Assembly: GCA_016841245.1 (NCBI GenBank) | Contig: JAENZN010000003.1 | Coordinates: 124,001-188,000 of the forward strand | DNA length: 64,000 bases | Reading direction: 5' to 3' | Origin: Syntrophomonas sp. | GTDB taxonomy: Bacteria; Bacillota; Syntrophomonadia; Syntrophomonadales; Syntrophomonadaceae | In this document: positions 1-64,000 of the stretch, in pieces | Position numbering within the stretch: the first letter of the stretch is position 1 | Layout of the letters: the number at the start of each line of letters is the position of its first letter | Program-made: the position numbers and the translations under genes | Notes under the pieces: model-generated | The model's database searches: none | What the model was told of the DNA's origin: nothing | What the model saw: the letters and a program-made list of their open reading frames with translations, nothing else

Positions 1-2
1 CG

Positions 3-533
3 TTGTTTTGTTTTTATGCTGTGTTAGGAGGACATGTGCAAGCGACTGCAGCTCCCCTAATAGGATTATGGTTTTTAGGAGGATTTGTGGTCCAGTTTAT
101 AGTTGCTATAGTAGAATTGAAAAATGGCTCTGTGCAAGGAGGCAATTCATTCCTTTTTTTCTCTGCCATCTTCATGTTGGTTAGCGGAATGGGATACATT
201 TTTAAGTATTTTGCCGCCATCAATAATTGGCCAATTGATCCAACTATTGATGGTTATGCGTGGATGATTTTAGGTTTAGCCCTCATTGTATGGACTCCAG
301 CAACCCTGAAAACATCTCCATTGTTTATGAGCATCCTTGTATTGCTGTTAGATGTAGGGATTCCTATGGTTGCCCTTATGAATCTTGGAATATTATCTCA
401 TTCATTTGCTGCGCCTATCGCCTATATGTGCCTTATCTGTACCGGCTTATCACTCTATTTGTCGGCTGCCATAATGACTAACATCGCCTTCGGAAAATCG
501 GTGATTCCAATACATGGGCCGATAATAAAATAA
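3..533 (+). CDS. Acetate-type transporter of the GPR1/FUN34/YaaH family (5' end outside window)
   Basis: The frame is open to the window edge, so the true start is probably upstream and the TTG at position 3 is only the first available codon. The 176 visible residues form about five hydrophobic segments separated by short loops. The pattern is an early GG[FL]xxQ-type helix, a loop containing KNG...GG, and a tail ending FGKSVIPIHGP. This matches the layout of the YaaH/SatP acetate-uptake family, whose C-terminus typically reads yGRTVLPLG. The likely role is uptake or release of acetate or another short-chain acid through the cytoplasmic membrane. That fits the many acyl-CoA and CoA-transferase genes nearby. 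Family assignment is from pattern recall; the substrate is inferred. Confidence 0.7.
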   Translation: MFCFYAVLGGHVQATAAPLIGLWFLGGFVVQFIVAIVELKNGSVQGGNSFLFFSAIFMLVSGMGYIFKYFAAINNWPIDPTIDGYAWMILGLALIVWTPATLKTSPLFMSILVLLLDVGIPMVALMNLGILSHSFAAPIAYMCLICTGLSLYLSAAIMTNIAFGKSVIPIHGPIIK

Positions 534-906
534 GCAGATTTTAACTTGAAATAATACGAGAGTATTCAAATTCAGCATGAATAAATAGGACTTTATACTA
601 TACAAATTATATACCAATGTGCTGGGCACATGGATTACTCTCTACTCTTCCTAGATTCCTCTTGTTTTCCTTATGCCCAGAGGGTCCGATTCTATTGGGC
701 ATAAGGGGTCTTGAGGAAATTTTACTTAAGCTAGAAAAGGAAGCATCCCTGTAATGCTTAAAAACGGTCTTTAAAAAGCAAAGTCATAGTACATCACTTA
801 ATAACTCAAAAGATCTCTCAATTCCTTTGGTGCGGTTGCTTTTAGTTATTATTTGGTTTTTGGCAACATGACACCAGTGACATGTGCTATAACACACTCA
901 ATAATC
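534..906. other. Intergenic stretch with one clear inverted repeat
   Basis: No gene is visible here. It contains a perfect 11-bp inverted repeat, with arms at 669-679 and 696-706 (CCTTATGCCCA and its complement). No T-run follows it on either strand, so it is not a convincing terminator. An imperfect dyad ATGxCAC/GTGxCAT lies at 868-883, about 25 bp before the -24 element of the promoter that starts at 907. It could be a regulator site. Confidence 0.4.
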
Positions 907-922
907 TGGCATGATAATTGCA
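907..922 (+). promoter_or_regulatory. Sigma-54 (-24/-12) promoter
   Basis: TGGCATGATAATTGCA matches the sigma-54 consensus TGGCAY-N5-TTGCW with exact GG-N10-GC spacing. It lies about 140 bp before the small ORF at 1063 and about 600 bp before the broken AAA ATPase gene. Confidence 0.75.
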
Positions 923-1062
923 ATCAATTGGTTATTAGCGAAAAATATTGATGGGGGTAGAAAATAATTCCTGGAATAATAGAGCCTAACGTCTTAATAG
1001 TATCAGACTGCAATAAGCGTATAAGCAGTAATTTAGGAAGACATTATACCGACCTAGGTGCT

Positions 1063-1341
1063 GTGGTAATGATTGCAAATATTGAACTGCAGGAGAATAG
1101 ACTGATTATTGAAAATTTTAATGATATGGGAATAAGATATGCATCGATCTGCAGGACCGTGTGTGACAAGAATGAAGCAAGTAAAGTACTGCATAACTAT
1201 CTCTGTGAATGTAAAAAATTTACTGTGGTGATTAATTTAACCAGAGAGGAAAGCGCTGAAAAAATTAGGCTATTAGATATAGTGGACCCGGAAGGTGGAT
1301 TCATCTACACATACGTAATGAGCTGCGATAAATCTCATTAA
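1063..1341 (+). CDS. Hypothetical protein, 92 aa
   Basis: I do not recognise a family. The protein is soluble-looking, with no signal peptide or membrane helix and four cysteines (in CRTVC, LCEC and MSCD contexts). The listed start is a GTG. An internal ATG (MIANIEL) two codons later is equally plausible, and the ribosome site is weak (AGGTG only). Support for a real gene comes from its position about 140 bp downstream of a consensus sigma-54 promoter. A GC-rich hairpin follows the stop (arms at 1393-1398 and 1423-1428). It may instead be a non-coding leader of the pseudogene that follows. Confidence 0.4.
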   Translation: MVMIANIELQENRLIIENFNDMGIRYASICRTVCDKNEASKVLHNYLCECKKFTVVINLTREESAEKIRLLDIVDPEGGFIYTYVMSCDKSH

Positions 1342-1523
1342 CTATGAAAGAACGATATCTTTTAGCTGGTCCCGATAAGGGTCTTTACTCTTGGCTCCGA
1401 GAAGGTGATACGATGCCTTCAGGGAGCCCCTATAAACAAATAATTCGAGGTATTAATATTTAGTATAATCATACGAATTGAAAGCTCAGGTAGCTTAATA
1501 AATACATGCCAGGAGTGAATCTT

Positions 1524-2167
1524 ATGATCCCGTTTTCAATGTTGGAACGTTATGAGGGAAACGAAGCCCTTTTTCAAACAGTGATGATGTCGGTAGTTTC
1601 CAGTTATGCAGGCGAACCCCTGCATCTGCATGCAGAAGGCTTGCGAGGGACGGGAAAAACTACTATAATGAGGGCCGCACGCGGAATACTGCCCACCATC
1701 ACCCGCATCAAAGGGTGTATTTATAATTGTGATCCTCTCGATCCACATTGTCCGGAACACAGAAATCTCAGCGGATCGGAAATCGAAGCTATAGGTACTG
1801 AAGAAATCCCGATGCCTTTTTTGGAGATCTCCCATTCAGCTAAAGTAGGAACGGTAGCCGGAAGTATCGACCTGGCCAGGCGGCCCTCCTGCATGCCGTT
1901 CTCCAGGGCCGGGAAAAGGTAATGATCAGCGATGTGACCAAAGTGATCCCAATGGCCTTAAAACATCGCGTAGATGGGGATATCCTGGTGCGGCTGATCA
2001 ATGAGGCAGATAGCAAGGGGAGCCGGGAAGGTATCTTGAGCTTCAAAAATCGCCAAAACGATAGAAGTAAAGAACAGGACGAGGATTACTTCCAGCATAC
2101 CGCCCGGCCTCTTAAAGATATGCACCGAGGCGAACTGCTTAATACTGAAAAAACTTTAAATATGTAA
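1524..2167 (+). pseudogene. Magnesium-chelatase-like AAA ATPase with an internal deletion and frameshift
   Basis: The N-terminal part (ATG at 1524, AGGAG at 1511-1515) reads as the start of a ChlI/BchI-like AAA+ protein with a clear Walker A, GLRGTGKTT, and a following NCDPLDPHCPEH segment. Near 1880, after SIDLAR, this frame runs into a short unrelated tail and stops at 1922. A different frame then continues as LLHAVLQGREKV...ALKHR, which resembles the lid/C-terminal region of the same family, and runs to the stop at 2165-2167. The whole Walker B/sensor region is missing between the two parts. The simplest reading is an internal deletion that also shifted the frame, so no working ATPase can be made. 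The former role is unknown; such proteins act as MoxR/chelatase-type ATPases. Confidence 0.75.
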
Positions 2168-2184
2168 CTCCTTCATTTCTTATA

Positions 2185-2232
2185 GGCTGTCCCTTAATTA
2201 TAGATTACCAATGGGGGCAGCCCCCTTTTTTT
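2185..2232 (+). terminator. Rho-independent terminator
   Basis: GGCTGtCCC pairs with GGGgCAGCC and is followed by CCC and seven Ts. It sits just after the broken ATPase gene and would end the transcript from the promoter at 907. Confidence 0.65.
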
Positions 2233-2380
2233 AATCAATAGAGTTAGGATTGAATTCAAGTGTCCGAGCCGGATAGAATTAAAAACCATTCCCACAAGCA
2301 ACTCTCCAGTTTGGTAGGTTTACAAAACTATGCCGGTCCGTATACAGCTTATTAAGGTCGATAATCATTAATTAGCAGCT

Positions 2381-3724
2381 TTAAGCTAACCTATTGCTTC
2401 TACTCCAAATGTTCATTTTCTCAGCTTCTTTAATAAGCTCATCCCGGAAATCAGGGTGGGCAATACTTATAAGTGCCTCAGCACGCTCCCAGGTAGATTT
2501 ACCTTTAAGAAGGACCATTCCGTATTCAGTTACAACATAGAAATTCACTGCTCTATGGAGCGTAACAATGGTTCCCGGATTTAGTGTTGGTCTGATCCTG
2601 GAGACTATATTGCCTTTGGCATCCTTATAGGTGGATGTCAGACAGATAAACCCTTTTCCACCTCTGGACTTAAATGAACCTGAGATAAAGTCCAACTGTC
2701 CTCCGGTTCCAGATATTTGCCTGAATCCCGAAGATTCGGAAGCGACTTGACCATAAAGATCAACTTCCAGGGCGTTGTTGATAGCTATTACGTTATCGTT
2801 TTTCCCAACGATATCAGGATTATTGGTGTAGTCCACCGGGTAAATTGCACATACCGGATTTTCATCCAAAAAATCGTACAGTTTATTACTTCCCATAGCA
2901 AAAGTGTAAACCATTTTGCCTTTATCTAATGATTTGTGAATTCCAGTTATACGGCCGGCTTCATACATATCTACAAATGAATCAACTAACATTTCCGTAT
3001 GCACACCCAGATCCTTTAAGTCGGATTGGGAAATCATAGCACCTATGGCATTAGGCATAGCTCCAATTCCCAGTTGCAAACAAGCTCCGTTGGAAATTTG
3101 GTTGGTAACCAGCTCAGCCACCTGTTTATCTGCTTCACCTACGGGAACTTCTGGAAGCTGAATAAGCGGAAGGTTGTTACCTTCAACGATATAATCAATT
3201 TCCGATATATGAATTGATTCGCTGTTTCCCCCCAGGCATCTTGGAACCGAGGTGTTTACCTCAACTATTATAATTCTGGCAGCTTTGGTAAAGGCTCGGG
3301 TTACTGAATTAGAAGGTCCCAGATTAAAAAAACCGTGCTTATCCATAGGAGCAACCATAATCAGGGCTACATCAACAGGGACGTAATTTCGTTCATATAT
3401 TGCTATCGCTTCATGATAGGTAATAGGAATGTAATTACAAAGACCATTCTCGTGCAATTTCCGGCTGGCACCAGAGAAATGCCAGTCAGCATATGTAAAG
3501 TGTTTTCTATCTGGATCTGCCATTATCGCCTGGGGAGGAAAGGGGCAGCAGGTTGTTCTAATTGCCACATCATTTAATTCCTCGGTTCTTTCTGCCAGGG
3601 CAGTATCAAGGTACCTGGATACCATCATGAATTCTCCATAGTGAACCAAATCTCCCGATTTTATAACTTTTATCGCCTCTTCAACGGGTACTAGCTTACA
3701 TTGGTATTCTTCGTTGTGATTCAA
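2381..3724 (-). CDS. Acetyl-CoA hydrolase/transferase family CoA-transferase (butyryl/4-hydroxybutyrate type)
   Basis: This 447-residue protein has the full length of the Cat2/AbfT family, which moves CoA between acyl-CoA and acetate or another carboxylate in the cytoplasm. Visible landmarks are a glycine loop [13 protein letters not shown] near residues 217-229 and the segment HTEML with the presumed catalytic glutamate near residue 244. The C-terminus carries the family's TEYG and AHPDFRDEL blocks. Translation starts at a TTG (3722-3724) eight bases after an AGGAGG. A paralogue of similar length lies immediately upstream (4062-5417) with 337 bp between, so they may be transcribed together or separately. 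Substrate cannot be read from the sequence; butyrate/acetate exchange would suit a syntrophic fatty-acid degrader (inference). Confidence 0.9.
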
Positions 3725-3888
3725 ATAAAAAACCTCCTGTTTAATTTTTGCTTTGATTAAGCTGCTAATTGAACTTCATATAATTAATTTGGCCAACTGG
3801 GTTGGCCGGTTATAGTACAGAATGTAAGATGTTACGAAAAAACAATTAGTTTTCGAATTCACCTCTATTCTTTTCCAACAAAACCAAT

Positions 3889-3920
3889 GGAGGCTATCCG
3901 AAGGATGGCCTCCACTTTTT
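3889..3920 (-). terminator. Stem-loop, probable terminator between the two CoA-transferase genes
   Basis: GGAGGCtATCC-gaa-GGATgGCCTCC forms a strong hairpin. T-rich sequence follows it on both strands (a run of five Ts on plus, TTGGTTTTGTTGG on minus). It lies about 150 bp after the stop of the upstream CoA-transferase and would separate it from the downstream copy. Confidence 0.5.
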
Positions 3921-4061
3921 CCTGGGTAGAAGTATGGAAAGAAGCATGGTTTAATGAAAAATGCTCCCCCCTTTTTCTTGTTATATCCAAGACTCAAATG
4001 CAGCACCGACTGGTTAGAAGGGTCTTTCATAATGGCCATATAGCTTTGCTGCACCTTGAAA

Positions 4062-5417
4062 TTATATTTTACTGGATCGTTTCCAAATTTGCATTTTCTC
4101 GGCTTCCTTGATCAAATCATCCCGGAAGTCCGGATGAGCCAGATTTATTAACTCCTCAGCCCGTTTCCAGATAGATAACCCGAATAGATTAGCTTTGCCG
4201 TACTCCGTAACCAGGGTTGGCGTCAATGTGCGCGGCACAGTTACCACTGCTCCCGGAGTCAACATTGGTTTAATTCTGGAATGCACTTTTCCCTCCTTAT
4301 CCGTATATGTGGAAGTGAAGGCAAGGAATGCTTTTCCTCCATTGGATTTTAGTGCCCCAGATACAAAATCAACTTGTCCTCCAGTTCCAGAAAACTGCTT
4401 ATATCCAATCGATTCTGAACAGCACTGGCTTAACAGATCTATCTCCAAAATATTGTTGATACTAATCATATTATCGTGGGCTGCAATTCTTTCGGGAAGA
4501 TTGGTATAATATACCGGATAAGAAGACAGCAGTTGGTTGTTGTTAATGAAATCATAGCATTCCCGGCTGCCGAAGCAGAAAGTATAGGCTGTTTTGCCCT
4601 GATCATAAGCCTTTCTAGCATTGCTAATTTGGCCGTTATGATACATTTTCATCATGGAGTCCATAAATAACTCGGTATGAAGACCAAGATCTTTCAAATC
4701 TGATTCTGAAATCATTCTACCTATTTCGTTAGGAACATCGCCTATTCCCAATTGTAGGCAGGCCCCATTTTTTATATCCTCCATAATAAAAGCAGCGATT
4801 TTCTTTATCTCAGGTGCTCCTTCAGCCGGGGGCGGTAAGCATGGAACTGAATTATTCGTTTCGATGATAGCGTCTATCTCACTAATATGAAACCCCTCAT
4901 GATACCCACCAAGAGCTCTGGGCATATCCGGGGTTATTTCCACGATTCTAGTCTCTGCGGCTTTCCCGTATAAATAGTTATGCGAATTTGTAATGCCAAA
5001 ACTGAAAAAGCCATTTTCATCCATGGGTGCTACTTGCCCACACCAAACTGTACCAGCAGTTTGAGGTTGTTGTACTAGTATATCGGAAACCTGATGGTAG
5101 TTGGCAGGGATAAATCCGCAAAGACCTTTTTGGTACAGCATTCTATCAATGATACCCAGAAAATTACTAAGATAAGTAAATGTCTTTTGCTGCGGATCTT
5201 TGAGCGGAACCTGGGGAACTGGAGGTATCGCATTTGTTACTCGTACGATGACATCTTTCAGGTCAGGATCATCGACTCTGGCTGCCAACGCTATATCAAA
5301 TCCGATGGGTTTGATTCCAGCTTGTCCATAATCAACCAAATCTCCCGATTTAACCATCATCGCAGCCTGTTCTGGAGTCACAAGCTTTCTTTTATATTCT
5401 TCATTATAGAAACCCAT
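4062..5417 (-). CDS. Acetyl-CoA hydrolase/transferase family CoA-transferase, paralogue
   Basis: This 451-residue protein has the same architecture as its neighbour: LQLGIGDVPNEIG near residues 222-234 and HTELF with the presumed catalytic glutamate near residue 249. TEYG and [16 protein letters not shown] blocks are at the C-terminus. The start is an ATG at 5417 with a GAGGGAC ribosome site. The pair are clearly paralogues, because the C-terminal blocks align residue by residue, but their substrate-facing regions differ (for example WCGQVAPMDENGF against [10 protein letters not shown]). Different acyl-CoA preferences are therefore plausible. The nearest upstream promoter I can see on this strand is the sigma-54 site at 6190, beyond the cold-shock gene. 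Confidence 0.9.
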   Translation of the reverse strand: MGFYNEEYKRKLVTPEQAAMMVKSGDLVDYGQAGIKPIGFDIALAARVDDPDLKDVIVRVTNAIPPVPQVPLKDPQQKTFTYLSNFLGIIDRMLYQKGLCGFIPANYHQVSDILVQQPQTAGTVWCGQVAPMDENGFFSFGITNSHNYLYGKAAETRIVEITPDMPRALGGYHEGFHISEIDAIIETNNSVPCLPPPAEGAPEIKKIAAFIMEDIKNGACLQLGIGDVPNEIGRMISESDLKDLGLHTELFMDSMMKMYHNGQISNARKAYDQGKTAYTFCFGSRECYDFINNNQLLSSYPVYYTNLPERIAAHDNMISINNILEIDLLSQCCSESIGYKQFSGTGGQVDFVSGALKSNGGKAFLAFTSTYTDKEGKVHSRIKPMLTPGAVVTVPRTLTPTLVTEYGKANLFGLSIWKRAEELINLAHPDFRDDLIKEAEKMQIWKRSSKI

Positions 5418-5686
5418 GATAGTCCCTCCTCAATTAATGTGATTACATTACCATTTAGATCCATAGTAACGTTAGATTGTTTTTAAGATATAGTCTTGCC
5501 CAAATTGCGTAGAAAGGAGCGGATGGTTCCTTCCTCATTTACGCAGATCGTATTTACTACAGGAAGGGCAAAGACTCGCTAGGACTTACAGGGCTGCCCA
5601 ACAAGTCTTTAATCTGTTTGGGTACTGAATAATCCGCTGGTTGAAAACGGCTAACTCAACAGACAGATTTTGGCCGGGCTTGACAA

Positions 5687-5887
5687 TTAAGACAGTACAT
5701 GAAGATTCGCAGCTTCCTTACCTCTAGGGACTTTCTTAATATCAAACTCTACTGCTTCTTTAGCCCTTTGCGAAATTCGACCAGCATTTTCTACTGCGAC
5801 TCGGGTAAAAATGACCTCTTCACCCTTTTCAGTTTCAATAACTCCAAATCCTCTGCCATTATCGTACCATTTAACTTTTCCCTGCAT
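5687..5887 (-). CDS. Cold-shock-domain protein
   Basis: The 66-residue protein is a single cold-shock (OB-fold) domain. It opens with the family signature GKVKWYDNGRGFGVIE, which contains the RNP1-like motif. The RNP2-like strand VIFTRV is degenerate compared with the usual VFVH[FY]. These proteins bind single-stranded RNA or DNA and act as RNA chaperones. The start at 5887 follows a good AAAGGAG. The unusual RNP2 and C-terminal half (few aromatic residues) suggest a divergent member. It is transcribed in the same direction as the CoA-transferases, 270 bp ahead of them. Confidence 0.85.
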   Translation of the reverse strand: MQGKVKWYDNGRGFGVIETEKGEEVIFTRVAVENAGRISQRAKEAVEFDIKKVPRGKEAANLHVLS

Positions 5888-6189
5888 ACCTGTTTCTCCT
5901 TTCTATACTAGAGAGGCAAACCAATTACAACACTGGACTAAAAACGTTCATACAAGGTGCCTTGATATCGAAACCATAATAAGCCTCGGTCGGTTGAATC
6001 CATAATAAATAAACTTATTGCCAAAACGCATATAATTTTGCCCAGGACACCAAAAACTGCTTCTGATTTTATCCCTCCTTCCTTCGCCTATATTTGTGAT
6101 TTGCCAATCGGGATAATCAGCCTACTTCCGGAGAACATCTGAGTAACGATTATGGAGATTAAAAAACTAATTATTAATAAACTAGTTAC
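5888..6189. other. Long leader region upstream of the cold-shock gene
   Basis: No standard gene is visible. On the minus strand between about 6073 and 5940 a frame encodes a short hydrophobic stretch preceded by GGAGGG, but it has no ATG, GTG or TTG at a usable distance. This stretch would be the 5' leader of transcripts from the minus-strand sigma-54 promoter at 6190-6205. Confidence 0.3.
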
Positions 6190-6205
6190 GCAATTATTAT
6201 GCCAA
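6190..6205 (-). promoter_or_regulatory. Sigma-54 promoter facing the cold-shock and CoA-transferase genes
   Basis: Read on the minus strand, this is TGGCATAATAATTGCG, with exact GG-N10-GC spacing. The same 16 bases occur at 24575-24590, also on the minus strand and upstream of a thiolase. Downstream genes in this direction are the cold-shock gene (about 300 bp away) and then the two CoA-transferases. Confidence 0.6.
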
Positions 6206-6485
6206 TAGGTTTAACGCCCTATAGATTAAGGAAATATTCTACTGGGAACACACCAAAAATATTTTCGCGAAAGGCTAACGCAGAAATGTGTATCAAAATT
6301 GAGACTGAACAAGTGCAGAGGACTGTCAATACTGAAACAAGCAAATAGCTGCCCTAACTGCTTTTAACTTTTCAGCATACTACTTTGGTTCAATGTACTT
6401 TTTTTGAAGGATTCCATAGATATTCTTAGCATTCCTTATCCTGTTTAATCACATATGTGGTCTCTTCAACTTGGTTTAGTGCCCA

Positions 6486-6519
6486 TCACTCTGAAATCAA
6501 TAATTAATTTCAAAAGTGA
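6486..6519. promoter_or_regulatory. Dyad symmetry, candidate activator-binding site
   Basis: TCACT-c-TGAAAT, nine bases, then ATTTCA-aa-AGTGA form an interrupted palindrome. It ends about 57 bp before the -24 element at 6576, a usual place for an enhancer-binding-protein site. Function is inferred from position. Confidence 0.4.
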
Positions 6520-6575
6520 CACACAATTATAATACAAACAGCGTTATTAAGTGGTATATTAATGGTTTTTAAATA

Positions 6576-6591
6576 TGGCATATGTTTTGCA
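6576..6591 (+). promoter_or_regulatory. Sigma-54 promoter of the acyl-CoA catabolic cluster
   Basis: TGGCATATGTTTTGCA has exact GG-N10-GC spacing. It lies about 145 bp before the acyl-CoA dehydrogenase start and is the only clear promoter I can see for the cluster that begins at 6737. Confidence 0.75.
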
Positions 6592-6736
6592 ATATTACTT
6601 TTAAAGATCCATAGCAGCGTTATTATCTCGAAAAAAGGAGGGGATGCATTATCCCATAGAAATACTCCCTAATTAAAAGATGGATTTGACTGATCTTAAT
6701 AGGACCCAATTCAGATGAAAGGAATGTGAGAGACAT

Positions 6737-7900
6737 ATGGACTTTGGATTTACCGATGAACAGAAAATACTAAGGCAAACATTCAAGAAGTTTTGTGAAA
6801 AGGAACTCACCAGGGAATATGTAGCCTGGATGGATGAAAACTGTGACTTTATTCCTGACGAGCTCTATAAAAAGTTAGCTGACTTAGGATTGTTTGGAAT
6901 GATCATTCCCGAAGAATACGGCGGATCTGGGATGACGTTTACCGATTATATGATTGCTATGGAAGAACTGTCTACGGCGTCGGTGGCCGCGGGTATCTGT
7001 GCGGGATTGGCTGTTTCTTTTGGCGCGAAAGTCATTGGCGGTATGGGAAATGAAGAACAAAGGAGATTCCATCTCCCCAAAATGGCAGCTGGAGAAACGA
7101 AATATTGCCTGGCCTTAACCGAGCCGGGTGGCGGAACTGATATCATTAATGCAATGAAGACAACCGCGGTAAAGAAAGGTGACAACTACGTCCTGAACGG
7201 GCAGAAGGTGTTCATCTCCGGCGGAAATGTAGCTGACTACATGCTGGTAGTCGCGTTAACTGATCCCAAAGCTGCCAAGCGCACCAAGGCTATGTCGGTA
7301 TTTGTGGTCGATGCTAAGACACCAGGAATCACCGTCAACCTTATTAAAAAGGTGTGCATACATGCTTGTGGAACCACCGAGATCTTTTTCGAAGATGTGG
7401 TTGTACCTGCCGAGAACATGCTGGGTGTAGAAAACAACGGATGGAACAAATTGGTGGATGTGCTTAACCCCGAGAGAATTGGTACAGCTATGTTGTCTTT
7501 GGGAATCGCCAAGGCAGCCTACCAGGCAGCACATGAATATTCCCTGGAGCGCTATGCTTTTGGCAAACCGATCGGGTCATTTATGGTGCTCCAGCACTAC
7601 CTGGCAGACATGCTGATTGAAATAGAAAATGCCACCAATCTCATTTACAAATGCTGTTATTTGATGGAAAATGGTCTTCCCTATCATATGGAAGCTGCCA
7701 TGGCCAAGATAGTAGCCGGTCGGGCATCCGAAATAGCTGCTATCAAGGGAATGGAGATATTAGGCGGTTACGGGGTTTGCATGGAATATGACCTGCAGCG
7801 TCACTTCCGTGATTACAAGCAGATGGTATTTTCGCCTATATCAGATGAAATGGCTAAAAATATGATAGCGCAATGGACTGGTTTGCCTAAATCCTATTAA
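6737..7900 (+). CDS. Acyl-CoA dehydrogenase family protein
   Basis: At 387 residues this is a standard-length soluble FAD flavoprotein that would desaturate an acyl-CoA and pass electrons to ETF. Visible features are the N-terminal helical domain starting MDFGFTDEQKIL, the FAD/substrate segment LTEPGGGTD near residues 128-136, and ERIGTAMLSLGIAKAA in the C-terminal helical domain. GGYGV precedes the C-terminus. The usual catalytic motif, YEGT in most short-chain enzymes, is absent. The equivalent region reads VFSPISDEMAKNMI, so the catalytic base or the reaction may differ. It is the first gene of the cluster after a sigma-54 promoter, with GAAAGGAATG as ribosome site. No ETF genes are in the window. 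Confidence 0.9.
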   Translation: MDFGFTDEQKILRQTFKKFCEKELTREYVAWMDENCDFIPDELYKKLADLGLFGMIIPEEYGGSGMTFTDYMIAMEELSTASVAAGICAGLAVSFGAKVIGGMGNEEQRRFHLPKMAAGETKYCLALTEPGGGTDIINAMKTTAVKKGDNYVLNGQKVFISGGNVADYMLVVALTDPKAAKRTKAMSVFVVDAKTPGITVNLIKKVCIHACGTTEIFFEDVVVPAENMLGVENNGWNKLVDVLNPERIGTAMLSLGIAKAAYQAAHEYSLERYAFGKPIGSFMVLQHYLADMLIEIENATNLIYKCCYLMENGLPYHMEAAMAKIVAGRASEIAAIKGMEILGGYGVCMEYDLQRHFRDYKQMVFSPISDEMAKNMIAQWTGLPKSY

Positions 7901-7928
7901 ATATTGATAACAAAGGAGGTTAATTATA

Positions 7929-9101
7929 ATGAGTAAAGGTCAGTTCGCAATAATTGGGACTGGAGAAGTACCGTGTGGTTGGTATCCAGACCGGTCTCAT
8001 CTGGAAATAGCTTCAATGGCTGCCTATTTAGCTATCAAAGATGCCGGTATTAATAAAGACGACATAGACGGTGTGCTTGGTCAAATGTCTATCATGGGTA
8101 ACGACTGGAATACCGAGGTTACTTTTGGACGTCTGCCCGAAGCACTGGGGATAAAAAATTGTAAAACCACTGCCCTGGTATCTTCAGGTGGGGCGTCCAG
8201 CCACTCAATTCGCAAAGCCGCAGAAGGTTTATTGATCAGTGGGCACGACATGGTTCTATGTGTGCATTCCCAGCGCTTTTCCGAATTTACCCCGGGACAG
8301 CTGGCGGAGGGATTTGCAAAGGCGGGTTGTGATCCGGAATGGGAGATCCCTTACGGTATGAGCTTTAACGCTTTGGGCGCGATGGTCACCCAAAGATATT
8401 GTTACGAAACCGGAACAACAGTAGAACAAGTTGGCTCGGTATGTGTGGCCGCCCGTAAGTGGGCTCTGCTGCAGGACAATGCCATGAATAAAAAGGATTT
8501 AACCCTGGAACAGGTAATGGGTTCCAGAATGGTATCTACCCCGCTTACCGCCTTCATGTGCAATGTTCTCGCAGACGGTGGAAGCGCCTTTATCATGACC
8601 ACCGCCGAACGAGCTAAAAAGCTGGTGGACAAACCCATCTACATTCTGGGAGAAGGCTCCAGATACTCTCACCGCAATTTGACTAAAGCCAAGGATTTAA
8701 CCAGGATAGTAACTAAGCCGGCTGCTGATGAGGCTTACAATAAGTCAGGACTTGGCCCTGAAGACATGGATATTGCTCAAATATATGCATCCTATCCGGT
8801 GTTTACCTTGATGATTTTTGAGGATATGGGATTCTGCAAACGAGGAGAAGCTGGCAAATACTTCATGGATGGAAATACAATGCCCGGCGGGAAAATGCCG
8901 GTATGCACCAATGGTGAAGCTCTGTCCTTCGGTCACACCGGTACTGGTGTTGGCACTGCTCTGCTGGTTGAAAGTGTTCGGCAATTACAGGGTAAAGCTG
9001 GCAGAGCACAAGTTCCGGGGGCCCGCTTCCTGATTGAAGATTGCGGCGGCGGAGCATTTATGGACGTACACTGCGCTGTTCTGGGTAATGAAATACCCTA
9101 A
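7929..9101 (+). CDS. Thiolase-fold protein lacking the nucleophilic Cys (lipid-transfer / Ltp2-like)
   Basis: The 390-residue protein has the SCP-x/lipid-transfer thiolase fold. Evidence is FAIIGTGEVP at the start, FGHTGTGVGTALLVE near the C-terminus and CGGGAFMD at the end. At the position where thiolases have CASG it reads SSGGASS (residues about 85-91), so the acyl-accepting cysteine is missing. The usual HD/NEAF region is replaced by QIYASYPVF. Proteins of this kind, such as the steroid side-chain enzyme Ltp2, work as retro-aldolases together with a DUF35 partner. A DUF35 protein is the very next gene. The ribosome site is AAAGGAGG. Carbon-carbon cleavage or formation by aldol chemistry is therefore more likely than thiolysis (inference). 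Confidence 0.85.
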   Translation: MSKGQFAIIGTGEVPCGWYPDRSHLEIASMAAYLAIKDAGINKDDIDGVLGQMSIMGNDWNTEVTFGRLPEALGIKNCKTTALVSSGGASSHSIRKAAEGLLISGHDMVLCVHSQRFSEFTPGQLAEGFAKAGCDPEWEIPYGMSFNALGAMVTQRYCYETGTTVEQVGSVCVAARKWALLQDNAMNKKDLTLEQVMGSRMVSTPLTAFMCNVLADGGSAFIMTTAERAKKLVDKPIYILGEGSRYSHRNLTKAKDLTRIVTKPAADEAYNKSGLGPEDMDIAQIYASYPVFTLMIFEDMGFCKRGEAGKYFMDGNTMPGGKMPVCTNGEALSFGHTGTGVGTALLVESVRQLQGKAGRAQVPGARFLIEDCGGGAFMDVHCAVLGNEIP

Positions 9102-9118
9102 AGAAAGGAGAGGTAGTA

Positions 9119-9532
9119 ATGAGTACTGAATATAACAAACCCTTACCTGTACCCCAGAAATGGTCTCGGGAATTCTGGAAGGGCACTAAAGATCATAAAT
9201 TCTTACTAAAAAAATGTAAAGATTGCGGAAATATTGACCATCCACCGTATTATTACTGCACAGAATGCATGTCCCTGGAGCATGAGTGGGTTGAAGCCTC
9301 AGGGAAAGGTACAATATACACCTATTCAACCACTTATATGGGAGCACCTCCGGTATTTACCAAAGAACAGCCCTTCACCCTGGCTATGATTGATCTGGAG
9401 GAAGGACCGAGGATGTTGAGCAGGATCGTTGACGCCCTGCCGGAAGAGATGAAGATTGGCGCTGATGTCGAGGTCGTGTTTGAAGACGTCACCGAGGACA
9501 CCACTCTAGTCATGTTCCGTCTGGTGAAATAA
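9119..9532 (+). CDS. DUF35 zinc-ribbon/OB-fold protein
   Basis: The 137-residue protein has the two-part DUF35 layout. The N-terminal rubredoxin-like zinc ribbon is marked by CKDCG and CTECM (four cysteines around residues 35-55). The C-terminal OB-fold begins near GKGTIYTYSTTY. Such proteins bind acyl-CoA thioesters and form complexes with thiolase-fold partners (HMG-CoA synthase in archaea, Ltp2 and ChsH-type hydratases in steroid degraders). It starts 17 bp after the Cys-less thiolase-fold gene with its own GGAGAGG, so the two are almost certainly made together. It is expected to be a structural and catalytic partner of that protein. Confidence 0.88.
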   Translation: MSTEYNKPLPVPQKWSREFWKGTKDHKFLLKKCKDCGNIDHPPYYYCTECMSLEHEWVEASGKGTIYTYSTTYMGAPPVFTKEQPFTLAMIDLEEGPRMLSRIVDALPEEMKIGADVEVVFEDVTEDTTLVMFRLVK

Positions 9533-9545
9533 GGAGGTAATTATA

Positions 9546-10358
9546 TTGGCTCAATATCAACCCGAATTCAAACAAATCCTTTACGAAAGAAAAGGAAAAA
9601 ACGAAGAGGTTCTTTGGTTAACTCTCAACAATCCTAAAATGTTTAATTCCCTCACAGAAACTCTGCAGGTCGAGTTGACCGAAGCATTGGAAAATGCGGC
9701 GACAGATAATAGTATCCGCTGCATCGTACTTACCGGTGCCGGGGATGACGCCTTCTGTTCAGGTGGCGACATCGGCCTTTTGAACAAGATGAATAACGCT
9801 GACGGCTACGATTATATGTATCAACGGGGCAATCACATTCAAAAACTGCTGACTTATATGGATAAACCAGTTATTGCGGCGATAAAAGGACACTGTTATG
9901 CCGGGGGAGTGGAATTAGCTCTGTGCTGCGATTATATCTACGCATCTCCAACCGCAAAGTTTGGCTTATTGGAGATTAACCTGGGAATTCTGGCCGGTTG
10001 GGGCGGAACTATCAGACTTCCTAGAAAAATCGCAGTTAACCGGGCTAAAGAAATGATCTATACCGGTGAAATAATTGATGCTGAAGAAGCATACCGGATT
10101 GGTTTAGTAAACAAAATTGTGCCAACAGAAGAGCTATTAGCTGCAGTTGAGAAAACTGTCAAAGCTATTATTTCAAAACCGCCTCTAGCAGTAAGAGCGG
10201 CCAAGACGATTATAAATGATTCAATCACCTGCGACAGCATCGAAGCCGCGCAGACTATTGAACGGGGTATGATCATGTGGCTGGTCAATACAGAAGATTT
10301 TAAAGAAGGCACTTCGGCCTTCCTGGAAAAGAGAAAACCTGAATTTAAAGGGAAATAA
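9546..10358 (+). CDS. Enoyl-CoA hydratase/isomerase (crotonase family)
   Basis: The 270-residue protein is a standard crotonase. The oxyanion-hole segments are FCSGGDIGLL near residues 77-86 and the CYAGGVELAL block. Both acid/base glutamates of true hydratases have candidates: one in GGVEL and one 20 residues later in LLEINLG. PTAKFGLLEIN and GWGGTIRLPR complete the signature. Translation starts from a TTG at 9546, eight bases after a strong AAGGAGG. It would hydrate 2-enoyl-CoA to 3-hydroxyacyl-CoA, the step between the dehydrogenase and the aldolase-like pair encoded just upstream. Confidence 0.92.
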   Translation: MAQYQPEFKQILYERKGKNEEVLWLTLNNPKMFNSLTETLQVELTEALENAATDNSIRCIVLTGAGDDAFCSGGDIGLLNKMNNADGYDYMYQRGNHIQKLLTYMDKPVIAAIKGHCYAGGVELALCCDYIYASPTAKFGLLEINLGILAGWGGTIRLPRKIAVNRAKEMIYTGEIIDAEEAYRIGLVNKIVPTEELLAAVEKTVKAIISKPPLAVRAAKTIINDSITCDSIEAAQTIERGMIMWLVNTEDFKEGTSAFLEKRKPEFKGK

Positions 10359-10375
10359 CACTTTTTGTGGCTATT

Positions 10376-10407
10376 AAAGGAGGCATAGAAAGTTCTATGC
10401 CTCCTTT
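10376..10407 (+). terminator. Strong stem-loop after the enoyl-CoA hydratase gene
   Basis: A 15-bp perfect inverted repeat (AAAGGAGGCATAGAA and its complement) with a very short loop. It directly follows the hydratase stop and the right arm ends in TTT. It probably acts as a partial terminator or RNA-stabilising hairpin inside the cluster. Confidence 0.55.
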
Positions 10408-10449
10408 ATATCTAAGAAGTCTATGCGCCATCCTGGCATAAGGAGTGTA

Positions 10450-10890
10450 ATGATGTACGAAATTCAAACTGAAAATGGCGGTATTGAAAAAACTCTCTTT
10501 AATGAAATAATACAAAAAATGCAGGATGCACCATCTTACGAAAATCTGGGAATCACTATATCGAACCTCAGTCCTGGAACAGCGAAGGCAGCCATGAACA
10601 TTAAAAAGGAATTCGGGAATACTTCCAACCATGCTCATGGCGGATATATCGCTGCTTTGGCAGACACGGCCATGGGCCTTGCGATCGCTACTTATAAATT
10701 TACTGTGGTTACCATGGAAATGAATATTAACTATTTCCTACCCGTAAATGTTGGAGATGATTTAATTGCCGAGGGTTATGTTATTAATTTAGGTAAAAAT
10801 ACTGCGGTGGCTGAGTCAGAAGTTTATAACTCCGAAAAGTTACTGGCAGCTAAGAGTCATGGAATCTTTACTCTTCGGCAAATACCTTAG
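10450..10890 (+). CDS. PaaI-family hotdog thioesterase
   Basis: About 146 residues from the ATG at 10450, chosen because AAGGAGTG lies at the right distance; a longer in-frame start at 10423 has no ribosome site. The signature NHAHGGYIAALADTAMG is the PaaI/YbgC-like hotdog motif, with HGG followed by the catalytic aspartate region. These enzymes hydrolyse stalled or unwanted acyl-CoAs and release free CoA. Its location in an acyl-CoA cluster fits such a housekeeping role. Confidence 0.88.
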   Translation: MMYEIQTENGGIEKTLFNEIIQKMQDAPSYENLGITISNLSPGTAKAAMNIKKEFGNTSNHAHGGYIAALADTAMGLAIATYKFTVVTMEMNINYFLPVNVGDDLIAEGYVINLGKNTAVAESEVYNSEKLLAAKSHGIFTLRQIP

Positions 10891-11023
10891 TTTTTATTCT
10901 TAACTATTTATCCAATTCTGGTCAGCATCCATGCAAAAAACTCGGAATTTGCCGTTGAAGTCGAAATGATAGAAGCTTTTGATGCTTTCGAGGAAATAGT
11001 CGAGATGGGGAGGAGTAAAAATA

Positions 11024-11560
11024 TTGATATATACCTTCGATGGGAAAAAACCCGAGATTGGAAAAGATACCTATGTTAGCGAACACGCCCTGGTGATCGG
11101 AGACGTAACGATAGGTGACAATTGTTACATCGGTCATGGTGCTATCCTGCGTGGAGATTATGGAACAATTCAAGTAGGTTCAGGGACAGCCGTTGAAGAA
11201 GGAGTTATAGTCCATGCTCTACCCCACAGTATGTTTCCAGAAAAGGGTATTTGTAAAATCGGAAAATCAGTGACTATTGGGCATGGAGCCGTAATTCATG
11301 GTATTGATATCGGTGATTCAGCAGTAATTGGTATGGGTAGTGTTTGTAGTCTGTTTTCGGTTATCGGAGCAGGGGCTATAGTAGCGGAGGGAGCTATTGT
11401 CAAAGTGGGTCAAGTAGTTCCTGATAAGGTTGTTGTTGCAGGCAATCCGGCTGTGGTTGTTCGTGAAGTAACCGAAAAAGACACCCAAACTTGGTCAATG
11501 GGCAAACAATTATATGTAGATCTTGCAAAAAAGTACCTGGATATGGGAATGCAAAACTAG
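11024..11560 (+). CDS. Gamma-carbonic-anhydrase-like hexapeptide-repeat protein (PaaY/CaiE-like)
   Basis: The 178-residue protein is a left-handed beta-helix with [ILV]G-x4 hexapeptide repeats. The metal-site residues of gamma-carbonic anhydrases are visible: a histidine in IVHAL and two in IGHGAVIHG, plus RGDYG for the conserved Arg-Asp pair. It uses a TTG start (11024) eight bases after GGGGAGGAG. Relatives such as PaaY, found beside phenylacetate genes, have CoA-thioester hydrolase activity, so either a carbonic anhydrase or a thioesterase role is possible. Its place beside a PaaI thioesterase parallels paa clusters. Confidence 0.88.
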   Translation: MIYTFDGKKPEIGKDTYVSEHALVIGDVTIGDNCYIGHGAILRGDYGTIQVGSGTAVEEGVIVHALPHSMFPEKGICKIGKSVTIGHGAVIHGIDIGDSAVIGMGSVCSLFSVIGAGAIVAEGAIVKVGQVVPDKVVVAGNPAVVVREVTEKDTQTWSMGKQLYVDLAKKYLDMGMQN

Positions 11561-11758
11561 TATTTGTTGATGTTCTTTTACCGTGCTGAAATTGTCCTTT
11601 ATTAAATATTTTAGCCATCTTAGCCGCCAATTTCCAGGTGGCCTATTATAAAATAAAGCTCTTTATTTTAATTTGCAATCAAGGCAACATATAGGATTTG
11701 AAATCTTACTTTTTATAATTGTATGTTATACGTTAATTTTGAACGGAGTGTGATTATT

Positions 11759-12406
11759 ATGGCAAAAATCATAACCGCTGACGAAGCTGCGGCAATGGTC
11801 AGTGATGGCGATACAATTTTAGTCGGCGGATTCCTGGCGGTTGGTAGTCCTGAGGCTATTTGCGATGCTTTAGTTAGCAGCAATGTCAAGAATCTTACCC
11901 TGATCTGTAATGACACAGGATGGCCGGAGCGAGGTGTTGGCAAGTTAATAATAAATAAACAATTTAAGAAAGTCATAGCATCTCACCTTGGGACCAACAA
12001 AGAAACCGGTCGTCAGATGAGTGAAGGGGAGCTGGAGGTAGAGCTGAATCCTCAGGGTACACTGATTGAGCGCATTCGTGCTGGCGGCGTAGGTTTAGGT
12101 GGTTTTTATACGCCTACCGGGGTAGGTACACCTGTTGCTGAGGGAAAGGAAACACGTGTAATCAATGGCAGGGAGATGCTTTTAGAAATGCCATTAAGAG
12201 GTAAATTCGCTTTCATAAAAGCGTTTGTGGGTGACAAGCATGGCAATCTGCGGTATCAAGCTACAGGTAGAAACTTTAATCCTGAGATAGCATTGGCAGC
12301 GGATATAGTGATTGCCGAAGTGGATCATCTAGTTGATTTTATGGACCCAGATGATGTAGTTACTCCCGGTGTACTGGTAGATTATATTGTAAGGAGGGAT
12401 ATCTAA
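11759..12406 (+). CDS. 3-oxoacid-type CoA-transferase, subunit A
   Basis: Starting at the ATG at 11759 (ACGGAGTG upstream) gives 215 residues; an earlier in-frame ATG at 11723 has no ribosome site. The protein has the class I CoA-transferase alpha-subunit pattern: DGDTILVGGF at the N-terminus, GGVGLGGFYTPTGVGTPVAEGKE in the middle (described here in pieces: GGVGLGGF, PTGVGT) and ALAADIVIAEVD near the end. With subunit B it would move CoA between a 3-oxo or other acid and acetyl- or succinyl-CoA. Its stop overlaps the start of the next gene by one base, a sign of translational coupling. Confidence 0.92.
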   Translation: MAKIITADEAAAMVSDGDTILVGGFLAVGSPEAICDALVSSNVKNLTLICNDTGWPERGVGKLIINKQFKKVIASHLGTNKETGRQMSEGELEVELNPQGTLIERIRAGGVGLGGFYTPTGVGTPVAEGKETRVINGREMLLEMPLRGKFAFIKAFVGDKHGNLRYQATGRNFNPEIALAADIVIAEVDHLVDFMDPDDVVTPGVLVDYIVRRDI

Positions 12407-13062
12407 TGGATGTACGGGAAAAAGTAGGCAGGCGGGGAGCACGGTTGTTTAAAGATGGTATGCTGGTCAACCTGGGTATTGGGATGCCAACCTCCTTATC
12501 TAATTATATTCCTGAAGGAATAAAGCTGCATTTTCAAACTGAAAATGGTGCTATTGGCTTTGGCCCCACTCCTGAGAAGGGGTTCGAAAATCCATATCTG
12601 ACCAATGCAGGTGCTAATCCATTAACCATATTACCCGGAGGATGCTACTTTGATAGTGCCACCTCCTTTGGATTAATCCGAGGGGGGCATGTGGATGCAA
12701 CTGTGCTTGGTGTGCTGGAAGTAGATGAAAAAGGTAATCTCGCAAACTACATGGTGCCTGGCAAGCTGGTTCCCGGTATGGGCGGCGCTATGGATTTGGC
12801 TACTGGATCAAAAATGGTGGTTGTGGTAACCGAACACTGTGATAAGAAGGGCAATCCGAAAATACTTAAACAGTGCAGCCTTCCTCTAACCGCTAAAGAG
12901 AGTGTAGATTGGATCCTGAGTGAATTAGCACTGATTGAGGTCACCGAAGATGGCCTGGTGCTAAGAGAAATCGCACCAAATACCACTATTGAGGAGGTCC
13001 AATCCAAGACAGAGGCAACCTTAACCATACCCATCGAGGGAGTTAAGGTGATGGAGTATTAA
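12406..13062 (+). CDS. 3-oxoacid-type CoA-transferase, subunit B
   Basis: The 218-residue beta subunit has the family landmarks VNLGIGMPT and the catalytic-glutamate segment TENGAIGFG (the glutamate in ENG forms the glutamyl-CoA intermediate), then GGHVDATVLG and VPGMGGAMDL. The ATG shares its A with the stop of subunit A, and AAGGAGGGAT lies inside the end of that gene. It completes a class I enzyme different in family from the two single-chain CoA-transferases at 2.4-5.4 kb, so the strain has at least two kinds of CoA-transferase within 13 kb. Confidence 0.93.
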   Translation: MDVREKVGRRGARLFKDGMLVNLGIGMPTSLSNYIPEGIKLHFQTENGAIGFGPTPEKGFENPYLTNAGANPLTILPGGCYFDSATSFGLIRGGHVDATVLGVLEVDEKGNLANYMVPGKLVPGMGGAMDLATGSKMVVVVTEHCDKKGNPKILKQCSLPLTAKESVDWILSELALIEVTEDGLVLREIAPNTTIEEVQSKTEATLTIPIEGVKVMEY

Positions 13063-13110
13063 ATTCGGTTCCCTGACCGTGGTAAATAATGATGATAAAG
13101 GGGGGGTATA

Positions 13111-13491
13111 GTGAAAATTGGAGATAGCTTTGTCAAACAAAGAACATTTACTAATGAAGAAATTATTGCATTTGGCGAACTGACCAGAAATACCGGTCGA
13201 GTTCATACAGAACCCGATGAATTAGGTAGATTAATGGTTCAAGGCTTATTGACAGCCAGTTTAATAACCGACGTTGGCGCTGAACTTGGCTTGATGGGGC
13301 AGGCAATGAATTTAAACTTTTTACGACCTGTCTATTCCGGCGATTCCATTACATGTACATTACGCCTTGAGCGTGTCGAAGAATCTAATAAAAGTTTTAA
13401 CCTGTTATTCTCCTGTGAATTTTTAAATCAAAATAATAAAAAAGTTTTAACCGGAGAAGGCAGGGGGGTCATATTTAAGACGGTTGAATAA
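13111..13491 (+). CDS. MaoC-like hotdog protein, probable (R)-enoyl-CoA hydratase type
   Basis: The 126-residue protein starts at a GTG after an AAAGGGGGGG run. It has the hotdog fold pattern of MaoC dehydratases: an N-terminal MKIGDSFVKQRTFT, a helix with RVHTEPDELG, and LNFLRPVYSGDSIT, the typical strand-turn-strand before the C-terminus. The classic hydratase pair is Asp-x4-His in a D-x-N-P-x-H context. Here only the histidine in GRVHTEP is obvious, so activity as a hydratase is uncertain. It may act as a stereospecific hydratase alongside the crotonase or as a binding subunit. Confidence 0.75.
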   Translation: MKIGDSFVKQRTFTNEEIIAFGELTRNTGRVHTEPDELGRLMVQGLLTASLITDVGAELGLMGQAMNLNFLRPVYSGDSITCTLRLERVEESNKSFNLLFSCEFLNQNNKKVLTGEGRGVIFKTVE

Positions 13492-13557
13492 AGCCCGGTT
13501 TTACCATTAATAAAAGGAACGAATAGAGCCTGGATATATCAATTAAGGAGTATGGAA

Positions 13558-13635
13558 ATGGAAAAAAATGAAATTGTAGTCGATCTAATGAAAGATTGTA
13601 TCCCTTGGCCGTCGTCAAGTATTTGTCAGAAATAA
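13558..13635 (+). CDS. Possible 25-aa leader peptide or small protein
   Basis: A short frame starting at the ATG at 13558, eight bases after AAGGAG, reads MEKNEIVVDLMKDCIPWPSS (first 20 residues) and ends SICQK. It stops 12 bp before the next start. Two cysteines flank a proline-rich turn. The spacing and ribosome site are as good as those of neighbouring genes, but the length is too short to judge by composition. It could be a coupling leader for the flavoprotein that follows. Confidence 0.35.
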   Translation: MEKNEIVVDLMKDCIPWPSSSICQK

Positions 13636-13647
13636 GGAGGTATAGCA

Positions 13648-15645
13648 TTGAGGCTTCTTGAAAATTATCGTATAAAAAATATAGAATTGCGCAATCGAAT
13701 CATTATGCCTGCGATTCATCTAGGGTTTAGTAAAGACGGCTATGTAAGCGAACAACTTATCGAGTTTTACAAAGAGAGAGCAAACGGTGGAGTCGGGTTG
13801 ATTCTGGTCGGGGGTATAAATCCCGCTCCATACCCCGTTAGCCTAGATATGGAGGAACTTGGCGACGATAAGTATATTTCTGGTCACAGCAAATTAGTTA
13901 CCACTGTTCACAATGCCGGTGCTAAAATTGGTGCTCAGTTACTGCATCCCGGTCGCAACGCCCGATCAAATATCAGTAAAAAACAGCCCATAGCCCCTTC
14001 GGCGATTCCATCCCCATTAACCCGGGAAATGCCCCGTGAAATGACCCTTGACGATATCAAAGAGGTCATCGATCATTTTGCTTCTGCGGCCCGTCGAGTG
14101 CAAGTTGCTGGATACGATTTAGTTGAGATCATAGCCGCCGGGGGCTATCTCATTAATTCATTCTATTCTCCAATCACCAACATCCGTACAGATCACTACG
14201 GAGGGAGCCTGGAAAACCGGTCCAGATTTGGTGTGGAGCTAATTCAAGCGGTACGCGAGACCGTAGGAGTTGATTATCCCATTATGGTACGTCTTTCGGG
14301 CAGCGATTTCATACCCGGAGGCAATACCAATACCGAAGTCCAGCAGTTTGCCCTCCGTCTCCAGGCAGCGGGTGCTGATGCTTTCAATATTACAGGGGGG
14401 TGGCACGAATCAAAGGTGCCACAGATTACAATGAACGTCCCTGCTGGAGCTTACGTATATTTGGCCAAGGGAATCAAACAGGCAGTCGAAGTTCCAGTCA
14501 TAGCCTGCAACCGTATTAATGACCCTATGCTCGCGGAGGAAATATTGGAACAAGGGAGTGCAGATCTTGTAGGAATGGCGCGGGCTTTAATAGCCGATCC
14601 TGAGTTACCCAAAAAGTTCGCTGAAGGGCGGCAAAAAGAGATCAGGAAATGTGTAGGATGCAACCAGGGCTGCCTTGACCGAATTATGCGAGGAAAAAGT
14701 TGTACCTGCCTCGTCAATCCTCGGGTAGGCCGTGAGAGAGAACTACCAATCGTGCCAGCCGCATCGCGTAAAAAGGTTCTGGTTGTGGGAGGCGGAGTCG
14801 CGGGGATGGAAACAGCGCGGGTGGCAGCCACTCGTGGTCACGAGGTAAGACTTTGGGAAAAAAGCGATTTAGCGGGAGGTGCGTTGCGAAAAGCTGGTAT
14901 GGTCCCAGACCGCACTGACCTGCTAGACCTGCTGGATTATCTGATAGAAAGCCTATCTGTTTTAGGGGTTAAGATGGAGTTTAACAAAGAAGCCAATCTA
15001 GATGGAATTAAGTCTTTTGCTCCTGATGTAGTGGTATTAGCGACCGGATCCAAACCAGTTCTACCTTCCATCCCAGGTATTGAATTGGAACACGTGTTGG
15101 AAGCCGGGGAATTACTACTAGGGAAAGTGAAAGGAGTAGGCCGAAAGGTAGTTATTATCGGTGGAGGAGCAGTCGGCTGTGAAATGGGGATCTTCATCGC
15201 CAAACAGGGTACGATAAATAGCGATATCGTAAAATTTCTGCTTCTGAATGAAGCCGAGACGGCAGAAACCATTAAGAAATTAGCCACTTTAGGCACCAAA
15301 GAAATAGTTATCCTGGAAATGGATGAAACCGCGGGAAAAGGATTAGGCATCTCTACGCGATGGTCTATGATGCAGGACTTAAAACGTATGGGAGTAAAGA
15401 TTTTAACATCTACTTTGGCCCAGGCTATCAAACCCGACGGAGTTGTCATAACAGGCTCCGACGGAAAAATGGATCTGCTTCCGGCGGATTCAATTGTCAT
15501 AGCTGTCGGTTCATCACCTGAAAATGGTTTGTATGAAGAACTGCTGGATGAGGTCGCAGAAGTGCATCTGGTCGGTGATGCTAAGCGGGTGCGAACTGCT
15601 TTGGAGGCCATTCGAGAAGGTTTTATTGTTGGAAATTCGATATAA
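13648..15645 (+). CDS. NADH:flavin oxidoreductase of the 2,4-dienoyl-CoA/2-enoate reductase type
   Basis: The 665-residue protein has the full three-part layout. An Old-Yellow-Enzyme TIM barrel with FMN spans about residues 1-330. A 4Fe-4S site follows (CVGCNQGC and then CTC within KSCTCLVNP, near residues 332-353). The C-terminal half has two dinucleotide folds, VLVVGGGVAGMET for FAD and VVIIGGGAVGCEM for NAD(P)H. This is the arrangement of FadH and clostridial enoate reductases, which reduce conjugated C=C bonds of enoyl or dienoyl compounds with NAD(P)H. The start is a TTG after AAGGAGG. It probably removes a double bond that the hydratases cannot handle. A dehydrogenating direction or another substrate such as a cyclic enone cannot be excluded. 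Confidence 0.9.
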   Translation: MRLLENYRIKNIELRNRIIMPAIHLGFSKDGYVSEQLIEFYKERANGGVGLILVGGINPAPYPVSLDMEELGDDKYISGHSKLVTTVHNAGAKIGAQLLHPGRNARSNISKKQPIAPSAIPSPLTREMPREMTLDDIKEVIDHFASAARRVQVAGYDLVEIIAAGGYLINSFYSPITNIRTDHYGGSLENRSRFGVELIQAVRETVGVDYPIMVRLSGSDFIPGGNTNTEVQQFALRLQAAGADAFNITGGWHESKVPQITMNVPAGAYVYLAKGIKQAVEVPVIACNRINDPMLAEEILEQGSADLVGMARALIADPELPKKFAEGRQKEIRKCVGCNQGCLDRIMRGKSCTCLVNPRVGRERELPIVPAASRKKVLVVGGGVAGMETARVAATRGHEVRLWEKSDLAGGALRKAGMVPDRTDLLDLLDYLIESLSVLGVKMEFNKEANLDGIKSFAPDVVVLATGSKPVLPSIPGIELEHVLEAGELLLGKVKGVGRKVVIIGGGAVGCEMGIFIAKQGTINSDIVKFLLLNEAETAETIKKLATLGTKEIVILEMDETAGKGLGISTRWSMMQDLKRMGVKILTSTLAQAIKPDGVVITGSDGKMDLLPADSIVIAVGSSPENGLYEELLDEVAEVHLVGDAKRVRTALEAIREGFIVGNSI

Positions 15646-15946
15646 ATCGAGCACAAATGTACAACTACAGACACTTGAGGTGCGATTCTTGCCATCTATG
15701 AACTCAGTCGTTTATCTCCGACCCATTATCACCCGTATTCTCCTAAGGTCTATTCATTATTAACATCTTTAGAAAGCTGTTAAGAAAGCATTACACTGGC
15801 ACAAAAGGTTTTGTAATTTTTTAGTAACGTATTTCAGAAGATGGATTTTTTAAAGATCCCCCAATATAGCCCATTTTCCTCCTCTTTATGTTGTTGGCAT
15901 ACCACTTGCATTTTAAAGAATCAGACTAAAAGGAGGAGGTGCCGTA
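15646..15946. other. Intergenic region, nothing certain
   Basis: No gene, strong terminator or repeat is visible between the flavoprotein gene and the ferredoxin remnant. TGGCACAAAAGG near 15810 resembles a -24 element but has no GC at -12. Confidence 0.3.
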
Positions 15947-16048
15947 ATGGCTCATGTAATTGGAGAGGGATGTTCCGGATGTGGTACTTGCCTTCCACCA
16001 CATTTGTACACCCGGAAAATGATTTACTTGTTCCATATCACCTATTAA
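15947..16048 (+). pseudogene. Truncated ferredoxin remnant (33 codons)
   Basis: After AAAGGAGGAGGTG the frame opens MAHVIGEGCSGCGTCLPPHL, the unmistakable N-terminus of a 2[4Fe-4S] ferredoxin with CxxCxxC. The fourth cysteine (expected as CP four residues on) is absent, and the frame changes to unrelated sequence before stopping at 16046-16048. The whole second cluster is missing. A 3' deletion is the simplest explanation. The excellent ribosome site suggests that the peptide may still be translated, but it cannot hold two clusters. Confidence 0.7.
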
Positions 16049-16131
16049 GTGGGGTTCACAATCAATTTTAAAGAAATCGTCTTTTATAAAATCCGACATT
16101 GCCAATTCCCTCTTTAATTAAACAAATGCTG

Positions 16132-16160
16132 CTTCCCTGCACTGACACCGTGCAGGGAAG
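16132..16160 (-). terminator. Stem-loop after the OYE remnant
   Basis: CTTCCCTGCAC and its perfect complement (11 bp) with a 7-base loop, about 57 bp downstream of the minus-strand stop at 16217. The following minus-strand sequence is only moderately T-rich. Confidence 0.5.
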
Positions 16161-16216
16161 ATAACTCAACTCGCTATTGCAAGGGGAACTTTCCTGCCTG
16201 CAACACACTCAGAGTT

Positions 16217-17059
16217 TTATAGTCCTTTACACTTTTCAATAAATCTACGGGCTCTCTTACGCATGCCATCATTCATCCAGAGTTCGGGATACAAATCTTC
16301 AAATACAGCGGTGGGGTTGACAGCACAGGTAATCCAGTTATATTGCACCAAGTTCATATAGCACTGCTGGCAACGTGAACATTTCACGATGTCTTCTTCC
16401 CTACCGGCTTCAACTTTAGCAGGCCAGACTGGATCAGCAATTGATTGCCTGCCGAGTGATACTATATCGCATTGGCCACTGGAAATAGCCTCAGCTGCTG
16501 CTTCTGCAGTCAACCAGTTTGGAACGATAACCGGCACACCACCCGCTTTTTTGAATCCTGGTCCCCACACGGTGAAATCACCTTCACCATCCGGTGCAAA
16601 AGTTTTACCCGGAGTCTCATAGGAGCCTTGTGATACATTAAAGAAATTAGCTCCAGCATCTTTGAAGAGTTTTACAAACTTGCAGGCTTCTTCATGGGTC
16701 AGACCATCTGGTGCCAACTCATCAACGGAAAGCCGGCAGCCAAGGGCTTTGTCTGTGCCAATTTTGGCTCTTACCCGTTCAATAATATTGGTTACTATAC
16801 GGCCTCGATTCTCCAGGCTTCCGCCGTATTCGTCATGACGTTTGTTGCACCTGGGGGATAGGAGTGAGTGCAGCAGATAGCCGTGCGGAGTATGGAGTTC
16901 AACGGCATCATAACCGACTTTATATGCAGCGACAATTTGCTCGACCATGACATTTTCAGGGTCATGAATTTCTTTGACATCAAGTGCTCTTGGGACATCG
17001 CCAAATATTGTGTGAGCAAAATCGGTGGCTTTTATCTTAATTGTTAATAAAGTGTTGCC
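16217..17059 (-). pseudogene. NADH:flavin oxidoreductase (OYE family), N-terminally truncated
   Basis: From 17059 leftwards the frame is open and reads a good OYE sequence: GDVPRALDVKEIHDPENVMV, then DAVELHTPHGYLLHSLLSP and EYGGSLENRGR. Later come a CSRCQQC cysteine motif and CAVNPT. A TGA sits directly before this segment at 17060-17062, and the first 120 or so residues of the barrel (including the FMN phosphate strand 1-3 region) are absent. The first in-frame ATG (16948) lies inside the barrel with no ribosome site. The C-terminus is short, ending after the iron-sulfur region, as in single-domain members. A sigma-54 promoter (17195-17210) still points at it. It is either a broken gene or a 5'-truncated remnant. 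Confidence 0.7.
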
Positions 17060-17194
17060 TCAAGCTAGTTGCAGCTCCTATCACACACGTGGAATGAAGC
17101 AGCCGCAACGTCATTACTCTGCTGGTTGTTGTCCCACATCTTCTTAACCGGATAAAATACTGATATATACTTTGGCATGCCTTATTCTATTTAA

Positions 17195-17210
17195 AGCAAG
17201 AACTATACCA
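17195..17210 (-). promoter_or_regulatory. Sigma-54 promoter facing the OYE remnant
   Basis: The minus strand reads TGGTATAGTTCTTGCT, with exact GG-N10-GC spacing. It lies about 135 bp before the open part of the OYE remnant and has outlived the gene's 5' end. Confidence 0.65.
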
Positions 17211-17483
17211 TATACGAAGCAAGCTCCTTATTATTTCCGAAAAACCACCGATATTACAAATATCTAGAACCCGCAATACTCACAATAAATAAGAACATCT
17301 TCCATTAAAAAAAGGTCGGCCTAACACTTTCATAACACTGAACAAATGTGAAATGGACCTATATGTAACATAGAATTATTGCTATTTATGAGTTGGGTTA
17401 GATAGACTATACATAGGTATTGAGTATGAATAAAAAGAGAGCTGTTTTTACAATATTAAAGTAGTAATATTTTTTAAAAACGA

Positions 17484-17499
17484 TGGCATGAATTGTGCA
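17484..17499 (+). promoter_or_regulatory. Sigma-54 promoter of the first enhancer-binding protein
   Basis: TGGCATGAATTGTGCA has the exact GG-N10-GC spacing but GTGC instead of TTGC at -12. It lies about 85 bp before the activator gene, implying that the activator is itself sigma-54-dependent or autoregulated. Confidence 0.6.
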
Positions 17500-17584
17500 T
17501 GTTGAAAAGATGAGGATACGTATGTATTATGAAAACAGATAGGCTAAACAACATTTAAAGCATGAGACCAAGGAAGGGGGGGAT

Positions 17585-19570
17585 ATGATAATGAAGGATT
17601 CCCATAGACCGGAAGACCTTAGAATGAAATTCATTTCCGGCAAGCATATAGGTCCCAATGATATTCGTCCTGAAATACTTGAATCGTGGAAGCGTAGTAG
17701 GGAAAAAGTTGATCCTTTTAAAAAGAAAAATACTGCGATTATATCCGAAAATGAACTTAATCAAATGAGAACAAAATATAAAGAACTGATAGAAGTCACT
17801 TTTCCAGTAATGCAGCAATTTTATGAAGTAATAAACGACGTAGGAATGGAAGTAATTCTCTTGGTTAAAGAAGGGAGCGATCTTATTATACTGGAAATAG
17901 TTGGTGATGACGAGGCGTTGAACCAGGCTGAATCTGTAAACGCCATTCCTGGCAGCAACTGGGCCGAAGATATAACGGGAACCAACGCCGGAGTCATGGC
18001 GGTTATGGAGGATAAACCGTATCAACTACATCCTTCTGAAAACTATATGATTTTCTTGAGGAATAATACGATGTCGGCAGCACCCATACATGATCCAGAC
18101 ACGAATGTAATAATAGGATGTTTTATTATTGCCGGGAATGACAAGTTGGTGCACCCTCACACTTTAGGTATGGTAGCTGCACTAGTCAAGTTCATCGAAA
18201 AACAAATAACAACGATTAGACTAAAGAACAAAGCTGAAATTGAAAGTAGTTATAAAACTCTAATAATGGAATCTATCATCAGTGGCATAATAGCCGTTGA
18301 TGAAAAAATGAATATCACTCACATAAATCAAAAAGCGCTAGATATTTTTGGAATTAAAGAAGACCCTTTAAACCATAACATCTTTTCAATGCTGGCTAGT
18401 ACTTTTGGCGCAGCCAGTAAGCCTTCTGATCTTATAAGTGTTATCAAGATGCAGGAAGAAGTGAATGATGAATTCATTCATGTGCAAAATGATTTTGGAA
18501 TAATAAGATTCACATTAACCAGCCGATGCATTCACTTTAAAAACAAGTTAATTGGTAAATTATTCATAATACGGGAGATGTCTCATATTAAGAATTTGGT
18601 AGCACGCACTATGGGCAATTACGCAACGATCACTTTTAATGAATTGATAGGAGAAGATAAAAATTTTTTGAAATGTATTGCAACAGCAAACCGAGTAGCA
18701 AACTCATTCTCTACTGTTTTGCTTTTAGGTCAAAGCGGTACCGGAAAAGATCTTTTTGCCCAGTCCATTCACAATGCCAGCGGACGTGGTGATCAACCTT
18801 ATATCGCTATTAACTGCGCCGCTATCCCACGCGAACTTTTAGCAAGTGAGCTTTTCGGATATGTGGAAGGAGCTTTCACTGGAGCAAAAAAGGGAGGTAA
18901 TCCTGGAAAATTCGAGCTAGCTGATGGCGGAACGATGTTTTTGGATGAAATCGGGGATATGCCCTTAGATATGCAAACTTCTCTTTTAAGGGTACTTGAA
19001 GAAAGGGCTGTAACCCGCATTGGGGGTAAAACTTCTCTGCCAATCAATGTAAGAATAATTGCCGCAACCAATAAAGATTTGTCCAAAGAAGTTGAAAAGG
19101 GTAGTTTCCGTGAAGACCTTTATTATCGACTTAATGTAGTTTCAATTTCCCTTCCACCCTTAAAAGAGCGTAGGGGTGACATTATACTGTTGCTTGACTA
19201 TATAGCAAAGAGAATTTCGTCCCGTTTGGGTAAACCTACCTTTAAGATTGATGATGATTTTGTGATGGCCTGTTCCTTATACGATTGGCCAGGAAATATT
19301 CGGGAGTTACAGAATATCATTGAACGGTGTATTAATTTGGCTAATGATAGAACTCTGACTTTAGATCTTCTCCCTGAGCATATTGCGAAAAATGACGCCA
19401 TGATGCATGATTCGTCAGGACCAGGCAGGCACCTGAAAAGCTATACAAGAACGATTGAATCCAGGGTAATTAAAGACTATCTTAAGAAATACAACAATGT
19501 AGATCTTGTGGCCAAAGAATTGGGGATTTCAAGAAGTACGTTATATCGCAGATTAAACAAGGATAAATAA
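17585..19570 (+). CDS. Sigma-54-dependent transcriptional activator (AcoR-like; GAF-PAS-AAA-Fis)
   Basis: The 661-residue protein has a sensory N-terminal half and a complete enhancer-binding core. The sensory part has a GAF-like region ending HPHTLGMVAALVKFIE near residues 195-210 and a PAS-like region near 225-330. The core has Walker A GQSGTGKD near residue 381, the sigma-54-contacting GAFTGA loop in GYVEGAFTGAKKGG, Walker B FLDEIGDMP and a C-terminal Fis-type helix-turn-helix LAKELGISRSTLYRRL (VAKELGISRSTLYRR as read). It would sense a metabolite and activate -24/-12 promoters. ATGs at 17585 and 17591 are both possible after AAGGAAGGGGGG. Targets may be the ferredoxin/OYE remnants, the acyl-CoA cluster or the divergent thiolase; the sequence does not decide. 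Confidence 0.92.
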   Translation: MIMKDSHRPEDLRMKFISGKHIGPNDIRPEILESWKRSREKVDPFKKKNTAIISENELNQMRTKYKELIEVTFPVMQQFYEVINDVGMEVILLVKEGSDLIILEIVGDDEALNQAESVNAIPGSNWAEDITGTNAGVMAVMEDKPYQLHPSENYMIFLRNNTMSAAPIHDPDTNVIIGCFIIAGNDKLVHPHTLGMVAALVKFIEKQITTIRLKNKAEIESSYKTLIMESIISGIIAVDEKMNITHINQKALDIFGIKEDPLNHNIFSMLASTFGAASKPSDLISVIKMQEEVNDEFIHVQNDFGIIRFTLTSRCIHFKNKLIGKLFIIREMSHIKNLVARTMGNYATITFNELIGEDKNFLKCIATANRVANSFSTVLLLGQSGTGKDLFAQSIHNASGRGDQPYIAINCAAIPRELLASELFGYVEGAFTGAKKGGNPGKFELADGGTMFLDEIGDMPLDMQTSLLRVLEERAVTRIGGKTSLPINVRIIAATNKDLSKEVEKGSFREDLYYRLNVVSISLPPLKERRGDIILLLDYIAKRISSRLGKPTFKIDDDFVMACSLYDWPGNIRELQNIIERCINLANDRTLTLDLLPEHIAKNDAMMHDSSGPGRHLKSYTRTIESRVIKDYLKKYNNVDLVAKELGISRSTLYRRLNKDK

Positions 19571-19640
19571 ACAATCTCAGCAACAAAAGGTTTGTAACTT
19601 CTATAAATATTTATTTTATAACAATTTAACTTGATAATAG

Positions 19641-19683
19641 CAAAAAGCTGGACCTCTGATTTTAGATTTGGTCCAGCCTTTTG
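19641..19683. terminator. Bidirectional terminator between the activator and the surface-protein gene
   Basis: AAAAAGCTGGACC and GGTCCAGCCTTTT form a stem with a 15-base loop. The A-run on one side and T-run on the other serve both convergent genes. Confidence 0.7.
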
Positions 19684-19708
19684 CCGGGCCTCTTGACGAA
19701 TAGTATTC

Positions 19709-22039
19709 CTACAAATCTATGCTCACAGTATGAGTTGCAGCATCCCAACCGACTTCTGCCCCAAAGGCCTGTGCTACGAAGCGGATCGGCAGACATACCC
19801 GGCCATTAAGGTTTACAGGAGCTGCATCCATGGTTACTGATGCACCATTGATTAACAATTCGGTGCTGCCGACCTTTAACTGAACAACCTTGTCACCCTT
19901 TATCAGGGTTACACTCTTATCAGTTCCAACCCAGAGGATATCTGAATCATTAATACCAAGAGCATAAGCTGCAAAGCGAATTGGCATATATGTTCTATCA
20001 CCAGAGATAAAAGGAGCTACATCCATTTCATCCTCTACCCCATTTATATAATAAGTGGTTGAACCAATGGTAAAGGTGGATGGATAACCAGTATTAGCAT
20101 TTACTACGGAATACATAACAGTTTCAATCAATCTCTGTCCATGGCTAGGGGAAACTACCATCCAATCATTAAATAATGCGCCGCCTATGGACACACTAAT
20201 ATCTCCACCTTCCTGATAGCGATCATCAAAGTCATAGGCAATATCACTGATAGTAATAGTCTCCAGTCTAGAATTCTTAAAATCGGATGAGAAGTCATCA
20301 AATTCTATGTACACTATATTACTCTCTCCGGGTTTAAATCCTTCATCATAACTGGGTGCCGGCTTGCTGTCCGGATCTGTTTCTCCTGGGTTATCAGGAT
20401 CTTCTTCCGCATCCTTGAAATCAAAATCTATAGATTTCCATAATGTTACATCTGCCTTTTCGCCATTTATAGCTACACTAGGTTCATTAGAAAAATATAC
20501 TCCGCCGGGCAGTTGTAGATATATGAAATTGTAAATATCCACTGCTGCTATCGCTTTGAAAGCATCCTTCTGTTTTTCCGTTATAGTGATCGTTCCTACT
20601 TCCTGATTAAGACCAGCAGTACTGTCTACGGAAAGAATATCAGCACTTACATCAGCATGGATCAGAGGAACAGGCCCTACTACCGCTGGTTCGCTTGTAT
20701 AGTCTCCTCCCACGGTAACGGTTATTTCCTGGCCCATATTGTAAGGTAATATAGCTACCGGCATATCGGAAAATTCAATATCATCATAGCTCTGGCCGTC
20801 TGGAACCTCCAGCCACAGACTGCGGCTGCCGTTAAACACTCCTAAAGAGTCAAGATCGACACTGCATACGGTATTTTCATAATCTTCCCAGTCACCTGAA
20901 AGTTTCTCTGATTTTATTACCCAGACTGCATTTGAAGAAAGGGTTAAATAGATTGTATCTCCCTCTTCAAAAGACCCGCCGCTGGGTTCGATCGTAAATG
21001 AGTCCAGTTTTATAGGCATTTCACCTATATAATAATCTTCATCCTGATCATCATCCACATCAATAGTAACCACCTTATCTGAAACATAGGCCACTAAAAT
21101 ATCGACATCCTTAAAATCGGCATCATTCAGGACAGATTCTATCGATACTTCTACATCACCCTCATCGGCTCCGGGAAATACTGTAACATAGCCGGTAAAT
21201 TCAAACTCATCGTCAAATAAACTTGACGGCTCATCGACTGTCAACACAAGCTCATCATTATCGCTACCAGCACTTATAGTTAGCTCAAGACTATAATTCC
21301 CTGAAAGAACATAAGAGTCATCGTTGTTTGCATAGATAGCGTCCATATCCCACTCAATATCATCGGGAAGGGTCAGAATAAATTCATCACCCTCGGCTAA
21401 CGCCCCTTTAACATTTTCTGTAAATATAAGTTTGGCTATCTCCTGCTCATTGCCTACCTCAATATTTTCCGCAGGCTTGGCACTTACAATTATTTCATCA
21501 TCAGCCTTTTCACCAATCAGCAGGTCCTCGGAGGCTGTACATGTTGAACCATCAGGATAAACACCCCGTACCGTAACCGAAACATAAATATCATCCTCAG
21601 CATCATCGTCTACATCTATACAACGGAATAAAGCCTTGATATAAAAGTTATCCCAGGTAGTACCTGCAGCAAAATTTGTGGTATCATACTGTATTACGTA
21701 TTCATCTTCATCGCTCTCACCGCTTGTTATGCAGGCTGTGGCATCAACAGTAGCGTCACTGGTATCGATAAAATTGGCTATAGTACCGCTAGTAATACCA
21801 CCACTATGCCAGTCAACATCACTGGGCAGTGCTACTTCTATATAAATTGAGTCTACTTCGTCAAATTCATCCATTTTTACAAATCCCAGATTCTGGGGTT
21901 CATCTTTGTCAGAAACAGTTGCTGTTGAATTACTGAAAGCAACACAAGCAGAAGCCAACGTCATACCGGGAATAATCAAAGTAAAAACGAAAGTAAATGC
22001 TAATAATATACTTATTGTTTTGCTCCGTTTGTTAAACAT
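19709..22039 (-). CDS. Secreted acidic surface protein with C-terminal copper-amine-oxidase-type domains
   Basis: The start at 22039 (776 residues) is preferred because GGAGG lies just upstream; an earlier in-frame ATG at 22111 has none. The N-terminus MFNKRSKTISILLAFTFVFT continues into a classic signal peptide with an ALA-like cleavage region (TLASA). The long middle is very rich in Asp and Glu and predicted beta-strand, with repeated units of about 130 residues (phrases such as FSNS...DLGFVKM, LPDDIEWD, LSSNAVW recur in theme). The end has two repeats of the copper-amine-oxidase N-domain type: DRTYMPIRFAAYALG and GRVCLPIRFVAQAFG. These domains in clostridia mark cell-wall-associated proteins rather than oxidases. 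The likely role is in the surface layer or in extracellular binding; the ligand is unknown. Confidence 0.85.
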   Translation of the reverse strand: MFNKRSKTISILLAFTFVFTLIIPGMTLASACVAFSNSTATVSDKDEPQNLGFVKMDEFDEVDSIYIEVALPSDVDWHSGGITSGTIANFIDTSDATVDATACITSGESDEDEYVIQYDTTNFAAGTTWDNFYIKALFRCIDVDDDAEDDIYVSVTVRGVYPDGSTCTASEDLLIGEKADDEIIVSAKPAENIEVGNEQEIAKLIFTENVKGALAEGDEFILTLPDDIEWDMDAIYANNDDSYVLSGNYSLELTISAGSDNDELVLTVDEPSSLFDDEFEFTGYVTVFPGADEGDVEVSIESVLNDADFKDVDILVAYVSDKVVTIDVDDDQDEDYYIGEMPIKLDSFTIEPSGGSFEEGDTIYLTLSSNAVWVIKSEKLSGDWEDYENTVCSVDLDSLGVFNGSRSLWLEVPDGQSYDDIEFSDMPVAILPYNMGQEITVTVGGDYTSEPAVVGPVPLIHADVSADILSVDSTAGLNQEVGTITITEKQKDAFKAIAAVDIYNFIYLQLPGGVYFSNEPSVAINGEKADVTLWKSIDFDFKDAEEDPDNPGETDPDSKPAPSYDEGFKPGESNIVYIEFDDFSSDFKNSRLETITISDIAYDFDDRYQEGGDISVSIGGALFNDWMVVSPSHGQRLIETVMYSVVNANTGYPSTFTIGSTTYYINGVEDEMDVAPFISGDRTYMPIRFAAYALGINDSDILWVGTDKSVTLIKGDKVVQLKVGSTELLINGASVTMDAAPVNLNGRVCLPIRFVAQAFGAEVGWDAATHTVSIDL

Positions 22040-22254
22040 AAATATCCTCCTTTTATTGGTTTTACAGTAATTTAATCCTCTTACACTGCACTCGCTGATT
22101 AGCTGTTGCAACTTTGTTTATCCATCTGTTCAGATACTCAAGGTATCATCGGGCATCTATTTTTGTTTCCTCTACGAGTGGAAGCAGATTTCTAATTTCC
22201 GAATAATTTATTTGCCATATTTCTCCTTTTCATATATTCTTAAATTGAATTCTG

Positions 22255-22325
22255 GGCGCCTTTTCACAAATTTGTTTGTGTCGTTCCTTCACTTCGGCAC
22301 AATTGTGTAGAAGGGCGTCTTTTTT
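22255..22325. repeat. Compact nested stem-loop element upstream of the surface-protein gene
   Basis: On the plus strand GGCGCCTTTTCACAA pairs (with GU pairs and a bulge) with TTGTGTAGAAGGGCGTC at the other end, followed by six Ts. Two smaller hairpins sit inside: CACAAA-tttg-TTTGTG and the palindrome CACAATTGTG. On the minus strand it lies in the region leading to the surface-protein start, about 215 bp away. It may be a leader regulatory RNA for that gene or a terminator for plus-strand transcription. Confidence 0.45.
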
Positions 22326-22651
22326 ATGCTCCTTGGTATCCCTGTCCCTCCTTGCTCTTTTTCTTCAATTAAATTAGGTGATCCAGTCTTTATAATGTAC
22401 AGCCTCTCCCTTCTCTTGATATTTTTTGATAATAAGCAGGTAATTAAATCTTATGTTTTTTCTGCCACTCCTTTCTGTTCATATAATATTTAATGTTTAC
22501 AGAGGCGAAATATAGTTTCGCCTGAATCTAGATACCTCTGGCATAAATTGTTATTAATCACCATTCCATTTTCAGATGTAATTTTTCTTAGAATTACAAT
22601 CATTCTTAAAACAAAACCTACTTTTAATATATTATGATGAATAGGGAGGCC
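22326..22651. other. Intergenic region, nothing certain
   Basis: T-rich, pyrimidine-rich sequence without a recognisable gene or promoter. It separates the surface-protein leader from the thiolase 3' region. Confidence 0.3.
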
Positions 22652-22687
22652 GCTTTCTGAAAGGCCTTCGATGGCCTTCCAGAAAGC
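22652..22687. repeat. Inverted repeat downstream of the thiolase gene
   Basis: GCTTTCTGaAAGGCC, six bases, then GGCCTTcCAGAAAGC: 15-base arms with one mismatch. It lies about 160 bp after the thiolase stop. No T-run follows immediately, so a terminator role is possible but unproven. Confidence 0.5.
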
Positions 22688-22849
22688 ATGATGTTGAAAC
22701 TTTTTGTTTAAATGAATGCTAGAGTGGGATGGAATCTGGGATCCCTGAATTCCTTAAGGGGGGTATTCTATAACCATTATTAATACATCTATACCATTTA
22801 GGTTACACAATAACAGTGGTTCTATGGGCATGTTCTTGGTTATTTAAAT

Positions 22850-24079
22850 CTAAATGTCTCTGGTCCAGAGGGAAGCCATCGCCGGGCCGCCCCCAACGCA
22901 AAGAGAAGCTCCGCCTACTGTTTTCCCCAACCTTTCTAATTCATAATAGAGACTGACAATGATACGTAGACCCGTACAGCCTACCGGATGTCCCAAGCCG
23001 ATTCCAGAGCCGTTGTTATTGATATTGCCACAGCGATTGATATCGCCCATATCCAGTTCAATACCGAAATCGTCTTTTATCATTCTTTTAACCCCTATCA
23101 CCTGGGGTGCAAAAGCTTCGTTTATTTCCCAATAATCCACCTGATCATAGGCCATTCCTGCCATTTTCAGGGCTTTGGGTATAGCTACCGCCGGGCCCAG
23201 GCCCATAACTTTTGCATCTACACCTTCGGTGCAGACGGTAATCAGTTTCATTAATGGCTTAATACCTAACTCTTCTGCCTTTTTCTTGGTCATTAAAATC
23301 ACTGCCGCCGATGCATCATTCATGCCCGACGCATTGGCGGCTGTTACTACACCGCCTTTTTTAAAAGCCGGAGGCAGTTTACTAACTGTTTCCATACTAG
23401 CTCCCCGGATGGGATGTTCGTCAGTATCGAATACTTTAACTCCTTTTTTAGTCTTTAATTCCACGGGAACAATTTCAGCTTTGAAATAGCCTTCATCAAT
23501 TGCTCTAACAGCACGCATGTGACTGGTTACGGCCACCTGATCACACTCTTCCCGGGTAATGCCGTATAATTCAGCGATGTTTTCAGCAGTTCCGCCCATA
23601 TGGCTTCCAGCCAGTTGGCAAAATAGACCATCAGAAAGAATTGGGTCTACCGCTTTTGTATCGCCCATTCTTGCTCCCCATCTCATAGCTGGAAGTATAT
23701 AAGGGGGCCGGCTCATACATTCAGTTCCAGTTACTAATGCGATCTGAGTATCACCGAGCATTAGCTTCATCGCCGCAATATCAAGGGCCCGCATACCAGA
23801 TGCACAATTCTGGCTGAGCATGGTAGCTCCTGAACGTTTGTCCATTCCTATTCCCATTGCCACTATACGGGGAGGTAGCGAGCCGTTTCCGTGATGCATG
23901 CACAATCCAGATACGATTTCATCCACCATGGCCGGTTCAATACCTGCACGTTTAATAGCTTCAGTTCCAACAATCTTAGTCAACTCATTGGCTGGTACGT
24001 CAGCCAGACCTCCACCATACTTGCCTATAGCCGTCCTGCAGGCACTTACCAGCACCACTTCGTTTATTTCTTTCAACAT
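22850..24079 (-). CDS. Acetyl-CoA acetyltransferase (thiolase)
   Basis: The 409-residue biosynthetic/degradative thiolase has all catalytic elements. The nucleophilic cysteine lies in QNCASGMRALD near residue 92, the histidine-bearing block is NEAFAPQ, and the second cysteine is in GHPVGCTGLRI with a C-terminal GGASLCVGGGPAMAS. It interconverts two acetyl-CoA with acetoacetyl-CoA or cleaves longer 3-ketoacyl-CoA. The start at 24079 follows AGGAGGAATTC. It has a close paralogue at 59323 with near-identical C-terminal sequence. Upstream on the same strand come the ferredoxin pseudogene and a sigma-54 promoter, which may still drive this gene. Confidence 0.95.
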   Translation of the reverse strand: MLKEINEVVLVSACRTAIGKYGGGLADVPANELTKIVGTEAIKRAGIEPAMVDEIVSGLCMHHGNGSLPPRIVAMGIGMDKRSGATMLSQNCASGMRALDIAAMKLMLGDTQIALVTGTECMSRPPYILPAMRWGARMGDTKAVDPILSDGLFCQLAGSHMGGTAENIAELYGITREECDQVAVTSHMRAVRAIDEGYFKAEIVPVELKTKKGVKVFDTDEHPIRGASMETVSKLPPAFKKGGVVTAANASGMNDASAAVILMTKKKAEELGIKPLMKLITVCTEGVDAKVMGLGPAVAIPKALKMAGMAYDQVDYWEINEAFAPQVIGVKRMIKDDFGIELDMGDINRCGNINNNGSGIGLGHPVGCTGLRIIVSLYYELERLGKTVGGASLCVGGGPAMASLWTRDI

Positions 24080-24197
24080 TATGAATTCCTCCTTAATTAT
24101 TTATGGTTATTTGATCCTTCATACTTGAATCAAATAATCTAAAGTATCAATCGTAATCGTTTTGATCCATTTTATTTACCACTTTTCACTAACCAGA

Positions 24198-24429
24198 TCA
24201 TGTTAAGATAAGTGGATCTTGTCTTAACTTAAATACGCTCACTTTGCTAATCCTTATTCCTGGCTTTGGGGGGATCTGCATTGGTCAAACTTCGATGCAT
24301 TTACCACAACTGAGAGCCGGACTTGGGGTCAATGCTTGATCCATTTTTATCTTCCCTAATTGATTCAACTGAATATTCTCCAAATCAGACACCGCAACCA
24401 AAACATTCTGCTCCAATTTTATAAGCCAT
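24198..24429 (-). pseudogene. Ferredoxin pseudogene with stops at cysteine positions and a frameshift
   Basis: From the ATG at 24429, behind a GGGGGGCG run, the minus strand reads MAYKIGAECFGCGV and then a TGA exactly where the third cluster cysteine belongs. Reading on gives FGEYSVESI, where the normal ECP has become EYS. About 20 codons later the frame must shift by one to recover SCGKCIEV, again a TGA at the cysteine, then PMQIPPKPGIRISK, the usual ferredoxin tail. So the gene has lost at least three cysteines and its frame. Its remains lie between the sigma-54 promoter at 24575 and the thiolase, suggesting an old ferredoxin-thiolase operon. Confidence 0.75.
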
Positions 24430-24574
24430 TACGCCCCCCTTTTTTATAGTGATGAAGTTCGTTATTGCAAATGATATGCCAACAAGTTAAATGGAAAATC
24501 CACATAAGCCCTTATTATGACGTAAAAAGTCAACTTACAAGGGGTGTTATAGGTCCTATTCTTATTACTTGTTG

Positions 24575-24590
24575 CGCAATTATTATGCCA
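24575..24590 (-). promoter_or_regulatory. Sigma-54 promoter upstream of the ferredoxin pseudogene and thiolase
   Basis: The minus strand reads TGGCATAATAATTGCG, identical over all 16 bases to the site at 6190-6205. It would transcribe the ferredoxin remnant and then the thiolase, whose start is about 495 bp downstream. Confidence 0.65.
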
Positions 24591-25087
24591 ATTTTGAATA
24601 ATCAAAACTTAAATATCGAAGATAAACAAGTAGTAAAGATTAGGAGAGGAAAGGAATTTCAACTGGATATAAAATAGTTTAATCATGTCATTTTTGAAAT
24701 AGTTGAAATGAATATTGTTTCACTTTTGAAACGGAAATGGTCTTAATCCATGAATCCACATATCATCGCCACATGGTGGGGGCCACCCACTATCAGAGCT
24801 ATAAGTATGCCCAGCTATCATGCGGAAATACCAGTCTATAAAACTACTTGAAAAGCTAAATATCTGAACCCCGCCTAGGGCGCGTTGGGATGGCAAAGGC
24901 TGCATGTACTCTATTAAGTTGTTTCTTGCCCATCAGAATGTACCCTCCTTGAGCGCTGCTCGGATATGGCAGTATCCGTAACAAGATTTGTGATTTCAAA
25001 AGCTATCAATGGCGTTGTTATTTCGGATTTCTTCCGGGTTTAGGCCAGACCGACAGCATGCCGACCCAGTTTTATGATTTAGTTCAG
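24591..25087. other. Gene-free region between divergent sigma-54 promoters
   Basis: I see no gene with a ribosome site. A 61-codon minus-strand frame (24720-24905) contains an aromatic segment (YFRMIAGHTYSSDSGWPPP) but has no upstream GGAGG and no recognisable family. The region probably holds activator sites for the promoters at 24575 and 25088. Confidence 0.3.
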
Positions 25088-25103
25088 TGGTATGTTTCTT
25101 GCA
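25088..25103 (+). promoter_or_regulatory. Sigma-54 promoter of the SDR/metallo-hydrolase operon
   Basis: TGGTATGTTTCTTGCA has exact GG-N10-GC spacing and lies 150 bp before the first SDR gene. Confidence 0.7.
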
Positions 25104-25252
25104 TAAATTAAGGAAGGGATGGCTGATTTAACATAGGCATCCAAGGATGCCAGGTGGAACCAGTTGTGAAGGAGAGCAATGCTGAAAGGGAGGGATTCGT
25201 TAATAAGCTTGCATTAACCATGATTAGATCAAATTAATGGGAGGTATGAAAT

Positions 25253-26056
25253 ATGTCGAATATAGAAAGCAGTCAAACAAATATTCCGCAGATCCCTGAT
25301 AGCTGTAATGTACCGGTCAGCGGGCCGATTGACCTGAAAGGGAAAGTAGCGATTGTTACCGGTGCTAAAGGAGGCATTGGCCAAGCCGCTTGTTATGCCC
25401 TGGCTAGGGCAGGGGCAAAAGTAACTGTATCTGATATTACTGCCTGCGAAGAAACCATTGAAGGCTTAAAAGCTATTGGCGCGGAGTTCATTTATATAAT
25501 AACTGATGTAACCCAGGAAGCAGATTGTAACAACTTGACTGATGTTACACTTGAAAAATTTGGGCGCATTGATATACTCGTGAGCAATGCAGGAATATTA
25601 GATCACACGCCTATTGACAAGCTTTCCCTGGAGGAATGGAACAGGGTTATAAACGTGGATCTCACGGGAACCTTTCTGAGTGCCAAAGCGGTGTGGAATC
25701 CTATGAAACAGCAGAAGAGCGGACGAATTATCTGCCTCAGTTCATTAGCGGCGAGGATAGGAGGAGCATTATCGGGACCGCACTATGTGGCAGCCAAGGC
25801 AGGGGTAGGAGGGCTTGTTAAATGGTGTGCCAAATATGGTGCCCCAGACGGTATTCTGGTTAACGCTATTGCCCCCGGTCTCGTTTGGACACCTATGACA
25901 ACGGGTTACCCTTACCCTGAGAACGCTGTTCCCGTAGGGCGTATTGGCCGTCCCGAAGATATCGCTGAGACAATTGTATTTCTTGCTTCGGATATGTCAA
26001 ACTATATCACCGGCTGTATGTTAGATGTTAATGGGGGATTCTTTATGACATTATAG
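25253..26056 (+). CDS. Short-chain dehydrogenase/reductase (FabG-like)
   Basis: The 267-residue protein is a classical SDR. The nucleotide motif TGAKGGIGQA is near residues 36-45, NNAG is replaced by SNAG, the catalytic Ser lies in LSSLAARIGG and the YxxxK pair in HYVAAKAG, with an N[AG]G tail (DVNGGFFM). About 25 extra residues precede the Rossmann strand. It would reduce or oxidise a 3-hydroxy/3-keto acyl compound or an alcohol with NAD(P). The start is an ATG after GGGAGG. It is first in a likely three-gene operon after the sigma-54 promoter, 12 bp from the next SDR. Confidence 0.92.
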   Translation: MSNIESSQTNIPQIPDSCNVPVSGPIDLKGKVAIVTGAKGGIGQAACYALARAGAKVTVSDITACEETIEGLKAIGAEFIYIITDVTQEADCNNLTDVTLEKFGRIDILVSNAGILDHTPIDKLSLEEWNRVINVDLTGTFLSAKAVWNPMKQQKSGRIICLSSLAARIGGALSGPHYVAAKAGVGGLVKWCAKYGAPDGILVNAIAPGLVWTPMTTGYPYPENAVPVGRIGRPEDIAETIVFLASDMSNYITGCMLDVNGGFFMTL

Positions 26057-26068
26057 GGGGGTAAAAGA

Positions 26069-26854
26069 ATGCGTTTTAATAATAAAGTAGCTTTAGTCAC
26101 TGGAGCGGGCAGCGGTATGGGTAAGTCTATCGCTTTGTTTTTGGCAAAAGAGGGCGCCGATATTATTGTAAATGACATAAATAGTGAGTTAGCAAATGCG
26201 ACAGCCGATGATATTAACAATATAGGGCAACAGGGATTATCAGTTACTGCAGACATAAGCAGCGAAGATGAAGTACAAAGCATGGTGGAAAAATCCATTG
26301 TAGTGTTTGGACGAATTGATTTTCTAATAAACAATGCGGGTATATCTGATCAATTTGTTCCTACCATAGAACAAAAGGCAGATTACTGGCAGAGGGTAAT
26401 TGATATTCATCTTCGAGGCTGTTTTTTATGCTCAAAAGAAGTCGGAAAACACATGATAGAAAAAAGGTATGGCAAAATAGTCAACATATCTTCCGTGGTT
26501 GGCATAGGGGGTTCCCCCATGAGAAACGCGTATGGACCGGCAAAAGCGGGGATAATTATGCTAACCAAGACACTTGCTGTAGAGTGGGCAAGCTATAACA
26601 TAAATGTAAACTCCGTTTCACCAGGGTATATATTAACCCCTCTGATCGAAAAGGGAATAGAGTTAGGGATCATAGATGATAAAGTAATCATCAGGCGTAC
26701 TCCCATGGGAAGATTGGGACGCCCGGAGGAAATATCGGAAGCGGTGGCTTTTCTGCTTTCTGATGCGGCAAGCTACGTTAACGGGTGTAACCTGCCGGTG
26801 GATGGCGGATGGACATCTTTTGGCTCATATGGTGACGCGTTCAATATACCTTAA
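26069..26854 (+). CDS. Short-chain dehydrogenase/reductase (FabG-like)
   Basis: This 261-residue classical SDR has TGAGSGMGKS near residues 11-20, NNAG, the catalytic Ser in ISSVVGIGG, YGPAK for the Tyr/Lys pair, and a C-terminal PVDGGW. It is not a close copy of the preceding SDR, and the two probably act on different steps or substrates. Ribosome site is TAGGGGGGT. With the first SDR and the metallo-hydrolase downstream it suggests a small catabolic module for a hydroxylated or cyclic carbon source (inference). Confidence 0.92.
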   Translation: MRFNNKVALVTGAGSGMGKSIALFLAKEGADIIVNDINSELANATADDINNIGQQGLSVTADISSEDEVQSMVEKSIVVFGRIDFLINNAGISDQFVPTIEQKADYWQRVIDIHLRGCFLCSKEVGKHMIEKRYGKIVNISSVVGIGGSPMRNAYGPAKAGIIMLTKTLAVEWASYNINVNSVSPGYILTPLIEKGIELGIIDDKVIIRRTPMGRLGRPEEISEAVAFLLSDAASYVNGCNLPVDGGWTSFGSYGDAFNIP

Positions 26855-26918
26855 AAGTACCCGCTTAATTTAATGAAGATGTCGTTGATGAACCCGATTT
26901 TTAAGGAGGAAGACTACC

Positions 26919-27755
26919 ATGAAAATATACTTCTTTGCAACTGCTTATTCAAGGGTTCCTAAGGGGCTTTTTGTTAAGGGAGCGCCTTGGAAATCCGTTC
27001 AATTTCCCATCCTCAATGCCCTAATCGAGCATAATGGAGATTTAATTCTTTTAGATACGGGCCTGGGTACCAGGATAGGGGAAGAGATGAAGCTCCCGCA
27101 GTACCGCGCCCAGGCGTTTTTCAACCGTTTTGTCATGAGAACAGTTTTCGATGCCGGCCGTGATCCTTTAATACATCAGCTGCCTGCTAATGGTTTTGAC
27201 CATTTAGCGGTCAAGTATGTCATCTTATCTCATCTTCACTGGGATCACGCAGGTGGGATGCGCGACTTTCCCAATGCCAAATTTATTGTTGGCAAGAAGG
27301 AATGGGAAGCTGCAACCGCGTCAGACTCGCATAAGCATGCCTATATTAGTGAGCAGTATGATCTGAGCGATAACCTGGATATTGATCTGGTTTCCACGGT
27401 TCCAGGCCAATCATTTCTTGGTTTTCCTGATTCCTTGGATTTGTTTGGAGATGGCCGTTTTATTCTGGTTGATCTTCCTGGTCATTCGGAGGGGTTAATG
27501 GGAGTATTTGTAACCCTACCATCGGGTAAAAGGTTCCTTTTCCCCGGGGATTCCTTCTATTTCCCGGAAAACCTGGAAGGGAACGCACCCAAGTCCAGGC
27601 TGATGCAAAAACTGGTCCATGAAAAAAACCAGGTCAACGAGACACTTAAAACGCTGCATGATCTTGCTAAGGCCGAACCTGACCTGGAGATAGTCAGCTA
27701 CCATGATCATCGTATTCCAGGGAGGTATCAACTCGCTCCGGTTTACTATGAGTGA
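26919..27755 (+). CDS. Metallo-beta-lactamase-fold hydrolase (lactonase-like)
   Basis: The 278-residue protein has the binuclear-metal motif HLHWDHAGG (near residues 105-113), a DTGLGTRIG strand before it and a LPGHSEG block with the third histidine. This layout (GxxxLLDTG..., FVGKKEWEA) resembles the N-acyl-homoserine-lactonase-like branch of the superfamily. Hydrolysis of a lactone or other ester ring is therefore the best guess. It follows the two SDR genes by 64 bp with an AAGGAGGAAG ribosome site. Alcohol oxidation followed by lactone opening would make a coherent short pathway. Confidence 0.85.
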   Translation: MKIYFFATAYSRVPKGLFVKGAPWKSVQFPILNALIEHNGDLILLDTGLGTRIGEEMKLPQYRAQAFFNRFVMRTVFDAGRDPLIHQLPANGFDHLAVKYVILSHLHWDHAGGMRDFPNAKFIVGKKEWEAATASDSHKHAYISEQYDLSDNLDIDLVSTVPGQSFLGFPDSLDLFGDGRFILVDLPGHSEGLMGVFVTLPSGKRFLFPGDSFYFPENLEGNAPKSRLMQKLVHEKNQVNETLKTLHDLAKAEPDLEIVSYHDHRIPGRYQLAPVYYE

Positions 27756-27907
27756 TGCAACACCTCGGCAAGAAATATAGGCAAAATATTATTTTATGGG
27801 GCACATTGAAGAAGCCTGATTTTCAATAACTACTTACAAAGGTTAAAACATGTTGATAAACTAATTATTAAAATATCAATACCCCCCTCCATTTAAATAG
27901 AAGTCCT

Positions 27908-28516
27908 CTACCCCATGGCAGCCACCATTTTTCTTATATTATGGGCGATACAATGTAACCCCCATTCTAGATTTAGATGATCTTTCATGCAACTGGTATC
28001 CCCGGCATGTTGATGAAAGCTATAACCAATTACGAATTGATTTTCGGTTCCTATTTGTATATTATATCCAGGCTTTAATTGACCGTTTTTCATATGATCT
28101 TCTTTAATGCGCATAAAGGTTGCATCGGTATCTGTTTTAGAGTAACCGTTACGCTATGCCAGCAGTTCTTCTTGAATTTCATATTTCTTCATTCTAGGCA
28201 GGTAATCTTCCTCGATCACTTGTTAGCCTTCTTTAGCTTCTTGCCGGTAGGGGTGCCAACCTTTCATGCGCTTTCCCCGGAGGCTGTTGATGGTTTTTAA
28301 ATCAGGAGCATTATCGCCACATAGCCACATATACATGATGTTTTCTTTAGCCGCTTTTTCAATCCGGCGGCTTGAATATATTTTATCTGCGTAGGCATAC
28401 ACGATGAATTTTGTCATCATGACCGGGTGGAAACTTGACCGTCCACCTCCGGGGTATTTAGCAAACAACAGGTCCAGGTTCATTTGATCTATGGCCGAAT
28501 TAATGACTCTTACCAT
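27908..28516 (-). pseudogene. Transposase remnant, IS1182-type
   Basis: Two separated minus-strand pieces belong to one transposase. The N-terminal piece (28516-28223) has the DUF772-like segment DLLFAKYPGGGRSSFHPVMM with YAYADKIYSSRRIEKA. The later piece contains [20 protein letters not shown] and [12 protein letters not shown]. Between them the sequence EEDYLPRMKKYE...EELLA runs into a TAG before RNGYSKTD, and the central part of the protein is missing. The remnant abuts the 3' end of the flavin-reductase gene (7 bp). No terminal inverted repeats are obvious. Confidence 0.85.
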
Positions 28517-28522
28517 ATGGTT

Positions 28523-29104
28523 CTATTCTATTTTGATAAACATCTCCGCATAGGCTGCTTTTCTACCGGAAACAATCGGCCTGGTAAACTGCATTTCTTG
28601 AGCTCCAAGCATGATGGAGAGGGGATGGGCACGCTCAAAGTCCATTTCTCCCGCTTCATTAAAGAAATCATCATTTGCTTCCAAATGCACTACTTTGCCG
28701 ATTATCAGTGAGTAGCTTTTCCTGGCAATCTCTTCACTTAGAGTGCATTCCGCCCAAGCCAGGCAACCTTCTATTCCCGGAGTTTGCACTTGTTTGGAAG
28801 GTCGAGGCTTTAATCCGGCTTCAATGAATTCATCCACTTCCGGAGGGTAATTGCGGGAACAAATCATAAGCTCTTCGATCATGCTTGCAGGCGGAATATT
28901 TACAACAAATTCCTGCATTTCTCTAACATTGGCTAAGGTATCTCTTTTAATCCATGAAGCAAAGATGATTTCGTCCAAGGGTCTTAGAATCGGGGTTATA
29001 TTTGACCAGGGAGCGATATTGGCTATCCCCTGCTTGTTTATGGTAGATAATAGGACCACCGGCAGGGGCATGATTTGCTCTCTTTTTTGTGGTTTTAAGA
29101 TCAC
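28523..29104 (-). CDS. Flavin reductase-like FMN-binding split-barrel protein
   Basis: The 193-residue protein matches the flavin-reductase/FMN-binding family. It opens with PLPVVLLSTINKQGIANIAPWS, read in pieces as PLPVVLLST and GIANIAPWS, followed by RDTLANVREMQEFVVNIP, the conserved N-terminal split-barrel pattern. Translation appears to begin at a GTG (29104) after AAAGGAT. Such proteins bind FMN and either reduce free flavin with NAD(P)H or act as stand-alone electron-transfer proteins. The transposase remnant ends 7 bp beyond its stop; the gene itself looks intact. Confidence 0.88.
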   Translation of the reverse strand: MILKPQKREQIMPLPVVLLSTINKQGIANIAPWSNITPILRPLDEIIFASWIKRDTLANVREMQEFVVNIPPASMIEELMICSRNYPPEVDEFIEAGLKPRPSKQVQTPGIEGCLAWAECTLSEEIARKSYSLIIGKVVHLEANDDFFNEAGEMDFERAHPLSIMLGAQEMQFTRPIVSGRKAAYAEMFIKIE

Positions 29105-29264
29105 GGTTCTTCATCCTTTCGATTAAAATATATTGGTCTGATATAGCAGGCTGTTTCACGGGTTTTGAAGTCAGGGCAAGTCCTGACCTAACATGTCCAT
29201 AGAGGACTACTGATTTACATCATGATTTCTGGTTTGGTTGACCCCCTTTCGTTAAGAAAAACAG

Positions 29265-29307
29265 AAACCACGAATGGAGCCGTTTCTTACGGCATCCCTT
29301 CGTGGTT
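29265..29307 (-). terminator. Terminator of the lipoate-ligase gene
   Basis: AAACCACGAA pairs with TTCGTGGTTT around an inner GCCG-tttctta-CGGC stem. On the minus strand it is followed by CTGTTTTTCTT, giving a good rho-independent terminator for the ligase gene that ends at 29474. Confidence 0.7.
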
Positions 29308-29473
29308 TACTTTCATAATTCCTATTTTTATTGAATCAATAATAAAGCCTTCATGGCTTGATTTTCATAAGTAAATAGTAATTAATAATCATATTTAAAG
29401 TCAACATTTTGAATTTGGACTTTTTCTTTCCCAACTTCGGACCTAAGAACTTATAATATTCAACCATCCAGCA

Positions 29474-30475
29474 TCACCTATAGCCTTGCCCTCTTGACAC
29501 TACTTCCAGCCAGTTGTTAATATCTGCGGCTATCTCCGGGTTGGAAGTGGACAGCTCGGTGGCAATCTTTTTTTGGATGATATCGTATTTGTAGGGAAGG
29601 CCAGGAAGCAGGTGCTTAAGGCTTTCAATTATAGAGCAGTCCATAGCATCTGAATATACGGCGGCTTCTATTATCCTGCCTTCATCGACATTCAAACTCA
29701 TGTCGATTTCACCCCAGATGAAGCGTTTAGATAGCGAAATGTCAAATTCAGGGGTTTCGCCATATCTCCATTCCCAGGCAGAATATTGATTATAGAGTTT
29801 ATCGATTTCTTCTTTATTGTTAAGTTGTATTGGAGTTAGATCACCCCCATAAAGGCTGGCAAAGCTCTCTTTTAAGTTACTCATCATAGAGGCGATAGTA
29901 ATACTGTTTTGCAGGCTGGCCAAGTTTACCACCCTGGATTGAACCGAGTTACATTCTATAGATTTGGCCTGCATTTTTTCCTGGGAAACCTGTAGATATT
30001 GAGAAAGCCTGGACATATCAGTATTTATCAGCAAAGTACCGTGGTGATAAACTGCATTGGGCAGGAAGCAAAAGGCGTTGCCGGAAAATTTCTTTCCTTC
30101 TACAGTTATGTCATTTCGCCCGGTAAATTCAGCTTGAATACCCTGTTTCTGTACGGCATTTAAGATTACCTGCAGCTGTTTTTCCAAATCATATAATTTT
30201 CTATCCATAATAAAGGTAAAATTTAAATTGCCCAGGTCATGATAAACCGCACCCCCACCTGATAAACGTCGGGCTAGTTTACCGCCATCCTTTTCTAAAA
30301 GCTGGCAGCGGCATTCTTTCCAGGCATTCTGGTATTTGCCGATGACTACAGTGTGGTCATTTTGCCACAGGTACAGTATTATTTCTTCAGGCTGCACTGT
30401 GTTTAAGAGATATTCTTCTAATGCCAGGTTGTACCAGGGATCAAAACTGCTGGAATAAACAAAGCTTGTTTTCAT
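29474..30475 (-). CDS. lplA: Lipoate-protein ligase A
   Basis: The start at 30475 gives 333 residues and follows GGAGGAG; eight more codons upstream have no ribosome site of their own. The protein contains RRLSGGGAVYHDLGNLNF (near residues 72-89), the GRNDITVEGKKFSGNAF lysine region that binds lipoyl-AMP, and an extended C-terminal accessory domain as in two-domain LplA. It would attach exogenous lipoate, via lipoyl-AMP, to lipoyl domains. Its neighbours across the divergent intergenic region are an AcoR-type activator and an operon with a lipoyl E2, a GcvH-like lipoyl carrier and a lipoyl synthase. It is therefore the natural partner for those apo-proteins. Confidence 0.93.
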   Translation of the reverse strand: MKTSFVYSSSFDPWYNLALEEYLLNTVQPEEIILYLWQNDHTVVIGKYQNAWKECRCQLLEKDGGKLARRLSGGGAVYHDLGNLNFTFIMDRKLYDLEKQLQVILNAVQKQGIQAEFTGRNDITVEGKKFSGNAFCFLPNAVYHHGTLLINTDMSRLSQYLQVSQEKMQAKSIECNSVQSRVVNLASLQNSITIASMMSNLKESFASLYGGDLTPIQLNNKEEIDKLYNQYSAWEWRYGETPEFDISLSKRFIWGEIDMSLNVDEGRIIEAAVYSDAMDCSIIESLKHLLPGLPYKYDIIQKKIATELSTSNPEIAADINNWLEVVSRGQGYR

Positions 30476-30861
30476 AAATATTACTCCTCCATTATTCAAA
30501 CATTTAGAACAACTAAATGGAGATTAAGTGTCAGTCGCACCTTTTGGCACAATTGTTTGCTGTACTTAATAATATTATACATTCGGTTTTGTCGGTTCTA
30601 ATGATAAGAGGTGCTTATAAACCTGTATAGCATTGGGGTGGAAAAATATTATGTTTTAATCTAATATATAATTATATACAAACAAACGACAAAATTGTAG
30701 AAAATATTTATAAAACCATTTGCAAAGAAGGGAAGTGGTATCTGGATTATATTAAAATTGATTAGAGATATAATATCGAATGTTGACTATTGCTTGCTTA
30801 GTATTCTATCGTAATTCTCAAATGTTAACAGGGCTTTTAACAGATTTATTGAGGTGAGAGA
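30476..30861. other. Divergent promoter region between lplA and the AcoR-type activator
   Basis: No gene is visible. TGGCACAATTGTTTGCT at 30545-30561 looks like a plus-strand sigma-54 site but has GG-N11-GC, one base too many. On the minus strand TATAAT near 30578 could be a -10 for lplA, without a clear -35. Confidence 0.35.
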
Positions 30862-32859
30862 ATGGCTGTTAAAACAGAGGCGAGAAACCGCAATGTTAAG
30901 TTAGCGTGGGAAGATTATGTTAATATCGGCAGGATGGATAATGCTGCAGTTAGAACGATGATAGCAGAATCCTGGCAAAGATGCTGTGCTGCTGGTGTAG
31001 ACCCTTATGATGGTTGCAGTCATATCATTGCAACTGGGGAAGAATTAGATCAGATACTTAATAAACGAAAATGTCTGATAGATATTGCCCGTCCTATTAT
31101 GGCTAATTTGTACAGGTTTGTGGCCGGTTCCGGCTTTATCGTAATGTTAACAGATGAACGCGGCTATATTTTAGACACTATGGGTGATGATGATACCCTG
31201 GCTAATGCCAGGCAAATTAGTTTTTTTAAGGGAGCTAATTGGGGCGAAGAAGCGGTAGGGACCAATGCTATTGGAACTGCGATGGTAATAAAAAAACCTA
31301 TACAGGTATCCGGGGCAGAGCATTATTGTAAAAAACATCATTCCTGGACCTGCTCTGCTGCTCCTATCTATAACCAGCATAATCACTTTATTGGTATTCT
31401 TGATATGTCCGGTCCTTCAAGCGAAGTTCATCTCCATACCCTGGGTATGGTAGTAGCGGCTGTGCAAGCAATTATGGATCAAATGGATATTCAAAGTAAA
31501 AATCGGGAATTAACCATGAGCAATTCTCGCCTGCAAAGCATCAGTAATAGTATGTCCGATGGGGTAATACTTGTTGATGAATCTGCTGTGATTACTGGAA
31601 TTAACCCGGTAACGGAAGAAATATTGGGGCAATTTTCAGAAGATATATCTGGAAAAGCGCTTACAGATATTTTTGCATCTTGTGTTAACACTATGACTAT
31701 GCTTGATACCGGGAAAGAATACAAAGATATAGAAATTCTGGTAGAAACCAACAGAGGACGCATTTACTGTCTGATTTCCGGTGAACCTATAAAGGATGAT
31801 AGGGGTAAGATTACCGGAGGGGTTTTATTTATAAAACCTATTAAAAACATAAAAAATTTGGTTAATCGCTATAGCGGATCTCATGCCACATTTTGTTTTA
31901 AAGATGTCGTGGGTGCAAATAAAGAATTTTTGAATGCAGTTCAAATCGCTTATCGAGCAGCAAATACTATGAGCAGTGTGATGCTGCAGAGTGAGAGCGG
32001 TACCGGTAAGGAAATATTAGCCCAGGCTATTCATAATAAAAGCTCCAGGTGGGAAGGACCGTTTGTGGCAGTGAATTGTGGGGCGATACCCTGGGAGCTG
32101 ATTTCCAGCGAGCTTTTTGGATATGTTGAAGGTGCTTTTACCGGGGCTAAAAAGGGAGGCAGACCCGGCAAATTTGAAATGGCCTCCGGGGGAACGCTGT
32201 TCCTGGATGAAATCGGTGAAATGCCGCTCGGGCAGCAGGTATCTCTCCTGCGGGTACTGCAGGAAAAGAAAATAACCCGTCTGGGTGGTGAAAAAACGAT
32301 TCCCACTGATGTCCGTATAATTTGTGCTACCAATAAAAATCTGCAGGAAGAAGTTAGAAAAGGGAACTTCCGGCAGGATCTGTATTATCGTTTGAACGTT
32401 GTGTCTATTATTATACCTCCCCTGCGGGAAAGGCGTGAAGACATACCGCTATTGTTTGACCATATTGTGAAAGAGATTAGCAGTAGACTGGGGATTGTTA
32501 TTAAAGGGGTAGAACCAGACGTTATCAAATACATTTGCAGGTATGATTGGCCCGGTAATGTACGTGAACTGCAAAATGTGGTAGAAAGGATGCTTAATAT
32601 AACTACTACCCAGGAAATTCGTGTTGAACATCTGCCAGCCGAAATAATTTCTTCCCTGGCAGCTATAGAGGGTATTGATAATAATGCAAAATCCATTACT
32701 ATAGTGGACACCAGGAAAAAGATTAAAGAACATCAATGTGAAACAATCGCTGCATTATTGAGTGAGTTCGAGGGCAATATTAGCAGAGTAGCACGTGAAA
32801 TGGGAGTTTCGCGTAATACTGTTTATCGTAAAATACGTCAATACAACATTGAAATTTAG
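30862..32859 (+). CDS. acoR: Sigma-54-dependent activator of the AcoR type (GAF-PAS-AAA-Fis)
   Basis: The 665-residue protein has the AcoR layout. The N-terminus has ESWQRCCAAGVDP and a GAF-like domain with GANWGEEAVGTNAIGTA. HLHTLGMVVAAVQAI precedes a PAS domain (about 230-320). The AAA+ core has SESGTGKE near residue 377, GYVEGAFTGAKKGG, FLDEIGEMP and a C-terminal HTH, VAREMGVSRNTVYRK. The first glycine of Walker A (GESGTGKE in relatives) is serine here. The ATG follows TGAGGTGAGAG. It stands directly upstream of a sigma-54 promoter and an acetoin-dehydrogenase-like operon, so control of that operon is the obvious role. The inducer could be acetoin or a related compound. Confidence 0.92.
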   Translation: MAVKTEARNRNVKLAWEDYVNIGRMDNAAVRTMIAESWQRCCAAGVDPYDGCSHIIATGEELDQILNKRKCLIDIARPIMANLYRFVAGSGFIVMLTDERGYILDTMGDDDTLANARQISFFKGANWGEEAVGTNAIGTAMVIKKPIQVSGAEHYCKKHHSWTCSAAPIYNQHNHFIGILDMSGPSSEVHLHTLGMVVAAVQAIMDQMDIQSKNRELTMSNSRLQSISNSMSDGVILVDESAVITGINPVTEEILGQFSEDISGKALTDIFASCVNTMTMLDTGKEYKDIEILVETNRGRIYCLISGEPIKDDRGKITGGVLFIKPIKNIKNLVNRYSGSHATFCFKDVVGANKEFLNAVQIAYRAANTMSSVMLQSESGTGKEILAQAIHNKSSRWEGPFVAVNCGAIPWELISSELFGYVEGAFTGAKKGGRPGKFEMASGGTLFLDEIGEMPLGQQVSLLRVLQEKKITRLGGEKTIPTDVRIICATNKNLQEEVRKGNFRQDLYYRLNVVSIIIPPLRERREDIPLLFDHIVKEISSRLGIVIKGVEPDVIKYICRYDWPGNVRELQNVVERMLNITTTQEIRVEHLPAEIISSLAAIEGIDNNAKSITIVDTRKKIKEHQCETIAALLSEFEGNISRVAREMGVSRNTVYRKIRQYNIEI

Positions 32860-33020
32860 AGTACAATGATATGCTTTATAAGGCCGGAGCCCTAAGTTTA
32901 AAGAAGTATCAAAGTGATTTAAATAGCATTCTTATCAGCTATCATTAAGGTTTATAAAAAGTTGCAGTATAACAATGATTACTGTAGATAAAATGGTCAT
33001 AACGTAATATAAAAATATTA

Positions 33021-33060
33021 AACCCGGGAAAAGGACCAAATACCTTTTCCCGGGTTTTGT
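33021..33060 (+). terminator. Terminator of the activator gene
   Basis: AACCCGGGAAAAGG and its perfect complement (14 bp) with an 8-base loop, followed by TTGTCTTTT. It insulates the activator gene from the operon that follows. Confidence 0.85.
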
Positions 33061-33065
33061 CTTTT

Positions 33066-33461
33066 CTGTCAGTAATTCATGAGTGCTTCCATTGCAGAAA
33101 AAACCATTTCCCTTCTAAGTATAGGCCATCTAGTTTACTGCGGATCTAGAGGCTGAATTTGTTCTTGCCTTTCGAATAATCATTTCATCAACTGTAGATA
33201 ATATAGTAACAATCGCAAGCTAATAGAGGTTAATTCAAGAAAAAATAACTATATTCACGTCGATGTAGGGGGGGACCGTCGTTACCGCTGCCTGCCTGTG
33301 ATATTGCGCAGTAGATAACACTTTTCAGCAATATATAACACAATGGAACAGTGAGAACAGTTGAACTGGAAAGCGGGGCGGGAAACTGGCAGTGGTGTGG
33401 ATAAGACAAAAACCCCTGCCAGGCGGGGTGGAAAACTTAAGTATTATTGTTTTCTTATAAC
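33066..33461. other. Control region of the lipoyl/TPP operon
   Basis: No gene is visible. The stretch probably holds enhancer sites for the activator. It contains the small palindrome CAGTTGAACTG at 33358-33368, repeated GAACAGT and TAACAC words, and a GC-rich hairpin near 33411-33431 about 30 bp before the -24 element. Confidence 0.35.
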
Positions 33462-33477
33462 TGGCATAGTAATTGCA
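33462..33477 (+). promoter_or_regulatory. Sigma-54 promoter of the lipoyl/TPP operon
   Basis: TGGCATAGTAATTGCA is a consensus -24/-12 element with exact GG-N10-GC spacing. It lies 51 bp before the first gene of the operon and downstream of the AcoR-type activator gene. Confidence 0.88.
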
Positions 33478-33527
33478 AAATATTATAGCAAAGTCACCAG
33501 ATGCATTAATGGCAAGGAGGGTATTGG

Positions 33528-33890
33528 ATGCTGAAACGTTACATTGTGGAAATAGGTACCGGTATAGATTTCCATGGGGGAGATGAAAATAATGCTGCGA
33601 AAAAGGCCATAAAAGATGCGGTTTCTCATAGCTGTCTGGCCGGGTTGATAGATATCATTGGTATGAGTGATCCCAACGAAATGCATGTGAAGATTAAATT
33701 AGCATGTCCTCACCCGGAAAAAATAAATCGGGCTGAGGTTAGAGAGGCAGTTCCTTTTGGCAGTACTGAACTCGAAGTAGTGCCGGGAGGCTTATATGTG
33801 CAGGGTTTAAATTTGCCGGAGCTGGGAGCAGGGGATACCATTGTGGTGGTAGTTGCTGCGCTTACCGTATACGTGGAAGTTGTTGAATAA
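33528..33890 (+). CDS. Lin0512-family protein
   Basis: The 120-residue protein has the conserved pattern of the uncharacterised Lin0512 family. It starts KRYIVEIGTGIDFHGGD, has an internal IKDAVSHSCLAGL helix and ends in strands with GDTIVVVVAALTVYV. The histidine in FHGGD and the cysteine in SHSCL are the obvious candidate functional residues. No function is known to me for this family. Here it is the first gene after the sigma-54 promoter, with a GCAAGGAGGG ribosome site, so it is co-expressed with the E1/E2/lipoyl genes. A short hairpin (GCTTAGCCC-gaa-GGGTTAAGC) follows its stop. Confidence 0.8.
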   Translation: MLKRYIVEIGTGIDFHGGDENNAAKKAIKDAVSHSCLAGLIDIIGMSDPNEMHVKIKLACPHPEKINRAEVREAVPFGSTELEVVPGGLYVQGLNLPELGAGDTIVVVVAALTVYVEVVE

Positions 33891-33973
33891 TTTGGCTTAG
33901 CCCGAAGGGTTAAGCTGTAATTCAACTCAGTATATTGTGGATAAAATTATGCAGAAAGGAGGCGTAATAAGAC

Positions 33974-34138
33974 GAACTGACAATACCAGAAGAACTATAA
34001 GAGCGGTTTATTTAACTTGGAGACCGCAGTAAGGTACAAGGAAAAAGTTTAGCCCTTGATGACATGGTTGATAAAAGTTCTCAAGAACTTAGCAATAACC
34101 AGGATGTGGATCTCAAGATAATCGTTTCTCCCAAATAG
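33974..34138 (+). pseudogene. Decayed small ORF between the Lin0512 gene and E1 alpha
   Basis: After a strong AAAGGAGG the frame from 33974 reads ELTIPEEL, a stop, ERFI, a stop, then an uninterrupted segment GDRSKVQGKSLALDDMVDKS and further to a TAG at 34136-34138. No start codon sits at the right distance from the ribosome site (ATAAG is found where ATG would be expected). The composition looks protein-like, so this is probably a small operon gene that has picked up stops. I do not recognise the family. Confidence 0.45.
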
Positions 34139-34157
34139 GAAAAGGAGGGAATAATTA

Positions 34158-35126
34158 ATGGCCGAGAAAAAAGAACAATTATTAGAAATGTACAAAACCA
34201 TGGTAAGGATACGGACATTCGAAAAAGAAGCAATTGATTTGTTTGCTGCTGGTAAGTTCCCCGGATTTGTTCACAGTTATCTGGGCGAAGAGGCAATAGC
34301 TACCGGTGTTTGTGCTAATTTGAAAGATAGTGATTATATATGCAGTACCCATAGAGGGCATGGGCATCTGATTGCCAAGGGCGGAAAACTGGACCTGATG
34401 ATGGCTGAGCTATATGGCAAGAGTACTGGCTATTGTAAGGGAAAAGGCGGTTCCATGCATATAGCTGATGTGGATCTCGGCATATTAGGAGCCAATGGCA
34501 TTGTTGGAGCAGGTATGCCTATAGCTACCGGTGCAGCTTTTGCCTGTAAATATAGAAAAACCGATAACGTTGCCATAGCATTCTTCGGAGATGGGGCTTC
34601 TGATCGGGCTACCTTCCATGAATCACTGAATTTGGCTTCTATTTGGAAATTACCGGTAGTTTTCGTCTGTGAAAACAACGGCTGGGCAATCTCTAATTCA
34701 CAAGAAAACCATCAGAATATAACAGATGTGTCAGATCGGGCGACAGCGTATGGTATCCCTGGGGTTTCCATAGATGGTAATGATGTAATGGCGATCAGCG
34801 AAGCTGCAGAAGAGGCCATTAAGCGCGCCAGAAAGGGCGATGGCCCAACTTTAATTGAGTGCAAAACCTGGAGGCATCGGGGACATTTTGAAGGTGACCC
34901 GGGTGCCTACAAAGATCCCAAAGACCAGGAAGAATGGCTTTCTGATGCGAAAGATGCTCTTGTTCGGGTGGAAAAGAAATTGATTGAACTCAAGTATGCT
35001 AATAAAGCAGATTTAGATAAGGTTAAAGCTGATGCACAGACTGAGGTTGATGCTGCCGTGAAGTTTGCAGAACAGAGTCCAGACCCGGATCCGTCTGAAG
35101 TGCTGACCGATGTATATACGGTTTAA
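34158..35126 (+). CDS. acoA: TPP-dependent dehydrogenase E1 alpha subunit, copy 1 (acetoin-dehydrogenase-like)
   Basis: The 322-residue alpha subunit carries the thiamine-diphosphate motif: GDGASDRATFHESLN and about 25 residues later ENNGWAIS. SRGGSMH-like residues appear as GKGGSMHIAD, and RHRGHFEGDP is near the C-terminus. This is the PDH/acetoin E1 alpha pattern. The enzyme decarboxylates or cleaves a 2-oxo or acetoin-type substrate on TPP and passes the acyl group to a lipoyl domain. The ATG follows AAAGGAGGG. It is 28 bp from its beta subunit and is followed by a second alpha/beta pair. Acetoin is the best guess from AcoX and the AcoR-type activator, but other substrates fit. Confidence 0.92.
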   Translation: MAEKKEQLLEMYKTMVRIRTFEKEAIDLFAAGKFPGFVHSYLGEEAIATGVCANLKDSDYICSTHRGHGHLIAKGGKLDLMMAELYGKSTGYCKGKGGSMHIADVDLGILGANGIVGAGMPIATGAAFACKYRKTDNVAIAFFGDGASDRATFHESLNLASIWKLPVVFVCENNGWAISNSQENHQNITDVSDRATAYGIPGVSIDGNDVMAISEAAEEAIKRARKGDGPTLIECKTWRHRGHFEGDPGAYKDPKDQEEWLSDAKDALVRVEKKLIELKYANKADLDKVKADAQTEVDAAVKFAEQSPDPDPSEVLTDVYTV

Positions 35127-35153
35127 TGAAGAATAGATAAGGGGTGATATAGA

Positions 35154-36125
35154 ATGACACAGATGAGCTATATGGAAGCAATCAGAGATGGTATGCGTGT
35201 GGAAATGAAAAGAGATTCCGGAGTTTATATAGCCGGTGAAGATGTTGCTCAATTTGGGGGATGTTTCGGGGTGACTGCCGGTTTATACGATGAATTTGGA
35301 CCGGATAGGGTTATGAATACTCCGATAAGTGAAGCTGTCATCGTAGGGCACGCAGTAGGTGCGGCTGCTCTTGGACTGAGGCCTATTGCAGAAATTATGT
35401 TTGTTGATTTTATGGGCTGCTGTATGGATGAACTTCACAATCAGGCAGCCAAGATGAAATATATGTTTGGTGGTAAAGCTAAAGTTCCTATGGTAGTTCG
35501 TACACCGTGTGGAGCCGGTTTGGGTGCGGCTGCCCAGCATTCTCAATGCCTGGAGTCCTGGTTTACTCATATAGCCGGGGTTAAAACCGTTATGCCAGGT
35601 ACGGCTGCAGATGCCAAGGGTTTAATGATAGCAGCCATTAGAGATGATAATCCGGTAATGTATATTGAACACAAACAGCTGCTGGGCTTGACTGGTGATG
35701 TACCTGATGGCGAATATGTAGTACCTCTGGGTAAAGCAGATATTAAACGCGAAGGTTCAGATGTAACCATTGTAGCCTGGTCATGGATGCTGCAAAAATC
35801 TTTAGCTGCGGCAGAAAAATTAGCGGCAGAAGGAATAAATGTAGAAGTACTTGATCCCCGTACTCTGGTTCCGCTGGATAAGGATGCCATTCTTAAATCA
35901 GTATCCAAAACTGGTAAGTTGGTTATTGTCCATGAAGAAATAAAAACCAGCGGATTCGGTGGTGAAATATCAGCCATAGTAGCTGAAGAAGGTTTTGATT
36001 ATCTGGATGCTCCGATAAAGAGAGTAGCTGCCCCCGATACACCCATACCATTTTCACCGATACTGGAACAGACCTTTATTCCTAGTGAAGAAAAAATTAT
36101 TGAGGCAGTCAAAGCACTATTTTAG
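35154..36125 (+). CDS. acoB: TPP-dependent dehydrogenase E1 beta subunit, copy 1
   Basis: The 323-residue beta subunit has the transketolase-like fold of E1 beta: EAIRDGMRVEMKRD at the start, GEDVAQFGG, then PISEAVIVGHAVGAA and the C-terminal HEEIKTSGFGGEISA block. It pairs with the alpha subunit to form the active site. The gene begins 28 bp after alpha with a GGGGTG ribosome site. Its 3' third is very similar at DNA level to that of the second beta gene (37145), with uninterrupted identical runs of over 40 bases around 35793-35835. That points to recent duplication or gene conversion. Confidence 0.92.
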   Translation: MTQMSYMEAIRDGMRVEMKRDSGVYIAGEDVAQFGGCFGVTAGLYDEFGPDRVMNTPISEAVIVGHAVGAAALGLRPIAEIMFVDFMGCCMDELHNQAAKMKYMFGGKAKVPMVVRTPCGAGLGAAAQHSQCLESWFTHIAGVKTVMPGTAADAKGLMIAAIRDDNPVMYIEHKQLLGLTGDVPDGEYVVPLGKADIKREGSDVTIVAWSWMLQKSLAAAEKLAAEGINVEVLDPRTLVPLDKDAILKSVSKTGKLVIVHEEIKTSGFGGEISAIVAEEGFDYLDAPIKRVAAPDTPIPFSPILEQTFIPSEEKIIEAVKALF

Positions 36126-36158
36126 TTATGGGTCAAATATAGAAAGGGAGGCATAGGA

Positions 36159-37127
36159 ATGGATATTCAAAAAAAACAATTATTGGAATTTTATCAACAA
36201 ATGGTAACTATTAGAATTTTTGAATCCAGAGTTTGTGAATTATTCGCAGCTGGTCAAATTCCCGGTTTTGTACATTCAAGCCTGGGACAAGAAGCAATAG
36301 CCGCAGGTGTAATGGCCTGTGTGGAAAAGGATGACAAAGTTGGTCTGCATCATCGCAGCCATGGTGAGATGATAGCTAAAGGCGCAGATATGAACAAAAT
36401 GATGGCTGAATTGTTTGGAAAAGCTACCGGAACCTGTAAAGGCAAGGGCGGATCCATGCATATTGCTGATATGGATCTAGGTATTTTGGGTGCCAACGGT
36501 ATTTTAGGTGCCGGCTATGCAATTGCTACTGGAGCTGCTTTTGCCTGCCAATATAATGAAACGAAAGACATTGCACTTTGCTTGTTTGGAGATGGACAAT
36601 CAAATCGCGGCCCTTTTCATGAGAGTCTTAATGTAGCTGCGCTCTGGAAATTACCAATAGTGTTTATATGTGAAAATAATGGATTTGGACTGTCCAACCC
36701 GGTAAAAGAACATCTTGCTACGGACTGTGTTTCAGATCGGGCAGCGGCCTATGGAATACCTGGCGTAACGGTTGATGGCAATGATGTGCTGGCTGTATAT
36801 GAAACAACCCTGGAAGCGGTTGACCGGGCCAGAAAAGGTAATGGTCCCAGTTTGTTGGAGTTTACCACCTGGAGATGGCATGGCCATTTTGAAGGAGATC
36901 CGGCTGTTTACAAAGATGCCCAGGAGCAAGAAGAATGGTTAAAGAAGGACCCCATTCCGAGATTTGCCAAGCAGCTGCTCGAACAGAAAAATGCAACTCA
37001 GGCTGAACTGGATGAGATGCAAGCAAAAGGAGAAGCCCTGGTTGATGCTGCAGTAAAATTTGCTGAGGAAAGCCCCTGGCCTGATGTTTCTGAGTTATTT
37101 ACTGATGTTTACGATAGACAAATGTAG
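36159..37127 (+). CDS. acoA: TPP-dependent dehydrogenase E1 alpha subunit, copy 2
   Basis: This second 322-residue alpha subunit has GDGQSNRGPFHESLN and ENNGFGLS as the TPP motif, GKGGSMHIADMD, and WHGHFEGDP. It is homologous to copy 1 through its length but differs in the active-site approach (HHRSHGEM against THRGHGHL; FGLSN against WAISN). A second substrate specificity, or a hetero-complex, is therefore possible. Ribosome site is AAAGGGAGG. It lies 33 bp after the first beta gene. Confidence 0.92.
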   Translation: MDIQKKQLLEFYQQMVTIRIFESRVCELFAAGQIPGFVHSSLGQEAIAAGVMACVEKDDKVGLHHRSHGEMIAKGADMNKMMAELFGKATGTCKGKGGSMHIADMDLGILGANGILGAGYAIATGAAFACQYNETKDIALCLFGDGQSNRGPFHESLNVAALWKLPIVFICENNGFGLSNPVKEHLATDCVSDRAAAYGIPGVTVDGNDVLAVYETTLEAVDRARKGNGPSLLEFTTWRWHGHFEGDPAVYKDAQEQEEWLKKDPIPRFAKQLLEQKNATQAELDEMQAKGEALVDAAVKFAEESPWPDVSELFTDVYDRQM

Positions 37128-37144
37128 AAAAGGAGGGTTAAGAG

Positions 37145-38113
37145 ATGCAAATGACATATGCAGAAGCTATTAGGGATGCAATGCGAGTTGAGCTTAAAAG
37201 AGACCCTAAAGTTTATCTTGCAGGTGAAGATATAGGCGTATTTGGCGGGTGTTTTGGAGTGACTGCCGGTTTATTGGATGAGTTTGGCCCGAAACGAATT
37301 GTGGATACCCCAATCAGCGAAAATTTTATTGTAGGGCATGCAGTAGGTTCTTCTGCCTGCGGGCTGAGACCGATAGTTGAGATCATGTTTAATGATTTCA
37401 TAGCTGTTTGCTTTGATGAAATGTGCAATCAAGCTGCCAAGGTGAGGTATATGTTCGGCGGAAAAGCTGATGTCGGAATGGTGCTTCGTATGCCCATTGG
37501 GGCAGGTATAGGAGCGGCTGCACAGCATTCTCAATCTTTAGAGGGATTATTAACTCATATACCGGGGTTAATAAGCGTAATTCCTTCCACGCCGGCAGAT
37601 GCCAAGGGATTACTGATATCAGCTATTAGAGATGATAACCCGGTTATATTCTATGAACATAAGCAAATGTACGGCATGCCGGGGGAGGTACCGGAAGGCG
37701 ATTATACAATTCCCATTGGCAAGGCAGATATTAAACGCGAAGGTTCCGATGTAACCATAGTAACGTGGTCATGGATGGTGCAAAAATCTTTAGCTGCGGC
37801 AGAAAAATTAGCGGCAGAAGGAATTAATGCAGAAGTACTTGACCCGCGCACACTGATACCGCTGGATAAGGAGGCTATTCTTAAGTCAGTAGCGAAAACC
37901 GGCAAGCTGGTTATTGTCCATGAAGAAGTAAAAACCAGCGGATTCGGTGGAGAAATTGCAGCTATCGTGTCTGAAGAAGGTTTTGATTATCTGGATGCTC
38001 CGATCAAGCGAGTAGCTGCTCCCGATACACCGATACCTTTCTCTCCAGCGCTGGAGCAGGCATATATACCAAGTGAAGAAAAAATTATTGAAGCAGTTAA
38101 AGCACTGTTTTAG
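37145..38113 (+). CDS. acoB: TPP-dependent dehydrogenase E1 beta subunit, copy 2
   Basis: The 322-residue beta subunit is paired with alpha copy 2, 17 bp apart. Features are EAIRDAMRVELKRD, GEDIGVFGG, PISENFIVGHAVGSS and HEEVKTSGFGGEIAA. The C-terminal part is nearly the same as that of beta copy 1, whereas the N-terminal substrate-facing part diverges, a mosaic consistent with gene conversion. It would bind the shared E2 through the conserved C-terminal domain. Confidence 0.92.
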   Translation: MQMTYAEAIRDAMRVELKRDPKVYLAGEDIGVFGGCFGVTAGLLDEFGPKRIVDTPISENFIVGHAVGSSACGLRPIVEIMFNDFIAVCFDEMCNQAAKVRYMFGGKADVGMVLRMPIGAGIGAAAQHSQSLEGLLTHIPGLISVIPSTPADAKGLLISAIRDDNPVIFYEHKQMYGMPGEVPEGDYTIPIGKADIKREGSDVTIVTWSWMVQKSLAAAEKLAAEGINAEVLDPRTLIPLDKEAILKSVAKTGKLVIVHEEVKTSGFGGEIAAIVSEEGFDYLDAPIKRVAAPDTPIPFSPALEQAYIPSEEKIIEAVKALF

Positions 38114-38118
38114 TACTA

Positions 38119-38151
38119 GATTTCCCGGTGGGTTAAACCACCGGGGAAATC
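38119..38151 (+). repeat. Intra-operon hairpin between E1 beta copy 2 and acoX
   Basis: GATTTCCCGGTGG and CCACCGGGGAAATC form a strong stem with a short loop and no T-run. It may be an RNA processing or stabilising element separating E1 from downstream genes. Confidence 0.5.
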
Positions 38152-38172
38152 CTCTTGAAAGGAGGATAAGTG

Positions 38173-39177
38173 ATGGTTTCCGTTGGAATAATCGCGAATC
38201 CTGCATCAGGGAAAGATATACGCCGTTTAGTAGCGCACAGTATCACTTTTAATAATCAGGAAAAAGTCAATATTGTACAGCGTGCTATTTTGGGCCTGAA
38301 TAGCGTAGGAGTAGAAGAACTTATCTATATGCCTGATTATTATAATATTGTACCCCGAGCCATGGCTTGTATGCCCGGTGACTACAAGCTGAATATAAAA
38401 GTGATTCAAGCTGATATGGTGATGAATGGTATACAGGAAGATTCAGCAGATGCAGCCAGGCTGATGAGGGAGTGCCATACCGGGTGCATAATTACTCTGG
38501 GGGGAGATGGGACCAACCGCATGGTGGCTAAAACCTGTGGTGATGTGCCGGTCTTACCTATTTCCACCGGAACCAATAATGTATTCCCGCGCATGCTGGA
38601 AGGTACCGGTGCAGGTATGGCTGCAGGGGTTGTGGCCCGAGGGCTGGTAAATGGAAGTAAATCCATACAAAAGAATAAAAAGCTTAAAATTTTAAAAGAA
38701 GGAACGCTTGTAGACATTGCCCTCATAGATGCTGTGGTTTTAAAAGATATATTTATAGGTTCTCGCGCTATATGGGATGCAGAACGTATCAAGCAGGTGG
38801 TAGTTACCCGCGGGGAGCCAGATAGTATTGGTATATCTGCCATAGCAGGTAATCTGGAACCGATTGGAACCTTGGATGAATATGGCATGGCAATTGAGAT
38901 AGGCCAGGGAGGAGATATCACCATAATGGCTCCAATAGCGCCGGGTTTGATAAGGCCGGTACCAATAAGGAATTACCGCTTATTAAACTTGGGAGAAGAA
39001 GTGAAAGTGTCTAATGGCCCAGGTGTGATAGCCCTGGATGGTGAGAGAGAAATCGAGGTGGGAGAGAATGATGAGTACTTCATCCAACTTACCCTCGATG
39101 GGCCAAACGTAGTGAATGTCAGGGAAACTCTGCGAGAAGCGGTACAGAAGGGTTATTCACGTATGGGTAATTTATAA
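38173..39177 (+). CDS. acoX: AcoX-like protein (ATP-NAD kinase fold)
   Basis: The 334-residue protein from the ATG at 38173 (a GTG at 38170 is also possible; AAAGGAGG lies upstream) has the NAD-kinase-like nucleotide motif GGDGTNRMVAK. ISTGTNNVFP also fits the diacylglycerol/ATP-NAD kinase superfamily. It resembles AcoX, a protein of unknown biochemical role regularly encoded in acetoin-dehydrogenase clusters. Its place between the E1 pairs and E2 is the main reason for calling the whole operon acetoin-type. Whether it phosphorylates anything is unknown. Confidence 0.85.
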   Translation: MVSVGIIANPASGKDIRRLVAHSITFNNQEKVNIVQRAILGLNSVGVEELIYMPDYYNIVPRAMACMPGDYKLNIKVIQADMVMNGIQEDSADAARLMRECHTGCIITLGGDGTNRMVAKTCGDVPVLPISTGTNNVFPRMLEGTGAGMAAGVVARGLVNGSKSIQKNKKLKILKEGTLVDIALIDAVVLKDIFIGSRAIWDAERIKQVVVTRGEPDSIGISAIAGNLEPIGTLDEYGMAIEIGQGGDITIMAPIAPGLIRPVPIRNYRLLNLGEEVKVSNGPGVIALDGEREIEVGENDEYFIQLTLDGPNVVNVRETLREAVQKGYSRMGNL

Positions 39178-39210
39178 AGTTGATAGTTTTAATTAAAGGA
39201 GGAAATGTAT

Positions 39211-40368
39211 ATGGCCAGCCAAATAACAATGCCCAAGCTGGGATTATCAATGAAAACAGCCAAAGTTGTCAAATGGCTAAAAAAGGAAGGCGATGCTGTT
39301 AAAAAAGGTGACGCACTTCTGGAAGTTATGACCGAAAAGATCACCAATAAAGTAGAAGCTCCTGCTGATGGGCTGCTGCTGAAGATTGTAGCTGATAAAG
39401 GGGCTGATCTGCCCATAGGTGCTTTGCTGGGGGTTATCGGTCAGGCTGATGAGGATATATCGGCAATACTGGCAGCAGCTCCTGCCGGGGGCGCTGGAGA
39501 AAAGAAGCCGGCGGCGGTCAGCGGTGGGAAAGTAAAAATTTCTCCAGCCGCACGTAAATTGGCAGAGGAGAATGGTTTAGAGATTACACGTATCATCGGT
39601 ACTGGTCCGGAAGGACGTATCACTAAAGAGGATGTAGAAAAAGCGATAGATGAAGGTTCTGCTTTGGCCGATGACCGTCCGGCTCTGGAGGTTATTCCTT
39701 ACGAAGGTATGAGAAATGCCATAGGGGAAAATATGGCCAGGAGCTGGGCTACCTGTGCCAGAGTAACCCAGCATGTAAGTGTAGATATTTCAGGATTACT
39801 GGCTTTAAGAAAAAGCATAAATGCCGATCTCAAAGAAAAAGAAAAAATATCTGTTACGGCTCTGCTTACTAAAGCAATTGCCCGGGCCATTGAAATAAAT
39901 CCGATTGTAAATTCTACTCTAGATGGTGAGGTAATAAAGGTACTGAAAGATATTAATATCGGTATGGCTATAGCCCTGGATGATGGTCTTATCGTTCCAG
40001 TTATCAAAAATGCCGATCAGAAGAAACTCATAGACATAAATGCTGAAATTGCTGATTTGGCCAAAAGGGCGCGCAGGAACAAACTTAATCCGGATGAAAT
40101 GGGAGGAGCTTCTTTTACTATCAGTAATTTGGGTGCTTACGGCTCGGTCGACGCATTTACGCCGATTATTAATCTTCCGGAATCAGCCATACTGGGGGTG
40201 GGCCGTACAGTAGAGAAACCGGTGGCAGTTAACGGAGAAATTGTCATTCGTCCTATGATGGGCTTATCGCTGTCCATTGACCATCGCATAATCGATGGAG
40301 CTCCTGCAGCTCAATGGTTGAAGGTGTTGATTGATTTAATTGAAACCCCCCATAAAATATTTGTTTAG
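39211..40368 (+). CDS. acoC: 2-oxoacid/acetoin dehydrogenase E2 (dihydrolipoyl acyltransferase)
   Basis: The ATG at 39211 is preferred over 39205 because it is eight bases after AAAGGAGG; this gives about 385 residues. The order is a lipoyl domain (1-75, with the lipoyl lysine expected at Lys43 in EVMTEKITNK), an Ala/Gly/Pro linker, a peripheral subunit-binding domain (ISPAARKLAEENGL, about 111-145) and the catalytic domain. The catalytic domain ends SIDHRIIDGAPAAQWL with the active-site His and Asp. It accepts the acyl group from E1 and transfers it to CoA, leaving dihydrolipoyl-E2. The subunit-binding domain would normally dock E3, but no E3 gene is in the operon. Confidence 0.93.
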   Translation: MASQITMPKLGLSMKTAKVVKWLKKEGDAVKKGDALLEVMTEKITNKVEAPADGLLLKIVADKGADLPIGALLGVIGQADEDISAILAAAPAGGAGEKKPAAVSGGKVKISPAARKLAEENGLEITRIIGTGPEGRITKEDVEKAIDEGSALADDRPALEVIPYEGMRNAIGENMARSWATCARVTQHVSVDISGLLALRKSINADLKEKEKISVTALLTKAIARAIEINPIVNSTLDGEVIKVLKDINIGMAIALDDGLIVPVIKNADQKKLIDINAEIADLAKRARRNKLNPDEMGGASFTISNLGAYGSVDAFTPIINLPESAILGVGRTVEKPVAVNGEIVIRPMMGLSLSIDHRIIDGAPAAQWLKVLIDLIETPHKIFV

Positions 40369-40413
40369 CATTGGACGCAATTAATAGTTTGAGGAATTAA
40401 AGGAGGAATAAAA

Positions 40414-40755
40414 ATGGCTAATCCAGTTGAACTGATGGAAGAACTAGGTATAGGTCAGGGACAGATTGGTGACAACCTGCCCGAAGTTACAGAGGCATTT
40501 ATACAAATGGATAATGCAGCTTATATTGAAGGTGAGCTGGAAAGAAAGTATAAGGAGCTGATTGGTCTCGGGATTGCTGTAGCTATTGGCTGTCATTACT
40601 GCATGAGCATACATGTTAAGCAGGGATTGATGCACGGTGCTAACCGGGATGAAATATTGGAAGCTGCTGCAGTTGGCGTGGCATTTGGAGGTTCACCGGC
40701 CTGGGCTAATATGTGTACTACGGTCTTAAGAGCCCTGGACGAATGGGAGGACTAA
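40414..40755 (+). CDS. AhpD-like carboxymuconolactone-decarboxylase-family protein with CxxC
   Basis: The 113-residue all-helical protein carries the AhpD-type active-site motif C60-H-Y-C63 with His67 (CHYCMSIH), followed by a helix HGANRDEILEAAAVG. AhpD proteins are disulfide reductases whose cysteine pair takes electrons from the dihydrolipoyl group of an E2 subunit in mycobacteria. Finding this gene directly after E2 (45 bp, AAAGGAGG) suggests the same redox contact here. It could carry electrons away from E2 or protect against peroxide. Decarboxylase activity is not expected, since the CxxC is the AhpD signature. Confidence 0.88.
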   Translation: MANPVELMEELGIGQGQIGDNLPEVTEAFIQMDNAAYIEGELERKYKELIGLGIAVAIGCHYCMSIHVKQGLMHGANRDEILEAAAVGVAFGGSPAWANMCTTVLRALDEWED

Positions 40756-40811
40756 ATAATAATTGCCAGGGTACAGTTTGAACCTGCCACGTAGAGGAGA
40801 GAAGGGGTCAC

Positions 40812-41687
40812 ATGACTGAAAGTGCTGATTGCGGGAATTTACCTCCAGCATCAGATAAATTGTTGAATAACAAATCGGACAGGGGACGTCTTCATACAGT
40901 TTGTGAAATAACAGATTGTCCTAATATGGCAGAATGTTTCACTAACAGGTCCTGTCTATTTATGATACTTGGTAATATGTGTACGCGTAACTGCGGTTTT
41001 TGCGGCGCGCAGCATGGCCGCCCGGCTGAGATAAACCTTAACGAAGCCTGTGAAGTGGCCTCAAGAGCGAAACAGCAGGGCATGGAAAATATTGTGCTAA
41101 GTTCATTTACCCGTGATGATCTTCCTGATGGCGGGGCCGGACAATTTGGAGCGGTTATAAGGTCTATCCAGGCAGAAATCCCGGAGGCTGTTATAGAGGT
41201 GCTGATTTCTGATTTTAAGGGAAGCAATGAATCACTATTAGAAGTTATCAATGCTGCACCGGATGTTATTAATCATAGTATTCAGACTGTACCCAGGCTT
41301 TATCCTTTACTTAGACCTCAGTCACTGTACTCCAGATCAATTGAACTTTTACGAAGAGTGAACGAAAACGGAAAGGGTATATGGTCCAAATCCGGTCTGA
41401 TGTTGGGATTGGGAGAAAGCAGGGACGAAGTTGAAGCGGTAATGGAAGATCTGAGCGCAGCAGGGTGTAAAATTTTAACACTGGGTCAGTATTTCCGGCC
41501 TTCCAGCCAGCAAATTCCTGTAGTACGTTATGCACATGCCGATGAATTCAAACAACTTGAAAAAATTGCTTATGAAATGGGATTTATGCAGGTGGCTGCC
41601 AGGGCCCGGATACGAAGTTCTTATAACAGTATTTCTGCCATAAATCAAATAAGAAAAGAAAGGAGGAAGATGGATGGCAACGATTGA
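40812..41687 (+). CDS. lipA: Lipoyl synthase
   Basis: The 291-residue radical-SAM enzyme has both cluster sites of LipA. The auxiliary site is CX4CX5C (Cys31, Cys36, Cys42 in CEITDCPNMAEC) and the radical-SAM site is CX3CX2C (CTRNCGFC, Cys57/61/64). The C-terminal RSSYNS holds the serine that ligates the auxiliary cluster. It inserts two sulfurs into an octanoyl chain on a carrier protein. It overlaps the GcvH-like gene by 14 bp, so that carrier is a probable substrate. Lipoyl synthases (acoS) are known in some anaerobes' acetoin clusters. The ribosome site is GAGGAGAGAAGG. Confidence 0.9.
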   Translation: MTESADCGNLPPASDKLLNNKSDRGRLHTVCEITDCPNMAECFTNRSCLFMILGNMCTRNCGFCGAQHGRPAEINLNEACEVASRAKQQGMENIVLSSFTRDDLPDGGAGQFGAVIRSIQAEIPEAVIEVLISDFKGSNESLLEVINAAPDVINHSIQTVPRLYPLLRPQSLYSRSIELLRRVNENGKGIWSKSGLMLGLGESRDEVEAVMEDLSAAGCKILTLGQYFRPSSQQIPVVRYAHADEFKQLEKIAYEMGFMQVAARARIRSSYNSISAINQIRKERRKMDGND

Positions 41688-42096
41688 TAAATATAATATG
41701 CCGGACGAGCTTTATTACACTACTGACCATGCCTGGATCAAAGTTGAAGGTGAGAATATACGTATAGGCATCACTGATTTTATGCAGCAGCTGGCCGGTG
41801 ATATTACCTTTATAAGGGTACCACGGGTCAACAAAGATCTGCCCGAGGGAAAAACCCTGGCATCAATACAATCCGGAAAATGGGCTGGTAAAATATCAGT
41901 GCCCATGGGGGGAAAAGTACTGGAATCTAACCGTGATCTGGTCAGCAACCCCGGAGTGCTTAATTCAGATCCCTACGGCGCGGCTTGGATTGCAGTGATG
42001 CAGCCGGAAGATCTGGAAAAAGGACTGAACAGCTTGATGCAGGGTGATGATTTGGAGAAATGGCTGCGAAAAGAAATGGAGCAGCATGCAGAGTAA
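41674..42096 (+). CDS. GcvH-like lipoyl carrier protein
   Basis: The 140-residue protein has the glycine-cleavage H-protein fold: YTTDHAWIKVEGENIRIGIT at the start and, in place of the usual ESVKA, IQSGKWAGKISVP. The lipoylatable lysine is expected at Lys69. It continues with DPYGAAWIAVM and an acidic/basic helical tail longer than usual. No other glycine-cleavage genes are near, so it is not an ordinary H-protein. GcvH-like lipoate-binding proteins are known to serve HdrD-like CCG enzymes in sulfur oxidisers, and a CCG protein is encoded 1.5 kb downstream. It starts inside the end of lipA and is thus translationally coupled to its likely modifying enzyme. Confidence 0.85.
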   Translation: MATIDKYNMPDELYYTTDHAWIKVEGENIRIGITDFMQQLAGDITFIRVPRVNKDLPEGKTLASIQSGKWAGKISVPMGGKVLESNRDLVSNPGVLNSDPYGAAWIAVMQPEDLEKGLNSLMQGDDLEKWLRKEMEQHAE

Positions 42097-42121
42097 GGAT
42101 TGCCAAGCGGGAGGATAAGTT

Positions 42122-43576
42122 ATGAAGAGTCTTATAATCGATCAGTTAAAACAAAAATTGGGGAATAGAGCTACCGATTCCCAGTTTGAATCCAGTTTGT
42201 ATTCTCGTGATCTGGCCCCGGTTCCGAATCTATTAGTGAATCCGCTTTTTAATACTGCTGCTGATTTGGTGGTTCGTCCCATTGATACTGCAGAGGTCGC
42301 GGAGATATTGAAAATATCCTGGGATAATGATATTCCGGTGACGCCGCGGGCAGGAGCATCCACTGTATATTTCGATTCGGTTCCTATCAAAGGCGGAATA
42401 GTCATGGATCTCAACCTTCTTAAAGGTATAGTGGCTTTGGATGAATCCGGGATGATGGTAACAGTAAAGGCTGGAACTACCTGGAGTGAGCTGGAAAAAT
42501 ACCTGAATGGCAAGGGGTTTGCGCTCCGATCATTTCCCAGCAGTGCTCCGGTTGCCAGCATAGGTGGTTGGTTTTGCATGATGGGATATGGGATCGGCAG
42601 TATTAAATATGGCAGTTTGCTTTCCCAGGTAAAGGCAATTGAGCTGGTATTACCCAACGGAGAAGTTAAACAGCTTACTTCTGATAGTGATATCCCACTG
42701 GATTACTTAGCCGGATCCGAAGGTACTCTGGGGGTAGTAACTCAACTGCAGGTCCATGTTCGCAAATTGACATCCATGAAACATTACCTCTTAAAGGTAA
42801 AAGAACCTGATTTAAGCAGGGTAGTAAACCACATTCAGGGTGAGCGAATGGTTCCTTACAATATACACTTCAGTGATCAAAAATATAATGCAGTTATGAA
42901 TAAATTGGGTTTTGTTGCGGATGAATTTACCGGCAGCTGTACGGTGGCGGTTGATTATGAGGGCTCGGAAGATGACTTGAAAGCTGCAGACGCTGTTATT
43001 TCAGAAATGATGTCAGGAGATTTTGAAGTAGAACTGGCCGAAGAAAAAGATGCGAACCAGGAATGGAAGGAAAAATTCCTGGCTTTAAGATTAAAAAGGG
43101 GCGGGCCTTCACAGTTGGGTGGAGAAGTATGGCTGCCGATAAATAATCTGAATCATTATCTGGATACTATAAAGGAAATGGATAAAAAATATACCTTGGG
43201 TCTGGTTTCTTATGGACATGTAGCCACAGCTGAACATGCCGTAGTAATGACTGCCTTTTTTGCTGATGAAAGAAAGACCATAGATTACGTACTAAAACTC
43301 AGTATGGTAAAAAAAATCCAGGATATAGGGCATCGATATGGCGGGAAACCTTATGGAATTGGTTTGTGGAACACTCCCTATATTGGATATATATTTGATA
43401 ATTCTCAGCTGGCTGAGTTAAGGGCCAGGAAAAAGGAGCTTGACCCCAAGGGGATAATGAATCCTGGGAAAGTGTATCGACCGCCATTATTATTAAACTC
43501 CTTTAATTTCAAGGTGGCCATGAACATTCTAGCGGCAGTTAGTCGAGCTGTGGGAAGGGGGAATAGACGTGTCTGA
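42122..43576 (+). CDS. GlcD-like FAD-linked oxidase
   Basis: The 484-residue protein is a PCMH-type FAD flavoprotein of the GlcD/D-lactate dehydrogenase family. FAD-binding segments are TPRAGASTVYFDS (near residues 78-90), PIKGGIVMDL and AGSEGTLGVVTQLQV. The C-terminal half has the usual cap domain and ends with LDPKGIMNPGKVY. Members oxidise 2-hydroxyacids or, with an iron-sulfur partner, pass electrons to a quinone or other acceptor. It overlaps the CCG iron-sulfur gene by 8 bp, so the two form one enzyme. Within this operon it could oxidise the dihydrolipoyl product indirectly or handle a hydroxyacid substrate. Confidence 0.9.
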   Translation: MKSLIIDQLKQKLGNRATDSQFESSLYSRDLAPVPNLLVNPLFNTAADLVVRPIDTAEVAEILKISWDNDIPVTPRAGASTVYFDSVPIKGGIVMDLNLLKGIVALDESGMMVTVKAGTTWSELEKYLNGKGFALRSFPSSAPVASIGGWFCMMGYGIGSIKYGSLLSQVKAIELVLPNGEVKQLTSDSDIPLDYLAGSEGTLGVVTQLQVHVRKLTSMKHYLLKVKEPDLSRVVNHIQGERMVPYNIHFSDQKYNAVMNKLGFVADEFTGSCTVAVDYEGSEDDLKAADAVISEMMSGDFEVELAEEKDANQEWKEKFLALRLKRGGPSQLGGEVWLPINNLNHYLDTIKEMDKKYTLGLVSYGHVATAEHAVVMTAFFADERKTIDYVLKLSMVKKIQDIGHRYGGKPYGIGLWNTPYIGYIFDNSQLAELRARKKELDPKGIMNPGKVYRPPLLLNSFNFKVAMNILAAVSRAVGRGNRRV

Positions 43577-44735
43577 AGACAAATCGCTTTTTACCACACT
43601 TGAGGAAGAGGCACTAATATGCGGCCGCTGTGGCAGTTGCCGAAGTGATTGTCCGGTATATAACGTAATAGGTTGGGAGTCCAGTGCCCCCAGGGGAAAG
43701 ATAAGTAAAGCCAAAGACATTTTCAGCAAAGGCAAACAAGTCGAAATCAGTGACGAATTCATAGAACGGATAGCGCAATGCACACTATGTGGAGCATGTT
43801 CCAGCGTGTGTTCGGCAGGTATTGACACCAGAAATCTGTGGTTGGCTATACGCAAACGAATAGCAGATGAAGGGAGGGCACCGGAAGCATATAAAAAACT
43901 CCGGGATACGTTGCTCCAAAATAGGAACATATCCAGCTTCAGCAATGATGATCGACTGGAATGGGCAGAGGATCTGGATGATGAACCTGAAGGATTGGAG
44001 CTCAAAGCCGGAGCTGAAGTGTGTTATTTCGTAGGATGTGTTTCCTCTTTTTATCCTCAGGCAGCCCAGGTTCCCATTACAATTGTTGAAATATTAATGA
44101 AAGCCGACGTGGATTTCACTACCATGGGCGGAGAAGAATGGTGTTGTGGTTATCCTTTGCTCAGTGCTGGTTTCGTGGATGATCGTAAGCCGTTTATCGA
44201 GCACAATGTAGCGAAGATAAAGGAATTAGATATTCATACTCTCATCGCCAGCTGTGCAACTTGCTATCATTTCTGGAAACACGACTGCAGTCCGGAACTG
44301 GAGGGTTATGATCTGGAGATTCTGCATGCCACAGAATATCTGGCCAGATTGATTGAAGAGGGACGTATTGAATTGAATGAGCTGGACGAGGTAGTAACTT
44401 ACCATGATCCCTGTGATTTGGGCCGTAATAGTGGAGTGTATGATGCTCCCCGCAGCATCATTAACAGCATTCCGGGAGTACAATTTATTGAGATGGGACA
44501 TAGCCGGGCTGATTCTCTCTGCTGCGGCGGAGGGGGCAATTTACAGAGTGTAGATCCGGATTTGGCTGCAAAAATCAGTGATTTGAGAGTTAAAGAAATA
44601 AAAGAAACAGGTGCCAGCATCATTGTATCTGCCTGCCAGCAATGTGAGCAGATGCTCAGTGCGGGAGTGCGCAATGCTGGACTTCCCATACGGGTGATGG
44701 ATATAAGTGAACTGATTTTGGAGGCTATGGACTAG
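43569..44735 (+). CDS. GlcF/HdrD-like iron-sulfur protein with two CCG domains
   Basis: The 388-residue protein starts at a GTG overlapping the previous gene. Two 4Fe-4S sites lie at residues 18-28 (CGRCGSCRSDCP) and 71-81 (CTLCGACSSVC). Two CCG domains follow: CYFVGCVSS...EEWCCGYPL and DPCDLGRNS...LCCGGGGN with SACQQCEQM at the end. In heterodisulfide reductase HdrD/HdrB the CCG domain holds the cluster that splits disulfides. In GlcF it links a flavoprotein to the respiratory chain. Paired with the GlcD-like protein and sitting beside two lipoyl proteins, it may take electrons from a dihydrolipoyl dithiol (inference). Confidence 0.9.
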   Translation: MSEDKSLFTTLEEEALICGRCGSCRSDCPVYNVIGWESSAPRGKISKAKDIFSKGKQVEISDEFIERIAQCTLCGACSSVCSAGIDTRNLWLAIRKRIADEGRAPEAYKKLRDTLLQNRNISSFSNDDRLEWAEDLDDEPEGLELKAGAEVCYFVGCVSSFYPQAAQVPITIVEILMKADVDFTTMGGEEWCCGYPLLSAGFVDDRKPFIEHNVAKIKELDIHTLIASCATCYHFWKHDCSPELEGYDLEILHATEYLARLIEEGRIELNELDEVVTYHDPCDLGRNSGVYDAPRSIINSIPGVQFIEMGHSRADSLCCGGGGNLQSVDPDLAAKISDLRVKEIKETGASIIVSACQQCEQMLSAGVRNAGLPIRVMDISELILEAMD

Positions 44736-44807
44736 CCTGCTGACAGGTAAAAGTGGTTCATAAAGCAATTGGATTTGTTTTGATTATAAAAAAAGGAGGT
44801 GATTGTA

Positions 44808-45110
44808 ATGGCGTTAAAGGCAGCATTTATTTTCCTCGCTCCCGGAGCTGATGCTAAAGTTAATCGCACCGTAGTAGCCACACCCGCAGTGGAATTATCA
44901 GTGGTAGGAGTTCCTGATTACCAGGCAGCTGTGGAAGCAGCAGGCGAACTTGTCCATCAGGGTATAGCTGCGGTGGAATTATGTGCAGGTTTTGGTATCG
45001 AAGGCACTGCTGCGGTAAAAAAGGCAGTTGATGGTAAAGCCGTTGTCGGAGTAGTCCGTTTTGATAACCATCCAGGCCTGGAGTTTAAAAGCGGAGACGA
45101 AATATTTTAG
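44808..45110 (+). CDS. DUF6506-family protein
   Basis: The 100-residue protein begins at the ATG at 44808 after AAAAGGAGGTG. It matches the small uncharacterised DUF6506 family in pattern: KAAFIFLAPGADAKVNRTVV at the start, a GIAAVELCAGFG motif with a conserved cysteine, and VGVVRFDNHPG at the end. The fold looks like alternating strand and helix, as in a small TIM-like or ferredoxin-like unit. It is the last gene of the operon, 73 bp after the CCG gene. No function is known to me. Confidence 0.7.
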   Translation: MALKAAFIFLAPGADAKVNRTVVATPAVELSVVGVPDYQAAVEAAGELVHQGIAAVELCAGFGIEGTAAVKKAVDGKAVVGVVRFDNHPGLEFKSGDEIF

Positions 45111-45224
45111 CAGGGAATACAAAAGGTTAACTCGATTTTGATTCCAGTGCAAAAAGTAATATTCGTGATTTTGAATGCAAAAAAAATAGGCTCGCATGGG
45201 AAAAACCAACTGATTGCCTCAAAG

Positions 45225-45337
45225 TAAATGGGGTACCGGGCAGATTCACATCTATATTCAACCGTCCTCTCGGACCGTATTAGTGAGGGGATAAGCGAAT
45301 TCACTTGTGTCCGGGGGTGCCTCACTCAACCCCATTT
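45225..45337. repeat. Nested inverted-repeat region, possible structured RNA or mobile fragment
   Basis: Outer arms AAATGGGGT (45226-45234) and ACCCCATTT (45329-45337) enclose a hairpin GTCC-tctc-GGAC (45264-45275) and arms AGTGAGG (45282-45288) / CCTCACT (45320-45326). This could fold as a three-way junction. No T-run follows. It lies between the lipoyl operon and the metallo-hydrolase gene, about 430 bp before the latter. Confidence 0.4.
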
Positions 45338-45657
45338 GCTATGAGTCTTTGCAAGGTGTTTCTGTCATGCTCCGCCAATGCCTCCTGAATATTTATGCAT
45401 TTAAAAAATTATCTTCAGGGGTTTTCCAAGATACCTGATTAGAGCATTTGTCAAATGAGAGAGCAAACCAGCCTTTAAGCAATATTCCTTTTATTCCAGA
45501 AACGACCGATATAGCGGATATTCGAAGCCAGATTTGGGATGGAGTTTAGTTCATGGATGATTATAAAGATATAAGCGCAGGCAGCAGGAGTGCAAAATTT
45601 GCATTTAGGGCTGTCAAAAACTCAAAGGTGATTCCACTGAGAAAAACAAAATAAAGT

Positions 45658-45726
45658 TTAAATGTATAAATATGCCTTCAGGGTGTTACTTGCTTCGCCA
45701 CAGCTTCGGTATATTTATGCATTCAA
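45658..45726. repeat. 69-bp MITE-like element with 19-bp imperfect terminal inverted repeats
   Basis: The left end TTAAATGTATAAATATGCC and the complement of the right end, TTGAATGCATAAATATACC, match at 16 of 19 positions. The same TATAAATAT core recurs at the borders of the inner part of the element at 50.2-50.4 kb and as a single copy near 45388. It ends 45 bp before the start of the metallo-hydrolase gene. Confidence 0.5.
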
Positions 45727-45770
45727 GCAGATTGATTTTAGGGCTTAGCAGTGGCTCAAAGGTGTATGCT

Positions 45771-46529
45771 ATGAAAATTACCAACATAATGACTATGGTT
45801 CATAATACGGCCAACAGTATTATACGTGATGTAGCCGTCAGTTCCAGCATAATAGAATTTAACGATCACAGTCTGGCCATTGTAGATACGGGTATGACTG
45901 GGAATCCCGAACTGGCTGCGGCATTGGATGAACTGGGATATAGAAGCTGTGATTTTAAGCTGCTGATAAATACTCATCTGCACTGCGATCATATCGGGGG
46001 AAATTCTCTTTTTAAGAATGCCCGTATCTTAATCAGCCGTAAAGAATACCATTATCAGCTGCATTTCGAACGTGCTCTGCAGGATAGTAATGACCCGCTG
46101 GCAGTGTTAGCTTCTTTTGGACGCAAGGTAGGGGAGCAAGATCATAATTTGGCCCATGATTTGAAACGATTGGCAGAACAATTTCCGCTTGATTCGTCGC
46201 TGGGGATAGAATCACAGCTGGAGTATTTCGAAAACAATCCGGCACTGCCGGCAGGAATATCCCTTATACCTGCTGCCGGGCATTCTATTGACAGCCATGC
46301 TGTTTGCCTGCAGGGACGCAGCCGAAGGGCATTAGCAGCTGGAGATGCGCTGTACCACCGCAGTTTATGGAGGCAAAATTCAGTGCCGGGTATAAATTAC
46401 GATGAACAGATGTTTAAACAGAATGCGGGGAAACTGGCGGAATTTAAGGGGGTTATACTTCCGGGACATGATTATCCATTTGATAATAATAGCGGTAAAT
46501 ATATGGAAAATAGTAGTTTTATTCTGTAA
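45771..46529 (+). CDS. Metallo-beta-lactamase-fold hydrolase
   Basis: The ATG at 45771 (AAAGGTG upstream) gives about 252 residues; the longer frame would start inside a repeat element. The metal motif is NTHLHCDHIGGNSLF, with VDTGMTGNPEL before it, AAGHSIDSHA carrying the third histidine and LPGHDYPF the last. A single-domain MBL hydrolase of this form may cleave a thioester, lactone or phosphodiester; no subfamily is certain. It is followed by the DUF169 and YkoF-like genes in the same direction with short gaps. Confidence 0.85.
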   Translation: MKITNIMTMVHNTANSIIRDVAVSSSIIEFNDHSLAIVDTGMTGNPELAAALDELGYRSCDFKLLINTHLHCDHIGGNSLFKNARILISRKEYHYQLHFERALQDSNDPLAVLASFGRKVGEQDHNLAHDLKRLAEQFPLDSSLGIESQLEYFENNPALPAGISLIPAAGHSIDSHAVCLQGRSRRALAAGDALYHRSLWRQNSVPGINYDEQMFKQNAGKLAEFKGVILPGHDYPFDNNSGKYMENSSFIL

Positions 46530-46585
46530 CTCGGAAGAAAATACCATATATACAGATACAGTATTTTCAGGAAAGGAGAGTTTAT

Positions 46586-47329
46586 ATGCAAAATCATGAG
46601 TATGCTAAAATCCTGACTGATGTCCTGGAATTGGTACGCCAGCCGGCAGCAGTTCGTTTTATCACCGAATCAGAAGAAGTGCCGGATAATTATACCGATG
46701 ATTATAACCTGTCATTTTGTCAGTTTTTGATGATGGCGCAGCGGGGATATCAGCTTTTTGCTGATCTGTATAATGTGAGTTGTCCTAACGGTGCGGCCGC
46801 CCTGGGTTTGTGCCCCCTCCCGGAGGAGATAAGAAATGGTCAGGTTACCCTTGATATGGGAGTATATGCATCCCAGGTTGAAGGGGCACGCGTTTCAGCC
46901 CTCACTCCCCGCTTGGAAAAGGGTAAATACCGAGGTATTCTAATCTCTCCCCTGGCCAAAGCGGAATTTGAACCCCAGGTGGTGGTTTTTCAGGGGAGGC
47001 CATTTAATATTATGTGGCTGATGGCGGCTGAAAATTATAAGAGGGGTACCAGATTAAATTTTTCCACCGCGTTGTGCCAGGGGACCTGTGTCGATGCTGT
47101 AATTGTGCCGTTCTTAAATGGGGATATCAATTTGAGTCTGGCCTGTTATAATTCACGCAATGCAACGGATATCGGCGAAGATGAAATTTTAATCGGAATT
47201 CCGTATGAACACCTGGGAGATATTGTCTATGCTCTGCCGCGCCTCAAATCATCAATTATTACCCGGAGTCGGGCCAAACCGATGTATAAACTCTGTATGG
47301 AGGAAAATGATTTTGATTCATTGGAGTGA
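46586..47329 (+). CDS. DUF169-family protein
   Basis: The 247-residue protein has the DUF169 pattern: PAAVRFITESEEVP near the N-terminus, SFCQFLMMAQRGYQLFADLY with a conserved cysteine, CPNGAAALGLCP, and NFSTALCQGTCVDAVIVPF in the C-terminal part. Several conserved cysteines (four in CPNGAAALGLC and CQGTC) hint at a metal or cluster site. The family occurs mainly in strict anaerobes and has no firmly known role. Ribosome site is GGAAAGGAGAG. Confidence 0.85.
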   Translation: MQNHEYAKILTDVLELVRQPAAVRFITESEEVPDNYTDDYNLSFCQFLMMAQRGYQLFADLYNVSCPNGAAALGLCPLPEEIRNGQVTLDMGVYASQVEGARVSALTPRLEKGKYRGILISPLAKAEFEPQVVVFQGRPFNIMWLMAAENYKRGTRLNFSTALCQGTCVDAVIVPFLNGDINLSLACYNSRNATDIGEDEILIGIPYEHLGDIVYALPRLKSSIITRSRAKPMYKLCMEENDFDSLE

Positions 47330-47455
47330 TGAATAAGAGGCCGCGTCATGTTGTTGAACAGGGCGAATATCTCTTTATTCCTCCTGATAGTAAACTGTGG
47401 TATTTTAATTGGAGGAAGGAAAAAGATTATCCAGAATAGAAAGGAGCGGGTATAT

Positions 47456-47722
47456 ATGTGTACTTTACAGGAGGGCAGCCCAGCCTCATGTCAGTTAAGT
47501 TTTTATCCGCTGGCAGACGAAAAATACCCGGAAACGGTCAAACAGGTACTGAAAATAATCGAGCAGTCTAAGGTGAAATTCAGCACTAACGATATGTCGA
47601 CTATCATATCAGGTGATGCTGATGAAATTTTTCGTCTTTTGCACCAAATATATCATGTGATGGCTGAAAAAAAGTGTGAATTTGTGTTGAATGTAACTCT
47701 ATCTAACACCTGTGGATTATAA
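47456..47722 (+). CDS. YkoF/MTH1187-like thiamine-binding-type protein
   Basis: The real start is probably the ATG at 47456, eight bases after AAAGGAGC, giving 88 residues; a longer frame from 47348 begins with a non-homologous hydrophobic stretch. The sequence CQLSFYPLADEKYPETVKQV, followed by a strand-helix pattern and CEFVLNVTLSNTCG, fits the ferredoxin-like YkoF/MTH1187 fold. Members of that fold bind thiamine or hydroxymethylpyrimidine. A link to the TPP-dependent E1 genes is possible but speculative. Confidence 0.65.
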   Translation: MCTLQEGSPASCQLSFYPLADEKYPETVKQVLKIIEQSKVKFSTNDMSTIISGDADEIFRLLHQIYHVMAEKKCEFVLNVTLSNTCGL

Positions 47723-47908
47723 TGGTGTTATAAGAAACATTTACAAGTCTTGTTAGCCAATGACGTCCAAGGATGGCCTAATAATGAGGCAGCCATGGAT
47801 GGCAGGGAGCGATCAAGGACTATAAAAAACCTCGCTATTTATTGGAATAATAAATTCTCTTTATGAGGAAAAACTATATAAAGATTTTAAATAAGGGGGA
47901 TAGTATCA

Positions 47909-48049
47909 ATGGCGAAAAAACAGAATCGGCCAGTAGATCCAAGTGGTGGTATTAATAAAGATGGAACTCAGAAAAACCAGGACGATATAAATTATTCACC
48001 AGGCACTCCACCTAGCAAAAAGAAGCAAAGGATCAATGAATGTATATAA
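47909..48049 (+). CDS. Small basic hypothetical protein, 46 aa
   Basis: After AATAAGGGGGATAG the ATG at 47909 opens MAKKQNRPVDPSGGINKDGT and the frame ends KKKQRINECI. It is hydrophilic, rich in Lys, Asn, Gln, Pro and Gly, and looks disordered. The ribosome site and spacing are convincing, but no family is recognised. A long inverted repeat starts 25 bp after its stop. Confidence 0.5.
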   Translation: MAKKQNRPVDPSGGINKDGTQKNQDDINYSPGTPPSKKKQRINECI

Positions 48050-48073
48050 GCTAACAAAAATCCGATAACAGAT

Positions 48074-48143
48074 ACGGAGACGGTTCTCCTGTCTATCCTC
48101 CCTTGGACCAATGGAAGAGGATAGACAGGAGAACCGTCTCCGT
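48074..48143. repeat. 27-bp perfect inverted repeat of the GACGGTTCT family
   Basis: Arms 48074-48100 and 48117-48143 are perfectly complementary over 27 bp (core GAGACGGTTCTCCTGTCTAT) around a 16-base loop. The same core occurs at 50.1 and 50.5 kb. This looks like a dispersed REP/MITE-type hairpin; it may also terminate transcription. Confidence 0.75.
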
Positions 48144-48281
48144 GTCTGCAACTGCCCTTTAGCCCCATCCGTGAGGCTCGCCTCTTTATAACAACAGCAA
48201 AAAAAAGCATGTTTTTGCAGGATATGGTCTAAGACAGCGAGAATGCAAAATGTAGGAGGCATTTGCAGTTAAGGGAGGAAT

Positions 48282-50096
48282 ATGCGGATGATGATTAGGC
48301 CAATAAGCAGAGCGGCAATTTTCATTTTTATAGTATGTGGATGGATAGCAGCTTTTTCACCTTCACTCCATGCTGAGACCAACATAGTGCAGTTAGGTGG
48401 ATATGAAATTGAGTATGAGGAGTTTTTCCAGGATGATACAGATCAAGATGGAAAATTAGATAAGAAATCTTATTATAATCAGGGCTACTTAATATTAACA
48501 GCCTGGGATACCGGCGGCGATGGCAAAGATGACCTCTGGTTCCGCTATGATGGCCAGGATTATTTGGATCTTGAGGTAGCGGACTTAGACTCTGATAATA
48601 TGCCGGATCAATTTATATCGGTTAACCATGATGAAGAGGCATATATAAGCAGCAGCAACCCAGTTATCTTCCTGGAGCTGAAAATATTAGCAGCGGCTTT
48701 ATTATTACTTATAGTTGTACTCTTGATCAGGGAAAAAAGGCAGAGCAGATTAAAAAAAGGGACCAATATAATTATAATATTATTGATTACATCGCTTTTA
48801 CTAACAGGTATGCCTGGTCAATATCTAAGAGCGCAGGACGTATATAATGAAGATGGTTCTATCAATAAAAAGGTATTTAAACAGGATTGGAAAAAATATT
48901 CGGATATAGATGAAAGAATTCCACTCCAATCCAGGAGTTATGCGGCCCAGCGTTATGCTGCTGTCCTGGCCCAGATAGCGGACAACCGGGTGGAGATTTA
49001 TGTATTAAAGCAGGAGATGGAAATAGACCGTTTGCAAAGGATACAGCTCAGGGAATACAAACAGGCCCTGGTAGCAAACATCAGAGACAACCTTATAAAA
49101 GCCATGATACGTTTGAGCTATGTAACTTATACGACTATTAAAGCCGGCAAAGGAATGAGTAAAAATTACGGGAAGTTATTTTCGGGCAGTGTCAGCAATA
49201 TAGAAAAAATTGGATCAGGCTTGAAGGTGATCACAGGTCTGCAGCCCCAGCCCAACAGTCCGGCCACCATAGGGTCAGCAGCAGAAAACATGGGTAAAGC
49301 CGGAGTACTGGAATACCTCGATACTCTGGGTGATCCGAAAAAAGCAGGTAAAGCTATATTTGATGAGGCGGTAAAACAGTCTCAGGGGCTGGCGGGACTG
49401 AGTCCGGATATAAGCCCGGAAGAAATCGCGATTCTGAAAGAACAACACCTGAAAAACCGGGGAATAGATAAAGTGTTGGAAGAAAGCTATAAACTTAACC
49501 GGGAAAGGCGAATAAGGATACAGGAGCTGGAAAAAGCAACCGCAGACCTGGAAAAGGAACTGGCCCGCTGGGAAAAAGAAGAGAAACAGCGGGTGTGGGA
49601 TGAATTGTCCAGCAATAAGCCGGATAATACCGACAGCAATGACCCCGGGCAAATCAATACCGGCAGCGACCAAGCGGATAATACAATCTATTACGATACC
49701 ACCGCAGTTGGCAGTATTATTAATGAGAATCCTATATCTGAAGAAACAATTATCGCCAACCAGATAGCATTTCATTATCCCAGCCAGGGTGGTCCCATGG
49801 ATGGTGAAGGGCATATGGAAATAAAAGTCTTTTTTGACGACCATAGTGAAAATGTAGTTATAGATATGGATTTTGAGGGCATTTACAGCCCGGATACGGG
49901 GCAGATCGCAGGCGATGTAAGTTTCGCTGTGGCTATTACCTATTATTATTATAAGGGCGGAATAACAAGTAACCAGTATGAAACCGATACTGCTGAATGG
50001 TATGCCCAGGTTAGCGGTAATACCATTGATGGCCGCGTTGAGGATTCTCATCAATTCCAGTTAGGCGGGCCTTTTAACCTGACTATGCAAAGATAA
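48282..50096 (+). CDS. Exported protein with a calcium-motif N-domain, a central membrane segment and a second signal-like region
   Basis: The 604-residue protein starts MRMMIRPISRAAIFIFIVCG, a signal peptide ending in SLHAE. Then come Asp-rich loops like thrombospondin-3/EF-hand repeats (DTDQDGKLDKK, DTGGDGKDD, DLDSDNMPD). A membrane helix LAAALLLLIVVLLI with a basic stop-transfer follows near residues 128-150, and soon after a second hydrophobic stretch IIIILLITSLLLTGM with a cleavage-like LRAQ near residue 185. The rest is charged and partly coiled-coil (RERRIRIQELEKA...), with a beta-rich tail. It could be two exported proteins fused in one frame. A repeat element begins 10 bp after the stop. 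Function unknown; surface or envelope location is likely. Confidence 0.75.
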   Translation: MRMMIRPISRAAIFIFIVCGWIAAFSPSLHAETNIVQLGGYEIEYEEFFQDDTDQDGKLDKKSYYNQGYLILTAWDTGGDGKDDLWFRYDGQDYLDLEVADLDSDNMPDQFISVNHDEEAYISSSNPVIFLELKILAAALLLLIVVLLIREKRQSRLKKGTNIIIILLITSLLLTGMPGQYLRAQDVYNEDGSINKKVFKQDWKKYSDIDERIPLQSRSYAAQRYAAVLAQIADNRVEIYVLKQEMEIDRLQRIQLREYKQALVANIRDNLIKAMIRLSYVTYTTIKAGKGMSKNYGKLFSGSVSNIEKIGSGLKVITGLQPQPNSPATIGSAAENMGKAGVLEYLDTLGDPKKAGKAIFDEAVKQSQGLAGLSPDISPEEIAILKEQHLKNRGIDKVLEESYKLNRERRIRIQELEKATADLEKELARWEKEEKQRVWDELSSNKPDNTDSNDPGQINTGSDQADNTIYYDTTAVGSIINENPISEETIIANQIAFHYPSQGGPMDGEGHMEIKVFFDDHSENVVIDMDFEGIYSPDTGQIAGDVSFAVAITYYYYKGGITSNQYETDTAEWYAQVSGNTIDGRVEDSHQFQLGGPFNLTMQR

Positions 50097-50105
50097 AATA
50101 AATCC

Positions 50106-50480
50106 GACGCAGACACGGGGACGGTTCTTCTGTCTACCCTTTCCCCATCCCATTGGTTCAAAGGATGGTAGACAGAAGAACCGTCCGAGACCACTGAAAA
50201 AGTCCTAATCTTATAAAAGAGTGTGTATAAATATATAAGCGACTGTTTGCGGAGCATGGCGCAAACACCCTGCGAGGTCGACTGAGTGAAAGGGGGTGAG
50301 CGCCACGAACGGCGCGAGATTGCATTTGAGCACGGATGCGAATCTGCGATGTACCCCTTGAGCCAGGAGATGAGCAGTTGGTGTTACCCATGCGTAGCTC
50401 AAGAAGCGGTATATTTATACATCCGATAACACATTAAATCGACTTTTTCAGTGGTCTTGAACCGTCCCCCTGTTTGCGTC
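50106..50480. mobile_element. Composite MITE-like element with nested inverted repeats
   Basis: The outer ends GACGCAGACACGGGGACGG (from 50106, 22 bp in all) and the complement of 50459-50480 agree at 20 of 22 positions. Inside, 50119-50138 and 50167-50186 form a perfect 20-bp hairpin with the GACGGTTCT core. A second pair, 50187-50204 and 50441-50458, pairs at 17 of 18 positions. The innermost part is bordered by TGTATAAATATA-like ends near 50225 and 50420, the same core as the element at 45658. It encodes no protein. Its right end overlaps the stop codon of the ABC-F gene. Confidence 0.65.
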
Positions 50481-52077
50481 AGACCACAAAATCATCCCGC
50501 TGCTGCAAATATTCATCATAGGTTGTAAGTCTGTCTATTAAGCCGTTCGGGGTGATTTCCATGATTCTATTGGCAATAGTCTGTACCAGCTGATGGTCAT
50601 GAGAGGTGAACAAAACCGTGCCATTGAATTTTATCAGACCATTGTTCAGCGCAGTAATAGATTCCAGATCAAGATGATTAGTTGGTTCATCAAGTATCAG
50701 AACATTTGCTCCGCTCAGCATCATCTTGGACAGCATACAGCGAACCTTTTCTCCCCCTGAGAGCACCCGGGCTTCTTTGAGGGCTTCATCTCTGGAGAAC
50801 AGCATTCTTCCCAAAAAGCCTCTGATAAAACTCTCAGCTTTTTCTTCTGAGTACTGCCTCAGCCAGTCAACCAGGTTCAATTGTAAATCATTAAAGAATT
50901 CCGAGTTATCATTGGGGAAATAAGCCTGAGAGGTGGTAACACCCCACTTGAAGGTGCCCTGGTCTGCTTCCATTTCGCCCATTAATATCTTAAACAGGGT
51001 TGTTTTAGCCAGGCCATCTGATCCTACCAATGCAATCTTATCACCTTTGTTAACCATGAAGCTGATATTATCCAACACCTTCTGACCATCGATTGTTTTT
51101 GATAATCCATCCACCATTAACAAGTCATTGCCTGCTTCTCTATTAGGAGTAAAGCCAACATAGGGATACCTGCGGGAAGACGGTCTTATATCATCCAGAG
51201 TCAATTTCTCCAGTTGCTTTTTACGGGAAGTAGCCTGTTTAGCTTTCGATGCATTGGAGCTGAAGCGGGCTATAAATGCCTGTAACTCCTTAATTTTATC
51301 CTCTTTTTTCTTGTTTTGATCCTTAGCCATCTGCAGGGCCAGCTGGCTGGACTCATACCAGAAATCGTAATTGCCAACATAAAGTTGAGCCTTGGCAAAA
51401 TCAATATCTACCATATGGGTACAAACTTTGTTGAGAAAATGCCTGTCATGTGATACTACGATCACAGTGTTTTCAAAATTAAGCAGGAATTCTTCCAGCC
51501 ATCTTATTGATTTGATATCCAGATCATTGGTAGGCTCATCCAATAAAAGGATATCCGGTTTTCCAAATAAGGCCTGGGCCAGTAAAACCCTTACCTTTTC
51601 TGGACCGCTTAGATCTTTCATCAAAATATGATGGGACTCTTTAGCAATGCCCAATCCAGTCAATATGGCGGCGGCATCTGAATCTGCTTCCCAGCCGTTT
51701 AGTTCAGCATATTCGGCCTCCAGGTTGGCGGCATTAATGCCATCTTCCTCTGAAAAATCAGCTTTGGCGTATAATAAATCTTTCTCTTTCATAATGGCAT
51801 ACAACCTGGTATGTCCCATAATTACTGTTTCTAAAACTTCAAATTCATCAAAGTGAAAATGATCCTGTTTTAAAACCGCTAGCCTCTCTCCGGGTGTGAT
51901 ATGAACCTCCCCCGAACTGGGCTCTAACTCTCCCGATAAAATCTTTAAGAATGTTGATTTACCAGCACCATTGGCACCTATGATTCCATAACAGTTCCCG
52001 GGTGTAAATTTGATATTTACATTATCAAATAATTTACGGTCAGTGAATAATAGACTAATATTATCGGTACTTATCAT
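50479..52077 (-). CDS. ABC-F family ATP-binding protein (YbiT/YkpA-like)
   Basis: The start at 52077 (532 residues, MISTDNISLLF) follows GGAGG by 13 bases; upstream in-frame codons are not conserved in pattern. Two ABC domains lie in one chain without membrane segments. The first has GANGAGKST, LSGPEKVRVLLAQ and LLLDEPTND. A charged linker of the ABC-F type (about residues 240-310, KAKQATSRKKQLEKL) follows. The second has GSDGLAKTTLFK, LSGGEKVRCML and LILDEPTNHLD. Such proteins act on ribosomes, as translation factors or antibiotic-protection factors. The AKTT version of the second Walker A is also seen in the YkpA branch as I recall it. Its 3' end touches a repeat element. Confidence 0.93.
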   Translation of the reverse strand: MISTDNISLLFTDRKLFDNVNIKFTPGNCYGIIGANGAGKSTFLKILSGELEPSSGEVHITPGERLAVLKQDHFHFDEFEVLETVIMGHTRLYAIMKEKDLLYAKADFSEEDGINAANLEAEYAELNGWEADSDAAAILTGLGIAKESHHILMKDLSGPEKVRVLLAQALFGKPDILLLDEPTNDLDIKSIRWLEEFLLNFENTVIVVSHDRHFLNKVCTHMVDIDFAKAQLYVGNYDFWYESSQLALQMAKDQNKKKEDKIKELQAFIARFSSNASKAKQATSRKKQLEKLTLDDIRPSSRRYPYVGFTPNREAGNDLLMVDGLSKTIDGQKVLDNISFMVNKGDKIALVGSDGLAKTTLFKILMGEMEADQGTFKWGVTTSQAYFPNDNSEFFNDLQLNLVDWLRQYSEEKAESFIRGFLGRMLFSRDEALKEARVLSGGEKVRCMLSKMMLSGANVLILDEPTNHLDLESITALNNGLIKFNGTVLFTSHDHQLVQTIANRIMEITPNGLIDRLTTYDEYLQQRDDFVV

Positions 52078-52429
52078 AATTTCTGATTTTCCTCCATGAA
52101 GTGTATTTTTATCATAACTTTCATATTTTATCACAGTCAGTAGATTAAAAGGTAATTGAATTATCATAAAGCTTTTGGCTGGAGTAGCGGATTACTGTAT
52201 GTCTATGCGATCGGAGGTGGTAAGTGAGTACAGATGATACATAATTGTAATTAATGAGGGATAGCCAATAACCAAGCAGATTCAAGATCTTGCAGTTACC
52301 ACTGTACTTCAGACGAGAAATTACTAAATTGAGTCAGGTACAGTTATCTTGTTTGCTAGGAAAGGGCATGATACAATCACAAGAAACATATAAGAATCGC
52401 GCACTTTTTTAGTGGGAGGAGAGTGAAAA
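52078..52429. other. Divergent intergenic region between ABC-F and htpX
   Basis: No gene, strong repeat or sigma-54 site is seen. It must hold the promoters of both divergent genes, but no clear -35/-10 pair stands out. Confidence 0.3.
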
Positions 52430-53308
52430 ATGAAAAGAATCGGTATATTTTTACTGGTTAACCTGCTGGTATTAACCACTATTGGTATTGTGTCTACGGT
52501 TTTGGGGGTTAACAGCTATCTTACTGCCAATGGCATCGACTATTACAGCTTGTTTATTTTTGCGGCCATTATAGGATTCAGCGGTTCATTTATTTCCCTG
52601 GCGATGTCCAAATGGATAGCCAAACAAATGATGAATGTTAAGGTGATAAATCCTGGCGGCAGCCTTAGCTCCCAGGAACGGCAGCTCATTAACATGGTTG
52701 ACAATCTAGCCCGAAAGGCCGGCTTGCAAAAAACTCCTGAAGTAGGTATATATCCTTCGGCGGAAGTCAATGCCTTTGCTACGGGCCCCTCTAGAAACAA
52801 TTCGCTGGTGGCTGTTTCCAGCGGACTGCTGGATCGCATGAATAGTGATGCGATAGAAGGGGTTCTGGCTCACGAAGTAGCTCATATTGCCAACGGGGAT
52901 ATGGTAACCATGACTCTATTACAGGGAGTGGTTAATACCTTTGTAGTATTCCTGGCTCGTATTATTGCCTACTTTGTATCGACTTTTGTCCGGGAAGAAG
53001 CGCGCGGTATCGTGCATTTTCTTAGTATACTAATATTTCAGATATTACTGTCTATTTTAGCCAGCATAGCGGTCATGGCCTATTCGCGGCATCGGGAATT
53101 TGCAGCTGACAGCGGTGGAGCAGCATTAGTAGGAAAGTCCAAGATGCTTAATGCACTGCGTTCACTTAAAGGCTCCGTTAATCTGGTGGATAACCGGCAG
53201 GAAGCTATAGCGACTTTCAAGATCAGCGGCGAGAAAAAAATGGGCTTGAGGCAGCTGCTGGCAACTCACCCGGATCTGGATGAACGTATTCAACGACTGG
53301 AACATTGA
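52430..53308 (+). CDS. htpX: Zinc metalloprotease HtpX homologue
   Basis: The 292-residue protein has two N-terminal membrane helices, the zinc motif HEVAH (in [14 protein letters not shown] near residue 142), two further helices and the third zinc ligand in [13 protein letters not shown]. This is the standard M48B HtpX arrangement, a membrane protease for misfolded membrane proteins with its active site on the cytoplasmic side. Ribosome site is GGGAGGAGAG. It stands alone, divergent from the ABC-F gene. Confidence 0.95.
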
Positions 53309-53419
53309 TATTCTAATAACAGTCAAGAAAGCAGAAGCAGGGCCAGTCTTCTCGGATAGGAAAAGAAGCTGGCTCTTGTTTTTTCAAAATATCGACATAA
53401 TGATATTCCCAAGTACAGC

Positions 53420-54325
53420 TTATACAGCGGTACTGCTCAGGTATTCCAACAACCTGGCCATATCTGCAGGCAGCGGGGTTTCAAACTGCAGCCGGGCTCC
53501 GGTGCGCGGCTGCTTAAGAGCCAGCTGGCCGGCATGCAGAGCCTGGCGGCTGATGAGAGGAGAGGGACTCCCATACAGAACATCGCCGCAAATAGGATAG
53601 CCAGCTTGACTAAGGTGTACTCTTATCTGATGAGTACGGCCGGTACCTAAAGTCAGTGAGAGCAGGGTGAATCCTTCATATCTATTTGTAACGAGATAAT
53701 TAGTTATGGCCTCTTTGCCTGATATATCTATGGTTCTGGCACAGAAGCGCGGATCTGGATGGGCAATAGGCAGATTGATACAGCCGCTGTTTTCCGGGAT
53801 TATACCTTCCACCAGCGCTAGATATTTTCGGCTGACCCTCCCTTGCTTCTGCTGGCGAAATATGGCCTGATGAGCATATTGACTCTTGCCGATAAGAATA
53901 AGACCGGAAGTATTCTTGTCCAGGCGATTAATGGGGCGGAACAGAATGGATTTACCCTGCCGGGTCCAGTAGCCGGTAACTGCGTTGGCCAGGGTTCTGC
54001 CGGATATGCCTTTGACCGGGTGAACTGCCAGGCCCGGTGGCTTATTGATTACCAGCAAATCAAGGTCTTCATAGACAATATCCAACGGGATGTCTTCAGG
54101 TTCAATGGTGTTCTCTTCCTCCAGGTCAATATCTACCGTAACCTGATCGCCTGCCTGCAGCCGGTAATTGGTTAAAGTAACCTGACCGTTGACCCGGATC
54201 TTATTCTGCAGCTTCAGCTTGGTCAAAAGGGAATGAGATATTTGCAGATGAGATTTTAACACGTCCCGCAGGTAAATATAATGGTCTTGTGGATCGACCA
54301 CATAACTTAGCATATTATCATTCAA
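53420..54325 (-). CDS. RluA-family pseudouridine synthase
   Basis: The 301-residue protein has an N-terminal S4-like RNA-binding segment (LTKLKLQNKIRVNGQ, residues about 34-48). The catalytic domain has INRLDKNTSGLILI, where the aspartate after RL is the catalytic residue, and the later RKYLALVEG and GRTHQIRVHLSQAGYPICGD blocks. This is the RluA/RluC/RluD branch that makes pseudouridine in 23S rRNA or tRNA; the exact target is not evident. It ends convergently with htpX and starts 21 bp after the small winged-helix gene. Confidence 0.92.
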   Translation of the reverse strand: MNDNMLSYVVDPQDHYIYLRDVLKSHLQISHSLLTKLKLQNKIRVNGQVTLTNYRLQAGDQVTVDIDLEEENTIEPEDIPLDIVYEDLDLLVINKPPGLAVHPVKGISGRTLANAVTGYWTRQGKSILFRPINRLDKNTSGLILIGKSQYAHQAIFRQQKQGRVSRKYLALVEGIIPENSGCINLPIAHPDPRFCARTIDISGKEAITNYLVTNRYEGFTLLSLTLGTGRTHQIRVHLSQAGYPICGDVLYGSPSPLISRQALHAGQLALKQPRTGARLQFETPLPADMARLLEYLSSTAV

Positions 54326-54346
54326 TTCCTGTTACCTCTTGCTCCA

Positions 54347-54565
54347 TTAGCAATATTCTCTCCAGCCAGTCAATTCTTCCCCATTATTTGACCTGGTAAT
54401 AACACCTCTGGGAGATTCCATCTGCCCGCTATCATTGAGTTTCTTAATTATCTTAGCTGCTTCCTTCTTTTCCCGTGCAGATAGTTCAGATGCTTCTTTA
54501 GCACTCCAAGCTTGGCCTGATTGAACCAAGGCATCCAGTGCTTTTTTCTCCGTACCCATCTTCAT
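54347..54565 (-). CDS. Small winged-helix-like protein, 72 aa
   Basis: The sequence KALDALVQSGQAWSAKEASE and KKEAAKIIKKLNDSGQMESP has the helix-helix-helix-wing pattern of a winged-helix DNA-binding domain, with the wing near GVITRSNNG. It is charged and soluble. The ribosome site (GAAGCAG) is weak. It is placed just upstream of the pseudouridine synthase in the same direction, perhaps co-transcribed. Function unknown. Confidence 0.65.
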   Translation of the reverse strand: MKMGTEKKALDALVQSGQAWSAKEASELSAREKKEAAKIIKKLNDSGQMESPRGVITRSNNGEELTGWREYC

Positions 54566-54691
54566 CTGCTTCGTTTCATGCAGTTTTTACCTACTATAGG
54601 TGAATGAAATAATCATGTCAACCTGATAAGAAACTGCGAAAAAAGTTATATAATCTGATGCCAGGATAACTATAAAACGAAGTCTATGTTG

Positions 54692-56206
54692 TTATTGAGC
54701 TGTTTCATCCAGAGGTATAGGTTCACTGACATAATCTTCGGCCAGAGAATCTTCGTTAATTACTACCTGCTGCTTTCTCAACTCAGAGTGCAGCAGTTTG
54801 CGCTCGATATAAAAACGATCGGAGAAAGGTTCATATTTAACAGTATCTACAGCCGCCGCCAGGCCTTCGTCAGTCAGGTAAAGAACCATAGCCGAATAAG
54901 GTACCGCCTGGTCGGAATACAGGCCTCTGAGTCCGGAAGCCCCTGAAGTACCCGGATTTAGAAGAATAGTTTCGTTATTAATAATTATAGACTGCTGGTG
55001 GGTATGTCCATATACTATGAGCGGAAAGTCTTCGCCAAGTTTTTGTGCTGCCTGCGGGTTATGAACCACTACGATATCAGGTTTGGTTTCCTCCTCAGCG
55101 GCTGTATTTATCAATGCTTCAGCCTGCTCTTGCATTAGAGAATTCCAGACCAGGGAATCTTCCAACTCAACTTCAGAACTGCTGGCCATGGGATCGGCTG
55201 ATCCCAATATTTTAATCCCCGCTGCGTTTATAGTACTACCATCTAAAACTACCCCGTTATCAAGATTACTAATAAAATCAATAATTTCTGGAGTGTCATG
55301 ATTTCCCGGGCAGAAAACGTAGGGTATTTTGATACTGCTGATTTTCGCGGCATATTCTGCTTCCATGGATGTGCCTAAATCAGTAAGATCTCCGGCATCC
55401 AGTATAAGATCCACCTTGAAAGCGGCCGCAATTTCATTGGCAAACTCTACTCCCAGGGGATTACTGTGCAGGTCGCTGATCAACAGGACTTTTTTAAAAG
55501 CTCCATCCTCTATGGGACTGGATAAAAGAGACAGCCCGTTAGAGCTGCTCATCAAAAGGCTCATGTTTCCTACTACCTTACGGGTATCAGCTTGTAATTC
55601 TTCCAGTCTATCCATAAAATCGCCCGGTTCCAGGATCAGCTGGGGAGCCAGAGCAATAACACCGCAGTATACCGGTTCTTTGAATGCTTCGATATCATAA
55701 GTATGAGCGGTATTAAACAGGAGCAGGGCCATTAACGCGGCGCAGGTCAATCCTGATAAAAGTGCCGTCCTTAACCTGCAGCGCCATAATATCAGCACGG
55801 TCAAAAAGGCTCCGCAGAATATAATGATTATCTGCCTGGCAATAAAGGGCTTAATAAAACTAATAAGGCCCTCATAAATATTATTCCAGCCCTGGATGGA
55901 ACTTACTGCTTCTTCTGCGGCTGCACTATCTGTTCCGGTTCCTATATAAGTAAGCTTGATTTTTAATAAAAGGGGTGTGGTATGGGTTGAGGATGAAACA
56001 CTGCCTAAAGGCGATAAATCGATAATGGTACTGCCGGTCAGAGCAGGTAGGGCAGAAACAGAGAAGGTCAGACCCTCGATGGTATAGTTAGTTGGTCCCG
56101 CGATATAGAGGGCCAGGAGTGCCCCTAGCAATGCAGTTATTATAATTGCCAGCGGCTTCATATTTTTTATCCAGTTAACGATTCCGGTCCAGGAGTTTAT
56201 ATACAT
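54692..56206 (-). CDS. Membrane-anchored metallophosphoesterase
   Basis: The 504-residue protein starts with a membrane helix (PLAIIITALLGALLALYIAG). A domain of about 100 residues with a second and third helix (near residues 120-165) follows. The calcineurin-like phosphoesterase domain has all motifs in order: SDLHSNPLG, AGDLTDLG, CPGNHD, VVHNP and YGHTHQQS. It would hydrolyse a phosphodiester or phosphomonoester with two metal ions, probably outside the membrane given the topology (inference). The start at 56206 follows AGAGGTG. No operon partner is obvious. Confidence 0.9.
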   Translation of the reverse strand: MYINSWTGIVNWIKNMKPLAIIITALLGALLALYIAGPTNYTIEGLTFSVSALPALTGSTIIDLSPLGSVSSSTHTTPLLLKIKLTYIGTGTDSAAAEEAVSSIQGWNNIYEGLISFIKPFIARQIIIIFCGAFLTVLILWRCRLRTALLSGLTCAALMALLLFNTAHTYDIEAFKEPVYCGVIALAPQLILEPGDFMDRLEELQADTRKVVGNMSLLMSSSNGLSLLSSPIEDGAFKKVLLISDLHSNPLGVEFANEIAAAFKVDLILDAGDLTDLGTSMEAEYAAKISSIKIPYVFCPGNHDTPEIIDFISNLDNGVVLDGSTINAAGIKILGSADPMASSSEVELEDSLVWNSLMQEQAEALINTAAEEETKPDIVVVHNPQAAQKLGEDFPLIVYGHTHQQSIIINNETILLNPGTSGASGLRGLYSDQAVPYSAMVLYLTDEGLAAAVDTVKYEPFSDRFYIERKLLHSELRKQQVVINEDSLAEDYVSEPIPLDETAQ

Positions 56207-56464
56207 AAATTAACACCTCTGCCATCCAATCGGCCAAATTCGACAATACTAATCTTATTCTAACATCTGTAGTAATCAGAGAGCTCTGGTTGATATAGGT
56301 AAGCGGGTAAGTTACAGGGAGAAATGAGTGTAATTGCTGGAGATTGGCGAGGGGTAGCAGGGATATGAATATTATGGCATGATAGGGTTAACTGTTAAAA
56401 TTGTAATCCCCGAAGGGGGCTCCCGTTATTGGCCGGTTATCTTGCTGATTTTCTTGACAATCTA

Positions 56465-56492
56465 AGACCTCACAACACATGTTGTGAGGTCT
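56465..56492. repeat. 13-bp perfect inverted repeat
   Basis: AGACCTCACAACA-ca-TGTTGTGAGGTCT. It lies about 60 bp downstream of the small membrane-protein gene on the minus strand. Lacking a T-run, it may be a terminator stem or a protein-binding site. Confidence 0.5.
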
Positions 56493-56554
56493 ATATTAAT
56501 ATCTTTATACTCTTCGCAGTTTTGATATAGAATAAAATATTGCTTAAGCTGCAT

Positions 56555-56686
56555 CTACAGTCTTTGCAGCCGCCGCCGGGTAGCAAACTTCACTTCTTCC
56601 TCAAAACTTGAAATTTTAGATTTTCTAAGGATAAGTCCGGCTCCTACCAGGACCAGACATACTCCATTTACTGCCAGTATAGTCAT
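56555..56686 (-). CDS. Small single-helix membrane protein, 43 aa
   Basis: The minus-strand frame from the ATG at 56686, seven bases after GGGAGGT, reads MTILAVNGVCLVLVGAGLIL. This is one membrane helix, followed by a basic, charged tail (RKSKISSFEEEVKF...RRRLQRL). A strong ribosome site, a clean hydrophobic helix and the positive-inside tail make it a credible small gene. No family is recognised. It stands alone between the phosphoesterase and the two-PAS activator. Confidence 0.6.
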   Translation of the reverse strand: MTILAVNGVCLVLVGAGLILRKSKISSFEEEVKFATRRRLQRL

Positions 56687-56953
56687 TTAAAAATACCTCC
56701 CTTTCTAATTTGAGTGGGCATTAATTTTCAATACGCTTTAAAATCGGAGTAATATTAATCTGCATAATTTTTCTGTTTTTTGAAGTATACAACAGGATAA
56801 TTACAAATGAGTTACAAAAAGCATAACCTATAAAGAAATCAGGTTATTTTCTGGCTAATTACATAACCTTTGTAAAATAAAATTAATATGGACAAACAGT
56901 ATATTGGAAGGAGATAGCCATGATAAAAAATCGCAATCTTTGTGCAACTGAGT

Positions 56954-56972
56954 CAAGAGAACCGTTCCCTTG
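56954..56972. promoter_or_regulatory. Dyad upstream of the two-PAS activator, candidate operator
   Basis: CAAGAGAAC-C-GTTCCCTTG pairs at eight of nine positions. It is itself enclosed by CTGAGTCAA (56948-56956) and TTGACTCAG (56980-56988). Such layered dyads suggest binding by a dimeric regulator, possibly the downstream activator. Confidence 0.45.
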
Positions 56973-57020
56973 AGACTCATTGACTCAGTTTCTTATCAAT
57001 ACCTTCATTCCATTAGAGCT

Positions 57021-57037
57021 AGTCTCAAAATGAGACT
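57021..57037. promoter_or_regulatory. Perfect palindrome upstream of the two-PAS activator
   Basis: AGTCTCA-AAA-TGAGACT, 86 bp before the start codon at 57123. It shares the GAGACT/AGTCTC word with the preceding dyad region (TGAGACTCA at 56971-56979). Confidence 0.45.
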
Positions 57038-57122
57038 CTTATCGATTGAATGTGATATATTAATAATAAATTGATATGATTGACTGCTAGTGGTTAATTA
57101 TCAGATTGAGGTGAAGAAAAAA

Positions 57123-58868
57123 ATGCAAAATGATTTAGAATTAAACTTGATGTTTGATGCCTTAATTGAGAGTCCCTATATGGCTTATGTTATCGTCGAC
57201 AAACATGGTTACATCACTATGATGAATCAGACCTACCTGGATTTATTGGAACTCAAGAAGGAAGAAGTTATTGGCAAACATATCCTGGAGGTAACACCTC
57301 AATCAAAATTGCCTGAAGTGCTGAAAACAGGGAAAATCAATAAAGCTGACATATGGCCGATTATGGGCCGGGACACGATTGTTACCCGCTTGCCCATAGT
57401 TAAGAATGATGCAATAGTAGGCGCTATAGGGCAGAGCCTATTTTTGGAAATGTCCAGCGTACAAATACTCCTGAAGAAGCTGCAGGAAACCTTCAATACT
57501 ATGTCAGATGCTCTGGTACAAAGCCCGCACATGATTTATGTCATAGTAAATAAGGATGGATACATAACCTTCATGAATCAAACTTACCTGGATATGCTGG
57601 AAAAAAGAATAGAGGATGTTATTGACAAGCATATTCATGAAATAACCCCCAAATCCAGACTGCCTGAAGTAATTGAAACCGGGCAGATTCATGAAGTGGA
57701 CTTGTGGGAAGTAAATGGACAGGATACTATAATCACTCGCGCCCCCATTATAAGAGATGGAGAAATTGTTGGGGCGATAGGCCAGAGTTTATTTCTGGAT
57801 ATGTCCGGAGCCAAACTGCTGGTTAATAGGCTGCAGGAAGTGGAGAAGGAATTATACCTTTATAAAGAAGAGGTAAGACAGATATACAAAGCTAAATGGC
57901 ATTTTAATGATTTGATAGGCCAGAGCATGGAATTTTCGCTGGTGAAATCCATTGCTCATCAACTCTCAATAACTACTTCCACACTATTGATAACTGGTGA
58001 AAGCGGTACCGGAAAAGAACTCTTTGCCCAGGCCATCCATAATGCCAGCAACCGGGAACACTGCCCGTTTGTAAGAATAAACTGTGCAGCTTTACCAGAA
58101 AGTCTTCTGGAATCGGAGCTATTCGGATATGAAGAAGGCGCCTTTTCTGGAGCCAGAAAAGGTGGTAAACCAGGAAAATTTGAACTGGCCAAGGGCGGGA
58201 CCATCTTTCTTGATGAGATCGGTGATATGCCATTAAACATGCAGACCAAAATGCTCACGGTATTGCAGGAACGGGTTATTGAAAGGGTTGGAGGAACCCG
58301 TCCCATCCCCATCAATGTTAGAGTAATAGCAGCAACCAATCGGGATTTGGAAGAACTGGTCAAGCAACAGCTCTTCAGGGAGGATCTCTATTACCGGCTC
58401 AACGTGGTACGGTTATCAATACCACCACTAAGAAAACGAATGGAAGATATCCCGCTGCTGATTCATACTTTAATAAAAAGAATAAATTGTACTTTAGGGG
58501 CTGATACCAAAGGCATATCTGATTTGGCCCTGGATCTGCTGAAAAAGTATTCCTGGCCGGGTAATGTTCGGGAACTGGAAAATTTATTGGAAAGGGCCGT
58601 GAATCTAGCCGGCTTCGATAGTGAAGATATCCTGGAAATAGAACACTTCCCATCATTGAGCCATATCGATAAGCAGCCGGCCAGGAAAAACCCATCTGAT
58701 CATAATTTAAACAAGGCCATCGAAGGTCTGGAAAAGGATATGATTATTAGCACCCTGATGCTTACTAATAATAACAAAGCTCAAGCAGCACAGCTCATGG
58801 GCTTAAACAAATCGGTTTTATACCGTAAATTAAAGAAATATGATCTAATGGATTTCAAGACTAATTAA
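57123..58868 (+). CDS. Sigma-54-dependent activator with two PAS domains
   Basis: The ATG at 57123 (GAGGTG nine bases upstream) is preferred over the GTG at 57090, giving 581 residues. Two PAS domains in tandem are clear repeats of each other: ESPYMAYVIVDKHGYITMMN near residues 16-35 and QSPHMIYVIVNKDGYITFMN about 125 residues later. Each is followed by a ...ITRxPI...VGAIGQSLFL strand pair. The AAA+ core has GESGTGKE, GYEEGAFSGARKGG, FLDEIGDMP and a C-terminal HTH, AAQLMGLNKSVLYRKL. The sigma-54 loop is GAFSGA rather than GAFTGA. Two sigma-54 promoters and a thiolase gene follow, the likely targets. Confidence 0.92.
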   Translation: MQNDLELNLMFDALIESPYMAYVIVDKHGYITMMNQTYLDLLELKKEEVIGKHILEVTPQSKLPEVLKTGKINKADIWPIMGRDTIVTRLPIVKNDAIVGAIGQSLFLEMSSVQILLKKLQETFNTMSDALVQSPHMIYVIVNKDGYITFMNQTYLDMLEKRIEDVIDKHIHEITPKSRLPEVIETGQIHEVDLWEVNGQDTIITRAPIIRDGEIVGAIGQSLFLDMSGAKLLVNRLQEVEKELYLYKEEVRQIYKAKWHFNDLIGQSMEFSLVKSIAHQLSITTSTLLITGESGTGKELFAQAIHNASNREHCPFVRINCAALPESLLESELFGYEEGAFSGARKGGKPGKFELAKGGTIFLDEIGDMPLNMQTKMLTVLQERVIERVGGTRPIPINVRVIAATNRDLEELVKQQLFREDLYYRLNVVRLSIPPLRKRMEDIPLLIHTLIKRINCTLGADTKGISDLALDLLKKYSWPGNVRELENLLERAVNLAGFDSEDILEIEHFPSLSHIDKQPARKNPSDHNLNKAIEGLEKDMIISTLMLTNNNKAQAAQLMGLNKSVLYRKLKKYDLMDFKTN

Positions 58869-58946
58869 GCCAAGGAAGTAAAATAATACTAAACCGAGAT
58901 AGACTGAAGAAGATAAAGATGCTTTTAACAAAATATGAAAATTATA

Positions 58947-58961
58947 GTATCTAATAGATAC
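58947..58961. promoter_or_regulatory. Palindrome upstream of the tandem sigma-54 promoters
   Basis: GTATCTA-A-TAGATAC, perfect 7-bp arms, 50 bp before the first -24 element at 59012. A likely site for the two-PAS activator (inference from position). Confidence 0.45.
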
Positions 58962-59011
58962 TCTGGGGTAATTATTTGCAACCCAAGAGAATATGTATGG
59001 GGAGGATAATT

Positions 59012-59027
59012 TGGCATAGTAGTTGCT
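59012..59027 (+). promoter_or_regulatory. Sigma-54 promoter, distal of two before the thiolase
   Basis: TGGCATAGTAGTTGCT, exact GG-N10-GC spacing. Its -12 half lies in a small palindrome AGTTGCT-ttt-AGCAACT (59021-59037) that could compete for binding or affect melting. Confidence 0.6.
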
Positions 59028-59134
59028 TTTAGCAACTCCAGGTAACATCCTTTATATATTAATACTTAAAGGTTAATTCTTTGTGAATGCGGAGAACTAG
59101 CCTTTTTTTTTCTATTTATTAAGATATATGGTAT

Positions 59135-59150
59135 TGGCATAGTATTTGCA
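59135..59150 (+). promoter_or_regulatory. Sigma-54 promoter, proximal of two before the thiolase
   Basis: TGGCATAGTATTTGCA, exact GG-N10-GC spacing, about 170 bp before the thiolase start. It differs from the promoter at 33462 by one base only (AGTAT against AGTAA). Confidence 0.8.
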
Positions 59151-59322
59151 AAATATAAATGAGCATGAGGGTATCTATTATCTTATGCTTTAAATAAAAA
59201 TGCCGGTTTGTTCCAAAATTGTTGAAAAAGGGGGTGAGATAGCAAAGTATAAGTGATGATGCCAAACCAGTATACACTTAAAGGTTCAACCTAAAAATAA
59301 TATATAGAGGGGGACATGTTTA

Positions 59323-60540
59323 ATGGAGACTAAAGAAGTAGTAATGGTTAGTGCCTGTAGGACTGCTATTGGAAGATTCATGGGCAGTTTAAAGGATGTA
59401 CCTGCCAGAGATCTTGCTATAACTGTTGGTAAGGGTGCAATCGAAAGAGCAGGGATTTCTGCTGACATCATTGATGAAATTACTATGGGGCAGCTTTATA
59501 CGGCTATGCAGGGTTCTTTGCCTGCCCGGCAAGTAGGAATGAGACTGGGGCTTCCGCATAGGAGTGGTGCAGTTAGTGTTAACCAGAACTGTACATCGGG
59601 TATGCGGGCACTAGAAATAGCCGCTCATAATATTATGCTGGGCCAGACTGAAATTGCTCTGGTAATAGGGGTAGAAAACATGACCGGAACGCCTTACCTG
59701 CTTCCTAAAGCCAGGATGGGCTACCGGATGAATGCCGGGACTATTGAAGACCATATGATACACGATGGGCTATTTGATGCACTGGTTCCCGGTCATATGG
59801 GAATGACTGCCGAAAACATTGCTGAACGCTATGGTATTACCCGTGAACAATGCGACGAATTGGCCCTTATAAGCCATCAACGTGCTACTGCAGCGGTCCA
59901 AAACGGTACATTTGAACGGGAAATAGTACCAGTGGAAATAAAAAGTAAAAAGGGCAGCAAGTTCTATGAAACAGACGAGCACATGATCCCTGATGCCAGC
60001 CTGGAAGTAATGGGCAAACTGCCTTCAGCCTTTAAAAAAGGCGGAGTTGTAACTGCTGCCAATGCTTCCGGTATCAATGATGGGGCAGCAGCAGCAATTA
60101 TTATGTCCAAGGAAAAAGCAGAAGCACTGGGAGTTAAACCGTTGATGAAACTAATAAACATTTGCGGAGAAGGTGTAGACCCTCTGGTTATGGGATTGGG
60201 GCCTGCAGTTGCTATTCCCAAGTGTCTCAAACAAGTAGGCATGAAGTTTGACGATGTGCAGTACTGGGAAGTTAATGAAGCATTTGCTGCCCAGTGGCTG
60301 GGTGTGGGAATAATGCTTAAACAAGACTATGGTATGGACCTGGATAATAACATGAACTTAGATAAAGTGAATCATAATGGTTCTGGAATTGCCCTTGGAC
60401 ATCCGGTAGGATGTACCGGACTACGTATAATAGTAAGCCTCTACTATGAAATGGAACGACTGGGATTGACTACCGGCGGAGCTTCTCTGTGTGTCGGAGG
60501 CGGACCATCTATGGCTTCTTTATGGAGTCGCGACGTATAG
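59323..60540 (+). CDS. Acetyl-CoA acetyltransferase (thiolase), paralogue
   Basis: This 405-residue thiolase has the nucleophilic cysteine in QNCTSGMRALE near residue 90, NEAFAAQW, and GHPVGCTGLRIIVSLYYEME with the second catalytic cysteine. The C-terminal GGASLCVGGGP is the same as in the thiolase at 22850. It would form or split acetoacetyl-CoA or longer ketoacyl-CoA. The ATG lies 12 bases after AGAGGGGG. Two sigma-54 promoters and a dedicated activator upstream suggest that its expression follows a specific metabolite. Confidence 0.95.
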   Translation: METKEVVMVSACRTAIGRFMGSLKDVPARDLAITVGKGAIERAGISADIIDEITMGQLYTAMQGSLPARQVGMRLGLPHRSGAVSVNQNCTSGMRALEIAAHNIMLGQTEIALVIGVENMTGTPYLLPKARMGYRMNAGTIEDHMIHDGLFDALVPGHMGMTAENIAERYGITREQCDELALISHQRATAAVQNGTFEREIVPVEIKSKKGSKFYETDEHMIPDASLEVMGKLPSAFKKGGVVTAANASGINDGAAAAIIMSKEKAEALGVKPLMKLINICGEGVDPLVMGLGPAVAIPKCLKQVGMKFDDVQYWEVNEAFAAQWLGVGIMLKQDYGMDLDNNMNLDKVNHNGSGIALGHPVGCTGLRIIVSLYYEMERLGLTTGGASLCVGGGPSMASLWSRDV

Positions 60541-60640
60541 CAGGATCGGGCCCAGGATCTTCATCTTGAGGTGTTCCGGAGTTAGCTTGGGAACGATGTT
60601 TTAAGCTTGTTTATAGTACTCACTCATGGGAGGTAATTCT

Positions 60641-60844
60641 ATGTGCTCAGACAATGTAGAAATAGACAATATAAAAGAGTTATCTGCAGGTGAAGATTCT
60701 TTACATAACATTATTAATGCGTATCTGGAAAGGGCTATACGAGTTGAGAAGGAATTTGCGGAACTGAACCGAGAGATAGCAATACTATTAAGGGGTAAGG
60801 AGGAAAATACTGCTAAGCGAGCTTTATTAGTGCGTATCAAGTAA
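60641..60844 (+). CDS. Small hypothetical protein, 67 aa
   Basis: The ATG at 60641 follows GGGAGG by seven bases (an earlier ATG at 60626 overlaps that ribosome site). The product is almost wholly helical and charged, with a heptad-like middle ([20 protein letters not shown]) that may form a coiled coil. No family is recognised. It sits between the thiolase and a fragment of an acyl-CoA dehydrogenase. Confidence 0.55.
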
Positions 60845-60876
60845 TAGCGGTATATTTGAAAAATTTAAAGGCGGGT

Positions 60877-61029
60877 ATGTTAAGGGAATTTATTGGTGGT
60901 TATGGTTTTACCAAGGATTATCGGGTGGAAAAATACATGCGTGATGCCAAAATACTGCAGATCTATAAAGGCACCAGCCAGGTTCAGCGTATGGTGGTAG
61001 CAGCCAACCTTCTTAAAGGTCTCCGGTAG
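60877..61029 (+). pseudogene. C-terminal fragment of an acyl-CoA dehydrogenase
   Basis: Fifty codons read [20 protein letters not shown] and then [20 protein letters not shown] before a stop. This is the end of a short-chain acyl-CoA dehydrogenase, including the region where the catalytic glutamate (YEGT) is normally found, here YKGT. The preceding 320 or so residues are absent and no ribosome site is present. A 5' deletion has removed most of the gene. It indicates that this thiolase once stood in a fuller beta-oxidation operon. Confidence 0.85.
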
Positions 61030-61071
61030 GTTGTCAGCAATATAAAGTCCCCTTATTAACGTTCCCAAACG

Positions 61072-61108
61072 GCAAAAGCAGGGTTAAAGCCCTGCTTTTG
61101 CAATTTCT
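61072..61108 (+). terminator. Rho-independent terminator
   Basis: GCAAAAGCAGGG and its perfect complement with a six-base loop, followed by AATTTCTTT. It ends the thiolase transcript. Confidence 0.8.
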
Positions 61109-61437
61109 TTGGTTGGTGTAAGGTTCACTATTAATAAGGAAACCCTTAACAGGATCACAATTTAAGTTCGCACAAGGCCCACAAATGATGAAGAGTCCAC
61201 TCAATCAACATACTAAGGTACGCTTCAATTGCAGGCTTTTCTAATGCCTTGAGCTTCACTTTGGTCACATTCAGGATATGGCAAGTTTCAACCAGGGAAA
61301 ATCAACCTTCTCCATCCCCCTAATATTGTTAATCCGATGATTACACATCAATCTTTATCAAGATCCAGGGCTTAGATAAAAAATAGAAAAAACACACAAT
61401 CTAATAACAAATATTAAATATTAAGGAGCAAGCATTG
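61109..61437. other. Intergenic region with a doubtful minus-strand frame
   Basis: No confident gene. A minus-strand frame (61301-61155) without start or ribosome site reads a helical segment, AIEAYLSMLIEWTLHHLWAL, that might be the tail of a decayed transposase. I cannot place it in a family. The 3' part leads into the ribosome site of the DsrE-like gene. Confidence 0.3.
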
Positions 61438-61917
61438 ATGGAAAAAAAACATTTAAACATACTCCTTTTTAGCGGTGACTATGATAAATGTCTGGCCGCC
61501 TTTATCCTGGCTAATGGTGCTGCAGGTATGGGAGTTACAGTGACAATTTTTTGTGCCTTCTGGGGACTTCTGATTCTTAGAGACCCAAACAAAATGGATA
61601 ATGATACGAAAGACCTTTTTGAAAAAATGTTTTCGTCATTTACCCCGGCAGGAGCAGAACAGCTGCCCCTTTCAAAAATGAACTTGGCCGGGGTGGGTAA
61701 AACTATGCTTTTGAATATGATGGATGATAAACAAACCCCTCATCTGCAGGACTTCCTGGAAGGTGCACAAAAAAAAGGAGTCAAATTCTGTGCCTGTAAA
61801 TTATCGATGGAGATAATGGGCTTTAAGGCAGAGGAACTGCTATCAGGTATTGAAGTAGTAGATGTTAACAATTATCTTCAAGACGCACTGCAAGCAAATG
61901 CTCAGTTTTTTATCTGA
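61438..61917 (+). CDS. DsrE/DsrF-like family protein
   Basis: The 159-residue protein begins at the ATG at 61438 (a TTG at 61435 is in frame; TAAGGAG upstream). It has the DsrE-like Rossmann-type fold: HLNILLFSGDYDKCLAAFIL at the start and FCAFWGLLILRDP as the second strand. Near the C-terminus, GVKFCACKLSMEIMGF carries the cysteines that in this family carry or transfer sulfane sulfur. ELLSGIEVVDVNNYL ends the domain. A cysteine-desulfurase-like gene follows 75 bp later, which supports a role in sulfur relay; this is inference. Confidence 0.88.
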   Translation: MEKKHLNILLFSGDYDKCLAAFILANGAAGMGVTVTIFCAFWGLLILRDPNKMDNDTKDLFEKMFSSFTPAGAEQLPLSKMNLAGVGKTMLLNMMDDKQTPHLQDFLEGAQKKGVKFCACKLSMEIMGFKAEELLSGIEVVDVNNYLQDALQANAQFFI

Positions 61918-61992
61918 TCCCAGGGATAATGTAACTTACGCCCCCCTTTGACATAGTATATATAAAAATGTTTAAAAGGGTGCATTTTGTTC

Positions 61993-63408
61993 ATGAATAG
62001 TTTTGATCAAGCTAAAATACTAAGAAAAAATATCAAGGGTATCAAGCAGATGGTAGCAGTGAAAGGAAAAAGGAAAAAACAATATATTCATTTTGATAAT
62101 GCCGCCAGTACTCCAGCTCTGCAGTCGGTATTAAATGACTTAAACGGGTTTTTAGACTGGTATTCAGGTGTGCATCGGGGAACCGGGCATAAGTCGATGG
62201 TAAGTTCCAGGATATACGATGATTGTCATAGTGCTATAGGTCAATTTGTTAATGCAGACCAGGCCAGGGACACAATTATCATGGTTAATAATACTACTGA
62301 AGCAATAAATAAATTATCGTATCGGCTGCATCTCAAGCCTTCAGATGTGGTAGTAACTACCGATATGGAGCATCATTCCAATGATTTGCCCTGGAGGGGA
62401 AAGGCGACGGTGGTATATGTCCGGGTTGATAAGGATGGAGTACTGGACTTGGATCACGCTGTACAATGTTTAAAGAAGAATTACCCCCGGATTAAGCTCT
62501 TAAGCGTTTGTGGAGCATCAAATGTCACCGGACATGTTAATGATGTTCATTTGCTGGCAGAAATGGCCCATGAATATGGATGCAGAATTATGGTGGATGG
62601 GGCCCAGCTTATACCCCACCGGCGTTTTGATATAAAGCCTCATTCAGACCCTCGGCATATAGATTTTCTTGCTTTCTCTGGACATAAAATCTTTTCTCCC
62701 TTTGGCTCCGGCGTATTAATAGGACCGCAGAAGTTCTTCGCTCAATATCCTCCTGACTATAAAGGTGGCGGAACAGTTAAAATAGTAATGAAGAAAAAGG
62801 TGTACTGGTCTGATCCCCCAGAAAGTGATGAGCCCGGGTCGCCCAATGTAATCGGTACTTATGCCCTGGCCAGGACTTTGAGTTATTTAAGCCAACTCGG
62901 AATGGACCTGCTGCAGGAACATGAAGAAGGTCTTATCAGCTATCTGTTAGAAAAAATGGGTAAAATTCCTGGAATTACAGTGTATGGCAGTGCCGACCGG
63001 GTTGGAGTAGTCACTTTTAATATTGACGGCCTTCCACATGCTTTGGTGGGAGCCATTTTATGTTATGAGGCTGGTATCGGTACCAGGACGGGGTGCTTTT
63101 GTGCTCAGAATTACGTGCGCCATCTGCTAGGTTTGGAAGAAAACCACGAGCATGTAAAACTTTATGATGATAACAGGAATGATAAAATACCTGGCATGGT
63201 TCGAGTTAGTCTGGCCGGATACAATACCCGGGAAGAGATTGATTACTTATTGCAGTGGATGAAAGATATAACTCGAAACAAATATGAATTTAAGAAACGA
63301 TACAAATTTTTTGCGGATCAGGGGAGCTTTATACCGGTTGGGTTTGCATCCGGGTCCTTGGTGGATAAAATCTATAAGCGTTGTATGAAGGGATCTCTCA
63401 TTAATTAA
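61993..63408 (+). CDS. Class V aminotransferase / cysteine-desulfurase-like PLP enzyme
   Basis: The ATG at 61993 (AAAAGGGTG upstream; a TTG at 61987 is also in frame) gives 471 residues. PLP-enzyme features are HFDNAASTPAL near the start, EHHSNDLPW, the HVNDVHLLAEMAHEYGCRIM strand-helix, VDGAQL, and the PLP lysine in FSGHKIFSPFGSGVL. A cysteine, in RTGCFCAQNYVR near residue 374, occupies the place where CsdA/NifS-type enzymes carry the persulfide loop. It would release sulfur from cysteine or a related substrate. The C-terminal tail of about 60 residues is longer than in SufS. Confidence 0.88.
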   Translation: MNSFDQAKILRKNIKGIKQMVAVKGKRKKQYIHFDNAASTPALQSVLNDLNGFLDWYSGVHRGTGHKSMVSSRIYDDCHSAIGQFVNADQARDTIIMVNNTTEAINKLSYRLHLKPSDVVVTTDMEHHSNDLPWRGKATVVYVRVDKDGVLDLDHAVQCLKKNYPRIKLLSVCGASNVTGHVNDVHLLAEMAHEYGCRIMVDGAQLIPHRRFDIKPHSDPRHIDFLAFSGHKIFSPFGSGVLIGPQKFFAQYPPDYKGGGTVKIVMKKKVYWSDPPESDEPGSPNVIGTYALARTLSYLSQLGMDLLQEHEEGLISYLLEKMGKIPGITVYGSADRVGVVTFNIDGLPHALVGAILCYEAGIGTRTGCFCAQNYVRHLLGLEENHEHVKLYDDNRNDKIPGMVRVSLAGYNTREEIDYLLQWMKDITRNKYEFKKRYKFFADQGSFIPVGFASGSLVDKIYKRCMKGSLIN

Positions 63409-63451
63409 AAGGCAGGAGAAGGGGTTTGGAAAACAGATGAATTCTATATAG

Positions 63452-63497
63452 AGCGGCTGTTCTTGCCGTTTTAGACCTTAGGGACAGCCGCTTTTAA
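63452..63497 (+). terminator. Rho-independent terminator
   Basis: AGCGGCTGT and ACAGCCGCT with a 23-base loop, followed by TTTTAATT. It ends the desulfurase-like transcript. Confidence 0.65.
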
Positions 63498-63585
63498 TTA
63501 GCGCTTCATTTATCTTATAAGGTCATTTGTATTTGCCCCGATACTATCCCAGACCAATGAACAGGATACCAAAAGACGCTTCGAT

Positions 63586-63975
63586 TTAAGCTTCTTCCAG
63601 TTCCGCAGTTGGGATTTTCTTCAGTAATACACCAAGTACATTAACATTCACAGCTTTCACTTTTAAGCCAGCCATGGTTTCCAGGGCTGTTTTTACTTCT
63701 TCTTGAACATTCTTCGCTAAAGCGGCAATTGGATATCCGTATACTGCCTCAATAAATAGTTCCAGCTGGATTTCACCCTCAAAAATTTCGATTTTAATAC
63801 CTTTTTTTGAGTTTCGCATTCCTAATCTTTTAGTCAAATCAGTACCTCGTCCACCGATCATGGATGCCACACCGTCGACCTTAATTGCAGATACGCCGGC
63901 AAGGGTAGATAGAACTTCCTCTTCTATAGTTATTGAACCCATGCGGTTGACAAAGCCTGGCTTTTTCATATCCAT
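63586..63975 (-). CDS. Asp23/Gls24 family protein
   Basis: The 129-residue protein has the Asp23/Gls24 pattern: GSITIEEEVLSTLAGVSAIK, VDGVASM, KGIKIEIFEGEIQLELFIEA, YGYPIAALAKNVQEEV and a C-terminal KAVNVNVLGV strand. These small proteins occur widely in Bacillota, near the membrane or in envelope-stress and fatty-acid contexts. The start at 63975 follows GGAAGGAGGCG. The gene is convergent with the desulfurase-like gene. Confidence 0.93.
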   Translation of the reverse strand: MDMKKPGFVNRMGSITIEEEVLSTLAGVSAIKVDGVASMIGGRGTDLTKRLGMRNSKKGIKIEIFEGEIQLELFIEAVYGYPIAALAKNVQEEVKTALETMAGLKVKAVNVNVLGVLLKKIPTAELEEA

Positions 63976-64000
63976 GCGTACGCCTCCTTCCTGGTATTAT

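Follow-up and report, generated by a model that had tools for sequence, protein, structure and literature searches.

A decayed ferredoxin gene ahead of an intact thiolase gene in Syntrophomonas

Functional 2[4Fe-4S] ferredoxins are small proteins recognized by two CxxCxxCxxxCP motifs, which together provide eight cysteine ligands. The genome of Syntrophomonas sp. studied here (a 3.9-Mb draft in 56 contigs) encodes an intact housekeeping ferredoxin of this clostridial type, which is 59 amino acids (aa) in length (C16:90516-90677). In the present work, we have analyzed a 64,000 nucleotide stretch of the same genome (hereafter the window), where the remnant of another 2[4Fe-4S] ferredoxin gene is found between a sigma-54 (-24/-12) promoter-like site and the gene for an acetyl-CoA C-acyltransferase (thiolase). 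An earlier note on this DNA had described the remnant as a pseudogene, and this description is strengthened by a second genome, that of the genus-mate Syntrophomonas sp. B5_bin.5 (JAENYG010000006.1, G003:C34; hereafter G003), in which the corresponding site carries both shared and private lesions. Our analyses indicate that this is a real, old and shared ferredoxin pseudogene ahead of an intact thiolase gene, and that it is a case of ordinary gene decay. No title dealing with this site was found among the literature matches listed.

The ferredoxin remnant and its lesions

The remnant and its eight ligand positions (Cys1 to Cys8) are as follows; where no other source is named, the assignment was read from the sequence.

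24243..24429, minus strand: 2[4Fe-4S] ferredoxin gene remnant (pseudogene) with its ATG at 24429, from the sequence and the relative G003
from 24405, minus strand: Cys1, TGT, kept
from 24396, minus strand: Cys2, TGC, kept
24385..24387, minus strand: Cys3 position, TGA (TGG in G003; TGC in a second remnant of the window, with its ATG at 15947)
24373..24375, minus strand: Cys4 position, TAT (Tyr), common to G003
24316..24318, minus strand: Cys5 position, GGC (Gly)
about 24309 (approximate), minus strand: one extra base, causing a frame shift before Cys6, from the reading of frames
from 24308, minus strand: Cys6, TGT, kept
from 24299, minus strand: Cys7, TGC, kept
24285..24287, minus strand: Cys8 position, TGA, common to G003

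Four of the eight cluster cysteines required in a functional protein are thus lost and four remain, and the Tyr at Cys4 is directly followed by a Ser (TCA) at the usual ferredoxin Pro position. In place of a single open frame of about 55–60 codons, the remnant has a TGA after 14 codons, the frame shift and a second TGA. All four of the lesions named in the earlier note (viz. TGA for the third cysteine of the first CxxCxxC, TGA at the fourth cysteine of the second cluster, a Cys-to-Tyr change at ECP, and a one-base frameshift) are present, but its list was incomplete, as the Gly at Cys5 had been overlooked. The extent that it gave, 24198-24429, begins correctly at the ATG, but the alignable ferredoxin sequence stops near 24243 and not at 24198.

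The ferredoxin origin of the remnant is beyond chance. A reading of the remnant in which X was placed at the stops and at the frame shift scored 99 against the intact 59 aa ferredoxin of the same genome, whereas shuffled sequences scored 24 on average (standard deviation 4.7) and none of 5000 reached 99. When the whole window was searched by tblastn with the intact ferredoxin, the remnant site was the top match (E 3.6e-5). A Pfam search of the X-marked translation gave no match at E 0.001, which is unsurprising since half of the ligands have been lost; despite this, the score and the tblastn match give the remnant the significant similarity to an intact homologue that is expected of a pseudogene. 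Elsewhere in the same genome, a ferredoxin-type protein (L014; G000:C37:231976-232109) has its two cluster motifs in different frames, which may reflect either another broken iron-sulfur gene or an error of sequencing.

The orthologous site and the question of selenocysteine

The earlier note had proposed a comparison with the orthologous locus in relatives. A DNA search with 441 bases against 61 genomes gave matches only in the genome itself and in G003, where the same order (promoter-like site, dead ferredoxin, thiolase) is found. The two remnants share the Tyr at Cys4, the Ser that follows it, the TGA at Cys8, the same promoter-like site and the same thiolase. They differ in that G003 has TGG where the window has TGA at Cys3, has private gaps of 11 bases and 2 bases, and carries in-frame TAA, TAG, and TGA codons upstream of the shared TGA. 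The 12 substitutions that separate the remnants are distributed 3/5/4 over codon positions 1/2/3, and the remnant shows no sign of coding constraint; disabling lesions and decay free of codon constraint, as in a pseudogene, are hence seen in two genomes. The lesions shared by both genomes are most simply explained by an inactivation before the split of the two Syntrophomonas species, which we consider most likely, and the lesions private to each genome by continued decay after the split.

These observations also bear on the possibility that an intact gene has been obscured by a sequencing or assembly error. The genome is a draft of many contigs, which leaves some room for such errors, but a second genome that is 12 substitutions and several gaps away has two of the lesions in common and others of its own; error is therefore rejected as an explanation that is exceedingly improbable.

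The earlier note had found it notable that both stop codons hit cysteine codons. This emphasis was not sustained, as only the TGA at Cys8 is common to G003, which has TGG at Cys3, and other cysteines have changed to Tyr and Gly. In the frame-joined remnant, 8 of the 32 one-step paths to a stop codon lie at cysteines (8 of 34 if transitions are given twofold weight), and under this rough model the probability that two of two stops would fall there is about 0.05. The coincidence would therefore be unusual weakly at best, and such a probability is little evidence for a feature that was picked out of 64 kb.

If the TGA codons were read as selenocysteine, the ferredoxin would be a working selenoprotein. 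Both TGAs lie at cysteine positions, and the genome contains selB (379 bits) and tRNA-Sec (72 bits), each above its cut-off, so that TGA decoding in the cell is likely; the search for decoding genes covered these two, and both were above cut-offs in G003 as well. Against this reading, the two TGAs of the window lie in different frames, Cys4 and Cys5 have become Tyr and Gly, and the first site is TGG in G003, whose frame contains TAA, TAG, and TGA elsewhere. The test for a SECIS-like hairpin after each TGA, also suggested in the earlier note, gave no fold better than shuffled sequences (z +1.16, where 179 of 200 shuffles were equally or more stable, and z -0.45, where 64 of 200 were), and an Rfam search of 22000-26000 found no SECIS family, its sole match up to E 1 being caiA (E 0.75, under the gathering score). 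The combination of in-frame UGA, SECIS hairpin, and open frame that marks a selenoprotein gene is thus absent from the remnant, and neither UGA nor Cys is kept at the first TGA in G003, the only relative found, although the second TGA is shared. Use of selenocysteine is accordingly rejected on frame, G003 sequence, and folding, despite the presence of decoding genes, and we regard it as having next to no likelihood. The TGA at Cys3 is not a fixed feature, being TGG in G003 and TGC in the second remnant, and the pair of stops at cysteine positions has the appearance of ordinary decay rather than of hidden selenocysteine use. The case carries a caution, in that TGA at cysteines suggests a selenoprotein where the genome contains selenocysteine machinery, and a single related genome sufficed to reveal plain decay.

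The promoter-like site, the thiolase and the search for an intact pair

The features that surround the remnant are listed below, together with a truncated duplicate of the module found elsewhere in the window.

24466..24482, minus strand: sigma-54 (-24/-12) promoter-like site, TTGGCATATCATTTGCA, near consensus, identical in G003
22850..24079, minus strand: acetyl-CoA C-acyltransferase (thiolase), intact, 409 aa, 97% aa identity in G003
17585..19570, plus strand: sigma-54-dependent activator (PAS, AAA+, Fis-type HTH), which adjoins the thiolase in G003
15894..15994, plus strand: second module copy, comprising a sigma-54-like site and the first ferredoxin codons (tblastn E 0.029)

The sigma-54 consensus contains the element TGGCAC. 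The promoter of the remnant, described earlier as perfect, is a good site but not a perfect one, as it reads TGGCAT at this element, a single departure. The pattern TTGGCATNNNANTTGCA, derived from the window's own sites, has 10 matches in the genome, and its backward reading has 0. Across five genomes the sigma-54 pattern was found at 36 places, of which 20 loci were fetched and 17 checked for ferredoxin (L070 was left out); one of these 17 (L064) has a two-cluster domain, but of a different protein, and two loci that were read separately (L065 and L066) begin other genes. Sigma-70-like sites were not in excess (5, vs. 7.2 in shuffled sequences), and an upstream search for inverted repeats to which an activator might bind revealed a single weak palindrome (24862-24891). 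Another sigma-54-like sequence, TGGTATGTTTCTTGCA, was seen by eye at about 25088.

The thiolase is intact, as the earlier note had stated, and it is also constrained. Its 409 codons encode a protein with 96.6% aa identity to that of G003, and the differences are distributed 12/6/47 over codon positions 1/2/3; the next best thiolase copies in five genomes of the genus are 70–72% identical. The activator at 17585..19570 is a possible regulator of the thiolase. Between these two genes, which adjoin in G003, the window has an 800 aa protein with a copper-amine-oxidase N-terminal domain (19709-22111). Divergent from the thiolase are two short-chain dehydrogenases and a lactamase-fold hydrolase (25253-27755), which show 73–81% aa identity to G003, vs. 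95–98% for the thiolase and a CoA-transferase. Another sigma-54 activator is encoded at 57090-60540, together with a thiolase 62% identical to the first and, at 59134, a sigma-54-like site; no ferredoxin was seen between them.

In the second module, the sigma-54-like site (15894-15910) is followed by an ATG at 15947, reading MAHVIGEGCSGCGTC. It matches the main remnant in its sigma-54-like site, in the start ATGGCTYATNNAATTGGAG and in cluster one as far as the third cysteine, but the similarity stops beyond that point, and no thiolase is present among the listed adjoining frames of at least 50 aa. The region 15885-16948 looks like a gene graveyard, where the second ferredoxin start is followed by a minus-strand frame of 59 codons and then by a minus-strand frame of 243 aa that resembles, by eye, a truncated protein of the 2-enoate-reductase type.

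Among the 17 thiolase loci that a scan of genome contigs gave, there was no intact ferredoxin-thiolase pair. A ferredoxin sequence precedes the thiolase at 1 of the 17 loci, which is that of G003 itself (L015) and is a dead copy (the best other match has E 0.13), and this is also the only one in which the 600 bases ahead of the thiolase contain a sigma-54-like site; three positive controls were detected by the test for such sites. Protein searches extended the survey. Among 101 genomes, 100 had a match at E 0.001, and the 30 loci fetched among the matches listed were the two remnants and 28 intact ferredoxins of generic type. A search at the level of the phylum covered 398 genomes, with 15 candidates scored in each, and gave a match at 1e-12 in 40 of them, with the two remnants first and the next at 58%; eight further loci (L090-L097) among the matches listed were all generic ferredoxins. 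Of 14 genomes with thiolase relatives (a set that excludes L015, L028 from the G003 genome, and L031), 12 matched the ferredoxin query at 1e-8, the best at 48%. Apart from the remnants, no ferredoxin closer than 58% to the query was thus found among the matches listed for the 101, 398, and 14 genomes. Of these 36 generic ferredoxin loci, 35 have no sigma-54-like site in the 300 bases upstream (in one case only 89 bases), and L034 has a loose match at 206 bases. Within the 17 thiolase loci and the matches listed, the ferredoxin-thiolase pair is restricted to this lineage, where it occurs in broken form only. The suggestion of the earlier note that an electron carrier was lost from an operon is hence plausible, while the once-working operon itself is only inferred, since no intact pair occurs at the 17 thiolase loci, where the sole ferredoxin is the dead G003 copy.

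Present state of the remnant and comparison with the housekeeping ferredoxin

The remnant differs from G003 at 12 of 174 positions and the whole leader at 35 of 442, vs. 26 of 198 fourfold sites of the thiolase (Fisher p 0.059 for the remnant and 0.042 for the leader); the fraction of fourfold sites that differ ranges from 0.15 to 0.50 across six further genes of this region. The lower divergence of the leader is a weak hint of constraint, which gives a small opening to the idea that the leader still has a function. One form of such a function would be the recruitment of the remnant as a 5' leader, either a structured RNA or a short CxxC leader peptide, that controls the thiolase. Both species retain the start codon, a G-rich ribosome site and the promoter-like site, the second remnant (ATG 15947) likewise keeps its promoter-like site and first codons, and the divergence of the leader is below that of the fourfold sites. 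The p values are marginal, however, the folding was ordinary in the 4 stretches tried, no Rfam match was above cut-off in 22000-26000, the peptides would differ in length (14 codons in the window and 23 in G003), and both of the substitutions within the first 14 codons alter the amino acid. We therefore consider this takeover improbable, and give slightly less credence still to the idea that the dead ferredoxin gene has been retained to regulate the thiolase, as the leader of its sigma-54-controlled mRNA, for example through an early-stopping CxxC peptide that would set expression.

Very probably, the locus consists of a decayed ferredoxin gene behind a sigma-54 promoter, likely dead before the species split and now part of a thiolase leader that is either not translated or translated only abortively. 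A small 2[4Fe-4S] ferredoxin gene would once have stood first behind the sigma-54 promoter, its product presumably working with the thiolase, and it would have been inactivated, most likely before the two Syntrophomonas species parted, with different further lesions arising in each since. Today the remnant would most likely form part of a leader of about 0.4 kb, untranslated or abortively translated, in a thiolase mRNA that is probably still made from the sigma-54 promoter. Decay is favored by the loss of half of the cluster cysteines together with the frame shift, by the orthologous site in G003 that is dead too, by the contrast between the substitutions of the remnant and those of the thiolase over codon positions, and by the intact 59 aa ferredoxin encoded elsewhere in the genome, which may cover the loss. 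Less readily accommodated are the somewhat lower divergence of the remnant and its flanks than of the thiolase fourfold sites, the failure of the searches to find an intact ortholog in the same position, and the lack of a Pfam match. The locus would thus represent the minor loss of an electron carrier, specific to a Syntrophomonas lineage in which a different ferredoxin is still intact.

Compared with this housekeeping ferredoxin, the remnant has lost 4 of the 8 ligands and its frame, is not matched by Pfam with its stops masked, and may have an extra C-terminal stretch that has no counterpart there. The two are alike in the eight ligand positions, in both order and spacing, and in the start MAYxI, and they are 47% identical across the N-terminal 36 residues of the raw remnant reading and 50% identical over 54 residues when a cysteine-bearing query is used.
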